A stretch of 64,000 nucleotides of DNA from Geosiphon pyriformis. Taxonomy: Eukaryota; Glomeromycota; Glomeromycetes; Archaeosporales; Geosiphonaceae. Positions 1 to 64,000 of this stretch are shown in pieces. The DNA lies in NCBI GenBank assembly GCA_016748015.1, contig JAAOMT010000678.1, positions 662,389-726,388 of the forward strand. Reading direction: 5' to 3'. The first letter of the stretch is position 1, and the number at the start of each line of letters is the position of its first letter. The notes below the pieces were generated by a model. The model was not told the origin of the DNA, did not search any database, and worked only from the letters and a program-made list of their open reading frames with translations. The position numbers and the translations under genes were made by a program.

Positions 1-740
1 AGTACAATCGCATCTCATATTAATCCGAAATTCCAAACCCGGATTTGCCAATCTTATTTCTGAGAATAGAGGAAGGCGGGGAACGTAGTCGTCTGTGTGC
101 GTTATTCGATAAAAATTTACATTCTTCAAACTGTTGACTGCCTTTGCAAACACTTCGCTTCCCACTCTTGGCATTTCATAAGTGAAAAAGTCTAAATTTG
201 TATCCTTTAATTTTCAGGCCTATGAAATGGCTGCTAATAATGAATAAACCTCCAGCAATGCTGTGCCCAATGAAAATTATTCTCTCTATATGTTCAGATC
301 TAGATAGATTTTTACGTAATAGATTAGGAAACTCTAACAATTTTTTTGCTGATACTTTCTTCGGCCAAGTTAAACTGTCGTTGAAAATTCTGGTCAATTA
401 ACGCTGGTTTTAGCTCGTCCGTGAATAATGGATGGCGAACAAGATTTTATCTCCTCTCTATCCAATCCGCTCGGCTAAGTTTGTTGCCCTTGAAAAACAC
501 AATTAACTCAGTTTGGTTTTTAGAATTTAACTCTGCTACTATCACGGCTACAAAATATTGAGATCGTTAAAAATGGGTTTTACTGCAAGTTGATTTATTA
601 AAAAGTAAATTAGATACCATAAATTCCTGGAGCTAATTCATCTTCATTTCCATACTTTATAGGATATGTAAGCATAAAAAGCATATTTTTTTGAATAGCT
701 TCAAACAGTATAGTATCTTTGTAAATTCTAGTTCTCTTGT
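1..740 (-). pseudogene. Class 3 lipase pseudogene, truncated by window edge
   Basis: This is a degraded copy of the lipase family that fills the window. On the minus strand I can follow the end of exon 1 (residues like NEDELAPGIYG, ending at 618), an intron (617-548), exon 2 (from 547, with FFKGNKLSRADWIER, LVRHPLF and the elbow GHSIAGG) and the catalytic Asp block (YRITHTDDYVPRLP near position 85-130). Defects seen: a run of seven A near 684-691 shifts the frame in exon 1; an in-frame TAA at 449-447 sits where paralogs encode the second residue of ER-EF-NLV; an extra T in a T-run (plus-strand 185-189) shifts the frame just before TYEMPRVG. The intron that all eight paralogs have after the nucleophile elbow is absent here, and the spacing from GHSIAG to the T-Y-E-x-P-R block (23 codons) equals that of spliced paralogs. 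Exon 4 would lie outside the window. Sequencing error could explain one defect but hardly three. Confidence 0.85.
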
Positions 741-3700
741 CTTTTGTTCTTTAAATTTAATGGCATTTTAATTTTGCCAGCTGTGTTTACCTGTTTCCGA
801 AAAGAACTTTTATCATGACACACGAGAAAATATGAGATAGGATCTTTTCAATTTAAAATTTGATACACCAGATGACAAAAAAATGACATAATAAAAGCTT
901 GATTTTTTTTTATACTTTGAGCTTTCATTATGTTATTTTTAATAAATTAAGTTTTTATTAACTAATTTTAATACATTATACCATTCTAAAACAGATAAAA
1001 ACTTCATTGATTTCTTTATTTTTATTTTTTGCTAGTATAAAACATTTGGCCAGAGTTTTTAATATAAAAAGTCCTAGATTTTTGTGAAAAGAGTGGCCTA
1101 AGTTTTCTTTTTATACAGACTTATAAAAACAATTCTTAAAAAACAACAAGAATGAATTTGTCACAAGAGTAAATAAAGTGCTCAATTTGGTTTTTGGCAA
1201 ACTTTTTGTCAAGAAATTTTTAATAAGCAATAAAATAGCTTTAGTTTTAGAGTTTAATTATGTTTGAATTTACCAAAAAAGCAAGCTTATCTTGATACAA
1301 CATCTTAGAACCACATTTTTTTATGGATTTTATTTTTATATGTCTAATAAAAATACTATTATCTTAAAAAAATACTTTTATTTATTATTATTGCTTATCT
1401 TTATGCAATCAAATTTGTAATTATTTTTGACACATATAAAACCAATCAAAATTTTCCAAAACATAAACAAAAAACATTATATAATTATGCTTTTAAGACA
1501 TCAAGATTTGATATTATTAATAAAAGTATAATATGTACTTGGATCAATTAAAAATTAAATTAAGCAAATATTTATAAAACGTAATGTTTACTTTATCAAT
1601 AATCTTTTTAGCTATAATTTAAAAGTTTAAAAACAGATTCTATACAAAAAGCATTTGTAAATTAATAAAAATATTTTAAAAAATGTGTTAAAATTATTAT
1701 TTTTAGATGGCTTGCTTATTTTTTTTTCTATTCATAAGAAAAACTGTTTCCAAAACAATTATAAAAAAAAGTAAAAGAGAATTTTATGCAAAAACAACAA
1801 AAGCAATTTAAGAGAAAATCTTAGTCAAACCACTTTATTTTCAAAAAACTTAGAAAAATAATAGATATAGACAATATAAGTACATTTAATTTGTTTTACA
1901 GTCTTTAAAGAATAAAAAATTTCAACAGTTTAAATATAGAAGAAAATGATAAAAATATGTATAATAATTATTTTAATAAATTTCAATCATTATTTCTAAT
2001 TTTAAGTATTTTAACTTTTTTACCGAATTTTATTTCTAGAATTTTAATTAAACAAGATACTGATAAAGATATTGGTAATTATTACTATATTATTACAGCT
2101 ATTTTAAGCAAATTTTTAAAAAAAAAACATATTTTGACCAATATAAAACAATAATTAGTTTTTAAGCAAAAAGTTAAAAATCATGTATTGAAAGCTTTGT
2201 GTAATATTATTTAAGAGACCATAAACATAATAAAATTTATGTTGCTTTAAAAGTATTATTTGTTTTATTATGATATTAACTTTTACTAAAGATTATATTA
2301 TTTTAAAAAAAAGTTTCTTATAAATAATTTACATATTAGATGTTTTAATCTAAAAAGTTTTTTTTAAAACTATAATTTTAGAAAACACAACTTTTTTAAA
2401 AAAATAGTTTCAATTCTAAAAAATGTATTAGTTTTAATTAAAACTGAATTTTATTTTATGTTTACTTTAGAAACTTATTTTATAATTACATTAAAACAAT
2501 AATACAAAAAAGTCCAAATTTTTTGTGCAGATTAAAAAGAAAATTTATTCAAAAAATAGTGCTTTTAAAAATTTTTGGTTAATCGAATAATGATATAATT
2601 TATTAAGCTTTATTGAAAAAGACATATATATATGTTAAAAACATTAAAAAGAGTAAAAGTTATAATCAAAGTTTGCATAGTGTTATTTAAATTCTTCTTT
2701 AAATTCATTTTGTACCATCCAAAATAACACAATATCAAGAAACTTAATTGTAAAAAGCCAAAAAAACCAGATGAAAAAAGAACACCAAAGTTTAAACCAA
2801 TATTTTAAAAATTCAAAACAAAAAATATCATGTCTTATAAATAAATTTGAAATGATTATTGTTAATAACCAACTCACTATTTGTGGTGCAAAAAATTAAA
2901 AAAAAGTTGCAACTATTATTGTTAACATATATGAAAAACATATGACATAAAAATAAAAAGAATAAATGAAATATTACTGTTAATATAATATATTTGAATA
3001 TTAAAAATACAAAAAAAAAGAAAAATTAAGATTAAAAATCATTTAAGCTTTTTGTTTATTATAAAAATGCTAATTAGGTTAAGAAAAATTAAAAAAGTTA
3101 GTATAAACAATAATATTTAATGTTACATATATAAAAATAATTTTTATAGAAAAAAATCAATACTATTACTACTATTGCTAACTTTTTTTTACTTGTTTAA
3201 AAATTGTCAATAATCTTACAAAAACACAATTACTTGTTATATTTACTATTGCTAATACATATTAAATATTTTATAGACAATGCAATATTTTAATTGATAA
3301 TAAAAACTGAATTACCAATTTTCGCCAAGCAAAAAAAAACCAAACCTGTTACTTTAAATGCATTTTTCAACATTAATTGAATAGAATTGCTTATGAACTT
3401 ATATAAAAATTAATATTTATTAACAAATAAAATATATGTTTATTTAAGAAAACAAAACTTAAAAACCATTTATCAAGTCAAATTATAAAGCAAAAAAAAA
3501 CAAAATTAATATTATTAAGCTGATACTAATAAAGATAATTTTAGATAATTCATTAAACATAAAAGTACAAACTAAAATTTACATATTACAAATTAAAAAC
3601 TTGACTAGTATATTAAGATCTTTGCCATTAAAAAATTTTACAATTGGAATTAAAACAGATTAATAATGGTAAGAAGATTAAGAAATTATAGTAAAAATTC

Positions 3701-6700
3701 AGGTTTTGACAATTATTAAAAGCTAAAAAATGTAAAACAAGAAATATTAACAAAGTAACTTAAAGTTATTAAAATAAAAAACACTCACAAGTACCAAAAG
3801 TTTGCTGTATACACAAAACAAAATCTTATAATTAACAAAAACTACAGTATTATTAAAATCTCTCTGAATACAAGCCCGCCAAATAAAACTATAAAAAAGA
3901 ATTATATAAAAAAAAATAAAATTGAGCAGTTTTGTTGTCTTTTCAATTACTTTGCTTAACTGTTTAATTTTTTGTCTAAATTCAAAATATATAAATCTAG
4001 TTTTAGTCATCACAAAGTCTTTCTCTTTATTTTAAAAAAACATTTTTTTAGAATAAATTTAAGTACTATTGTAACTTCTATTGCAGTGTCAAAAACACTC
4101 AAATTTATTTTTGCTAATACCAACTGCTTCTAAGTTCTTGCAAACAGCTCTAATAATGATGCATCATATGCATTTAATGTTAAATTTTTTTTCTAAGTCC
4201 TACAAAATTACCATAGGGCTTATTAACAATATTACTTTTTTGAAAAAGCACTAAAAAAGACAGCAAAGAAGACACAAATACAGTATAGACAAAAAAATAC
4301 AGTAAAAAAACTAGTTAAGAAGAAACAAGAATAGAGGATTCAAATGAAGAGTGCATATGGTAAATTGCTGTTCAGAAAAAGACACATTCATTTTTATGCT
4401 TAGTTTTCTTCCAATACACCAAAATCTGTATTAATCTACTGCATTGACAATTAACAAGAAATTATCACCTGTATTAAAAAATTTGATCACAACACAAAAG
4501 CTATGAAAACGTAACAATTTTAAATGAATTCAATACTTCTAAGACTTGTTCATGCTGTTTTTTTACACTTATTTTTTTATCAAGCTACAGAATTATTAGT
4601 AGAAAGAAATGGATTGTTTATCTGCATGATGTAATAGAATGTGTTTATTTTCAGTGCCCAGCAAGGAGAATAAAGTACAAAACATAGGAAAAAAATGTTA
4701 ATATGATGGCAAATATTGCTCTTTTTGGAGCCTTTATCATCCTTTTGTCTGACCACCAACCACTTTCTTCTTTTCATTGCAATGTCAATCACACAAAGTA
4801 CAATCTTGCAAATAAACTCTTTTTAGTTATAACACCAGAATTGGTTCCCCGCAACTCCATTTGAGATGAATCGATATGCTAATCTATATAAAATGTTTTG
4901 AAAAATGAAAGAAATTTTAAGGGTGTAGTTTTCACTTTCAAGATTCTTTTTCATCAAAAATCTTTTTTCCGAAATGTTTAATGCATCAAATCAAGTCACT
5001 AAAGTAGAAATATAAAAAAATTTAGTTTGGCTCGATAAGCGACAGTAAGTTGAAGTAAGATGAAAAAGATAGCATAGTGCCTTCAAGAGGGTAATTTTAG
5101 CAAGAATATTTAAGCAACTCGTTTTTGTAATTTTATGTCATCCTATAAATTTTCTCTTTAACTAATATGATAAAAATAGAAACTCGATCATTCAAAAAAT
5201 TCTATTTTGGACTATTTATCTACTATAGTAATAAACTTACTATTAAACAGACTTACCCTGTAAATTCTTTGAGATAAAATTTACTTTGTTGTAGAATATG
5301 ACAAATTCACAAGAAATATTTGTTTTGTATTTATCTCCCGGCTTAAACTTAAATCATCCTTATTTTTCTTTGACTGGTTCAACAATGCCAAATATACTAG
5401 AAAAAATTTCATTGGCTACAGTTATAGCAGGAGGAATAGATTAATAAATATATTTGGCGGTTGGATTTTCAGGATCGATTTTGATAATTGATTCAATATT
5501 TTGTTAATCAAAATTGAGTTTGTGAGCCACAATCAAATCAAGACTAAACCATTGAACTCCTAACTGATGATAACAAACCAGTATTTTTGTAATAGGCTCG
5601 ATTATAATTAAATAAGAGAAAAAATTTCTTTTTGAGAGAGGGGGATTAAATTGCTCTTTTAAAAATATCAAAATTTATTCTTGATGGTGATTAGATTGGT
5701 TTTCTTTTGGATACATCATTTGCTCCAATATTTGCATAAAAGTTAGAATGAAAATTTTTTTCTCATTCGAGCATTTAGAGGTTTTTAAAGATAGAATTAT
5801 TTCTCACAAATTAGTTGAGCTAAATACTTTTCTTGTTATTTTTGATACAATCAAGTTTATATTTCTGGTAATTATTGGTCACATTGGAACAATATATTAA
5901 TCGAATAAAAAAATTTCATTATTATCTTATGTGGCAGCAATTTAGCCTTTACAGGCTTATCTAGTTATTTCGATATATATTTATTCTAAACGTAATATTT
6001 TCTGATACTCGGGGGTACTAAAATAACCAATAAGCTTTATATAATAGAAATTTTAAATGAGACATCAGGGGATGTATTTGTTAGAAAATATTTATCATTT
6101 TTAAACGTTAATTATATACCCCAATGTTTTTATATTTTTTTAGGACAAAGTAGAAAACGGTTTTATTTAATTAAAAAATCAAAAAATAAAATAAAGTGAT
6201 TTTTAGATTAGTCTTGGGAGAAAATAATTTTCTCGGCTCGGTTTAAAATCATTTAAAAATTCTTCGTTTCTTGATATGAATTTATGTTCAGATATAAATT
6301 CTAATGAGGTCATCAGTTCGATTTTTTTACTTGCAATTTATTTAATTTCTCGGCTTTTGAAAAAGAAAATTCCTTAAAAAAGGTTGATTACCCATGAGAA
6401 TTTCTTTAGAGACAAGCCTTGTAAAAAAAATTCCCAATAAAGCCTTCGTGGTAAAAAAAAATTTCTAATTTGTTTGTTAATGAATTCGCAGGTAAAACAA
6501 TAGGTCTGCCTATTTCCAGTCTCGTCACAATGAGAAAAACAAAAAAACATCATGTGATGTTAAATAAATAAAATTCTTGGAGCAACATTATTTAGAAAAT
6601 ATATCCAGATACACGACCTCCTAAACATCAATATTTATCCAAGACTTCAGAATCTTGTTTGCTTGTTTGTCAAGATTACAACGAAAGTTAGAGGAACCAA

Positions 6701-6862
6701 TTTCATTTTCGATTTTCGCAACGTTTATGGATCATCTCATGAATAAAGATCATGAATCAAAAAAATTCTCCTTTCCATCTGTGATTTCTTTGATTTTAAA
6801 CTTTCAAAAATAATAAATTTGATTCTAAAGACTAAATATTCAACATTTTGAAGAAATTCACA
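741..6862. other. Gene-poor, very AT-rich intergenic DNA
   Basis: No gene is supported here. Roughly 760-4570 is extremely AT-rich with A/T homopolymer runs and only short chance reading frames of Phe/Ile/Lys/Asn-rich composition. From about 4570 to 6860 the composition is more ordinary for this genome but the frames are broken. One stretch (about 5285-5480, minus strand) reads as coding-like residues interrupted by stops and may be a decayed gene that I cannot identify. The last part is the presumed promoter of the lipase starting at 6863. Confidence 0.6.
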
Positions 6863-8325
6863 ATGAAAGAATTGGTAGAAAACTGGTCATATTTGAAAGA
6901 ACGTCCTGAAAAAACTTTCATTAAATTTCGATTCTTGTTATTATCTCTTTGCGTCATATCAATGTTATTTTGCACATTAATGATAAAAACCTTTTTATCA
7001 CAAAACCACAAAAATAATCTACGAACACTGTACATCTCAGTCTCTAAAAGAAGTCTTTTTTATCATAAGGACTTGGAGACTTCTCTTAATAAAAAAATTG
7101 AAAATCTTGCTAAAATTAAAAATTCACCAGCACAATTTAAAGATTCAACCCTAGTTGGTTCTTTGCCGAAAAATAAATATACTGGGCATTCTAGTCAGAA
7201 ATTACTTATGACTGATGATTTATTTCTTAAAAGACTCGATACAGCTGCGTATTATGCGAGCTTAGCTTATTGCCTTACTGATAGTGAAGATGATAGGGTT
7301 TCAGAGACAATTTATGGTGAGCTCAATGAATATAAAAGGCTTGTATCAATCGTTTTGTAATTTAATGTTCTGTTCCTAAACTCATCGAATTGAATTTTAA
7401 TTTTAGCAAAAGCTCAAATAATAAAAAATGATTTTAAAGAGCATGATATTGTAATGTACATTCACGGAGTTGGCTACAATGATGCCAAAGCATGGAAAGA
7501 CCGAGAATTTAAGTTGATAAAACATCCAAAATTGGACATGAAGATTGATGCCATCTTTTGGGAGCAATGGTCTTTAGCGCATGAAGCGATAGACTCGAAA
7601 ATCATCAGGGCAATAATCGAGTTTTCGAGAGTTTCAAGATCAATAAAAGGGTTCAGTTTAGTGGGACATGGTCTAGGTGCCGGTAAGACTCCTTTGTGTG
7701 TATATTTAACAGGGGAAATTTGGGTTTTTTAAGTATTAAGCTTGTTCTAAAATGTTATTATAAACTTTTTTTGTATAGTTCATGCATTACTAACTGCGTT
7801 AAGTTGGAGTCAATCATCATTTGCAGTAAGATATGCTATTCAAGTCTATTTGTTTGGAATACCTCGTATTGGGGATCAGAAGTTTGCTTCAGCCATCAAT
7901 TCTTTGACAGCAAAAAACATCCAAGTTCAACGTATCAATTATCTGGACGACTATGTTCCACGAATTCCATTGAAACTTTCAAACCCTCCCCTAGTTCATC
8001 CTACAAAAGAATTTTGGATTTCCTCCGACTGTGCTTGTAATGGAAAACCAGAGGTTTACTGGTGTTTTGGTACAATATGGCCTGATGGATATATTGGTGA
8101 AAGTCAGGTATTTTAAATGAAAACTTGAAAATTACACACATTTTAACTTTGATTTGAAACATCTTGGACTCACATTAATTCATCTTGAAAATTTCATTCT
8201 AAAAGGAATGCATAAATAGTCAAACTTCTTTAATGAGTACGGCTCATAATGGACCTTATTTTGGAAATTTCATGAATGATTGCTCGGCAGCTTTGAACCG
8301 TATGAACACATTCATGCAGAATTAA
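6863..8325 (+). CDS. Class 3 lipase-like protein with Ser-to-Gly nucleophile (pseudo-lipase)
   Basis: Four exons: 6863-7316, 7407-7682, 7779-8107, 8206-8325, giving 392 aa. The ATG at 6863 is the first in frame; reading upstream from it finds only a TTG. Residues about 24-44 form a hydrophobic segment after a basic stretch, consistent with a signal anchor (type II membrane) or uncleaved signal. A variable Lys/Ser-rich stalk follows, then the family block YYASLAYCL before intron 1. Exon 2 has YIHGVGYNDAKAWKDREF and ends with the elbow GHGLGAG. The serine of the G-x-S-x-G lipase motif is glycine here (codon GGT, one transition from AGT). Exon 3 keeps the Asp region (LDDYVPRIP) and exon 4 the His region (AHNGPYFG), followed by the late Cys. 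Intron phases are 1, 1, 0 as in all paralogs. It belongs to the Lipase_3 (alpha/beta hydrolase) family. Hydrolysis by the normal mechanism is not expected. It may be a binding or regulatory paralog, or a decaying copy with an intact frame. Confidence 0.9.
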
Positions 8326-9329
8326 ACTTTGAGCCGAAATTTTCGAAATCATCTTAACATAAGAAACTCATTCTCAGCTATCATTTCATCACAGCGTTTT
8401 CCCAAAAATAGTATAAGATCTAATTAGAAAAACACAATTTCAAAAATATCCGGCTTAAAAAGTAAAATTATATTCTTCGAGATCATATATTCATAATTCG
8501 TTGTAAAATCCTTAGGTTCAGGAAAATATTAAGAATTACCAGTCAATTTCTAATCATGTGATGAAATAATCGCCCCCAGAAGTCATTTTTTTAAAATTTT
8601 TATCGGGGGTCACACAACCAAATCTCGATATACACAAAGAGTAAACATCTCCTGATCATGAACAAAAATGTTTACCTAAATAATCAGGAAACGATTCGAT
8701 GGGAATAGTTGTGTTTATTTTTAAATCTTCAAATAAAGAAATAGTTTCATGTTTTGAAAATCTAATAATAAGAAATATTACATATGAGCGTGTTCTAGAT
8801 CTTATACCAACAAGGCCTACAATTAAACCAGAATTCCAAAATCTCAAATTCATAAAAAATATATAACTTATTTATGAATTTAATAATAGGAGGAAGCTCT
8901 AAAAAACCTTCTAATAATGAAATTGACTAATCTACTTAATAAGTCCCAACCTTTAAGTTCTGGTCCTGAAATTGTTCATTAATTCCAATAACGATTATTC
9001 AACATCTCTGATTGTGAAAATTATTCGCGGTAGCCAATATTAAAAGTGGAAAAAATTCTTGGGAAAGATTGTTTCTGGCTGGATCTTTTGGTATAGATTA
9101 TACTTTTAACAGAAACTTTTAAATAAATTAGATTATAATGTAATTTTTGTCAAAGAAAAGACGAAATTCCGGACATTAATATTATGGGTCTAATTTCATA
9201 CGGAAAAATATATATTGGATTTTAAAAAAATTGATGAAGATATGGGTTTCCCCATAGTCAGATCTACAATTTATGTACAAAAATAAATATTTAATACATG
9301 AACAAATGAATCGTGAGAATGAGTTATGT
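8326..9329. other. Intergenic region between convergent lipase genes
   Basis: This lies between the 3' ends of two convergently transcribed lipase genes. A 65-codon minus-strand frame at 8656-8853 has mixed, coding-like composition and a possible splice donor (GTAAAC) near 8677. It matches nothing I recognise and has no clear partner exons. I annotate no gene. Confidence 0.5.
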
Positions 9330-10616
9330 TTAAAGATTCTGGCAAGTGCCCATGATATAACCAAAATAAGGTCCATTGTGAGCCAACTTCCCCAATTGTT
9401 GATCAGAGTTTCCGTTAATGCAAAACTATTTCAAATTGAAAATAACAAGTTTTAACTTCAAAAAATTTGTTTATGAGCAAAATTTTGAAATTACCTGATT
9501 CTCTTCAATTATACCAGCCTTGTAATTAAGACTCCGTCCTTGGCAAAAATAAATCTCCGTCTCTTTTGGACATTCACATTCTGACTTTATCCAAATCTCA
9601 TGTTCGTGATGCATCAGTAAGTGAGGCTTTTGAATCGGTAATCGGGGAACATAATCGTCTGTATGTGTCACTCGAATCAATGCAAGATCATTTAACAGGA
9701 TCATTTGATTTAGAATTTTTGCTAATTCTATATTTCCCATTCTTGGTTGACCAAAAGTGATGACAAAAATGGGTGGTAAATTTTGGGTCCTCTCAGAAAT
9801 CCAGCTAATTGCCGTCAAGACTGCGTAGACTTTTGCGAATTGAAGAAAGATTGCATGAAACTTGGAAAACTATGTAAAAGTTTTTAAAAGAAAACCCTCT
9901 TCACTTACCGCCTCCCACACTATGGCCGATTACATTTATATTTTGGATCAGATCACCTTTAGTGACCTCCCGAGATAATACTTGATCAAGCCTTTGTCGT
10001 ATATTATCCTTGGCTAGGATAAACTGGGTTTGAAAAACTGTGTCAATCAGGGCATTTTCGAAGGTGGAATGGTTAACCAGATGAAATGGGCGTTTAATCC
10101 ATTCTTCTTGGCTATAGTCCAATCCACTGATATATAAATTGATATAAACTAGTTGTTCACTTAGACGAACAAGTTCTGCTTTCGCTAAAATTAAAAATTA
10201 TTAAGCAAATCATTTCCCCTGAATCTAGTAAACTATAAATCTTTTTAAAGAATTAAATTTATTTTTAAAGTTTTACCACGAATGCCGGGTGCAACCTCAT
10301 CTTCATTTTCATCAAGGCAATAAGCAAAACTCGCTAATCGTGCTGCATTTTCGAGATGAGAAAAAAGTTCTGATTCATTCGAAATACGTATTCTCTGCTG
10401 GTTACCCTCTTCTGAAGGCTCGTTCGCACTCTGAAGAAAACTATTTCATGTTTCATGTGAGTGAAAGAATTTTTAGAATGCTTTCATAAAAATTAATTCA
10501 TTTTACCTTTTCGGAATGTTCCTCTTTATTTTGACCCCAATTGAAATATCGAAAAGATTTAAGAGGTAAAGTGAAACAAAAATACAAATTTTTACTCCTT
10601 TTGTCTTTAATATCAT
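9330..10616 (-). CDS. Class 3 lipase, N-terminally anchored, five exons
   Basis: Exons on the minus strand: 10616-10507, 10440-10277, 10184-9909, 9829-9495, 9425-9330, giving 326 aa. The ATG at 10616-10614 begins a short protein start (MILKTKGVKICIFVSLYLL) with a hydrophobic segment at residues about 8-26, a signal peptide or anchor. An extra intron (10506-10441, phase 2) splits what is one exon in the other family members. It is needed to join the hydrophobic start to the conserved ARLASFAYCLDENEDE block. Exon 3 ends in the intact nucleophile elbow GHSVGGG (Ser codon AGT). Exon 4 holds FGQPRMG and HTDDYVPRLP (Asp), and exon 5 holds AHNGPYFGYIMGTC (His and the late Cys). The full Ser-Asp-His set predicts an active triacylglycerol lipase or esterase on the outer side of the membrane or in the secretory path. 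The stalk is the shortest of the family members here. It is convergent with the gene at 6863-8325. Confidence 0.88.
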
Positions 10617-13600
10617 TCGAAAAATATGAGAAAGCCTTGATGTCAACGTCAAGAAAATGAGAGTATTTTTATTAGAGTTATTTTCAACTTAAAAAAAAAT
10701 TAAAATTTCTATTATTTGAGATTGCCCTAAAAATTTATTTTTGCCTTTTTGTTAAAATTTTTAATCCTCATTCCACACTTTCTAAGCGCGTTGGTTTTTC
10801 AATTTCAAAAATAATATATCGTCTCTAATCAAAGCAAACATTTTTGTAGTCAAGCACTAATTTTGTCATAAGATTTGTCCGAACCAAACAGCATGTCCTT
10901 AAGGTAAGTATAATTTGGAAGGATGTTCTCTTTTGGGAATTATGAAATGCTTTATTCGGTTGATTTTGGTCTTTTGAAAATTTTGAATCGAGCTCTAGTA
11001 AATTATTTTCTTGATTATTTATCAAGCTTGGAACTTAATAGGTTTGTTTCCATCGATCTATAAAGATAGAGAGAAATTAACTTTGGAACAAACACCGCAG
11101 AAAAGAAAGTTTTGACGATTAATATATGACTTATATTTCAAACCAAAAAATCTAGCGTCCATATTTAGTGCTACATAGCGAAGGTTATTAAATCTAGTTA
11201 ATTTTAAGTAACCTTTAGATTCATGTTTTCTTTGTTTGATAAACAAGATTGTGAGAGCCCTCTCCTAGCCAAACATCCTTAGTTGTCCAATGAAAATTTA
11301 CAGTGAATCATTATATGCAATATAAAGTTCCCACTTCTAGTCACGTACTGTAATTCTGAAATTTTATTCATCGATTAACGATGGGGATTTTTTATATTTT
11401 CCAATGATGGATATCAGGAAAAATTGTCCAGTTTGGTTGAAAGAACTCTGTAAAAAAAATTTGTTGGACTTTAGCTTGCAAAGAAATACCTTAAAAGATG
11501 TATGAACAAAATCACCCTTTGGCAAAGAATGATTTGCTTTTGCAGATTCGCATATTGAATTGGGCCCGATTATGTCTACAAAATCTGATATCTGATAGAC
11601 AATCTGGCTTCGTCTTGATCATGACTCTTGTAAATGTTCATATTATTGAAACCTGAAAGGTTGACAATTTTAAAATTAGGCTCTTTGGGTTTTTTGACAA
11701 TTAAAAAGATATTATGAAAACCCCTGAAGAAAAATTTTTAAAATAACGTGGATTAATTGCATTCGGGATTAGTGCGTAGGTTTACATATATGATTTGCTT
11801 TCTCGATATCTCGATATTACAAAAGGAGAAACCATATCCTTATAATCGTACTAATAGACTAACTCCTTTTATAGCGAGTCGAACTTTATTCTGTCATATA
11901 ATAAACCTACTCATTATTTATAATTTGTTGTGATGCCAGGTAAAATGGTATGTTAAAAGAGCCTACTTTCGGATTGTTAGAATTTCAACAATTTAAATTT
12001 TTTTCTGAGCTGAAAAATAGAGTGACGATATCTTTTCTCCATTTAAAGCTCTTTATTGATAGGAGTCAATGAATTTTGCAAAGTCATATCAAAGATATTT
12101 CTTACTTAAAAAGATTTCAAGATGTAGAATGAAATTTTTCCATCTTTTTTTTTTCAAATAAAAAACTTATCATATAAAAGAAGAAAATTTAAGCGAAATA
12201 TAAGAGCTCCAATATTCATTGGCAAAGGTTAATATGACCCTTTAGAATATTTTTCTTAGAAGCTTTAAAAAATAAAAAATTGATTGATCCCAAAAAGTAT
12301 ATCTGGTGTTAGAACTTTAGAATGTTTTAAAGATAAAAAAAGGAGTTGAAAGAACATTCAGAAAATTAGCTAAACTTTGAAAGCATTATTAATTAATCCT
12401 AATGATAAATGGAATATTTTCATGTGAAACAAAAGTTAATTCATCTCAAAAGTTTATTTAAACCATAGTATATTAGGATAATTCCTGAGAAAGATATCTT
12501 ACATCTTTAAATTTCAGAATTACAGTCTTTATTGTACTTTTCTCATTTACATATTTTCTTCTAATAACCAAAGTATAATGCAACAGTTTTTCTGTAATTA
12601 ATAAATCATAAGACCTGGTGCACCAACGTGATATGCTCGTTTATATTATAGCTTCTAACGATTAAAATAGCGTTAAAAATTTGGAAATCTTTTTTTTTAA
12701 ATAATTACTCCCTATTTGGCTTTACTTTATCTCATCTTGATAGTACTGCACCCGATTTGAAACCTCAAAACTTTAATCTCTGTTGATTCATTGTGATAGA
12801 CATTATGTTTTTGTTTAAATTTGTGATATTAAAAGGTAATTAAATAGACTCTGCTCTAAAAGCATAGATAAAGAAATATAAAGATGTCTGCAAGAAACTT
12901 TTCCTGCAGAAGTTCATTATCACTATGGGTCATAATACTAAAGCGTTTTAAAAAAAAGATATTTGCGAAATTGATCAGCCCAAATACAATTTTTTTAATG
13001 CCTTGCGAATTTTTCAAAAGGATTATACTTTCACGCTCTCGCTTCTATTAAATGTTCAATGAAACAAATATATTAAAACCATTCCTTGAATGAAAATTTA
13101 GGTTATATATTTGTTTTCTACAATAGTTTTTCGAGATCATGATAAATTTGATATTTCTATAACGGGAGCAAGCTCATACAATATCTCTTTTATCATTGAA
13201 TGTAAATATTAAAGGAAAAATTTTGCTCGAGACCCATTTCTATTTTGATTATAATCTGCTTTTCACCCTCTTTCTTTTGAAGATGAAATGATTTCCTTAA
13301 AGGAAAAGATATCTAAATTGTTTTTTAATTAATCTATGGGCATTAGATGATGAACTTTCCTTTTAAATAAAAGAAAGGGCGGAAAATATGATATTTTCAA
13401 TGTGAGGAACGCCAAACTCGCTTTTCGACACAATAAAGTGCATCGTTTTATTCACAGTTAATTTTAGTTAGTCTAAACAGTTTTGAAACCACAAACAGTA
13501 TCCTATTCGATGTAAACGTTTTAGGAAAGTCAGCAACTTCCATTGTATTTTTAACCTCCGGGTAATGTGCTGATATTTAGATCGAGGACACGTCAAAAAT

Positions 13601-14115
13601 TCAATTCCCATCATAAATTACTCCCCAATTTAATGTCTAGAGGAATTATAAGAAATCAGCATATTGAGATATTTCATGTAATTTCCTTTTCAAAACCTTT
13701 TATTACAGCCCCCATCCTACCAAGAAATTAACTAATACATGTACATGTATTGATTTTTACAGCTTTATTGACTGTTGCTCATTCGATAAAAAAGCCATTG
13801 ATTTTGATAAGGGGCATAATTCAACTTCAACGGTCCGATGATCTTCCGTAGGCTGATTTAGCAATAGGTGTGACAATCCCTTAAACAAGTTTAGAATTTA
13901 CACATAGACAAATAGCAACAAACACAACGCGCCCAATTTAAGGGTAGACCAAAAGGGGATCATCATCGCGTTAACCCCTCCAAATGACACAGTCACCTTG
14001 GTAAATCTTTTTCATTATTCACAATCAACGACTTAAGAGCGAGAATTTCTTGAATACCTATCGTTGCGCTTTTCAAGTAGGCTCCCAAAAAACCGAACGA
14101 TCCCATTTTGCCATA
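10617..14115. other. Intergenic region, no gene recognised
   Basis: About 3.5 kb of AT-rich DNA between a divergently transcribed lipase and the kelch gene. Several minus-strand frames of 60-70 codons near 10825-11246 are low complexity and lack splice context. About 13440-14115 is less AT-rich and probably holds the kelch promoter and 5' UTR. I see no RNA gene or repeat array in it. Confidence 0.5.
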
Positions 14116-16074
14116 ATGATTTCTCTTTTGACACGAACAATCTTTCATTTTTTACTTTTTACAAATACAATTTATGGATATACACCTGTAGGACGTTATG
14201 GACATTCAGCAACACTGATTGGGACAAAGATTTATTTCTTCGGCGGTTTAATAAACGATCAAAATATATCACCAGAACTTTTTTATCTAGATCTGTCAAA
14301 GAATATAAGTACAGCTGATTTAAATTATGTTTCGACGGATTTTTCGATACCTGATGGTATTCAAGGAGTATTTTCGGCAGCGGTATCTGCTGGAATCACG
14401 ACGAGTACCACAATTTTTGGGTATGGAGGGGTTAGTATAGAAAAAGAAGACTTTTTTAAAATTTTTCTTGGAAATGAAAATATAATGCTTTAACTATAAA
14501 GTGGAACTCAATCTCCTTTTAGGAGACAAATGTGGGAAGTATAATTCGTGATCCATTTCAATCACCCAACAATACATTCTTTTCAATTGACACACGCAAC
14601 AGCAGTTCCCCAAGTATATCAATATCAAGACAATCAACAAATGGACCTGGCTCTCGAATGAATCTAAATACAGTGATCGACACAAATGGATACATGTATA
14701 TCTTTGGGGGCTATGATGGAGTATTCAAAGATAGAAGCATGTACATACTTGACACTCGAAATCTTACTTGGAGTATTATACTACGGCCCAATGCTCCTGA
14801 TTTTCTATGGGGCTACACCTCAACCCTCTTGAAAGACGGCCGCATTTTATATATTGGTGGAAACCGCGTTGCCACCGAGAATAACCCGAATCGAGGGACC
14901 GATATGAATATAGTTGAGTTTTGATTCCCAAGAAAGAAAATTTCAATCATTATTCGATCCCTCTGAAAGTATTCAGTAACCTCTTCCTCTTACAATTTAT
15001 ATTTAGATTCAAGCATTTAATACGCTAAATAGTCAATGGAGTCAATTGGTAGGTAACTTTTAAGCTTTAAAAAATAAAAATCATTCTAATTTGATCGTTT
15101 CAATCATATCTTAGGTCGCAACTTCAGATGAAATAATTCCAAGCCGGAGTGGACACACTGCAATTTTATGTAAGTGAGCGGTAATATCAAGTTTAAATTC
15201 CCTCGTTCGATTTTCGAAAAATCGTAATCTTTTCTTTTAATTTCAAAGCCTCTGATGGCAACAAAATAATTATCTATGGTGGATCATTAAATCAAACAAG
15301 GTGAGTAATTAATGTTTCTTGAAAATTTCCAATTTCAAGACTCATAACGATCAGTTTAATTCACAATTTTATTTAGTTCAAATGGTGGAATTGCTGCTTT
15401 GGATATTCCATCCTTTCAGTGGTCATTACCATCAAATCAGAATTTAGGTCCATCAGCTATACCTAATCAACATACTGCTGTACTCTTTAATGATTATATG
15501 ATTATAGCTTTTGGTAGGTCAATACATTTCTGAGCTTTATTCATTCTAAAAAGTCTCAATGGGTTTTCGGTCTTCAGGCAAGAGAAATGACACCTCGAGC
15601 GGTGATCTAAATATTCTCGACATTGCCAATGGAAATTACCAGTGGGTAGATTTCACAGATCGACCCCTACCATCCTCTCAATCCAAAACTACCCTTGAAA
15701 ACTCGTCAAACAGCTCAACAACAGAAGAAAATTCAAGTTCAGAATCATTTAATTCAGCCCCTTCACATAATAATGGCTTGCCTATTTGGAGCATTGTCGT
15801 CATGACGATTTTGGCCTTTATTGTTTTCCTAGTTGCTTTTTTTGGAATACGAAAATACTTCCTAACCCGTCCACATATAACGGATCAACCTACCACATCA
15901 CATATATCTAGTACATCACATATACCTAGTGTTTTTTCCGTTGAAGGTTCTCCTAAATTGCTTAGGGATTCTAATGAAGTGGTTGACAATCAGGTTTATG
16001 TGAATAGACTCACACGGGTAAAATCTTTAAATTGGTTGCCCCAAAAAACTATTGCCAGCTCTTCTAAACAATAA
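14116..16074 (+). CDS. Kelch-repeat protein with signal peptide and C-terminal membrane segment
   Basis: Seven exons: 14116-14430, 14523-14912, 15007-15048, 15115-15169, 15249-15300, 15377-15513, 15578-16074, giving 495 aa. All junctions are GT-AG and keep the frame. The ATG at 14116 opens a hydrophobic signal (residues about 3-20) directly before the first kelch unit (GRYGHSATLIG, then YFFGG). At least five further kelch-like units follow, ending in motifs such as MYIFGGYDG, ILYIGG and IIIYGG, which would form a beta-propeller. A Ser/Asn-rich linker comes next (residues about 360-395). A single membrane segment of about 25 hydrophobic residues starts near residue 398 (IWSIVVMTILAFIVFLVAF) and ends at a basic FGIRKYF. 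A Ser/Thr-rich cytoplasmic tail of about 70 residues closes the protein. The layout predicts a type I membrane protein with an extracellular propeller, probably for protein or ligand binding. No catalytic motif is visible. Large families with this layout are typical of arbuscular mycorrhizal fungi (family knowledge, not tested here). Confidence 0.9.
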
Positions 16075-18795
16075 CTTTCTACAAATATTTGTTTAAATCA
16101 AACAATTATTCATTCTGAAAATTTTCACTAAATTAATTTTGAATTTCCTTCCATAACAGAAAGACCCTCGATATTTTAAATGTAATGCTACAAATATAAA
16201 GTCATTTTTCAACTATTTTAATGAGGCAGTCACCCATCAGATGCAAAAAATATTATCCTCGAGGACGATAAATTTTGACTATTTCTTGTGAAGGATTGCA
16301 TTACAGTTTTATAAAAATTCAATTATTATCAAAGTTTCTTTAAAACGGCTTGCTATGAAAGTTTAAAATATACCGGGTTTTTTTTGAACCAATTCCGATT
16401 TCCGAGTATATTTGGGACATACGTATACCTCGTCAAAAAGATATTGTGCGAGTCATTAACACAGTTTTCCAATGGACTGCTATATTCCTAGTTATGAATG
16501 ATGATTTTTTGCTTAAGAAACCTGGCAGATAATCTTGCATAAGTTATTTAATACGATCGAAGCCGAGGTAGAGAAGGAGTAGTTTCCAAGTCATGATTGA
16601 TCAAATGGGAAATTTTAATGTGCAAATCTTTTAATTTATTGCATGTAGAAGGAACCCTCTCATAGGAAAGCTTCTTCAGCAACAAAAGGAAAAAATTATT
16701 TTAGAAAGTTTACTGTTTATTGTAAAATTTCAAATCTGCTTAGCACCACAAAATTGCTCTTGCAGTTTCGCACGTTTTCTCAGTGTTATCAGTAATGAAT
16801 ACATATCATAGAAAAGCACAAGTGACAAAAGCATGATTTTTTGAATTATGTAAAAAGTTTATAATAAGTTAAAAATATTTAGTCCGCAAATTTTATGGTT
16901 TTGAAAGGAGCCAAGCTAATATATATAAATAAAATTACTTCTCTCCTTTTGATAAAAATATCAATTTACCAAGCTATTTTTCTAGCAAAAACACCAATCC
17001 TTATTAAAAACTGAATAATTAAAATAACTTATTTATTAATTTTAACTGACAATTTTTTCATAAATATAAAATTGTTGCTTTATCTCTTTTCTTTTTCATT
17101 CCAGTCTATACAATATTACACCATTTTTCTCCACCACCATTACCATTAATCTTAACATTATTGATTTCTTATCCATAAAACAAGCCCTTGATTTCAAGCC
17201 GTATTTCTTATTAAAGTAATGAAATTAGCCGGTCAAAAAATTGTATACCAATTTGTTTAAATGTGAAAATTTTAATCCAAATTGTATTTTTGATAAAATG
17301 AGAAAAAAAATTATGAAAAGTTTTATACAAAAACTTTGTATTTTTATTAAAAATCTTAATCAATCTCATAATCTTGATAAAAACAACTTACAATAACCAA
17401 ATTTATTGATTATAAAAAAGCACCACTTTGGCAATTCAGAGTCTTATGTAAATTTTATTTCAATTATAAACTGCGAATCAAAGCTAGGAAAACAATAATT
17501 TGAACTTAGTTTATAGCAATAACTATATTCAAATAATACAAATAATGCGATTTTTATTATATAAAATAATCGTAATAACTCCAACGATAATTGCTACACT
17601 GACTGTCACGTGCATTAATAACATTCAACTTCCGGTCATCCTTTATTTGGTTTCAGAAAAAGTTTCTGATCTCTTTTCATATGTCAAAGGACTGGGTGAA
17701 CGGAAATACCAAATATTTTGAGATTCGAGAACATTACTTAAATATACTTTGGAAAATTATTTGAAAACGCCTAGCCTTAATGTTTAAGACAAATTAAAAA
17801 TATAATAAAAACTCCAGCTATAAACTTTAAGGCCAAATTTAGCTTTTTCTAAAGAATCAAAATGGAGCAGAAAGTTTTTACCCGATAAAAAGCCTGCAAC
17901 TTGAAAAAAATTTAGAAAGAAACTACTAAACAAAATAGAGTCAAAAAGCTTGGGCAAATACAAGAATTCAGTTGTTATAGATTAAAAAATTTAAGTAGCA
18001 CAGCATCTTTAAGACCACCCCCTCACCACATGAACAACTCTCAATAAAATGAGTTGCTTCCCAACCATACTAAACGTATAAAATTAAGGGTCTTTCTCGC
18101 GGCGGACCACGTACTCGACCCAATAAAAAATTATCCCGTCGCCATTTCCTTTAGGAAATCTGAAGTAGTAGCGGCTAGCGCTGTGCAATGCTATCTGCCA
18201 CCACCTGCCTAACCACCTTCATGATCATGCTCAGAACAAGGCAGGTAATTATAAAGATAAAATATGGTGTGTAAAATTATCATATTTAAAAAAGTTTTGT
18301 TAATTCAATGCAAAGATCGTAATTGTGGGATAATATTTTTAATTGTTTCTAATATGTTTAATACAGCTTGATCATAAAAAGAAAAAGAAATTTTGTCAAA
18401 TAGTATTTCAATATAGAGCAAGTTCTTTATCCACAAAATTGCTCAATTCGTTTGGCGAATTAGTAAATTAGCTCAATCAACTATAATTGTAATTCATTTA
18501 AAAAAATTGTCAAATATTAAGAGGCAACTATTACCGTTTAAATGCATCGACAATAGAAAAATTCGATGATAAATAAATCCGGAATTATTTTATTCATTAT
18601 ATGCTTCTTTATTTTTAAATAATGATATTTGCTTTTTTATTACACTACGCAAAAACAGGTGTCCGCTTTTTCATTGATACAGCTAACTATCCCACATGGT
18701 ACTAAGTCTAGCTAATTCTATATAGTCGTGGCACTGCAAAACATCACATCTCCCTAGTGGAGGCTACAGCCCAGCTTATACTAAAAGGAGGTTAA
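16075..18795. other. Intergenic region with a GC-richer island
   Basis: Mostly AT-rich DNA. A short frame at 17500-17721 encodes hydrophobic residues with no context and I do not call it. The stretch about 18060-18250 stands out as much richer in G and C than its surroundings and contains inverted repeats. It is listed separately. Confidence 0.5.
18060..18250. other. GC-rich island with inverted repeats, possible element end or structured RNA
   Basis: Within DNA that is otherwise very AT-rich, this stretch has a balanced composition. A perfect 7-bp-arm hairpin (ATTTCCTTTAGGAAAT) lies at 18144-18159. The pair CCTGCC (18204-18209) and GGCAGG (18240-18245) encloses a further palindromic CATGATCATG. 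There is no open frame of note on either strand. It lies about 550 bp past the stop of the Fanzor-like relic, on its 3' side, so it could be the far end of that transposon, a separate relic or a non-coding RNA. It does not fit a tRNA. Confidence 0.35.
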
Positions 18796-19188
18796 TCAAT
18801 TCTCTTCTAAACGGCGTTGGCACCCGTTCTTAGCAGAGTTTATGGACAAGAAGATATTCCTTATATTTTGAGTGGCGTTTACGTCACGATTCCAGTGGGT
18901 CTATGAGAAAAGAAGATGCAAAATATAAGAAATAAGGAAAATATTAATATAGAGTTTCCAATAACAAACATACACTTACCATACATATGTCTTCACATAC
19001 TCAGGCTGACTAAAATCGCTGACATTCACCAAACCACCCATTACACAAAAGAAAAAATTTTGTCGAAATTCATCGACCATCCTCACCCTACACCTCTTCC
19101 TCAATTCTTGATACAATCCTTTTACTGGTCCTGTCGCATGACCATCCCCAAATACCATCACTGTACTTGCTACATGCAATAATGGGCA
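18796..19188 (-). pseudogene. Relic of a Fanzor/TnpB-like RNA-guided nuclease (C-terminal part)
   Basis: On the minus strand, 19188-18976 encodes VMVFGDG, then PVKGLYQELRKRCRV and VDEFRQN, followed by a Cys and VNVSDFSQPEYV. After a gap with a GTAAGT-type donor and a TCATAG acceptor (18975-18901), 18900-18796 encodes THWNRDVNATQNIRNIF and stops at 18796. The block W-N-R-D-V-N-A-x-x-N-I is the RuvC-III signature of TnpB (IS605 OrfB) and its eukaryotic relatives, the Fanzor proteins. The V-D-E-F-R segment followed by Cys matches the Glu plus zinc-ribbon region upstream of it. Signs of decay: no N-terminal half, the expected T-S-x-x-C-x-x-C of the zinc ribbon is altered (Q-N, and only one Cys), the second Cys pair is missing, and the two pieces are out of phase under simple splicing. 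I infer an inactive transposon remnant. Confidence 0.7.
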
Positions 19189-19277
19189 AGAACCCTATAT
19201 TGAATAAATTTTTCATGCTGCACTTTTGAAAGAGAAGGTCACGATATTAAAACATAATTTTATGTTTGTGTAAAAAC

Positions 19278-19296
19278 AACTGAACTGAGTTCAGTT
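19278..19296. repeat. Perfect short palindrome
   Basis: AACTGAAC and GTTCAGTT are exact reverse complements separated by TGA. It lies about 90 bp upstream of the visible start of the Fanzor-like relic and could be a chance hairpin or a trace of an element end. Confidence 0.6.
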
Positions 19297-20728
19297 CAAA
19301 TGAAAAACCCACATAAATCTTTCAATACTGATAATTCTTAATATTATAGATTTTTTCAAGAAAATCAATTTTATAAAAGTGACTGCTAGAAAAAAAGACG
19401 CAAAGCAAACGAATTAATTTGAAAGACTCATGGAAATTAAAGAATTCATTTTTAAATCTCTTGATTCAGTCCTCTTTGCCTACCAATAAAAATTGCTAAA
19501 ATCTTCGGATTTGATCAGTTTCTATTTCCTTTCAAAGAAAAAAAAAGAACCGTAACGCCAAGCCAGTCACTTTTATGGTTTATACAGTGTGGAACAAAAG
19601 AAACCGAATTTGTAAAATTGGTTATTATATTTCAATTAATGCACCAAATTATATTAAAAAATACCATTAGAAAGCTGAATTTATTAAAATATTTAAGTCA
19701 GATAAATTGGCAGGCCGATCAATAATATCAGCAATAAATATCTGAGGAATTTTACATTTGTGCTTTGGACGACTATTTTGCTAGAACCACAATTTTCATT
19801 CTAGCATATTGTTAATTTTAGGAAGATAAGTGCAAAGAATTTCAATGTAAAATTCATCATTTATTATACCAGTAAAGCAAAATAAATTTGTTTTTCCTTC
19901 GTTATATAACCACTCCAAGCAAAAAAAAATTATAATTTTTTGGTATAGTCCAAGTTGGTTGCAAACCTTTATACTAACATTTTAATGTGTTTCTAAGTAA
20001 ATAGAATGGAGTTTTATCTAAAAAACAGTCCAGTTACAATTGTTATTTAAAATTTGGTTAGCTTATTCTACATGAGGTTTTTTTATACTTATTTGTAAGC
20101 ATTGGTGTTGCTAAAGGAAGAATTTATTGATATTCAAAAACTTTTTAATGTTTTCTTATTGTTTTGTAGAATATATTTATACAATTTTGTTATTAAAATT
20201 ATAGAATCTCAACAAATTATTAATGCCAACTATTATTCCTTATATGCTTTACTATTTCTGTTTCTTTAAGCTTTTTAAGAATATCATAGATAATGAAATA
20301 TGGTATTTTTGTCTTTTATTGTGTTTTACTTGCATTCTATATTTCATTATTTCAAAAATATAATATAGCTTGTTACTGCATTCTTTGCTTAAATGAAAGC
20401 AATTTGAAGGAGAATTTTGAAAATAAATAAATAAGAAATGCATTAAATATTTTTGAATATTTATTTAAGAAAGTTTGCAATTGTTAATAAAAAATAACTG
20501 CTGTTGTAATTCTATGTCTCATTCAGCACTTTTAAATTCAATAACAAATATTAATTATTCTTAACAATTGTTTATTCAATAAATTACCAAAAAAAAGGTA
20601 TAAAGTTGAATTTGATTTAAAGATAAGTCAATAATTGTAATTTTATGGCTATATATTGAAATAATTAAATATTTTTTTATAGATTTAAAAGGTTATGTTT
20701 ATATAACCAATAAAAGAGTCAAAAAAGC

Positions 20729-20776
20729 AAGTCAACAATTAAGTCAAGAATTAAGTCAATGATTAAGTCAACAACT
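20729..20776 (+). repeat. Tandem 12-bp repeat, four units
   Basis: Four head-to-tail copies of a 12-mer of the form AAGTCAACAATT. The units differ at two to three positions each, mostly at the AAC/AAG/ATG core. The array starts after a partial unit (AGAGTCAAAA). Confidence 0.85.
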
Positions 20777-22614
20777 ATGTAATGTTAGTGGCTAATACAT
20801 AATTAAGCTAATATAAAAATTAATTATGTTTGAAGGGATCCTTTAATGGAATTACGAAAATTTGTAACAATATTATTTAAAAAGATTTCAAAAGCGTTTT
20901 ACGTGAAAATTTTGAGACATTTCACGAACTTTGATGATAAAAAACGACCAATGTTCACAGCAATGATTGATAACGACCAATTTTTCCTTATTAAATAACT
21001 TTGAAATTTTCGGGATGAATTTTCCTTACAATGAAAAGCAAAACTTTTTGCCTCCACGAGACGATGGATTATTCTTTTTACGTTGGAATTCTAAGTCAAT
21101 ACTTTCCATATATTAAAACGATGTTAGATAATAATTGACGGTTCCAATTAAACAAAATGATCTGAAACACATTAACAATTAGCCGGAGAATTTATTCGAG
21201 AAAACTTTCCAAGATTCCTAAACTAAATTCTACAGAAAGCTTTATAAAGTATTGTTAAGGGAACGTAGAGAAGCAGCAGCCAAAAATTTCTTTTATAATT
21301 TGATTATTTATTGTAGAAGAATGGGAATATATAAAACTTAATATTTAAATAAGAGTAAAAGTATTTCTTATTAAATTCTATTAATTAAATTTCTCTGCTT
21401 TTAATTTTTCAACTTCATTTTTGCAGTAATTATAGAACAATCGTCAAATGATTTCGTCTAAAAGTATTTAAAATACTGTATATAATACCTGTTTTTCACT
21501 TGCAGAAAAATTACTTTTCAACCATTGGCTTTGTACTTAAATATCATTTATTCCAAGGTACAAAACAAATATAAATTAAACAAAAAATAAGTTGAATATA
21601 GATTATAAGAAATATTATTCTTTTGGCTTTTTTTATGACGCAGAAAAAATAAGTTGAATAATTATTTCATATTCTCATTGTTGTGAACGAATTCTTTGTT
21701 TTTCCGAAGTGTTTTTAGATAGATAATTTTTTTACATCATCCGACTTTAGATTAAAGAGATTTAAAGATTGAAACTTCCAGAAAAATTATTAGCAATGCC
21801 TTTTTTTGGGGAATAAGTTACGAGGTTCTTGCCAATGAAAGTTTTCAATTTGGCATTGTAGCAGGAAATTAAAATGACAAACAGTGATGATTTCCTGATC
21901 AAAAAGGGAAAATATAATAGGCTATCCTTTTTTCCATGTTTTGCCAAATGTACTGGTTTATTAAATTTATCAAGTTAGCCCCTTTCTTGACAGTTAACTT
22001 AATCGGAAAGACTTTTTTCAATTTATTTGCCAAGGAGAAATCTCGTGAAAAGGATAAAAACATTACAAGTTGATCATTAAATAAATTTAAAAATCACGCA
22101 AAGAAAATTATTTGGAATGCCAAATCTTTATCATGTGAGAAAAAGAAGTTTTTTGTTTTCAGAGAATATTTTATATTACTCTTTTTGATTTAGGTTTCAA
22201 AATTACCCCCCAAAGCCCCAGTAATGTGGAAGATGGTGAAACATCGGAACTTCGTTATCAAAACTCGGTAATTTGTTGATAGCTAATATTTTTCGGATTC
22301 GACGATCGCTCTTTTTTGAAGATAATGTTAAGTGCCATATTTTAGCTCGTTTTCGACGCTAACATTTCACGCTTCTTGATGTTGACATCATCAATTAAAA
22401 AATTTTTAATGATTCTTCGTGACCTGAAAAATAAATTGCGAAAGAGAAACAAAAAAGACGCAATGCAACACGAAGTCGGCTTAGAAATAAAGAAGAGGAG
22501 GCATTGGCTTGTAAGCGTCCAAAAAATAAATTGTTTTCATTCATAAATTTTGAGCTTTCTTGGTCCACCTCAAATTTAAAAAAGATTTTCGACAAAGGAA
22601 ATTCCAAAACACTG

Positions 22615-23924
22615 ATGAAAAACAGAAGATTTTGCTTACTACTATCAACATTAGTTTTCTCAACTATAGTGATTCTGATTCATACGCTTCTGAATCAAAT
22701 CAGTCGAAGCTTTTTTCCCATTTATAAGCAGAAAGACAATCAAAAAATCTCGAGTCAACTTGGGATTTTGGGTCAAAAAATATCCGTCCAAAACTATTCT
22801 CGGCCTACAGTCACTTTTTCATTTAAAAATAGCAGCACTAAGTTAAATATCTTTCGCAGGGAAGCTAAAATGATCTTAGCAAATATGAATGAGGAGGATG
22901 AAGGAAAATTTCCTATAGATGATAGACCTATTATGATGAAAAGGTTTAATATTTATGCCCGGTATGCAAGTCTGGGTTATTGTCGACATAGCGGCTTCCA
23001 AATGATTTCCAATGATTTGAGCGGTAATTTTCGAACGTTTTTTTGGCCAATTTTTGATTGCATCCTTTGATAATTGGTTCCAAATTTTCAAAGTTAGATC
23101 ATTCGTACCCTCTGATGACGAAAGGTCACTTTTAGTTTCTTTTCGAACAGCCTCAATATCAAGATCACAATGGATAGAACGAGAATTCAATTTAGTAGCT
23201 TACCCTAGTGTTCCTAATGCCCGAGTTGATGAAAAGTTCTATGATCAATACAGGCTTGTTTCAAGTAAAATAAAAGAAAAAATTACCAAATTGCGAAATA
23301 AATTGATACGTAATTTTATTCTAGTGGGTCATAGTACTGCGGGTGGTAAGAAGTAATATAATGATTTATTTCATTTTTAACTTGATACATTCGAAACTAA
23401 ATACATTTCCACATTTAAGTATACGCTCTATTCTTGGCACTAGATTTGAGTAATACCTGGAAATTCGATAATTTTACAGTCGTTACATATGGTCAACCTA
23501 GAATAGGTAATAAATATTTTGCTCAGCATATAAATACACATTCAAAAATTAGAACCTATCGCCTGACCAACACTGATGACTATGTTCCACGATTACCGGT
23601 ATATGGCGAGAACCAATTAGTTCATCACTCACCTGAATATTGGATCGCTGTCGACTGTGATTGTTGGAGGGGAAAAGTTTATCGTTGCCAAGGCCCAATT
23701 GAAGATAATAAATTTATAATGGAAAGTAAGGTAGAAAAAGAAATCTAAGGTTCTGTTTATGTAATCTTTATTTTCGAAATGCATTCCGATTACTGATAGA
23801 GATGTTTTTTGAATTTGTGTAGAAATGTAACAATAGATACCATTATTTAGGCGATTCGTCTCATTATGGACCCTACTTTGGCGTTACAATGAAAGAATGT
23901 GATCGATTTAATAGTGTTAATTAG
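22615..23924 (+). CDS. Class 3 lipase, N-terminally anchored
   Basis: Four exons: 22615-23023, 23094-23345, 23420-23730, 23823-23924, giving 357 aa. The ATG at 22615 is the first in frame and starts MKNRRFCLLLSTLVF, so residues about 6-26 form the hydrophobic anchor after a basic start. A Lys/Ser-rich stalk follows, then RYASLGYCRH before intron 1. Exon 2 encodes LLVSFRTASISRSQWIEREF and ends with GHSTAG plus the split glycine/valine codon, so the nucleophile Ser is present (AGT). Exon 3 has TYGQPRIGN and NTDDYVPRLP (Asp). Its last codons read ESK where most paralogs have ESQ. Exon 4 encodes CNNRY, then SHYGPYFGVTM with the catalytic His and the late Cys. A complete triad predicts an active secreted or surface lipase. 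It is in tandem with the next lipase (591 bp apart, same strand), which carries a mutated nucleophile. Intron phases are 1, 1, 0. Confidence 0.92.
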
Positions 23925-24515
23925 GGTAATTCATTTTTTTTTGACTTTATATAACATTGCTAGGCAATTTTAATCCTGATCAGTTCAATTAATGGATGTG
24001 TATCATCAAATGTTTCGAAAGAACAGATTTTAGAGTTTTTGATAATTCATCCAACAAAAATCTATACAGATCCATAATTTTTTCATTCTTTTAACATTTC
24101 TCAAAAATGAAGTCTCTTCAATTATCTATAGAAAGATTATTGTTTTGAGTTTAGAAAATTCCTTTTTTTGAAAATAAAAGATATCAGAATCAACGAATCA
24201 TTTAAAATAAAAAGCGAGTTTTTGCAGTCCTAAAATTGTGGGAATATATGTAAGATGTTTTTTGGATTAGGATCTTCTTTTGAGAGAGATAAAATAGTCT
24301 CTTATTTCTAAAAACGATCGATGCTAAAGACCGAATTTATGGGTTAAACATTAATATTTACCTTTTGGGTAAATAATATTGAGTATTTTGTCTTTTAGAC
24401 AACAAATATTTGTAAATTTCACAAAACAAGGAAAAGATAAAGAATATATTGGATATCTCGTATTACTGAAAAGGCACCTTTTCCTCAACTTTAGTAACAT
24501 AAACACATTATAAAA
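23925..24515. other. Spacer between tandem lipase genes
   Basis: About 590 bp of AT-rich DNA between two co-directional lipases. It presumably holds the terminator of the first and the promoter of the second. No distinct motif could be assigned. Confidence 0.5.
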
Positions 24516-25965
24516 ATGCTAAATATTAATAGTGTAAATTTCCATAGACTAAGACGTTTGGAAATAAGAACACCAAACAATCTTGGAAATAGTGGTCAAA
24601 GATTAAAATTTATTTCAAGAATTCATTTAAGCGTTGTACTTTGCCTTTTGTTTAAATACATTATTCAAGGGGATAGATCTTTAAATGAATTAACTGGTTT
24701 TCCGAGAGTCACCCAAGATCATACGTATAACATAAAAGTCGAAAGATTTTTCAATGTTTCCAATAAAAGGTTTGACTCTATATATAAACAAAAGCGTGAA
24801 ATAATTTCAAGGTTTAGGAATCCGAAAAAATATGAAATCGGCGGGAAACAACAACTTGAGGTTCGAAACATTGGGGATAAAGAGCTTTTGAAGAAATTCG
24901 AAACTTTTGCGCATTATGCCAGTTTAGGTTATTGTCTAAATAAAGATGAAGGTGATAGTATAGCACCAGAAATTAATGGTACCGATCGTTTCCTTACTAT
25001 GACGTTCAGAAGATTCAATAGTCCTCAAACAATAAAATTAATGACTTCTTTTTAAGCTCGAGTAGTTTGGTTTGAAAATCAGCATAAACAATCAGAATTG
25101 ATAATATATTTCGGAGCTAGAGTCTTGAATCGAAATGAATGGCTCAAAAGACATTGGAATTTGATTAAGTATCCTTTAATCGAACACGGGTCTATTGACG
25201 AGGAATTTCTTTCTGAGACAGCGACTGGGGTCAAAGGATTAAAAGATAAAATATTAAAATCTAGAGAATGGATAGAAATCAAGAAAATTTTGCGAATCAA
25301 TCTTGTTGGTCATGGATTAGCCGGAGGTAGGAACTACTGTTTGAAATGGGGTTATTGAATCAAGTGAAAATTTAACGTAAATGATTAATTAATAAGGAAT
25401 AATTTTTTATTTCCAGTATTCGCTGTTCTTTTACAACCGTATTTACAACTTATGTTTTCCCATGCTGAATATTATGTATATACTTATGGACAACCCCGAA
25501 TAGGAGACAAAGATTTTGCCAGAGCTTTGAGCTTACAAAAAAAACTTTTCATATATCGTATCACACATGCTGATGATTATGTTCCACGAATGCCACTTAA
25601 ATTGTCTTTTAGCCATCATCCCAGTGAGTTTTGGATTGAGGCAGATTGTGAATGTAAAATTGAAAAAGTTTACATGTGTTGGGGCCCAATTTTTTCCAGG
25701 GGATATGAGGAAGAGAGTCAGGTATTAAAAAAAAAAAAAAAAAAACTGCAATGATTTATATCTGCCATATCTCTATATCTCGAAAAACTAATATTCATCT
25801 TTTAATTGTCACCACGATATTTGATCTTTGATATTTAAGCTGTGTAACAACCAATATAATAAGTTTGAGGATCTTTTACATGAAGGGTATTATTTTAAAA
25901 AATATATGGGGAAGTGTCCTGAAGATAGAAGTCACCCTAATCCTGATTTGGATTTAAAATTTTAA
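24516..25965 (+). CDS. Class 3 lipase-like protein with Ser-to-Gly nucleophile (pseudo-lipase)
   Basis: Four exons: 24516-24978, 25057-25326, 25417-25721, 25840-25965, giving 387 aa. The N-terminus has a basic stretch (residues 11-18) and a hydrophobic segment at about 34-50, then a long charged stalk and HYASLGYCLNKDEGD. Exon 2 has YFGARVLNRNEWLKR and ends in GHGLAGG, with glycine (GGA) replacing the catalytic serine. Exon 3 keeps TYGQPRIGD and HADDYVPRMP. Exon 4 encodes CNNQYNKF, then LHEGYYFKKYMGKC, so His is kept although the usual H-x-G-P-Y-F is altered to H-E-G-Y-Y-F, and the tail is longer and acidic. It has the second-longest exon 1 of the set. With the GHG elbow and a relaxed His block, it looks like a paralog released from catalytic constraint but still with an open frame and normal splice sites. 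A poly(A) run of more than ten A follows the exon 3 donor inside intron 3. Confidence 0.9.
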
Positions 25966-27005
25966 AAAGAATTTATTAATTTTGATAAAAATTCAAATGA
26001 AAAAATAACTTTTATTTTAATATGATTATTATTTTTTAACAATAATAAAATTTAAAAATCGAAATGAATTGTTTTAAAATAGATTTTAATCGTTTATTTG
26101 TGAACACTATTCAAATATAATTAGTTGTGACATAAAAGATTCTTCATAATTTTTGTGATAAAAAAGAAGGAATTCGATTAATTTTTAAATAGAATAGTAA
26201 GATTGAAAAACTATAATTTAATTTTCAAGATTTAATACACACATTGTGTCGAAATAATTTTTTGGCTTTCTCATTTTACCTTGAATTTAGACTAATGACA
26301 AACTATTGTAAAATAAGTTGGGATTCAGAAATAAAGTTTTCAAAGCTCTAAAATATTTTAAAATTTAATTCCACTACTTATTCTAACTATTAAATGAGCA
26401 TAATGCAAACGCGTATTGATAACGATTTTGATAGAAACCTTTTGCCCTTCGTACCAATGGTGATCAATTTTGATTTAAACCTTTAAAAATTACTTTTAAA
26501 TGCTAACTCCAATTCACGATTATCTAATCATAGCCATAATTGCCAAGATCGGGGAATTTAAAAAATGTGTAGTTTAAGTATATATAAATTATGAATTTAT
26601 AAATTAAGAGTACAAAAATACTTTTAATGATAAAATTCGCCTTTAAATCATGAGGTTACTTATTTATATCTCGAAATTCTTTTTAATATGTTTTGAAATC
26701 ATTGATTAAATGAGTATATTTGTTTTTGTTCTCCTCCTCAATTCCAAAAAATTCTTAAGGGGATATGGGGAGATTATTGAATAATTAAAAATATTTTTAA
26801 CCTGTTGTGAATAAAGAAATATTTCAATTTTTTGATTTAGGAAATCAAAATTTTTCATCGATCTCGAGGATAATATTTAAATAAATAAATTATTATTTTT
26901 TTTTTTTCAAAAGGTTTACCTGAAAGTTTTTTTTTAAGGTTTGGAAAACCTGAGTTAAAAATTCTAATCTGATCAAAGATTTTCCTATCTAAAAATTTTA
27001 AACAT

Positions 27006-27044
27006 TAAACTAAACTAAACTAAACTAAACTAAACTAAACTAAA
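27006..27044 (+). repeat. (TAAAC)n microsatellite
   Basis: Nearly eight perfect copies of the pentamer TAAAC followed by TAAATGATG. It lies internally in an intergenic region. Confidence 0.95.
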
Positions 27045-29798
27045 TGATGAGGAAATTTATAAAACTCAAAGATTTTATGACATAAAAAGATTCCAAAAAT
27101 AAATTTATCAAAATTTCACCCAACTAACAATAAATAATTTTCTAAAACGTTCTCATAATATGAAATCTTATTTTAAAAAATAACTTACTTGATAAATTTT
27201 TTTTGTTTAAGTTGGGATTTGTTTAATTTTTTGATATCTGAATATTCAGTCTTAAAATCATCATCATCATCATTGATCTGATGTTTCTTTCAGAAAAAGG
27301 AATTTATTTTGCTTTTATAAAACTCTGACACTTTTTTGCCCGAAACGTTTAAGATTAAAAATCTTTATATATATATAAATGAAAGGAAGGTATTATAAAT
27401 TTTGAAGTATGAAAAAACTGATACTTATTTCATTGACAAAAAATAATGTGTGTATATGTTAACTCTTATTTTTTAGGATTCTCGATTTAGACTGATTAAT
27501 TTATATTTTTGATGAGTTACATGATGATGAGATTGTTAATGTTCTTTTTAATCTACCTTTAAAGTTTAGCCCCACTAAATTAAATTGTCTCTATCTCTTT
27601 TATAAATTTAAAAAAATCAAAAAAGTCAAAATTTTACAGGCTTTAAGGGGATTTTTGTTTCAAATTCTTTTTTTAGAATATCTGACGTTATTAATGACGA
27701 TAAAAATATTCTTACAAATAGCATACTAGATTTATGACAGACTAATTAATTTTAAAAAATTCTCCAATAATATTAAAACAAATCTTTAATTACTGTTACA
27801 GATTGATTATCTCTTTTCAAAATGGGTATATGCAGAGAAGAGCCCTTTCAAAGTATGACACTAAGCGTAATACGTGTATCTTTTATAAAAGCTTTTGAAT
27901 TCTATTTAATCAAATATTATTCTGAATCGAATAAGGATCAGAAAAAAATAATGTTAAAAAAATTTTCACTTCACTTCTCTTATCTAATTAATTTAAATTT
28001 ATAAAAAGATATTCATTGAAATTCTTATTTTGTCTAATAAAGGATTACGAAATTAAAACATAATTCGAAATTTAATTTTCAATATTCTGAACTTTTCAAA
28101 GTAATTTAAAAAGACCTTTTTGTGATATAAATACATTAATCGGTAAATTTGAGGGATTACTGTGATTACTTGATCAAAATATTCGTCTTTGAATATATAA
28201 AGAACATATAAATACGACTATATGAAAAATTTATTTTTACTAAAATTGCCATGTTTTAAATAAGAATTTGATATAGTTATAAATTTGATCGAATGTTGCT
28301 AATAATCGAAATTTATGTTATTGGTTTTAGCCTATTCGATTTTGAGATTTCAAATAAGAATCAACCAGAAAATTTCATTTTTAATCTAGTATAAACTGAA
28401 GAATCAAAAATTTTTTTACTATCTTTTCAAGGGAACGTTTTTAAGGCTGGGATTTTACATTATCAAAGTTCAGAGGAGTGAAATTATTCATAAAAGAGAT
28501 GGATATTTTCACAGAATTTCCTCTTTTCCCTATTACTCAGCTTAATCGTAATCGATTTTCTTTTTCTGAACTAAATGATTAAATATGTACTTGAATTTTT
28601 TTTGATAAAAAGCCCTATTTTTAAAGTAAATAAAATGGAAAACCATTTTCTTTCAAATCAATCCGAAAAAAGTGGCACAAACTATTCCATAATTGGTCAG
28701 TGTGATGTAATTTTTTAAATAGTTCAAGATTTTTTGAGTGTTTGTTGAAAAATATTTTCACCCGTGTGAATTGATTCAAATTAAAATTAGCTCTTTTGGT
28801 GTTCCTGGCACAAAAATTGAAGTGCCTAGACTTCACTGAAAACTATTTGAATTATTTATTCTTTATTATAAAGTTTCAACATTATCCGAAAAGGGTTTGA
28901 ACTGGATTTGACTTTCGTGCATTGCGGCAATAGGTCGATCAACGATGAAATGATTGAAAAAAGAAAAATATTTGAAATTCATGCTAAAAAATATCATTGA
29001 TTAAAGATTATAACAAGGAGGTAATAAGTAATCACTGATAAACTTGAAAATGTCCACAAATTATCTATTTAAAGTACCTAAAAAAAGAATATCGTAAAGA
29101 AGTCTGGATTCAATTTCAAATTATTATTATTATTTTTTTTGGATATTCAATTAATGTTATGCATAAATCTTTTCAAAACATTAATTATATCGAAATTGGT
29201 TGAGTGCAGAAGTTCATTGTAAATCTTATCGTACTCTTTTTTTCATTTCCCGTTCAATTTTTTAATCGAATCCCCACCCCCACCCCCCCCCCCCATTCAA
29301 ACGTTAAAGCAATATTAAATTCTTTTAAGACTTTGAAATTACTGATGATCCATTTTTTTTCAAGCGAGGTAAATCTATTCATTACAATTAAAGCAAATTT
29401 TAATTATCCTCCTCCTCTTAATCTTTGTAATTCTTCGATGCTACTAGCTCTTTTGTCATGTTCATTTTTTGAGTTCTCGAGAATTCTTTCAAAAAATCAA
29501 AGCCGAAACGATCCCACGCTAACTGAAAATCCATAAAACTAACGTCATGATTCCGATCTAAATAACCCATCTAATTGAGGTTCTGAAAAGCATTATTGTA
29601 TCACTAAACTTCCCATCAAAGTTTCAGTGCTAAAAAAAAATGATACCTTACAAATCGTCTCGTGATAAGGGTATTAAAACTTGCTCGAAACTCGATTTCT
29701 TCCATTAGTACTTTTTGCTATTAGTGCATCGAAGATATCATCCAATTAAAGAACTTTACAATAAATTTAATCGGACCCATTTTACATCTGGAAAAGAA

Positions 29799-29800
29799 CA

Positions 29801-29831
<31 letters not shown>
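29799..29831 (+). repeat. (GAAA)n microsatellite
   Basis: About eight perfect GAAA units, purine-only on the plus strand. Confidence 0.95.
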
Positions 29832-29862
29832 TAAGATAAAAAAATTAAATGTAATATTCAAA

Positions 29863-29889
29863 TGTGTGTGTGTGTGTGTGTGTGTGTGT
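29863..29889 (+). repeat. (GT)n microsatellite
   Basis: About 13 alternating TG units beginning 30 bp after the end of the GAAA tract. Confidence 0.95.
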
Positions 29890-30182
29890 TGAACTAAAAA
29901 TTAATCATGAAAAACTTTTAAAAATCGTGTTATTAATTTCAGATTACTGTTTACCTGGTCACATTAAAAGAATTTTATAAAGTATCCAGTTTTCGTTTTT
30001 ATCTTTTTAAAATTACAATCTTCCTGTCGTCCATAACAAAGAGAACTCTCTCTGGAGGCTAGTAAATTGGTTCCAAGATTTTTTGGATTCAAATTGAAAT
30101 TTAAAAATCCAAATTTTTTTGAAAGCTACCTAAATAAAATTTTTCCCGTGTGTTTGTAAACCGAAAAAAAAAGTTCGAAAAG

Positions 30183-31916
30183 ATGAATAGCTCATCGACC
30201 TCTGAAGTTCGACACAAGCATCCAGCAAATGAGCTTGTCATGCATAAAACGGAAGAGGTACGTTTTCTTTCACTTTTTTCCTTCACATTCAAATTTAATA
30301 ATCATATGAAAAAGGTTTAAATAGGGAAAAAATATCTTCATTTATTCAAGTATAATTCAAGTATATCTTATTTACCATTAAAATATTCTACCCATTGTTT
30401 TTCTGCATAATTTCTAAAGGTTTTAGAGGCATACGCAAAAGCTGGAGATGCTTTCAAACGTGCTGGCTTGTTATTAAAAGATCTAGCCCAAAAGGTTGAG
30501 GAGTTACGTGAAATTCTCCCTGAAAATATGTGTATAAAACTGCCAACAAACCTTTCCAATCACTTCACCAATTTATCTTTTGATTGGGAAGAAACTTTTG
30601 CTCCTAAATATAAGTCAAATGAACAAATCAAAACACAAAGAAACCAAATTCCAGTTACAATAAACTCTTTTCCAAATTTTTCAGAACTTGAACAAGGCGT
30701 TAAAGATGAAGTTATGCAAATTGTTGTGCCCTCAAGTTCCAACTCTAACGCTGATGAAGAAACTTCTGAACAGGAAGAAAGTAAAGATTTGGTAGCCAAC
30801 CCTGAAAAAATTCCAATTTCATTTCGATCATTGCTTTGCCCCAAACAAGACAAGATAAACGCAAGTAAACAGTTGAAACCTGATAAAGACATCACAAATC
30901 TCACTATACCCACTTCAAAAAATACACAAATACGAGGTATTATGGAATCCTCTTTACCAGAAAATTTTCCTCAGAGCAATCCTATTCAAAATCTAAAGGA
31001 TTTATCGAAATCCGTCAATCCTCCTTTTTCACCTTTTCTTACAAAGTCTACTGGAAATCTTAAAAAGGCATTGAACCAGGACTCCATGAATCAATTGCCT
31101 TCTTTAATACAAAGGAAAACGGGAATTTCATCATTGCATATACCAACGATGGAAATGGAAATTGAACCCTCACCGAATAACTTGAGCTTTGGTTCAAATT
31201 ATGATCACCCATGTTATAGTCAAAAGATATTTCCGATTTACTCTTTTTGGAATACAGTAGAACATAGCAACCGATTTCAAGCGCCATCAATTTCGTTGCT
31301 CAATAAATCCCTAAAGACTTCTCCTCGATCAAATCGATGTGGAAAATCTACATATAAATCTGGAAATAGATTTAAGCCATATGGAAATCAACAAACCATA
31401 AAAAGGGAACACAAACAGGCGGAAAAAAACGATGTAAATAATTCGCGGATAAAATTTCCCCACTATCCTCACAATATTTTCCATCCATTCTCACCTGAAG
31501 CCCGAGAGAGGCCGGATTATGATGAGCCGGTAGAGAGAGCAAACAAGGATCAAGGCCCTATATTCCTAAGTTTTTTCTTGAATGGCATTTCTCACCAAAC
31601 TACAGAAGCTTCCAATTGGTGGCAGGAAGTAACAAAAAACATTTATTACCCACAACCATTAACCGCAGAAGAGCATACTCTTATAGATAATTTTATTCAA
31701 TACGCTGGTCTTCGTCTCAAAGATCCAAAATGTACTCAATCTCAAATCGCAAATGAGATCATCGCTCTTTCGAATAACACTTGTAAAATTTCACAAGGAT
31801 CTGTATCAACAATGATGCGACGTATAGCTGTGCCTAAGCCGCCACAAACAAGGGCCGCTATCCGTAATTGGGTTGAACATGAAAAAGCGAGGTGTAGTCG
31901 GGAAACAGCGGAATAA
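30183..31916 (+). CDS. Uncharacterised protein, helical N-terminus and HTH-like C-terminus
   Basis: Two exons: 30183-30257 and 30420-31916, giving 523 aa. The ATG at 30183 starts a 25-residue first exon. The 162-nt intron has a GTACGT donor and a CTAAAG acceptor, and splicing extends one amphipathic stretch (VLEAYAKAGDAFKRAGLLL, then DLAQKVEELREIL) at residues about 26-58, which looks like a helical hairpin or coiled coil. The middle (about 100-380) is Ser/Pro/Asn/Lys-rich and probably disordered. The last 90 residues are predicted compact: LTAEEHTLIDNFIQYAG, then QSQIANEIIAL and ISQGSVSTMMRR, resembling a helix-turn-helix, followed by a basic RNWVEHEKAR tail. There is no signal peptide or membrane segment. 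This suggests a nuclear regulatory or chromatin factor, but I do not recognise the family. Codon use and composition look like a conserved gene, richer in G and C than its flanks. Confidence 0.8.
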
Positions 31917-33429
31917 TTTTTTGCAAGAATAGAAGAAGGAAGACTCGAATAATAATATTTTATAATAGGATTTTGTTAATAAGGATTTTTAAATTTTAGA
32001 ATGTAAACCACGTTAAAACCAACCTTTTTTTGGCATGATTAACTTAACTGCTTTCAATTTTAACTTATTCAAATAAACTAATGTTTATTCACTTTTCCTC
32101 TATTAATTAGTGTTACGCATCAAAGATTGTACATAATTCTTAATGGTTAAAAAAATTTTCTTGTCACGTGACCTTTGAATAAAATCTAAAGCTAGACTAG
32201 TTAATAAAAAAGGTTTCAGGAATTACATGAAAATAGTTATTATGACACGCTGAAAATTTTTAATTAAAATCAATTCTTCGACCCAAATGTATGCGTCCTA
32301 AAGAGATGATCAAGAATTTAATCCCAAAGAAACTCTTTAAATGAGAAAATAGGCACCATTATAGTAGACACTCTCATGTAAGTAGGTTTCATTACATTTT
32401 ATATCACGCCAAACTTTAATCAAGGTCTTTGCATTAACAATATACTTAAAATAAATTATTAGCTAAGTAATTTAATTGATCAACCATAAGATTTTCTGCT
32501 TTTGTCTCTAGAATTTAACGATTTTAATCATTTTAAGGGAAAGAACCCTCTGATGAGCTCTATTCATGACGAATTAGCAACTTCGACAAGGATTGGTACA
32601 GGTTTCTTCCTAAACAGGAAATTTTTATAAGATGAATCAATTGGGGATTTCTTATAACATGTATTCTTCATAGAGAATGAACTGAAAACTTGAAAAGATG
32701 AGCCAGCCGTGAGTTGTAACATTTAGCAAATCGATCGATTTTTATATATATAAATTTTCTTGAACAAGTTAAAAATTTAGCTGTAATTAACTAAGTATTC
32801 ATCTTATTTTGTAATATATTTCAAATGCAATGCCAGAAAAGGTACAATATTTTTGAGATAATTATTCAGCGTTTTTTTAATTAATATTTTATTAAAAGAG
32901 ATTGGCTTATTTGAGATGAAAAATCTCTACAAATTTTGGCCATATTTAATTTGAAATTAATTATGGTGATTTTAAGCTGAAACAAATGAGATACTAAAAT
33001 AATTGATTTAATAAATTAGTACTTCCTTTGGGTTTCAACTCTTTTTTTTGTTTTATACGCGTTTAACTACATTTTAGCATTAATATTCTAGACTAATTGA
33101 AGAGAAATTCAGATTATAGCGTCTAAATTATTAAGGAATTTGAATCAAGTAAGGAGTTATAAAAAATTCCATCGTTCTGGACCAATTAAATGCCTGGTTA
33201 TTAAACTATTTTCCATAAATTATTTGGCTTTGAATTAATTTATTTGCTTTGTACAAATACCTAACAATGAGCATCTTGCAGCATCTAGATTTGAATTTCC
33301 TTTCAGGAATTATTAAAGGTTTTTTCATTTCAATTTTTGATATTTTACTTTAAGATAAAAAGTACTTTGATGACAATGAGTTAAATTTTTCATTGAATAT
33401 TGCAAATGGTCTCATTTCTTATGATGATG

Positions 33430-33487
<58 letters not shown>

Positions 33488-34856
33488 GAAAATATAAAGT
33501 AAAACTTTTGAATTTTAAGATGCAATTTGTTTTCTTGCATCAAATGAGAAACCAATTGCACCATGAAATTAAAGAAACCTTTACAAATATATATTCAGGA
33601 GTAATAAACATTGATTGTTTCTTTATAGAAATATCAAAATCCAGTTTATGAATTAATTAAACGTGAGAAAGCTCTAAGATGACAAAGGATTAATATGTCT
33701 ATACTTTCTTTTACTCAAACATAGTTTGTAATTTTCAATAAACAATGTAATAATAATTTTACATTCTTGACAGTTGACGAGAATTGATTAAAAGCCGGTT
33801 AAAAATTGTACGACATAAAAATTTCTCAAAATTTGAGTACAAATTAAAATTTCCGTATGTTTTCCCGGATTAACAATCTTTCACAAATCATTTCAAACAA
33901 TGTTGGAAGGTTTTTAAAAAATGACAGATCATATTACTTATCTGTTGTGGTCATCCGAGGTAGGATAAATAACTAATCAGATGCTCAATATTGTCAGTAA
34001 CATCGTAATTATCGAAAACAAAATGTTTTGGAAGAACAAGAAATGATTCTTGTTTAAGCTGTCATCTATTGTCACAATGGTCTGCAACGTGAATCCAATA
34101 TTTGGACAAGAGACCAATTAATGTTCAGAAAAGGCATTTTCATCTTTCGCGATCAATTTTTGATTATATATTTTATGATATCAACATAAGATCAGAAAAG
34201 GAAACAAATAGCTATGCTTCCCCAATTGTACAACTATAGAAGCAATTAAAAAATACAATGATGGCTCAGAAAATAGGCGGTTCTATTTGTAAAAACATTT
34301 TTTATTCAATTTGATCCAGGTTCAAGGTCAAAATTGCGTCATGTGAGGCCAAATGACTAATCAGAGGGTAAAAAATTAGTATATTAAGATAAATGTTTGG
34401 TGAAATCAGGTAAAAATAGACCACAAATTTTCCTCATTGGGGGTAAAAAGGCATTTTATGGGGTGAGAAAGATGCATTTTAAGTTCCTAATCACCCCGTT
34501 CTGCTGATCCTAAAAATCATGATGATTTCTTTTTGCCAATTTTTCATTAATCATTGTCCGGAAAATTCCAAGTTTTAAATACGAGATCAAATAATCCGCC
34601 AAAAAAATTTAGAATTTTGGAGCAAAAAGCTTCAATGAATTTTTCGAAATCCATTTAAAGATTTCAAAAAAACCAACATTTTTTCGGGTTTCCCAGCTTG
34701 GTTTGTGTCGCATTTACATTTGTTTGAAGAAAGTTTTCCTTGTTTATTGCATTAACCCTTCATATCTAAGATCGACATTCCTCAGAAATTAATATATAAT
34801 ACCAGATAAAGAAGATCTCAAATTTTTTTTCTAAAGCTTCAGAATATTCTAAAGCA
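31917..34856. other. Intergenic region
   Basis: No gene is supported. It contains the AAT/ATT self-complementary microsatellite at 33421-33486, which produces an artefactual poly-Ile/Leu frame. The rest is AT-rich single-copy-looking DNA, with the promoter of the lipase at 34857 at its end. Confidence 0.5.
33421..33486. repeat. (AAT)n joined to (ATT)n, self-complementary microsatellite
   Basis: After three ATG units, about eight AAT units run directly into about eleven ATT units. The two halves are reverse complements, so the tract can fold into one long hairpin or cruciform. Confidence 0.95.
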
Positions 34857-36321
34857 ATGCAGGAATTGCTAGTCCAGGAAACATATTGGGTTTCCAAATG
34901 GTTATTGAGGTTCTGCATTATACTGAAAAAGATGAGAATAAAATCATCGCAAAACCATATTCTTCCCTATGCTATTTTGTTACTCTTGTTTTTCCTAGCG
35001 ATTTTAATTCTTAATCCATTTATTAAAAAACAGGAATCATTATCTCATGAGAATTTACTTAAATACAACAAAAATATAACAAATGAAAATTTTAACAAAA
35101 GTATCAATTCAAAAAATGTGGAAAAAATACCTAGTCGAAACACCTTTCCTTCATTTCAAAATTCACGGTTAAAAACTAGCAGCAAAAGAAGTTTCAAATA
35201 CCATGGGAAAAGTGATGAAGAAAGTTATTATGACGGAGAGGAAGAAGGTTCAATGGAATTGTTAGATCATGAACTTCCCGAAGACCGACAATTTCTAAAA
35301 CGATTCGCTTTGTTCGCCTATTACTCAAGTGATGCTTATTGCCTGACAGAAAACGCTTATAAGGTGGGAGATCATGGAATTTCTGGTAAGATTGACTTTT
35401 AAGCAAGAGAAATTGAAATTTCACAATCTTTTTCTCAAATCTTTGCTTCTTTCATCTTAACAGCAAAAGCAATTCTATTGGCAAACGATGCCAAAGAAAC
35501 TGAATTAATAGTGTATTTCAAAGGCAACAAATACACTCGTTACCAATGGCTCATGAGAAAGTTTGAGCTTATTGAATACCCTTTGATTCCAAATGGAAAA
35601 GTGGACAAGAAATTTTTTGAAGATATCGAATCTGCTGCTTCGGATATTCGAAAACAGGTTTTAAAAAAAGTTCAAGAAGCCGGTGGCTTTAAAAGGATAA
35701 AACGATTCATAATGACTGGACATAGTAGTGGAGGAGGTAAATTAGAAATTTGTGAACCATTTTATTATTTCCTCAATTGATTTCAGCCTCATCCAATTTT
35801 ATGATCTTAATAATTTAGCCTATGCTTTACTTGCATGCCTTAATTTGGATCATCATTGGCGTAATTTTAACCTTGAATGGGAAGTCTACTCCTTTGGTAG
35901 CCCTCGAATAGGAAACCTTGCTTTTGCTGCCACCGTGACCACCCTTGAAAATATTTATTTATATCGCTTAACACACACTGACGACTATGTTCCAAGATTA
36001 CCTCTTATTACTGGCCATGAATATGTCCATACTGAAGTTGAGTTTTGGCTAGAGCCGGATTGTGATTGCACTGGTATTGACAATGTATACGAATGCTGGG
36101 GTCCAGAAATAAGGATGGGTTCCAATACATTCAGTATGGAAAGTCCGGTATGCTTTTCATTGATCAATATTTATTAATGAAAGCAAAAGATTGATCTAAA
36201 AGAGTTTTTCTTATCTTTTGACTCACTATTTTATCAGGATTGTAACAATCGATACCCACTACCAGGAGATGCCTCACACAATGGCCCATATTTTGCAGCT
36301 TTCATGGGCTTTTGCCAGTAA
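34857..36321 (+). CDS. Class 3 lipase, N-terminally anchored
   Basis: Four exons: 34857-35385, 35464-35736, 35819-36147, 36238-36321, giving 404 aa, the longest of the family here. The ATG at 34857 precedes about 35 residues and a strong hydrophobic segment at about 36-55 (PYAILLLLFFLAILIL). An inner ATG at residue 26 would give a shorter start with the same segment. The stalk is Lys/Ser/Asn-rich, then acidic, ending in YYSSDAYCLTENAYK. Exon 2 has LIVYFKGNKYTRYQWLMRKF and ends in GHSSGGG with the nucleophile Ser intact (AGT). Exon 3 has FGSPRIG, an unusual Ser where paralogs have Gln, Met, Ile or Ala, and HTDDYVPRLP. Exon 4 encodes CNNRYPLPG and SHNGPYFAAFMGFC, then stops. The triad is complete, so activity on lipid or other acyl esters is expected outside the cytosol. 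The exon 2 segment FFKGNK/YFKGNK resembles the pseudogene at the left edge, suggesting these two are close relatives. Confidence 0.92.
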
Positions 36322-39300
36322 TACGTGAATTTTGTAGGAAAGCTCGAAACTTTCCGATCAAAAGAAAATTATTAATTAAGAGCTAATTTTTTGTAAATAT
36401 TTTCTTTATAGATTTATAGCTAAATTGAAATTTTACTTAATTCTCAAATTTTTTAAATCCAACCAGCACTGAATTATTATTACTTTTAAATAAAAATTCC
36501 AGATTAATTATGAATTAGCTCAAGAAATTAGAAAACTAATGATTTTTGAATTTATTAAATATTTTCTGTTCAACTCCTTAATTTGTAGTATACACATAAC
36601 GTAACTCCTTACCCAAGTCTATAGAGTTTTTGACGATCAAATTGTTATAAAAGTTATTTTTCTTTATATTTCAAAAGTCCGAATTTTCTTTTTAATAAGC
36701 TAATCTGACATTGAGGGAGGAATAGAGATTTTTCCCGTAAATGTAAATTAAAGGATATACATTTGGATATGAAAAGAAATAAAGAATTTTAATTAAACTT
36801 TGGTCTTGATAATGTTCTTTATCGTATTCAGTTACTTCTTTAGGTTTCGATAAGGCTTTTACTTTATTTGACAATAAGAATTTTCAAACATGCCAAAAAA
36901 GGGTCTATTTTATTATTTGGATTAATCCAAAACGTTGCACTCTTTGTATTAAAATAAATGAAGTGATACATGTTTTTGCTCATAATTAATTCAAAAGGTA
37001 AGATCAGTGAAGTTTGCTTATTTACAATGCATTCTGATCTTAGGGGTATTAAATGCATTAAATATTTGATAAAAAAATATAATTGATTATAACATCCCTT
37101 ATCGCAATAAGACTTTGTTCAGTATCTTGTTTTAAATATTATTATCAATACAAAGCTCAAAGATTTTTAATGTATTGAATTTAATCATACAAATTTCACA
37201 TATAGCAAAATCTTGTTTTGAAATTAAGTTTTTGCATTTTTATTATAATATGTGATTTTCGATCGCACAGATAAAATGAAAAACTTTTAATAACAAAAAT
37301 TTATTGCTCATTATTTTATAAATTCACAAATTCCAATAACAATTATTTCTTTCATTACTGTTGTTATTCGTTTCTTTTTAAATAACAAAACATGATTTAC
37401 TCAAAATTAACAAATATTGTTAACCAATTTTAAACAATACTTATTATTTTGAAACAAGTTTTTAAATATTTATTTAATATAAAAGAAAAATTGTAAAAAA
37501 AAATTTATTTTTTAAATAGCAAAATTAATTGCAAATGAAAAATAGCTTTAAAACATATTACAATCAAATTCGTTTAAGTAAAAATATGTGATTACAAACA
37601 ATAAATTTTTAATTAACAAAACAAATATGTATTATTTTTTGTTATTTTGAGAATTTTCACTACCTCAAATATGATTAGCTTATTAAATTATTAATTTTGT
37701 TTATTTTGTTTAATTTTATCATGACATATTTTATGAAAAAATATTCAAAATATAAATAATTTAAAAATGAAGAAATATAGTAACTGATAGTCACAAAATA
37801 TTTTTACATATTATATTAAGCACTTTTTGAATTTTTTTAATCGTAATAATATGTTTTTTAGCAGCAAGATTCAACAATGTAAAAACAGAGTTGAAAATTT
37901 CGTTTATAATGTTTATATGTAAATTCCACTAGTAGTAACATATCAAGCTAATTATTTTGTTGGTAGTTAATAGAATATTGCAAGTACTGCTTTAGAACTT
38001 GATTAATGCATTTAACTTGACTATTAGTTTGGAAATAACATGTTAAAGATAAAAAAATTTTGGCATCAAAAAGCTTAAAGAAGTATTTTTAAAATTGAAA
38101 GACAAATTAAAATCTATAATTAAAAACTATCTTATTTGAAAACCATTAAGTTTAATTATATTATAAATAATTAATTAAGCTGTTTTTCAAAAATGTAAAC
38201 TTTGAACAAAAAATAAGTGTGCTATCTTAATTAACCAGTTTATTGCAAGTAAAATCAAATCTTTTTTTAATTTTAAGCAAGTTAGTTATAAAGTTCATTA
38301 AAATAAATTTTTAAAGACATTTTAAATAAGCAAAAATTGTAACAGATTAAAAAATTGATAATGAAAAATCTTAAGTATTACAAAATTTAATATATCTATA
38401 ATATTTTATATTGCTATAACTACTAATAGTTTTTAATAATTAACTTAAAAGTCTTATTAATTCCAAAGTGGATAGCAAGTAGATTGTTATAATTAATAAC
38501 TTTTTAAGTATAAGTATTATTAACTGTCAATTGTTTGATTATTTTTAAAAGTTTTGAATTTGAATCTAAAAATAAAATGACTATAATTTTAAATATTCAA
38601 ACTTAAGCAAAATAATTTACTACTGGCTATAGACTTTATTCTGCTTTTTAAATTTAAATTCTAAATGCTATAAGAAAATATTAATCTTATTTTATAATAA
38701 ACTAGTATTATAAAAAAATACAAAATTAAATTTAATTATAAAAATTAATTACTAAGCTTAATATTAATTAAAAATTCTGGTTGTTATAAAATACTAAAAA
38801 AATTTCTGGTTACAAAAAACAATGACTACAAACCAAAATTCTTATAATGCCTCTTCGAAATTGTATCAATTTATATTGTATACAACTCTATTTTAATTGA
38901 GCATTGACTCTTTTAATAGATTTTACTTAGATTACGGCAAATAAATAATTCAACATTCGAGCTAATAAATAGTTCTAAAGTGTGTTATAGGAGGTCTAAA
39001 GTAAATATTTCATTAATACTTATAGGGCCACAGCAACACTGAGCTAATGAATAGTTCTCTAAGTTTGCTACAATAAACCAAAAAAGATAACAGACCAACA
39101 TCTTATTAATACCTTTTTGTAATTGTATCAACTTATGTTGTATACAATCTTATCACCATAGCGTATTGATCATTTTTATAAACAACCGATCTTTAAGTTT
39201 TAGAGCAATTTATTTGCTTTTCTGCATGTTTTATTATTAAAATATGCATTGTTGACTGTTCTTTCTAGTTTTTTTGCATGTAATCCAAGATCTTGGACTT

Positions 39301-42300
39301 ATTATTAAAGAATTGGTTATTTTCTATGCATCACTTGCCAATAGAATTCAGAAATTACAGATTATATTTAATTAAGTATGTACTATAAGAATGCAATAAA
39401 TTAAAGCAAGGCATATTTTTAAGTATTTATGAGCATTTATGAGTGTTTATGAAAAAAATTTCAACTAGATGTTAACTTACTAATCAATATTATATGCTTA
39501 TTTATTAGTTAAAAACAGCTAATTTCGATTCTTATTTTTTATTCATGTTTTTCATATAAATTGTGTTATAAAATATTATTTGATCTGTGAAAATTTAACT
39601 TAACCTGCTTAAATTGTTTTTATATTCTAATTATAGTATTTTATTATATTTGTAAATTAAAAATAATTGGTTTACACTAATTTAATATAAAAATTAAAAT
39701 TATGTTAATTTTAATTAAGTTATAACTAATTGGTTTATAACAAAAAGCTATAATAAATTTGTTGATCATGTAATTTCTAAGTTGATAATATTAAATAGTT
39801 TGCTTTAATTAAATAAATTTGGTATATATAATAAAGATTAATGTTAACAAACAAATATATTTATTAAAAAATTAATATTGAAACACTTTTTTATGTTTTA
39901 TTAATAGATATAACAGTTTATAATTTTTTTAATCTTCTAATTGCTAAAAATACTTTTTTTAGTTTTTTTAATGTTAATTTGTTTATAAACATTAAATCTT
40001 TGTCTATTTTAAACAGTATAAAATTATAATTTACTAATTTAAAATATAGTCTTATTGGTCTTAAAAAACAAATAAATAAGTTAACAAAAAGATTAAATAC
40101 ATTCATATCGGTTTTTTAATTTTGTACTAAATATAATCGATTAATAATCTTTTTTAAATAGAATTTAATAAGTAATATATTAATAAAAAAAAGTTTAAAC
40201 ATGTTTATAAATAACAAAATTACAGTTAATTAAGAATTTTTTAATTTAAAAAAAATAAAGTTAGGTATTAAAAATTTAACAATAATTTATCAAAATTATT
40301 GTGTTAATAACTAATCTTATTTAAAATATTTTTATATGCAATATATATAATATAAATAATTTTGCTAAGCAAATAAATATAAATAATTCGAATTTTATTG
40401 TTAATAAAATATAATCAAAAGTCGAAATAAGTCTTTAAATTGTAAACAAGTTTAAAAAAATCAAAATTTTTATTTGTAGTTTAAATTATGATTATTTAAG
40501 TTCTAAAGTTATAATTATTTTAAATAATAATTTAATAAAACATCTTGCAAAGTTTTTAAAATATAAAATAAACTTTTATTTATTTGTTTGCTATTTAGAA
40601 ATAAGTTTTTAATTACTGTTTTAAGTTTTTATGATGATGTTTTTTATTGTTAAATTAAAACAAATTGATAACATTAATACTATAATTATTAAGACTTTAA
40701 ATAGCATTTTTTGGTAATTTTAATAAAAATAGCATTAAACAAAGTGCTAATTTCAAAAAGTGTATGGATTTAAGTTTAATTAAATTTTTAATTAAAAATT
40801 TAGCAGTTAAAACTTCAACTTAAAAGAATTTAAAAAAGTAAAAAAAGTTATTAATTATATTTTTATTAATAAATTACTTGTAAATATTATAGCCAAATCA
40901 AAATTACAAAGTATAAAAAAGTTTTTTAATACTAATTACAAGTTTGTTTTTATGTTAATTATTTAAAACTATTAATATAACAGATATATTTAATAGATTA
41001 AAGAAAAACAGAAAATATAAGCTTTTATTTAAGATATTATGTATTTATTGACTAATAAAATGTTCTTTAAAACTTAGTTTTATAAATTTATAAAAAACAA
41101 AAAAAAATTCTAAATTTTTAGTTTAAACTTTTGGTATCTAAAATATAGTAATAAGTTATAAAACTTTTATATTATGGTTTTTTTTTAATAAAGTTAAATT
41201 TAAAATAGATAAGATAATAGAAAAATAGATTAAAAAATAAGTAGTATTAAATAAAATTCGTAATTTGTAATATTGTTAATATGTTTTATTAAATTATGTA
41301 AATAATAAAATATTTTTAAAGATAATAAAATGAATAAAATATGAAAAATTGGTAAATACAAATAAGAATTTGTTAAATAGCAAAACTGCTAATTTGTTTA
41401 ATATTACAAATAAATTATAAAAGCATTATAATAAGTTTATTTGAGTTTATTTTTGAATTTTTTAAATATATATCTGTTAAATAAATTAGTTTTTAAATTA
41501 TAAAAAAGTCATAATATCAATAATTTTATTATTTAGAAAAAAATTTAGTTGAAAGTAGAATATATAGGAAATTTATTAGGTTTTTGAATAAATTTATAAT
41601 AACAAAGTTAATAGAATTATAATAAACTTTGGTCTAATAAATAATTACAAAATACATAATAATTTAAATTAAAAAAAGTTTTTTAATCTTTTTTTGTGTA
41701 AAATTAAGTAACATAAAAGTTTAAGCAAATACAAAATTAATATTAAGTCTGTAATTAGAATTAGATAAATTAAGACCAAGTTTAATATAACTTCTTACTT
41801 AATACTAATTTTTTTATTATATTTTTATTAACTAAAAATTAAAAAATTTTATTAAATATTAATAATATATATATTTTTGTTGTAAAAAAAGAAAATTGTA
41901 CAAATATCTTAATATTTTTTATTAATTAAGAATTTGTTTAAAACTAATTTAAAAAAAATACATGAAAATATTAAATTTTTTGCTAATATAATTTTAAAAA
42001 AGACTAATTTAAACAAGCAATTTATTTATTAGTTTTAATGGTTTTACAACTTATAATTAAACATAAAATTCAATTTAGTTTTGTATTTAAAAATATGTAT
42101 AACCAGTGAAATTTGTTAATTAAAAAAAAATTAAAATTTAAGCCAACTTATTCGAAAATTTTTTATAAAATTATGTATTATCTTTTACTATGTTATTTGA
42201 AAAATTTTAATTTAAAAAAAAGATAGCTTATGTAATACTATTTTTTAAATACTAATAACATTTTTATAAATTTTAGATTAAGTGTTATAAAATTTATTTT

Positions 42301-45300
42301 AATATCTTGTTAAGTTATTAATTAATTTTTTGAAATATAATATTTTTTTTGACATTTTTTGTTTTAAAAATAAAATTTTAATTTTAAATGTCTTAAGTTA
42401 ATCTGTTTATTTTAAAATAATTTGGTTTCTTAAAAGATTTAATATTATTTTTACATATTAGTTGTTAAATAGTCATGATTTTTTTTAGTTAAAAGAATAA
42501 TTGTGTTAAAAAAAGTTTAATCCAAAAGGTTTTGTTTATATTTGGTTTGTTTTTATATTAGAATTTAAAAAAAAATTTACAAATAGAAATTTACTTATGT
42601 TATATAATTTGTTTTTTTAATGTTTGTTTAATTTTAACTGTTTTAAATACTTAAAACTAATTTAAAAAGAATTTGTTGAAATATAATTATAGTTTTTATA
42701 AATAAAATTATTAAAAATATGAGTTTTTTTGATGTTATTGAAAATAAATTGGCTTATTTTTCAAATTTAATTTAAATATAGAATTAAATTTGTATAGTTT
42801 AATGTTATTAATGTTAATTAAGTTATAAACAATTGTTTTAGTATTGAAATATATATTAATAAAAACTTTTTATAAAAAACTTTATAATCTTAGTTATTTA
42901 AATATAAATTATATTTGTGATAATCAAAAAAATAATTCTAATTATATTTTTTTGTATATTTTTAATTTATTACAAGAAAAGCTATTATTAACAAATGTTT
43001 TAATAGTTAAATTTTTTTAACTAGTAAGTTATTTGTATATTCATTTTTTTTAGTTGTTATATAATACTGTTATTGATAATTATGGTTTTTTAAATTAATT
43101 TTAATGTTTGTAAATATAGCCAAAACTGACTTGTGTATTGTAAATTTAGTTTATAGCTTGACTATATATTATAAAATAAATATTTATTGCTATATTTTAA
43201 TTAAAAACTAATTACAAAAAAAGATTAATTGTTAATAATAATTCAATTTTAATTAATATTTATGATTTGTTTATACGTAACTTAAGAAATTTTGTTTATA
43301 GTAAAGACTTTATTTAAGATTAATTTATTAATTTTAGTTTAAAATTGTTTGCAATTGGTTTTTAACAGTTTTTATAAATATATTCGGATTTTTGGTACTA
43401 TAAATACATAGTGTAATTTTGATTAACTTTAATAATTATTTTATTATAAATAATAAAAAAATATAATTATTAACATAATTTTTAATTTGTTATTTATCAG
43501 ATCTATATTCAAAAAACAATTTTGTTAAAGCTTTATACAAAATTTTATTAATACAATCAAATTTAAAATTACAGTTGCTAATTTTTTAATTGTTAACCGA
43601 AAATAATACAGTTGTTATTTATTTTATTTTTAGTTAATAATTTTAAATTTAATAATAAGTATCAATTATTTTTTATTCAATAAATTACAAATGAAAATAA
43701 CTTATTTTTTAAACTTATTTTAATAAATATATTTCAAAAAACAAACAAAAAACATAAAGTTGATTTTAATTTAAATATAAAAAGATATTTAAAATAATAA
43801 TTATAATTTTATAACTAAATATATTTAGATAAATCAAAAATACTACCAGATTTTTCTCAAACAGTTTTTATTTTTTAATCAAAAAAAAGTTCAAAAAACT
43901 ATTCTAATTAATAAATAAGAAATTTAAACATCTATTATAAAAGAATTGGCTAAATTATCAACAAAAATAGTTATAATATCTTAAAAAATGTTGTTATTTT
44001 GATTTTTTGACTTAATAGCTCCAATTTTTTAACTTGTAATTTTTCAATATTTGATTTTAATTTTTAAAGACTCAGATTTATTTTTAATTTTTTTACCCTC
44101 TTTATACACATATTTTTTTGAAAAATGATATTTTATTCTAAGAGTATTAACAAGTCTTTATTCATTCAAAGTTTTTTTTGTTAATTATTAGAATACTTTT
44201 TACAAATTTATCTAAGTTAATAATATGTTGAATTGTCAAGAAAAGACTAATTTTAAGACACTGTTTTGTTAAAAATTCAGCAAAATTTCCATAATAGTTG
44301 ATTATTTTTTTAAGAATTTCACATAAGATAAGCTTTTATTTAATCAATTTTTTTAAATAGTTTTGTTTAATAATTTTTCCTTAAAATTGATGTTTAATAT
44401 TGAAATCATAATTATTAGACAAAATGCGTTTTTGCTATTAAATTATATAATACTTTGATTATTGAGTAAGATTAGCATAAAAAATATATATTTAAAAATA
44501 ATGGTAATAATAAGTGCTTATATATTATTTTAAAAATAAATTGTAACATATTAGTAACAAACAATATTAAAAATTGGCTATTTAATTATTATTACTTTTT
44601 ATATGATTATATTTTTCTTAAACAATATCTAAAAAACTTATTAATTTAGTTGTTAATTTGTTTATTGATTCTTTTAATGATAATTTTAAACCAAATTCTT
44701 CAATTGAATTATTTATATATTATATTTTTATTTTTTGTCATTGATTAATTTTTTATTCTAATTAGTAATAATATAATTATATTTAAAATCAAAATTGAAC
44801 AACATATTTAGAATTCAATATTCAATTAGAAAATACCGGAAAAAATTATGTCAACAAGATGTTTATAGAAAAAAAAAATGTTATTATAATGTCCAATCAT
44901 GATATAAATTTACAAATGTAAAAATGCAATCTGCAACTTGTCTTTTTAAAGTAAAGCACATTTAAAAATTGACATCAAATGACCATACCAGGTATTGTAA
45001 ATATAAATGTAAAGATAATTAATTTTCAATTAAAAATTTTCATTTTTCATTTTTCGTTTCAACATTAAATAAAAATAGAATTTACGCAAATACTCTCGAT
45101 CAAAGATTTTTAAATAAATAATTGTTTTTTTAATAATCAAAAATTATTTTGTTCTGTTTCGGTTCTGGTGCATGAATTCTGTAAATTTGCATTACAATAA
45201 AAGGTATAGATTATAAATTTATATTTTTTTTTAAAAAAAAATCCTTAAATTTCAATATTGGAATAATAATGTTAAATTATATTAAGGGATAAAATATAAT

Positions 45301-46290
45301 TTACTTGTATAAAGATAAGTTTTATATTGTTCAATATTAAAATGAATAAAAATTTTAGGTATTTTTATATGGCAATTATGTATAAAATTCTTTAGTTAAA
45401 GTTAATACATGTATAAAGGAAATTTATTATTTTTGGGAAATCTACGTTTAAAGAATATCGTGAGTTTAAATGAAAATTTAGATGAGTGGTATCCAAATCT
45501 ATTTATAGAGAACTGGTCACTTACATATATCTATAAAAAATTTTTGGTCAAAGATTTTATCGTAATTTACACGTTTTTAAACAGGTTGCAGATTATAATA
45601 TCATAAGATATAAAAGTATTATGGTTATCCACAGTATGAATTTATATATTCTTGAACAAAGACTTCGGGTGAGACAATTAAGTTTTATTCCGATTCACGA
45701 TCAATATGAATCGAAAGCTTAATTGTTTTCATTGTAATAGATTTTTTCGTTAGACGAAATAAGCTTAACTTGGGTTTCTAGAAAATCCCTAGAAATCATT
45801 TATTCTTTCTGGCTTTTCCAAAAATCTTTACATCATCAGAAAAGGTCAAACTAATCCAACCGTGATTTCCGATATATCCGATTTAGCCGTGATTTATAAA
45901 GGTAAGTGATTAATTAATTTTCTGTTGAAGCCAAGGGGTTGGCAATTAGTCATATTTGTCATATTTGTCATCATTATCTAAGCATATATATATGCACCTT
46001 GAATGGGTGCCGATTCCTCTTATTATGGTTAGGTAAAAAAAAAGATGCTAGTCTTTATCAGACATTTTTGTAAGACCCTTTCTTTTCATTCATGATTCAA
46101 AAATTCTCCTATTGGGCATTCAGAATAAGATTGAAAATTGATATTGTAAGAACATCTTCAGAAAGCCAAAAATTTGATCTGCGTGACAAGTAACTTATAT
46201 AAAAAGCAGTTCACTTATATTTTTAAGAATTTTCAATTTTCAATTTTCATAACAATTAACAATCGTAGAACATTTCTAAAATTTTCAAAA
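36322..46290. other. Ten-kilobase extremely AT-rich gene desert
   Basis: From about 36330 to 45400 the sequence is almost only A and T in long runs, with stop codons in every frame and no reading frame of natural composition. I see no transposase, RNA gene or tandem array of fixed period. A degenerate set of repeated words occurs at about 38850-39170 and is listed separately. Between about 45600 and 46290 the composition returns to normal, giving the upstream region of the HMG-box gene. Confidence 0.7.
38850..39170 (+). repeat. Degenerate repeated segments inside the AT-rich desert
   Basis: The words TTGTATCAA..TTGTATACAA occur near 38865 and again near 39120 on the same strand. Between them GAGCTAATAAATAGTTCT (near 38958) recurs as GAGCTAATGAATAGTTCT (near 39041). 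The order is therefore A-B-B'-A', all in direct orientation. It is probably a remnant of an old repeat. Confidence 0.5.
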
Positions 46291-47049
46291 ATGAATGCCA
46301 ATGTCAACGACACAATATTATCAATAGATTTTCCCACAGAGGAAAATGCTTTGACACTTATAAACCAACTGGATATATTAACACTCTTCAGTCCACAAAT
46401 TCTCGAACCGAAAGAATTAATACCACCACCACGTATAACAGATAATGGTGAAATTAAACCAAAAAGACCGCAGAACGCATTTTTCATATTTCGTCAAAAT
46501 GTCATCAAGCAGGCAAAAAGTCTTGGAATAAAGAATATGCGTCTTATTAGTAAATCAGCAAGTATTCTCTGGCAGAGAGCTAGGCCTAATGAAAAAGATG
46601 TTTACAAAGAAATAGCGGTTAAAGTTTCAGCAGTACATCGAGAACGTTATCCTGGATTTCGATACACTGAAGACCGATCAAAATTAGTTTTTCGTCATTC
46701 CTCTTTACCAAACCGATCTGTTCATAATAACCATCACCATCACCATCACATTAATCATCATCAACACCACCACCGTTCAGAAGAGACCAAACTGCCGGAA
46801 TCAGGGCAAAATTGTCAAGTGAAACAAGATAAAATGCAAGTAAAAAGTCAAAAACCAGAGTTGGATGGAAAATGGGGAACTTTTTTCAGAGGATTAGAAT
46901 TAGCTCCAAATGAACCTAATTCGATAGACTTTACACAGTTGAATGAACACTCGGATTATTATACATTTGAACAATGGATGAATGCGCATGGTTGTCATAA
47001 TTTTAATCCTTATATGAACCTTTCTTCTAACGAGCATCCTGGTATATGA
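46291..47049 (+). CDS. HMG-box transcription factor (MATA_HMG type)
   Basis: Single exon, 252 aa, from the ATG at 46291. Upstream in frame there is no other ATG. Residues about 57-127 form a high mobility group box of the sequence-specific mating-type/SOX class: KPKRPQNAFFIFRQN, then ISKSASILWQRARP and KVSAVHRERYPGFRY. This predicts minor-groove DNA binding and bending in the nucleus. The N-terminal 50 residues are acidic to neutral. A histidine-rich tract lies at about 145-161 and resembles a metal-binding or low-complexity linker. The C-terminal part is hydrophilic with aromatic and acidic residues and could be an activation domain. Arbuscular mycorrhizal fungi have many such genes (family knowledge), so a mating-locus role cannot be assumed. 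The neighbours here are not the TPT and RNA helicase genes that flank the sex locus of Mucorales. Confidence 0.9.
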   Translation: MNANVNDTILSIDFPTEENALTLINQLDILTLFSPQILEPKELIPPPRITDNGEIKPKRPQNAFFIFRQNVIKQAKSLGIKNMRLISKSASILWQRARPNEKDVYKEIAVKVSAVHRERYPGFRYTEDRSKLVFRHSSLPNRSVHNNHHHHHHINHHQHHHRSEETKLPESGQNCQVKQDKMQVKSQKPELDGKWGTFFRGLELAPNEPNSIDFTQLNEHSDYYTFEQWMNAHGCHNFNPYMNLSSNEHPGI

Positions 47050-47489
47050 TGATCGCATTAAAACAAAAGTACACTCTGAAAGTTTTATCAAACTAAATTA
47101 TTTTTTGAATCTCATATCAAGAGCAAAAATATTTTCTAAAAAAAAATTTCTCTTAATAATAAATATGTATTCTGAGTGGAAAATCAAAAAGATTTTTATT
47201 AATATTGTTACAAAACAATTTATGTTGGACTCATGTTTCAAAGTCCTAAACATATTAGTTAAGTAAATCTTTAGATATTTCATGAATGAAAAATGGTTGT
47301 GACTAAAAAAGTTCGATCGATGGTTAAATGGCTTCATATTCTTCCGGTTTTCCTAGTTAGGTAAGTTTGTAAAATAGTAATTTGGTAGATCGTTGATCTA
47401 ACTTTAAATTTTTCTATATATGGATGTCTATACCTAACTGGGTAAATGAACTTGAACCAATAGTCAATCACTTGACAAAAAGTTTTGAT

Positions 47490-47830
47490 ACTTTAAAAGT
47501 TACATTGGTCATTTACGAGTGAAAAGCCTTTCTGTGGGCGTCATACAATTTCGGACAAAGTAACTTGTAATGTAATACTTGCAACCCCGATTGGAGATTC
47601 TTTATTTCAAGAAATAACAATATCTGGGATATTTGTGCGTTTTCACGATACTTGTCTTGAAGACATTGATCGAGTGAGATAAATGAGAAGTCATTATCGA
47701 GTGGCAACCTCATAAAATTAGCTTTTCGTATAAGCCATTTCATAAAGATTTAATACTAAATCCTTTAATATTCCATCTTGGGCTTCTAAATCTCGAAAAA
47801 GGGTATGCTTTGAACTAATAAATGGTGAAT
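47490..47830 (-). pseudogene. Possible decayed leucine-rich-repeat/F-box-like gene fragment
   Basis: The minus strand reads RDLEAQDGILKDLVLNLYEM (47800-47740 area) and, after stops and a frame change, FSFISLDQCLQDKYRENA and FLEIKNLQSGLQVLHYKL. The spacing of Leu and the words L-x-N-L-Q-x-x-L-x-x-L resemble the F-box/LRR proteins common in these fungi. Stops and frame changes break it. The assignment is weak. Confidence 0.3.
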
Positions 47831-49902
47831 ATAAATTGAAATAATTCTTGCGCATTTATTTTTGAATTGGCCCTTTAGCTAAAATTCGACTTTTTAAAAT
47901 TTGATAAAGATTATCAATCATGGATTAATTACAATAACAATCAAAATACTGTCATCTTTTTCACTTGACGGATAAAATGAAAATCGAGATTCCAAGAAAT
48001 GGTGATCCCCAGCCATCAAGTTCTCTCTCATCACACTATACAAATCGGGAAATGGTTAAACAATTGACTATTTTCATATCAAAAAATACAAATTCTTGTT
48101 ACCTTTATAAAAAAATTTTATCTTGACTGTTTTAACCAGGTGTGATTAGAGCAAACATAATGATCAGAATATAAGAAAAGTTCCTGGAAATCAGGTTCCT
48201 ATGTATCTTTACCTAATTTTTTTTACATATATACAAAATTTTCAAATGATGATTAGAAAAATTTTCAAAATTGAATGATTTGAAGTGAAATTACCAAAAA
48301 TCCTATATTAACTTATATTCTTACCAACCAAAAATTGGGTTTTTAAGTCATCTCTCGGTCTAAAGACTTTTTTCCTAGAATTTTTTCAATGGTTTCATTT
48401 TATTTCGATTTGAAAAAGATGAAAATTAATCTCGAAAAAACTCCTGAATTAATATTTCTCCCTTTTTGGATATTCTACCTATTAGAATTTTGGACAATTA
48501 TCATATTTCCTTAATATTATACATGTATATCAATATCTTGCTTCTTAAAATATCAAGATTTATCTATATCTTTGTTTCTCATTTTTATTAGCATATGATT
48601 TCTTATTAAATTATTTTTTAATTCATCAAAAAATTAAAAGCGGGCCAAAACCAAAAACGCAAATACACTTTTTTATATACCCCTTATCTCGGGAACAAGG
48701 TAGATTTTTATTAGCTATAAAGAGGATTTACAATTTGACTTAAAAAGATTGGGGGTTTTTTTTTTCAACCTCATTAATTAATTTTGAGAATCAAAGAAAT
48801 ACATTTTTTTAAAAAAAAGTCTGATAAGAAATTAAAATAAAAAATTAAATTAAATTAAATTAATTAATGAATCAAATTTGATTTTTATTATCCTTTATGC
48901 TAATAATTGTATTTTAGTAAAAAAAAAAAAATTAAATTAAATTAATTATTAAAACTCATAATATTAAATAAATCATTATAAAAATTCAAGTTTAATTTGA
49001 TCTAAATATATTTGATTTATTTTTTCTTAATTTTTATTTCTTTATAAAATTTTTTATTATTTTTTATAATTTTTTTTCTCAAGCTCAATATTTTTAAAGT
49101 ATTTAAATTCAAACCTTTTATTAAATATATATATCATTATTAATGTTTTATACTTAATTAAAAAATGATAATTTAAATAATCTAATAAACTTGTGTCAAA
49201 TCAGAAATTTTCTCAATTAAACCTGTAGAATTTGAATTTATAAAAAATTTAGTTAGATTTTTCGATTCTTGTAACAATGTATGTTGTCAAATATTTGTAA
49301 ATTAATCGATTTTGTTAATCGATTTTTTTTTATAGCTTTTTCTATTTATTTTTTTCATCATGTTTAAAAAAGTTTCAAAATATTTATCACTATATTTCTG
49401 TCTTTTACCCAATCAAAAAATTATTAAGTTAATTTACGGTATAACTTTATGAAAATAAATATACCAAGAGTTTACCATATGGTGAAAAAATAGTTTACAA
49501 AGGGAACAATCATAAAAGCACCTTTTTTAATTTGATTCTCTAAACAAGGGTATAAACAAAATGGCACACATCTGAATTTAAAGACGATAATGAAATATCA
49601 AAAATTTAATTGTTAAAGTATAAGGATTTTAATAACATTTTTATCAAGCATTTTCTAATATTTCAATTAAAATTTTTAATTCTTTTTGCATTTAAATCAA
49701 GATTATCGGATAAATTAAACAATGTTGGACTAAAATTTTCCAAGAAATAAAAGTAACTCATTTGCATTTGATTTTGACATGTTTGTTTTTATAACTTAAA
49801 CTTGTAATGTTTCAGATTTTTCGTATTTGCCATCTATGGGTTCAGCTCATAAAAAATATTTTATTGTTATGAAGACGTTATTTTGAATAATAGATTTGTT
49901 TC

Positions 49903-49924
49903 ATATATATATATATATATATAT
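49903..49924. repeat. (TA)n microsatellite upstream of a lipase gene
   Basis: About eleven alternating AT units, 47 bp before the start codon of the lipase at 49971, so within its probable promoter or 5' UTR. Confidence 0.9.
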
Positions 49925-49970
49925 TAGATACCTTTGAAAATATACGTACCGAAAGCTGGTTTTAAACAAA

Positions 49971-51405
49971 ATGTCAACCATTTTTATTGGAATGTTAAAA
50001 ATATCAAATTTAGGGTTTCCTTTTGCTTGGCTAGTTTTACTTTTTTCCTCGTTAGTTTTGACCTCATGGCTTCTTGACGTGGATGAATATGAAACAAGTC
50101 GTTCATTAAAAAATTTTGATATTCTTCATTTAAAAGAGGCTAGTTCAAAAAACCAAACTCAGATTTTCACAAAAAGAACAAATTATTTCCCGAGTAATGA
50201 ATTGAAGTTTAGTGCCCCTTTGTTTTTTAAAAAAAAGACATTGATTAGTTCAAAAAATGAAAATAAAGGAGGTGAAAAATTCTTAATTACCGATCAAAAT
50301 GATCCTGTATTAAAGGCCCTTTCAAATGCAGCAAGATTAGCTAAATTGGCATATTGCTTAAATGAAGATGAAGATGAAGTGGCACCTGGAATTCTCGGTA
50401 TCTTTTTCAAATAATTTTTGGATCCATGTATTTTACACTATTAATTTTTTATTGCCTCGATGAAATCTTGTTTCCATTTAGTTAAAGTAGAGAAAAACCT
50501 TTATGAAGGAAAAAGTGAACTCAATGTTTATTTCCTTGGTAAATGTATAAAAATTTTCTTGCGACCCGAAAATTCTTTATACCTAATTTAGATTTCCTAA
50601 CATTCATTAGGAATCGATCACAGCCATGAAGGTTGGTTATCAAAAAAGTTTGAGCTTGTGAGGCATCCAATCTTTCACACTGCGATGATTGATAAAATCT
50701 TTCTAAGCTCGTTTAATTTGGCTAGTGAGAAAATTGTAAAAAAAATAGAAGATGCATGGAACAATAATAGCCTTTATAGAATTAATTTGATCGGTCACAG
50801 TGTTGGTGGGGGTGGGTCTTTGAACTTATTTGCTCGTCTTGATGTTTTAATAATAACAGATTGAAATTACCACAGCTGAAAATGTCTCATTAAAATTTTC
50901 AGTTTATGCGGTGCTCACAGCGATTACCTGGGCTTTGAAAAAAACTGAAATGGGTATCAATGTCTTTACTTTTGGACAACCAAGAATTGGGGATTTTACT
51001 TTTGCTCAAATTATAAATCAGCAGTTGATGCAAAATACACGAATTTTTCGCGTTACTCATACCAACGATTATGTGCCACGTTTACCATTAAACAAGAAAA
51101 ATGACATGTTTCATCATGCTTTGGAAATTTGGATCTCGTCTGATTGTGATTGTGATGGAAAAGAAATGGTATACAGGTGTTATGGCCCTACAGAACTATT
51201 CCCGATGGGCTTGGGTTTAGAGAGTCAGGCAAGTAATATTTTAATCAGATTGAAAAATAAAATTTTGCTTTTAACTCTAATTTTTTTATGCCTACAAATA
51301 TCCTTTTAGAACTGTAATAATCAATACTCACCAGAGAATTTAGGTACAACCTCACACTTTGGCCCTTATTTTGGATATACAATGAGACCTAAATGCAAGC
51401 TGTAA
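49971..51405 (+). CDS. Class 3 lipase with a GC-AG intron and an extra intron
   Basis: Five exons: 49971-50397, 50482-50538, 50611-50811, 50903-51228, 51310-51405, giving 368 aa. The hydrophobic anchor is at residues about 16-35 (AWLVLLFSSLVLTSWLL). The stalk leads to LAKLAYCLNEDEDEVAPG. The usual second exon is split by an additional phase-1 intron (50539-50610) right after VYFLG. Skipping it would put a stop in the frame. The elbow is GHSVGG with Ser (AGT), the Asp block is HTNDYVPRLP and the His block is SHFGPYFGYTM with a late Cys, so the triad is complete. The last intron starts with GC (AG/GCAAGT at 51229) rather than GT. It is the only non-GT donor I found in this family. Using the GT 4 bases further on would end the protein after two residues and lose the His. 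If the intron were retained, a 29-residue hydrophobic tail lacking the His would replace the end. Confidence 0.9.
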
Positions 51406-52444
51406 ATAAACTAATATTTAAACTTGCTCAAAAATGTTCTAGTATTTTAAGGGTTTACTTTGTCAAAAAAATTTCTTACAAATAGAAATTCATTATCCTA
51501 AAAAATTCGGTTCAATATTATAGACATTTTTCCTTACAAAAAACCCTTATGCCCTTTGTGGTGAACAAAATTTTTTCTGATAAAAAATATTCAAAGTTGC
51601 CAACGTGGGAGTATCAGTTGAATAAAATATTAAACTAAAAAAATCTTTTGTCTTAGTTAGAAGCCTGAAATTAAGAAGAAAAGTAAAATACACAAGTTAC
51701 AGTATGATATATTCTGACTCTATTATTTTAAGGGTTGAGATTTCTTACCTTCTTTCCAGATTATTCTAAACATTTCAAAACCATGTTCATTTTAAATTCT
51801 AGTTCAAATTTTCAAAATCTCTCGTTTGGTTATTTCGAAAATTCTATTTTGTTTATCGTATCATTTAATTCCTAAAAGATTTAAATTGAAACACATAAGA
51901 ATTAATTAAAAATCTTGTCTCAATTTTTTGTCTTCTTTCCATTCTTTAAATTTTTAATGAATCAACGAAAAAACAGATAAAATTTTTTCCGACAAACTTG
52001 CGACTACCCGAATAACGTTACTCTTCAGCTAGACAGTATTTAATTCTGAGAGATTTATTTATATCAAAAATACTGATTAATTTTTACAAAACTGCTTGAT
52101 AAAACATTAAAATATGAAATTAAGAACATATAAAATTCTAATACTGTGCGTTCCCTAATATTTTAATTATTTTGAATTGAAATTTTTACAAGTTATTTAT
52201 TAATGGCTTATACAAAGTGATTACGTATTTCTCCAGGAGAAATTATTTCTAAATTAAAGAAATTATAATGAATTTTTGGTAATTTTAAGAAATATTTTTG
52301 ATAATTTTATTATTTTTTTACTTATTTTCGGCAGATTTTATGATTCTTTATAGTTTTTTCTATATCTCTTTGTAAATTGTATAATAATAATAATAATAAT
52401 AAATGTATGCTGAGTCAAGAAGCTAGTTATAAAAAAAAAAGATT
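51406..52444. other. Intergenic region
   Basis: AT-rich DNA between the lipase and the mariner element. An (ATA)n stretch lies at about 52380-52400. No gene seen. Confidence 0.5.
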
Positions 52445-52560
52445 TACAGTCCTCCCGAAAAGTAATGGCGGGGTATTTTTTTTATACATATTAATTTCTG
52501 TTTAAATTTTAATATTTAATAGATATATAAGTAAAGAATATATATGCAAAAAATTAATAT

Positions 52561-53169
52561 TTAGTATGTCCTCCTTTTACACTAATACAATCTTGAATTC
52601 GATTTTGCATACTAGTAATACAGTTAAGAATGGCCTCATTAGACAGATTATTCCATTCTTCTTCTACTATTGTAATAAAAATCGCTTGAGAGATATTTTT
52701 TTTGTGTGCTATTATTGCTTTGACTTTTTTCTCAACATTTCGTTTAAGAATAGCCCANNNNNNNNNNNNNNNNNNNNNNNNNNNNNNNNNNNNNNNNNNN
52801 NNNNNNNNNNNNNNNNNNNNNNNNNNNNNNNNNNNNNNNNNNNNNNNNNNNNNNNNNNNNNNNNNNNNNNNNTATTTCAATCTCAGGATATGTTTTTGCA
52901 AGTTGTGCCTTGATTTCAATTGCTGTAGTAAAGTGATTTCGATTTACAATTTTTCCAATCTGGCGACGTATTTTTGGTAAAGTTTTTCGTGGACGACCTG
53001 AACGATGAATTGCTCGAATTTGACCATTTTTACGAAGTTGTCCTATATATCGTTCACAAGAGCGAAGAGGAACATTAGTTTTTCGAGATATTTCGGTTGG
53101 ACTTCGATAACCTTGTTGCCAAAATCTCTTAACGACTTCACGATTGAATTTTACAGGATTATATTTCAT
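52561..53169 (-). CDS. Tc1/mariner transposase, interrupted by assembly gap
   Basis: The ATG at 53169 starts MKYNPVKFNREVVKRFWQQ, with the helix-turn-helix GYRSPTEISRKTNVPLRSCE and a basic GRPRK linker followed by a second HTH, the paired-like DNA-binding half of Tc1 transposases. After the gap the C-terminus continues as RNVEKKVKAIIAHKKN, IVEEEWNNLSNEAI and SMQNRIQDCISVKGGHTKY, then stops at 52561. This is the normal end of the family. The DDE/D catalytic core falls in the unknown bases, so activity cannot be judged. The readable halves have no stops or frameshifts. The frame difference between the halves has no meaning because the gap length is arbitrary. With closely matching terminal repeats this could be a young copy. 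Confidence 0.88.
52758..52872. other. Assembly gap (115 unknown bases)
   Basis: A run of N within the transposase. Family length (about 340 residues against about 165 readable here) suggests that more sequence is missing than the 115 N shown. A collapsed repeat is the likely cause. Confidence 0.99.
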
Positions 53170-53350
53170 TACAAGAAATAAAACTCGTTATTGATCAAAA
53201 CAATTTTGTTTTAAAAAATAAAAATAGTAGCATTGAATGTATGCGCGTACAAATTATTACTTAAAATGTCTTAACAATAGCTGATCGGAACCATAATAAG
53301 AATTACGCGCCGCAAGAGTTACCCCGCCATTACTTTTCGGGGGTACTGTA

Positions 53351-56300
53351 TTATATTGTTAATTAATGTAAAATTTTCAAAATTTGAAAACAAACTTATT
53401 TTGTAATTCTTTTAATTAGTTTTAAAATCAAAAATTGATAATAATAAATTATTATTTTTTGATTGAGCTAAATTATTATTGATTTAATTCAATAAATTTT
53501 TTTTTTTGAATTGAATACAATAATTTATATTTTTAATATTACATAATTTACACATATTTTTATATAAAATTTGTAATATTTTTACAAACAAAAAAATATA
53601 ATTCCTATAAAAATATTTATTAACTAGATTTTTATCAAAATAATTTGATTTTCATTTTACTCAAAACATTACTCATATTTCAAAGATACAAAAAAGACTT
53701 TTTTTGATGATGGAAAACAAATAAAAATGATAAATGCCAATCACTATCACCTGACTCTGCTGAATCTTAAATTTATTTTAACTCTGATGTAATCCTTAAA
53801 AAAAAATGTGATCCGTAATTTTATTTGACGATCTTTGGAAAGAGCTATAACATTAGACAAGCACTGTTGTATTGTTTTTGATAACGCTTTGAGCTATATT
53901 AATTGAGGTTAAAGAATGCCAGCTTGAAATAACTCAAAAGGCAGGGGTAGAATTATGAATAGGTATGAAATCAATATATGGCTTTTTTTTAAAAAGTGTT
54001 ATCTTAAGACAAATTTGGATGGTTAAAATTCTGAATGAATATTTAAAGTTTGATTATTTCTATATTCTTTAACTCGGTAAGAGATTGCAAAAAAATTTTT
54101 AGGATTAAAACTCATTTTCCAAAATGTCACCAGACTCAAAAATCTTGGGGATTCCTTGACATCCAAGTTTGGGTGCAATATTGTTGAAATTAGTCATACG
54201 ATAAATTTTCACAAATTTGTTTCCACAAATTTTTGGCAATCTAAACGTATATACCATACGTTCATGATGAATTTATTTACACCAAAATAATGCGGCAAAA
54301 AGAGTATAAACTAAATTTATAGAAAACTTGGATTAAAACACATCATCACCACCTAAACTTAAGTCTTTTCGTTGAAAAGTTACCATTAATGAGCAAAGAT
54401 TTGAGTACAACAGTCATCATTTTGTAATGATTATAAAAAGTAACGTTGACTTTTGCATCTGGAAAAAGTGGGAAAGGTTATGGGAAAATCTTTCAATGTA
54501 TCTCTGTTAGTTCATTTCCTCAAATATAAACGATTAGAATCATTTTATTTTTCTCATTTGAAACAATTTCCACCTTGCTTGTCAAAGATATTGCTCTTAT
54601 TAAAAAACAATAAATTTATTGCAGAATAGTAAAACAAAAGTGTCTTAATTTACCATATACCTTCTCACGTTTAACAAGTTAACCAGTATTTTGGATCGTC
54701 ACCTTGTGGCTAACCCGTTTTACAATACAAAGGCTAAATTAAGTTTATCCGAGGTGAAGCTACCACCGAAATTGGTAAAAAGGTTAAAAAAAAAAACAAT
54801 CAAAAGGTTGATATTTTTTTAAAAATGATACATTTGTTACTTCATGATTATTAAAAAAATTCAAAAACTCAAAGAATGTGACATATTTGTGAAAACTTTG
54901 AAGGGTGAAAAAGAAAGGAAGGCCTCGTTCGGATAATTCGTGATATACTTTGGGTTCAAGGGTCTGTATTACTTCGTCTCAATCACAAACCACTTTTAAT
55001 TTTTTGGGAGTATTTTTGAAATGATTATAAAGACAAAAGTTTTTGCGGAAATTTTTAGATACGTTTGGATCAAAACAGGCAAATTAGAAGGGGTTCAAAA
55101 GTTAAACCAAATTCTCGACAGTTTGGTTAGATCGGAAGATTATCTGTGGGATTAGCAAATTATTTTTGCTTCCCAACACGAAAAAATGTCATATGACTCG
55201 TGATCTCATTTAGAGTAATTGTGGGAAATGTTTGCTATTTCCCCAGTTTAGGAAATCTAGTTGAAAGAAAAAATACTGCACGGGTAATTCATCAAAAAAA
55301 AAGGGAAATGATAAGCAATTTAAAATCAAGCGAAAGTAGCATGCTTAGTTACCATTTATTGAGCAATAGATGGTTCTAGAAAAATTTTTCTCGATTTGAA
55401 AATTAGTTTTAATTTTTTAAAATAATAATGATTTACACCATATATATTGATATAAAAATAAAAACATTCGGAATACAGTTGTCTTTGTTTTTAATAGTCT
55501 GAAAATTATGATGAAAGTTTTTAGAGATTTTCAAAAAATAAAATTGTCATAACATTAAATTTTTTTTCAAACTTCTCCATGCCACCTCCAATTTTAAGAT
55601 ATTTTTTCATCATATTCCAAGCTCAAATATTTGCATCGTAAATGTATTGATAACTTCAAAAATATATATTAAATTATTATATAAAGACGGTTCATATAAG
55701 AAGAATTTGATATAATAGGTCATTAAACCATTTTTTATTCACACTGCTTTTCTTGAATTTAGAATAACATTTCATTTTTGTTAACTCACTTATTTTATTA
55801 TAAAAAATAAAATTCTCATGCACAAGAGCTTGAAAATAGTACTATTATTTCATTATTAAGACAATAAAATAAAATAAAATAAACCTTGACCTTGACCTTG
55901 AACTTGACCAAATCTCAAATAACCAAAAAAAATCTTTTTTTCTGTAAAAGTAATTATATCTAATACCCAATATTTAAAAATAAATTAATATTGAAATTGG
56001 ACTTGGACTTGGACTTGTAATTATACATGAAAATAAATTTTTTATAAAAAATAATCAAAATTTAAAATTCTAGCAATTGTTTTAAAATCTTTTTCCAAAA
56101 TATATACTCATAAATCTATTAATCCCCGATACTTTTTCACATAAAAGTATATTGTAACTTATAATTTACTAGAACGAACTCATAAAAGCAATTTAAAATT
56201 GATAAAAACAAAAACTATTTTAGTTAATAAAGAGCAAAAATAAAATCAGTCAGCCCAAGAATCACAAGATTGTTTTTTAAAAAAAAAAACAGCAACAAAA

Positions 56301-56721
56301 TAAAACATCATGTCAATATTTTTATAAGCTTACAAAAAAATAGCTCTCAACACCTTATGTTTCTGTCTTTTACGTACCCGATATGATTGACGACTAAACT
56401 TCAAATGAAAATTTACAACTATTTTGCCGAAAGCGTGTCAACAAATAAAAAAAAATTATAATAAAACGGATTATTTATCAAGTTTTCAAAGTGGAAGATA
56501 TCGTTGAGCGGCCAATCTCGAAAAATGAAAATTTTTTTTTAGCAAATCTTTTTTTAGTTTTAATTAATATTTATTAAATTTCAAGCCTAATGGTATAATC
56601 TACAGATTATATAATATTTAATGATTCTTATACCAAGTAGCTAAATTATATAAAGGGGATTTACATATTAAAAACATTCTATTTACAAATATTGTTAGAT
56701 AATGTCCTATTTTCAATATTA
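53351..56721. other. Intergenic region with dispersed and simple repeats
   Basis: AT-rich DNA without a gene. It contains hexamer-type repeats at 55884-56017 and a stretch at about 55180-55400 that partly resembles 58480-58740. Nothing codes. Confidence 0.5.
55884..56017 (+). repeat. Short CTTGAC-type tandem repeats
   Basis: CCTTGA is repeated about four times at 55884-55909 right after an (AAAAT)n stretch, and TTGGAC about three times at 55997-56017. The two motifs are similar and about 90 bp apart. Confidence 0.8.
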
Positions 56722-58122
56722 TTATATGGGAGCAGGTCCCATTTTATATCCGAAATAAGGGCCATAATGGGCCTCACGTGAAAGAGATTGAACTTGATTG
56801 ATGCATTCCTGAATTTCAATAAAAAATTTAATTCAATTTAATTTAAAATGTTTTTTTTTGGAAATTTAAAAAAATGATTCGATTGAAATATTTACCTGAT
56901 TTTCTAAAATGTCACCAGCGTTAAAGTCTTTTACTATTCCATTACATTCAAAGACACCTGACGACTCGTCACAGTCACAATTTTTTTCATTGATCCAAAT
57001 TTCTAATTCAGGATGTCTCATTTGAGAATCTTTATGAAGTGTTGGTATAACGTCATTCGCGTAAGCGACACGATAAACCTTGAGATATGATTTTTCTGCT
57101 TTATTTATTAAACCGGCTAATACAGTATCACCGAATCTCGGCATTCCAAATGTGTATACGACAAATTGATAAGTTGGGAATTCATGGTGCCAAGTTAATG
57201 CCGCCAAAATCGAATAAACTGAAATTTCAAAAAATATGACAGAAATTTTTAGTTTATTATTAAAGATATAAAAGTTTCTAACTCGTTTATTAGAAAATGA
57301 ATTAAATTGTCTTTCTGTTACATACCACCTCCTGCCCCATGACCCGCAAAATTTATTGTGGGATTCTCAACATTTTGAAAGTGTTTCTTAGCATCTTGTA
57401 TCTTTTCTTTAAGTTGAGAGACAACCAATGAAAATTGATTCCATAAAATTGTATCAACTTTTGCCTCGGGAAAGTTTGGATGTGGATTAAGGTGTATTTC
57501 TCGATTGAACCAACGTTTTTCTGTAAGTGTAGGCCCTCGTATGTAGACCATCATTTCCATCTCATTTCTAGGGCTTTGTACAACTTCTACTTGACCTTTT
57601 AGAAAAAAATTGTTAAAGAAGAGAATGTTTAGTTCACATTATCAAAAAAATTAAAAATTAAAAAAATTTTGAATATAGAAAAAGAGGAATAGGCTTTTAT
57701 CAATTACCATAAACATCTCGAGAGAGTTTTTTTGTTTTTCCTGAATAAGCTAAATTGGCATACAAAGCTGCCCATTGTAGTCTATCCAACAAAAGACTTT
57801 TTGATAAAATAAGTTCAATTTTTTTTCCAGAATGAGGTACACTTATAAAGTCTGGAGGTGTGGCTTCTATCGATTGTTCCTCGAGTAATTCAACATTCTC
57901 TCGCTTAAAAACGAATCCCGACGAAGGATTTTTGATATTTAACCAATTTAAATTTGTCCGTGTTTTTACAATTTCAGGCAAAGTATAAGCAGCTGAAGAT
58001 ATCGATTGTAATATGGAGCTATAAAGTAAAAAGACGATAAAAAGAGTCGTGTGTTTTAAAATGAAACCATGAATTCTTTTATTAAATTTAGCAAAACTCG
58101 GAGATTTTAAAGAGTGAATCAT
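56722..58122 (-). CDS. Divergent class 3 lipase-like protein with Ser-to-Gly nucleophile
   Basis: Four exons on the minus strand: 58122-57708, 57595-57326, 57218-56896, 56808-56722, giving 364 aa. The ATG at 58122 leads to a hydrophobic segment at about 28-48 (KHTTLFIVFLLYSS and following), possibly a cleavable signal because SSAAY follows. Exon 1 ends with YANLAYSGKTKK, so the Tyr-Cys found in all seven other complete genes is Tyr-Ser. Exon 2 has YIRGPTLTEKRWFNRE and ends in GHGAGGG, with Gly (GGG) for the nucleophile. Exon 3 has FGMPRFGD and ANDVIPTLH where the others have DDYVPRLP; Asp is kept. Exon 4 has AHYGPYFGYKMGPAPI, so His is kept but the late Cys is also gone. The N-terminal and C-terminal cysteines that pair in Rhizomucor lipase are therefore both missing, while the inner pair (CDCDES, then ECNG) is kept. 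This is the most divergent paralog and is unlikely to be a normal lipase. Confidence 0.9.
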
Positions 58123-58236
58123 TGTGAAAATTTTCAAAAAATATAAATCAAAGGTTGGTTAGCTAATTTTTAATCAAGGTTCAATAAATTTTTAATCAAA
58201 GTTCGCTGAGTTTAAAGTGAAAGTGTCCTTTAAAGA

Positions 58237-58260
58237 GTCAGTCAGTCAGTCAGTAAGTCA
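58237..58260. repeat. (GTCA)n microsatellite in presumed lipase promoter
   Basis: Four GTCA units, a degenerate GTAA unit and a final GTCA, about 115 bp upstream of the start codon at 58122. Confidence 0.85.
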
Positions 58261-60474
58261 GAAAGATTTGATGTAATATATAGTTTTCGGTAGGAATGAA
58301 CTTTTATTAGTTCGTGATCTAAAGGGTGCATCTTTTATACTAATTTTCAAAAGTTTATCAACGCCACCTCAGTTGAAGATCTTTTTTGAGGAAGAAAAGA
58401 TAATCTCAACGATTGCAAAATTATTTAGGTATTCATTTTAGGAAATTAACAAGACAAATATTCAAGATCGATCTAATTTCCCCACAGTTAGGCATTTTGT
58501 AAATGAAACAAAGGGATCGATGAACTGAATACTTTTTAAGGCTCGTGAGATCATTTGGGAAGTGTGGGAAATCAAAGACCCTAATACCTCATTGTGTGTA
58601 AGCATTAATATTCGACGGAAAATTAGAAATGTGCATATGATGCTTGTTGAGCGGAAGTTCTAAAAAATATTACAATTTAAAGTTTGGGGGGAGGGGGGGT
58701 GGAGCGAGGTAAATCTTTCTAAAAAATGGAAGAAATATACGATTAATTCGGCAATAAATTTGGTAAAAATTTGTGAGAATACAAAATTTGATCATCGGGT
58801 GTAACTCCGTGATTTTTAATTCCGAAGTTACTGAAATAGGAAATTTTTTTTCCTTTTATATTAAAAAATAGTTCTGTTAACCGTGATTTGTTGCGAAAAT
58901 ATTTTTCCGAATTGATTCTTGCTTCTTTTGGGTAAAAAAAAAAAAAAAAAGAAAAAGAAATTTGTTATGAAATTGTTCACGTTATCAAAATCTTTTACCT
59001 TTTGTAAAATTTTCGAAAGAAAATCACACGTCAGAAACTTTTTCCAAAAAAACAACTAACCAATAATCTACATGGCAAGCCTAATTTCCCAAATTGATAA
59101 TGTTTGTGCTTTAAAGGGTAACCAGTGAAATTTTTTTTTAATGATTTATTTGTTTCTTGCTGACTCTTCCTTATTCTTTTTTTTCCGTATTGTAAAGTCC
59201 CAATATCACTATGTCATATGTTTTTAGCACATGAACATTGTTTTGTTCAGAAATTAGCCTGTCGACTTGAAACTTCGGAGTTTTATACTTAGAAACACCC
59301 AAATTCTATCCACCAAATATTTATCAAAAGATGGTAATAACCACAAAGGGCAAAAAATCTCCAAAAAATTTCAGATCAAAGAATGGGCTTTGTGAGAATC
59401 ATGTCCGCTTTTTGTAAAATTAGGCCACAAATACCCAAACATTATTATGCACAATAATTCATTTCTCCTTTGAAATTCGTGTTCATCAAAAAAATTTCCC
59501 CCAATTTTTGGCAATATGTTATATTTTCTTGGATTTTTTTTTTTTCAAGGATGAAACTTTACGATTTGTTTTTCTAGCAATTGGTGAAAGAAAGAATTCC
59601 TATATTTTTACTTTAAAAAGCTTGTGATCATAACCTAAATAATTAGAATGTGTAATTGAGATTAGAAAAATCACATTTGTAAACTGTTTCTCTTTACTAT
59701 AATTGGGATTTAAATAAATTTAAAAAAGTCTCGATGCTCATTTTAAATTTTCTATTAGGCGCTCGCGCGTCGTTCATGTGTGGGAATTTCATCTAAACTC
59801 TAATTATGTTAGCCGATCTTCAAGTTAGTCATGTAAAATGATCAGGAATCAAAAAAAGGATAAACACTCTAAAAATATTGTTTATATTTTGCTACTACTC
59901 CATTGCGATCTGAAATGTCATATACCGGGAATAGATTTTAATATTCTATTAGATGAAATCTAAAACCTTTCAAATCATACATCATCTGTATAAATTTTAT
60001 TATGTTTTTTTTGTTTTTGTTTTTTTTCCAAAGATCATATTTAATTTTTGATAAAATTTTCCCAAATTGTTTTTTTTTATAATAAATGAGAAAAAAACAA
60101 ATAAGATAACTTGAATCATATACAATATAAAATATTTTATTGGACAGAGAGATCAAAAAAGTGATCGTAACGGAGTATCAATTTATTACGATTTATATTA
60201 TAAATTTATGTTTTATTAAGGTATCACAAAAATATTTTGAGGAAATTTATAGCATGACATGTATTTGACAGATATGAATTTTTTTTTTGATCTGGGAAAA
60301 GCCTGTTCAAAAATTCTCAGCAACCGACTAAATTTTTAACCGGTATTTTTACATGAAAATCAAAAACGGCTCAATACATTTTTTTTTCTCTCAAATAAAC
60401 CAGAGCCATTTCCATAAAAAAAAATTTTTTTTATTTGAAAACATCATTACAATTGACAGTAATAATATTTTGTT

Positions 60475-60508
60475 AATAATAATAATAATAAAAATAATAA
60501 TAATAATA

Positions 60509-60559
<51 letters not shown>

Positions 60560-60563
60560 GTAA
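60475..60563. repeat. (AAT)n microsatellite
   Basis: Almost 90 bp of AAT units with a few interruptions (AAA, AGT). Confidence 0.95.
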
Positions 60564-60740
60564 TTTTTGAAGATAGATTTGAATGCTAAAAAAATTTTAA
60601 AATTGTTTCGACCAGTTTAACCAATGTAGATTTAAACATTGAAATTAGGAACATATAAAAAACTTGAAAGGCAATAAAAACAACAACAATAATTATAATA
60701 ATAAAGGTTGAACTATACTCAATAAAGCATTTTATAAAAT

Positions 60741-60741
60741 A

Positions 60742-60780
<39 letters not shown>
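60741..60780. repeat. (AAT)n microsatellite
   Basis: About 13 perfect AAT units, about 180 bp after the previous AAT tract. Confidence 0.95.
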
Positions 60781-61365
60781 TGTAGTAATGATTTTAAAAA
60801 AGTCTAGATCTGAAAATTTTGTTTCAAAAAATCTACAAGATTATAGACTCAATTTATTTTTCTCAAATTTTGAAAACAGCCAAAAAAAAAAAATTTCTTT
60901 TTTCGATAGTAAATCTGAAGATTCAAAAAAAAAATTTGGAATTTTCCGCATCTTTTGCTTCATTCTTTGATTATTTAAATTTGCTTTTTTTTTAAAAAAA
61001 TAAAATAACAACGAGTGCTCCTCTTTTAATTTAACTTTAATTTAAATTATTATAAAGTGTTGAAAACTTCAAAAACTTTATACACTTGTTTGCTGAAATA
61101 TTTCAAAATCAATTAAAATAAATTATTAAAAAGTCAAAATAATAGTTTCGCATTTGAATCCATCAAAAGTTTCTTTTAAAATTTTTTTTAAAGATCCCTG
61201 CTATATTAAAAAATTATAGGTCAAGACTTCCACTCTTTTTAGGCTTTCTATCTTTTTAATTTGTATTTTTGGCTTTTTATCTCCTTAATTTGTATTCTTT
61301 TCTTAATATATTTGTAAAACTTACAACTATGATATTTTTCAATGGTAAAAATCTAACGCTCAAAA

Positions 61366-62721
61366 TTATAGAGGAGCTAGGGGCAAAGGATTTGGACACT
61401 CTCCCATTACATAATTGAAATATGGTCCTTTATGTGAGAAATCACCCAAGTAGGTATATTTATTGTTACATTGCTATGTAATAATACCAAATAAATATAA
61501 TTTTAATACGGCATATTGAATTGAATGTGAAAAAAAAACGCTAATTCATCAAAGAAATTTATTTACCTGGCTTTCTATCAGAAGGCCTCTTTCAATCGGT
61601 CCTAAACACAAGTATACTTCTTCAGCATTTTCGCATTCACAATTGATAAATATCCAATGCTCACATCCAGAATGAATGAAAGGCATTTCGGTTCCACGCA
61701 AGGGTAATCGGGGGACGTAATCATCCGTGTGTGTTACACGAAGAACATACAAATTCGGGATTCTATTGATTGTGGTGGCCAAATTTCTATCACCAATTCG
61801 AGGCGCCCCATATGTGTAAACAAAAAAGGGTGTCGGTATCAACTCTCGTGCCCATTCAGCCGCCGATAATACTGCATAAGCTTTCCGAATTCGAAGTGGG
61901 AATCGTTGACATGCGTGTTGAACCAAAGAAAATCAAAATAAAGTTAAAAGAGCGATGTTCTAAAGTGGAACTCTTACTAACCTCCAGCAATGCTATGTCC
62001 CACAAACGTTGCTCTTTTGATAAGATTTGGCGCTTTTAAAGGTGCTATTTTATCTATAATTTTAAGCTGAATAGCTTCTTCAACCGCTTTGAATTGATTA
62101 TAGAATATTTTATCTATCTTAGAATTCGGGAATTTGGGGTGATCTATTAGTTCGAATTCTCTGTCCAACCATTCAGCTCTTGTGAGGTCATTGGCTCTAA
62201 AATACACAACTAGGTCAACCTTTTGATCCGGAAAAATTTGGATCAAGACCGAGACTAAATAATTTGTATTTTCCATCATTAAGATTGAAGGCTAATCGAT
62301 ATCAAAAACCATAAAATCTATAACAATAATTACCCATGATTCCAAACCCGACCCCATCCGTACTTTCCTCCAAACAATATGCTATGTGAGCATAATATGC
62401 AAACTTTTTTAATAAATAAAGCGTCTCATCATCATCTTCGACTGTTATGAGATATTTTCGGTCTCCATCCGGAAGCGAAGCTTTTTTCGAAAAGTATGTG
62501 CTTGAATTAGCAATGAAACTTGTTGGGAAAACAACCTCAGAAACTTTATCATGTCTAAATTGATGATAAGATGTATTTTTCCAAATTGCTCTCATGAAAT
62601 GAATAATGATAAAAAATATTAAAAATGAAGCAATTGTCATCAAAGAGAGAGTGCCTTTTTGTTTTTGATGGCTTCGCCTGAATAAAGTTTTCAGGGCGTA
62701 TATTTTAATCCAATAGTTCAT
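61366..62721 (-). CDS. Class 3 lipase, N-terminally anchored
   Basis: Four exons on the minus strand: 62721-62334, 62254-61982, 61880-61567, 61473-61366, giving 360 aa. The ATG at 62721 gives a basic start and a hydrophobic segment at about 26-44 (SLMTIASFLIFFIIIHF). The stalk is followed by LITVEDDDE and YYAHIAYCLEES. Intron 1 has a possible nearer acceptor (CGATTAG, exon from 62295), but that leads to a stop. The TTATTTAG acceptor at 62255 keeps the frame and aligns with paralogs. Exon 2 has VVYFRANDLTRAEWLDREF and GHSIAGG with Ser (AGC). Exon 3 has TYGAPRIGDR and HTDDYVPRLP. Exon 4 has CNNKYTYLGD and SHKGPYFNYVMGEC, then a Pro/Leu-rich tail. The complete triad predicts an active lipase or esterase in the secretory path or at the surface. 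Its elbow GHSIAGG is the same as in the left-edge pseudogene. Confidence 0.92.
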
Positions 62722-63429
62722 TATGTTTGATTGGAGAGAGCATGGGCTAGTTTCGAGTTTTGGTTATCACGTTGTGATTTTATATCACGAAAAATTTCGA
62801 AACAAGGACGATATTTATAACAACTTATTCCCCAATATCGTCGGCTCAATTTAACCACCGAAAATTATATGATTTTCCTCGTGCAACCCATCTTTACGGT
62901 GCATTAAATGAATTAATTACATGTACAAGATCCACTCAAAAGGCAGCGAGTACCATTGTTAAAAGAAAGTCCTTTAATTAGAGATTCGTAAATAATTCCT
63001 TTAAAAATGAAGACCCATTCAAATATAATAGATTTTGGAACAAAGAAATAAAATCTCTAGTAAGTAAAGACTAATTGTTTACATATGCTCATTCATTCTC
63101 GGATTGGCGACTTTATATTTTGTTACCCATATACATAAGTTACATAAAGTATCATTTAACAGTTAATTAAATTCAAAGGAAGAAAGTTTTATAAAAAATT
63201 GTATTTTAGTCAATGAGTCAATTTTTTACCACAACAATTCTTGAATGATGTTATACCTTTAATAAATATTTTCAACCTTTCATTTAGCAGCAATCGACAA
63301 ATCATTTGCAAAATTTGTCGCGTTACCGGGCTCTGATGTCGTGCAAGCGTCTATTTATTCCTACGGCCCACTTTTTCACCTATCTGATGCACCTGACTCC
63401 GTAAATTGAATAGCAAAGTGTCAAAGTAC
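62722..63429. other. Intergenic region
   Basis: It starts with the presumed promoter of the lipase. From about 63280 the composition becomes richer in G and C, as in the following transposon relic, so the element may begin there. I could not find a clear terminal repeat. Confidence 0.45.
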
Positions 63430-64000
63430 TTTTAGCGCAAGGGTTACTACAATACAACTGAAATCGCCAAACTAATTGATGTTCCCTTTGCTCCTGTCAA
63501 TAATATATTGCCCTCCATAAAAATACCAGATTTCAGAGATTCATCATACTGACTGTCCACGCAAGCCTACCCCTTGCAAACGTCACCAGATCGGTAAACT
63601 CTTACACGGAAATCATTTCATTACGACAGCCGATCTCAAAGCACGACTCGAAGAAACGCATGCAGGCCTCAAAATAGGCGAACTGACTCCCCAGAATGAG
63701 CTTTCAAGTCTTGGATATATTGCCATCTGCCCAAGCGTTTCTCTCCTCAACGAAAGCTTCAAGGAGAACCACTTTTAATAGGCGCGTGAGCATTGCCATT
63801 ACAAGTTTTGTAAGCTCATATTCTCCGACGAGAAGAGTTTATAGATGTTCCGAAACATCTGTCTCATGATAGAAAACTTATAGCACTAATAGTAAAGCAC
63901 CCCTTTAAGCTGCATGTTTGGGTGTCGATCAATTAATGCGGCAAGATTGGTTTTTACGTATTCACGGTGAGTTTGAACCGTCATATATATTGTGATATGC
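63430..64000 (+). pseudogene. Decayed Tc1-like transposase, truncated by window edge
   Basis: Broken reading frames on the plus strand give, in order, the first HTH (GYYNTTEIAKLIDVP), the second DNA-binding part (NHFITTADLKARLEETHAGL), LSSLGYIAICPSV, the hallmark CKLIFSDEKSL near 63815-63845, and HVWVSIN, then GKIGFYVFTV near the edge. The F-S-D-E-K and V-W-V-S-I words belong to the DDE domain of Tc1/mariner transposases. Several stops (for example after IFSDEKSL) and frame changes show it is dead. It is clearly richer in G and C than the surroundings, which suggests a later arrival or a different source from the AT-rich host DNA. It is not the same subfamily as the element at 52445-53350, as the DNA-binding parts differ. 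Confidence 0.8.

Follow-up and report, generated by a model that had tools for sequence, protein, structure and literature searches.

The window, that is, the whole stretch of 64,000 nucleotides that was analysed, is part of a 124.7 Mb genome, has a GC content of 26.7% and harbours nine loci of the class-3 lipase type (PF01764); exons 2 and 3 are open in eight of them. One of these is an intact gene on the minus strand, which extends from an ATG at 58122 to a TAA at 56722 and is the lipase locus of the window that was modelled from end to end. According to this model, four exons, separated by three introns that all obey the GT-AG rule, encode a product of 364 amino acids. Exon 1 (57708-58122) contributes an N-terminal hydrophobic segment (residues ~19-45) and the ...YANLAY... 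region, while exon 2 (57326-57595) ends with the nucleophile-elbow motif GHGAGG at 57327-57344 (GGT CAT GGG GCA GGA GGT G, followed by the intron start GTATGT). Exon 3 (56896-57218) contains the catalytic-type Asp284 (..ANDVIP..), and exon 4 (56722-56808) contains His350 (AHYGPYFG), the presumed catalytic histidine. The position of the nucleophilic serine of class-3 lipases (PF01764) is occupied by Gly225, whose GGG codon lies at 57338-57336 on the minus strand.

Membership of the gene in the class-3 lipases is indicated by the PF01764 profile together with homology over the elbow and the Asp region: the open frame of exon 3 scores 30 bits against a cut-off of 22, and that of exon 2, at 17.7 bits, lies below this cut-off when taken alone. 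PF00151, tried as the lipase family, gave no match, its controls being silent too, and the family was assigned to PF01764. A PDB search returned 24 sequences at E values up to 0.01 (best 6.3e-7); the solved fungal class-3 secreted lipases 5gw8, 3uue (secretory lipase family 3), 1dt3 and 4tgl belong to the same family, and their elbow and Asp align. In two alignments the GHG lies opposite the GHS of solved family-3 lipases, and Asp284 is aligned to the Asp of 5gw8 as well as being located at the Asp position of the family. The PDB alignment ends before His350, which is taken as the probable catalytic His from its place in the conserved H.GPYF motif. In comparison with the solved class-3 lipases, the gene is distinguished by glycine at the nucleophile position, by the N-terminal hydrophobic stretch and by a conserved CDC...C, the cysteines of which follow the Asp region in the family. 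The hydrophobic stretch and the conserved Cys residues suggest a secreted or lumenal protein, and the family as such is probably secreted or membrane-anchored.

Of the features expected of an active serine lipase, Asp and His are thus present, while the nucleophilic Ser in GxSxG is replaced (GHGAG). On the other hand, the gene is free of the frameshifts, stops and broken splice sites that mark a pseudogene. Judged solely by the missing nucleophile, its product is predicted to be catalytically inactive. A DNA search of the assembly retrieved one full copy of the gene, all other matches being at most 72 bases long; hence, no Ser allele of it came to light in the assembly.

Glycine at this position is not peculiar to a single gene, as three of the eight window genes with open exons 2 and 3 carry GHG and five carry GHS, in agreement with the sequence-only reading that preceded this analysis. 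That reading had also contrasted the GGG codon of the gene at 58122-56722 with GGT and GGA in the other two GHG genes and had given the serine codons as AGT or AGC, and both statements hold. GGT is found in the GHGLGA paralog at 7664-7681 (plus strand) and GGA in the GHGLAG paralog at 25308-25325 (plus). AGT occurs four times, namely in the GHSVGG paralog at 9910-9927 (minus), the GHSTAG paralog at 23327-23344 (plus), the GHSSGG paralog at 35718-35735 (plus) and the GHSVGG paralog at 50793-50810 (plus), and AGC once, in the GHSIAG paralog at 61983-62000 (minus). The paralog at 50793 is the nearest row by path to the gene at 58122-56722 (38% over exons 2-3), and it displays an apparent extra intron within exon 2 (50580-50810, plus). 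The ninth lipase copy, located at 1-700 on the minus strand with GHSIAG at 251-268, contains an in-frame stop and frame changes and is probably a pseudogene. Two other open frames lie amid the lipase cluster: an HMG-box frame at 46150-47049 (plus; PF00505, 32.8 bits, cut-off 25.4) and a Kelch-like frame at 14005-14493 (plus), which is matched by several kelch models at or below their cut-offs.

Since GHxxGG is immediately followed by an intron in the modelled genes, a census of the nucleophile residue by motif pattern was feasible for the entire genome, using the pattern GGNCAYNNNNNNGSNGSNGG and, as a control, the same pattern read backwards. With any residue allowed at the third position, 467 matches were obtained genome-wide as opposed to 29 in the reversed control. 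The sequence-only reading had proposed to count GHG against GHS lipases across the genome, and this count yields 322 pattern matches with Gly as third residue (4 in the reversed control) and 52 with Ser, comprising 44 AGY and 8 TCN codons, neither of which occurs in the control. Given the ratio of 322 to 4, the GHG motifs of the window are not chance occurrences. Such matches may include pseudogenes and chance hits and are not equivalent to independent events, and genes lacking the exact motif escape the census, as in the case of L018, L025 and L028. The latter form a subclade (100/100) with GDGLGG, GVGLGG and GEGIGG, respectively, in which the His preceding the nucleophile is replaced and the catalytic-type Asp is kept. 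Among the first 100 of the 467 matches, listed in contig order, 76 have Gly, 12 Ser and 12 another residue (5 Ala, 2 Asp and one each of Phe, Tyr, Ile, Cys and Asn). Glycine is the majority state among the pattern matches, and the window represents a Ser-rich corner of the genome. L006 and L020 seemingly belong to a different lipase-like subfamily, in which GHSLGA retains the Ser (open frames of 350 and 381 amino acids).

Splicing of exons 2 and 3 yielded 91 fragments, of which 50 have Gly, 34 Ser, 3 Ala and one each Cys, Asp, Phe and Tyr at the nucleophile position; identical sequences were counted once, and ten exon-3 matches in which exon 3 was incomplete, or exon 2 or the acceptor was missing, had been excluded beforehand, some of their loci being represented by another model. 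The 50 Gly fragments use every one of the four glycine codons (GGT 23, GGA 17, GGC 6, GGG 4), so that codon identity is weak evidence of the age of a replacement. AGY accounts for 44 of the 52 Ser pattern matches at the nucleophile versus 279 of the 861 Ser codons in the 91 fragments, nucleophile codons included. Such an excess would result from A/G transitions between the Ser and Gly states or from an ancestor that already had AGY.

A maximum-likelihood tree with the nucleophile masked was constructed from 89 paralogs, L055 and L096 (<110 amino acids) being omitted from the 91 fragments. Sampling was non-random, as L001-L030 were recruited through their resemblance to the Pfam model and L031-L089 through the motif, and L090-L109 were chosen for being Ser genes. 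On this tree the Gly label changes 18 times (17-19 in bootstrap trees; mean of 29.5 when shuffled), and at least 11 changes are forced by starred branches. Parsimony, rooted on seven GHSLGG lipases, places Ser at the root, and the 21-step reconstructions contain 8-10 Ser-to-Gly and 4-5 Gly-to-Ser changes, counts that rest on one tree with many weak deep branches. Moreover, monophyly of the 49 Gly rows is rejected (p-AU 0.00015). The eight window genes all fall within a Ser-rich clade of 23 genes (99/97), and a single clade of its six Gly genes is likewise rejected (p-AU 0.0056), a value that is weakened because the six were named after inspection of the tree. Taken together, these results support the view that the nucleophile changed between Ser and Gly many times throughout the genome. 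The earlier reading had posed one old inactive clade and repeated selection for glycine as alternatives. Repeated change is supported genome-wide, yet the two are not exclusive because Gly-rich clades also exist, and for the three window genes themselves the decision is weaker.

With respect to these three genes, it is conceivable that they share one Ser-to-Gly change, a historical explanation that is compatible with any function discussed below. Their union in one clade is tolerated with exons 2-3 (p-AU 0.18) and becomes borderline (p 0.056) when exons 1 and 4 are added, in a tree of 10 rows that has no starred branch and in which the gene at 58122-56722 sits on a long end branch. Poor tree support, which the sequence-only reading had named as one of the points on which its proposal could fail, is indeed encountered for these three genes. 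The gene at 58122-56722 and the paralog at 7664 are acceptable as sisters with exons 2-3 (p 0.52, with a lnL 0.64 higher than the free tree) and pair at 89/87 with exons 1 and 4 added. In the latter data set, however, trees that join the 25308 gene to one or the other of this pair are disfavoured (p 0.0195 and 0.0187), and the 25308 gene itself has the GHxxAG form in common with the Ser paralogs at 23327 and 61983; a single origin is furthermore rejected for the clade's six Gly genes and for the 49 Gly rows sampled. One event for the whole trio is therefore considered improbable. The gene at 58122-56722 and that at 7664 may share one change, with a separate one probably having occurred in the 25308 gene, which amounts to probably two and possibly three Ser-to-Gly changes in the window, one change being the reading that this weak test would also accommodate.

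Changes in the opposite direction are exemplified by L057 (C96:232664), a GHSLGG gene with an AGT codon. When the codon was masked in a tree of genomic DNA, the GHG gene L083 (C96:371212) emerged as its sister (91/95), within a five-row clade (99/99) that comprises four GHG genes. The simplest reading is a recent return from Gly to Ser. Parallel losses of Ser around L057 keep some room as an alternative, because the 91/95 branch is unstarred and the next row out, L093, also has Ser. L057 and L083 constitute a close natural GHS/GHG pair on one contig.

Selection was assessed by codon models (IQ-TREE) in ten gene sets, six of them all-Gly, three all-Ser and one mixed, the gene set favouring open frames by construction. 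Omega amounts to 0.041, 0.091, 0.132, 0.214, 0.282 and 0.557 in the all-Gly sets and to 0.073, 0.106 and 0.296 in the all-Ser sets. The mixed set, consisting of the gene at 58122-56722 and the paralogs at 7664, 50793 and 9927, gives 0.086, a set average that includes the branch of the gene itself. All six all-Gly sets fit better than with omega fixed at 1, by 5.4 to 82 lnL units. Among the listed Gly-Gly pairs, NG86 ratios lie between 0.13 (saturated) and 0.75. The catalytic-type Asp is invariant, being present in 48/48 Gly genes and 33/33 Ser genes with that column. The His is retained in 44/48 Gly genes whose exon 4 could be inspected (including L029, read by eye as PHLGPYFG; L028 lies outside the count), with Asn in L023 and L049 and Phe in L035 and L036. 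Among Ser genes it was seen in 16 of 18 (L014 read by eye), with Met in L092 and Asn in L099; this count leaves out 15 rows, namely 13 short pieces as well as L021 and L022, in which such a motif was not found.

These data bear on the possibility that the GHG genes represent recent, dispensable duplicates in which Ser was lost by chance and which are en route to pseudogenes. Broken lipase copies do exist, such as the ninth copy of the window at 1-700 and L053 and L054 with a seemingly disrupted exon 3; in addition, omega is relaxed to 0.557 in the youngest GHG set, and several young Gly-Gly pairs evolve fast (NG86 0.44-0.75). However, omega is below 1 in all six all-GHG sets tried (2dlnL at least 10.8), and Asp and His are retained at the above frequencies although the paralogs are only 28-50% identical to the protein of the gene at 58122-56722. 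Moreover, glycine dominates in place of a spread of residues among the first 100 matches listed. Hence, the GHG genes do not look decayed as far as their sequences tell, and neutral decay is judged to be quite unlikely.

Another explanation assumes a different chemistry, in which the Asp-His dyad and the oxyanion hole would serve as a general base towards a bound ligand or an activated water molecule, with glycine making room. It is favoured by the similar strictness of the dyad in Gly genes (48/48 Asp, 44/48 His) and Ser genes (33/33, 16/18), by the similar mixture of L, V and I after the nucleophile in both groups, and by partial loss of the dyad in genes with other residues at the nucleophile position: L041 (Phe) and L042 (Tyr) have Arg for His, and L058 (Asp) has Ala for Asp. 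Esterase relatives with new chemistry are also known in the plant carboxylesterase-like cyclases, which nevertheless replace the His instead, as far as the parts of PMC10873640 consulted describe them. It is also at odds with L053, which keeps the dyad with Asp at the nucleophile position, and with the Gly genes L023, L035, L036 and L049, which lack the His. A search for a new nucleophile found no S/T/C/D/E/H/K/Y/R/N/Q/G residue whose frequency in Gly genes exceeds that in Ser genes by more than 30 points, and thus no new conserved candidate. We regard this chemistry as having a low probability. Three columns differ in the opposite direction, being commoner in Ser genes, most strongly a Thr that precedes the Asp by two positions (55% of Ser versus 8% of Gly genes), a column that possibly varies with the nucleophile or reflects shared ancestry. 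The idea of an invariable loss of the dyad in genes with neither Gly nor Ser at the nucleophile position was dropped: L011 (Ala) does have Asn for His in addition to the cases above, but both Asp and His are kept in L003 (Cys), L037 and L048 (both Ala) and the apparently broken L053 (Asp).

The gene at 58122-56722 is probably best described as a selected pseudo-lipase with an intact pocket, belonging to a hugely expanded family whose nucleophile has switched repeatedly. On chemical grounds, Gly225 would preclude formation of an acyl-enzyme, and selection would maintain the fold, Asp284, His350 and the pocket despite the lost Ser. A folding requirement could, however, also account for the retention of Asp and His in GHG genes, and the four Gly genes without the His speak against this reading. 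The nucleophile of alpha/beta-hydrolases is located in a strained turn, the nucleophile elbow, in which glycine is well tolerated. A description of the elbow as a sharp turn, with no mention of strain in the parts consulted, is given in PMC7034887. As soon as hydrolysis by a given copy had become dispensable, Ser might have been replaced by Gly, which the elbow tolerates, and the resulting GHG protein might then bind a lipid or ester ligand or modulate active paralogs, in either case without Ser-based cleavage.

Composition would have favoured another outcome. The GC content at third codon positions (GC3) is 28%; a change from AGY to Gly is an A-to-G step against the AT-rich composition, while a change from AGY to Asn is a G-to-A step with it. 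Nevertheless, Gly outnumbers Asn by 76 to 1 among the first 100 of the 467 matches listed, and the tree contains no Asn gene. The predominance of Gly despite this composition suggests that this very residue was selected for after hydrolysis had become dispensable.

With Asp and His retained, one A/G transition can connect the Ser and Gly states. A bolder version of the pseudo-lipase reading, which we put forward tentatively and with considerable doubt, is that the nucleophile constitutes a reversible evolutionary switch, turned off (Gly) or on (Ser) by an A/G transition, while dyad and pocket are held by purifying selection because the off state has a job of its own. Such a job could, for example, be the capture of host-derived acylglycerols without cleavage or a dyad-based chemistry. 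If this were true, about 300 serine-less functional lipase relatives, as estimated from motif-pattern matches, would exist beside about 50 serine-containing ones in one genome.

Glycine in place of the nucleophilic Ser has been reported for insect yolk proteins, which are lipase-like as well but belong to a different lipase family, comprise few genes and serve a storage role. A further alpha/beta-hydrolase that lacks the Ser nucleophile and hydrolase activity is ABHD5/CGI-58, which acts as conserved activator of another lipase, according to the parts of PMC5314347 consulted; it is, however, a conserved animal protein of another subfamily, while in the family described here the changes recur among hundreds of paralogs. 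The plant carboxylesterase-like cyclases and the GID1 receptors likewise have esterase folds that took on new roles once the triad had been damaged, and MtHID2 has Gly for Ser (PMC10873640, in part). In these proteins, as portrayed in the sections of that source consulted, the His is replaced by Tyr or Phe (cyclases) or by Ile or Val (GID1), whereas in the present family Ser is lost and Asp and His are mostly kept.

A large lineage-specific expansion of Lipase_3 likewise occurs in Entomophthorales, with 348 copies in E. muscae and a median of 66 across genomes, and the parts of that report consulted contain no mention of Ser loss (PMC11105155). An entomophthoralean origin, considered on account of this expansion, is disfavoured though not disproved by a search of the genome that yielded no match to trypsin. 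The FAS-I domain PF08354 was not found in the genome search either, although its control matched in only 1 of 14 genomes (Corynebacterium). Loss of FAS-I has been reported for Glomeromycotina in the consulted parts of PMC10629195, and the undetected FAS-I together with the AT-rich genome fits an arbuscular mycorrhizal fungus. In planta expression of two putative triglyceride lipase transcripts is mentioned in PMC4771724. Within the open-licence literature, the consulted parts of PMC8778642, PMC8786786, PMC10234402, PMC10629195, PMC4771724, PMC5293756, PMC10512289 and PMC9453076 mention neither an expansion of PF01764 nor a Gly-for-Ser replacement.

The family offers one genome with hundreds of paralogs in which loss of the same nucleophile was repeated and apparently followed by its return. 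To our knowledge, pseudoenzymes have mostly been described as one-off, one-way losses. This set of paralogs allows one to ask with what frequency enzymes are switched off and for what reason, whether the process is reversible, and what the Asp-His pair does without Ser. Furthermore, gene counts of PF01764 that are taken as counts of lipases can overestimate the lipolytic capacity several-fold in such a genome. If the organism is arbuscular mycorrhizal, the family would reside in a fungus that depends on host lipids; a role in handling these lipids would be our guess, and a function in lipid binding or lipid gating would bear on the symbiosis.
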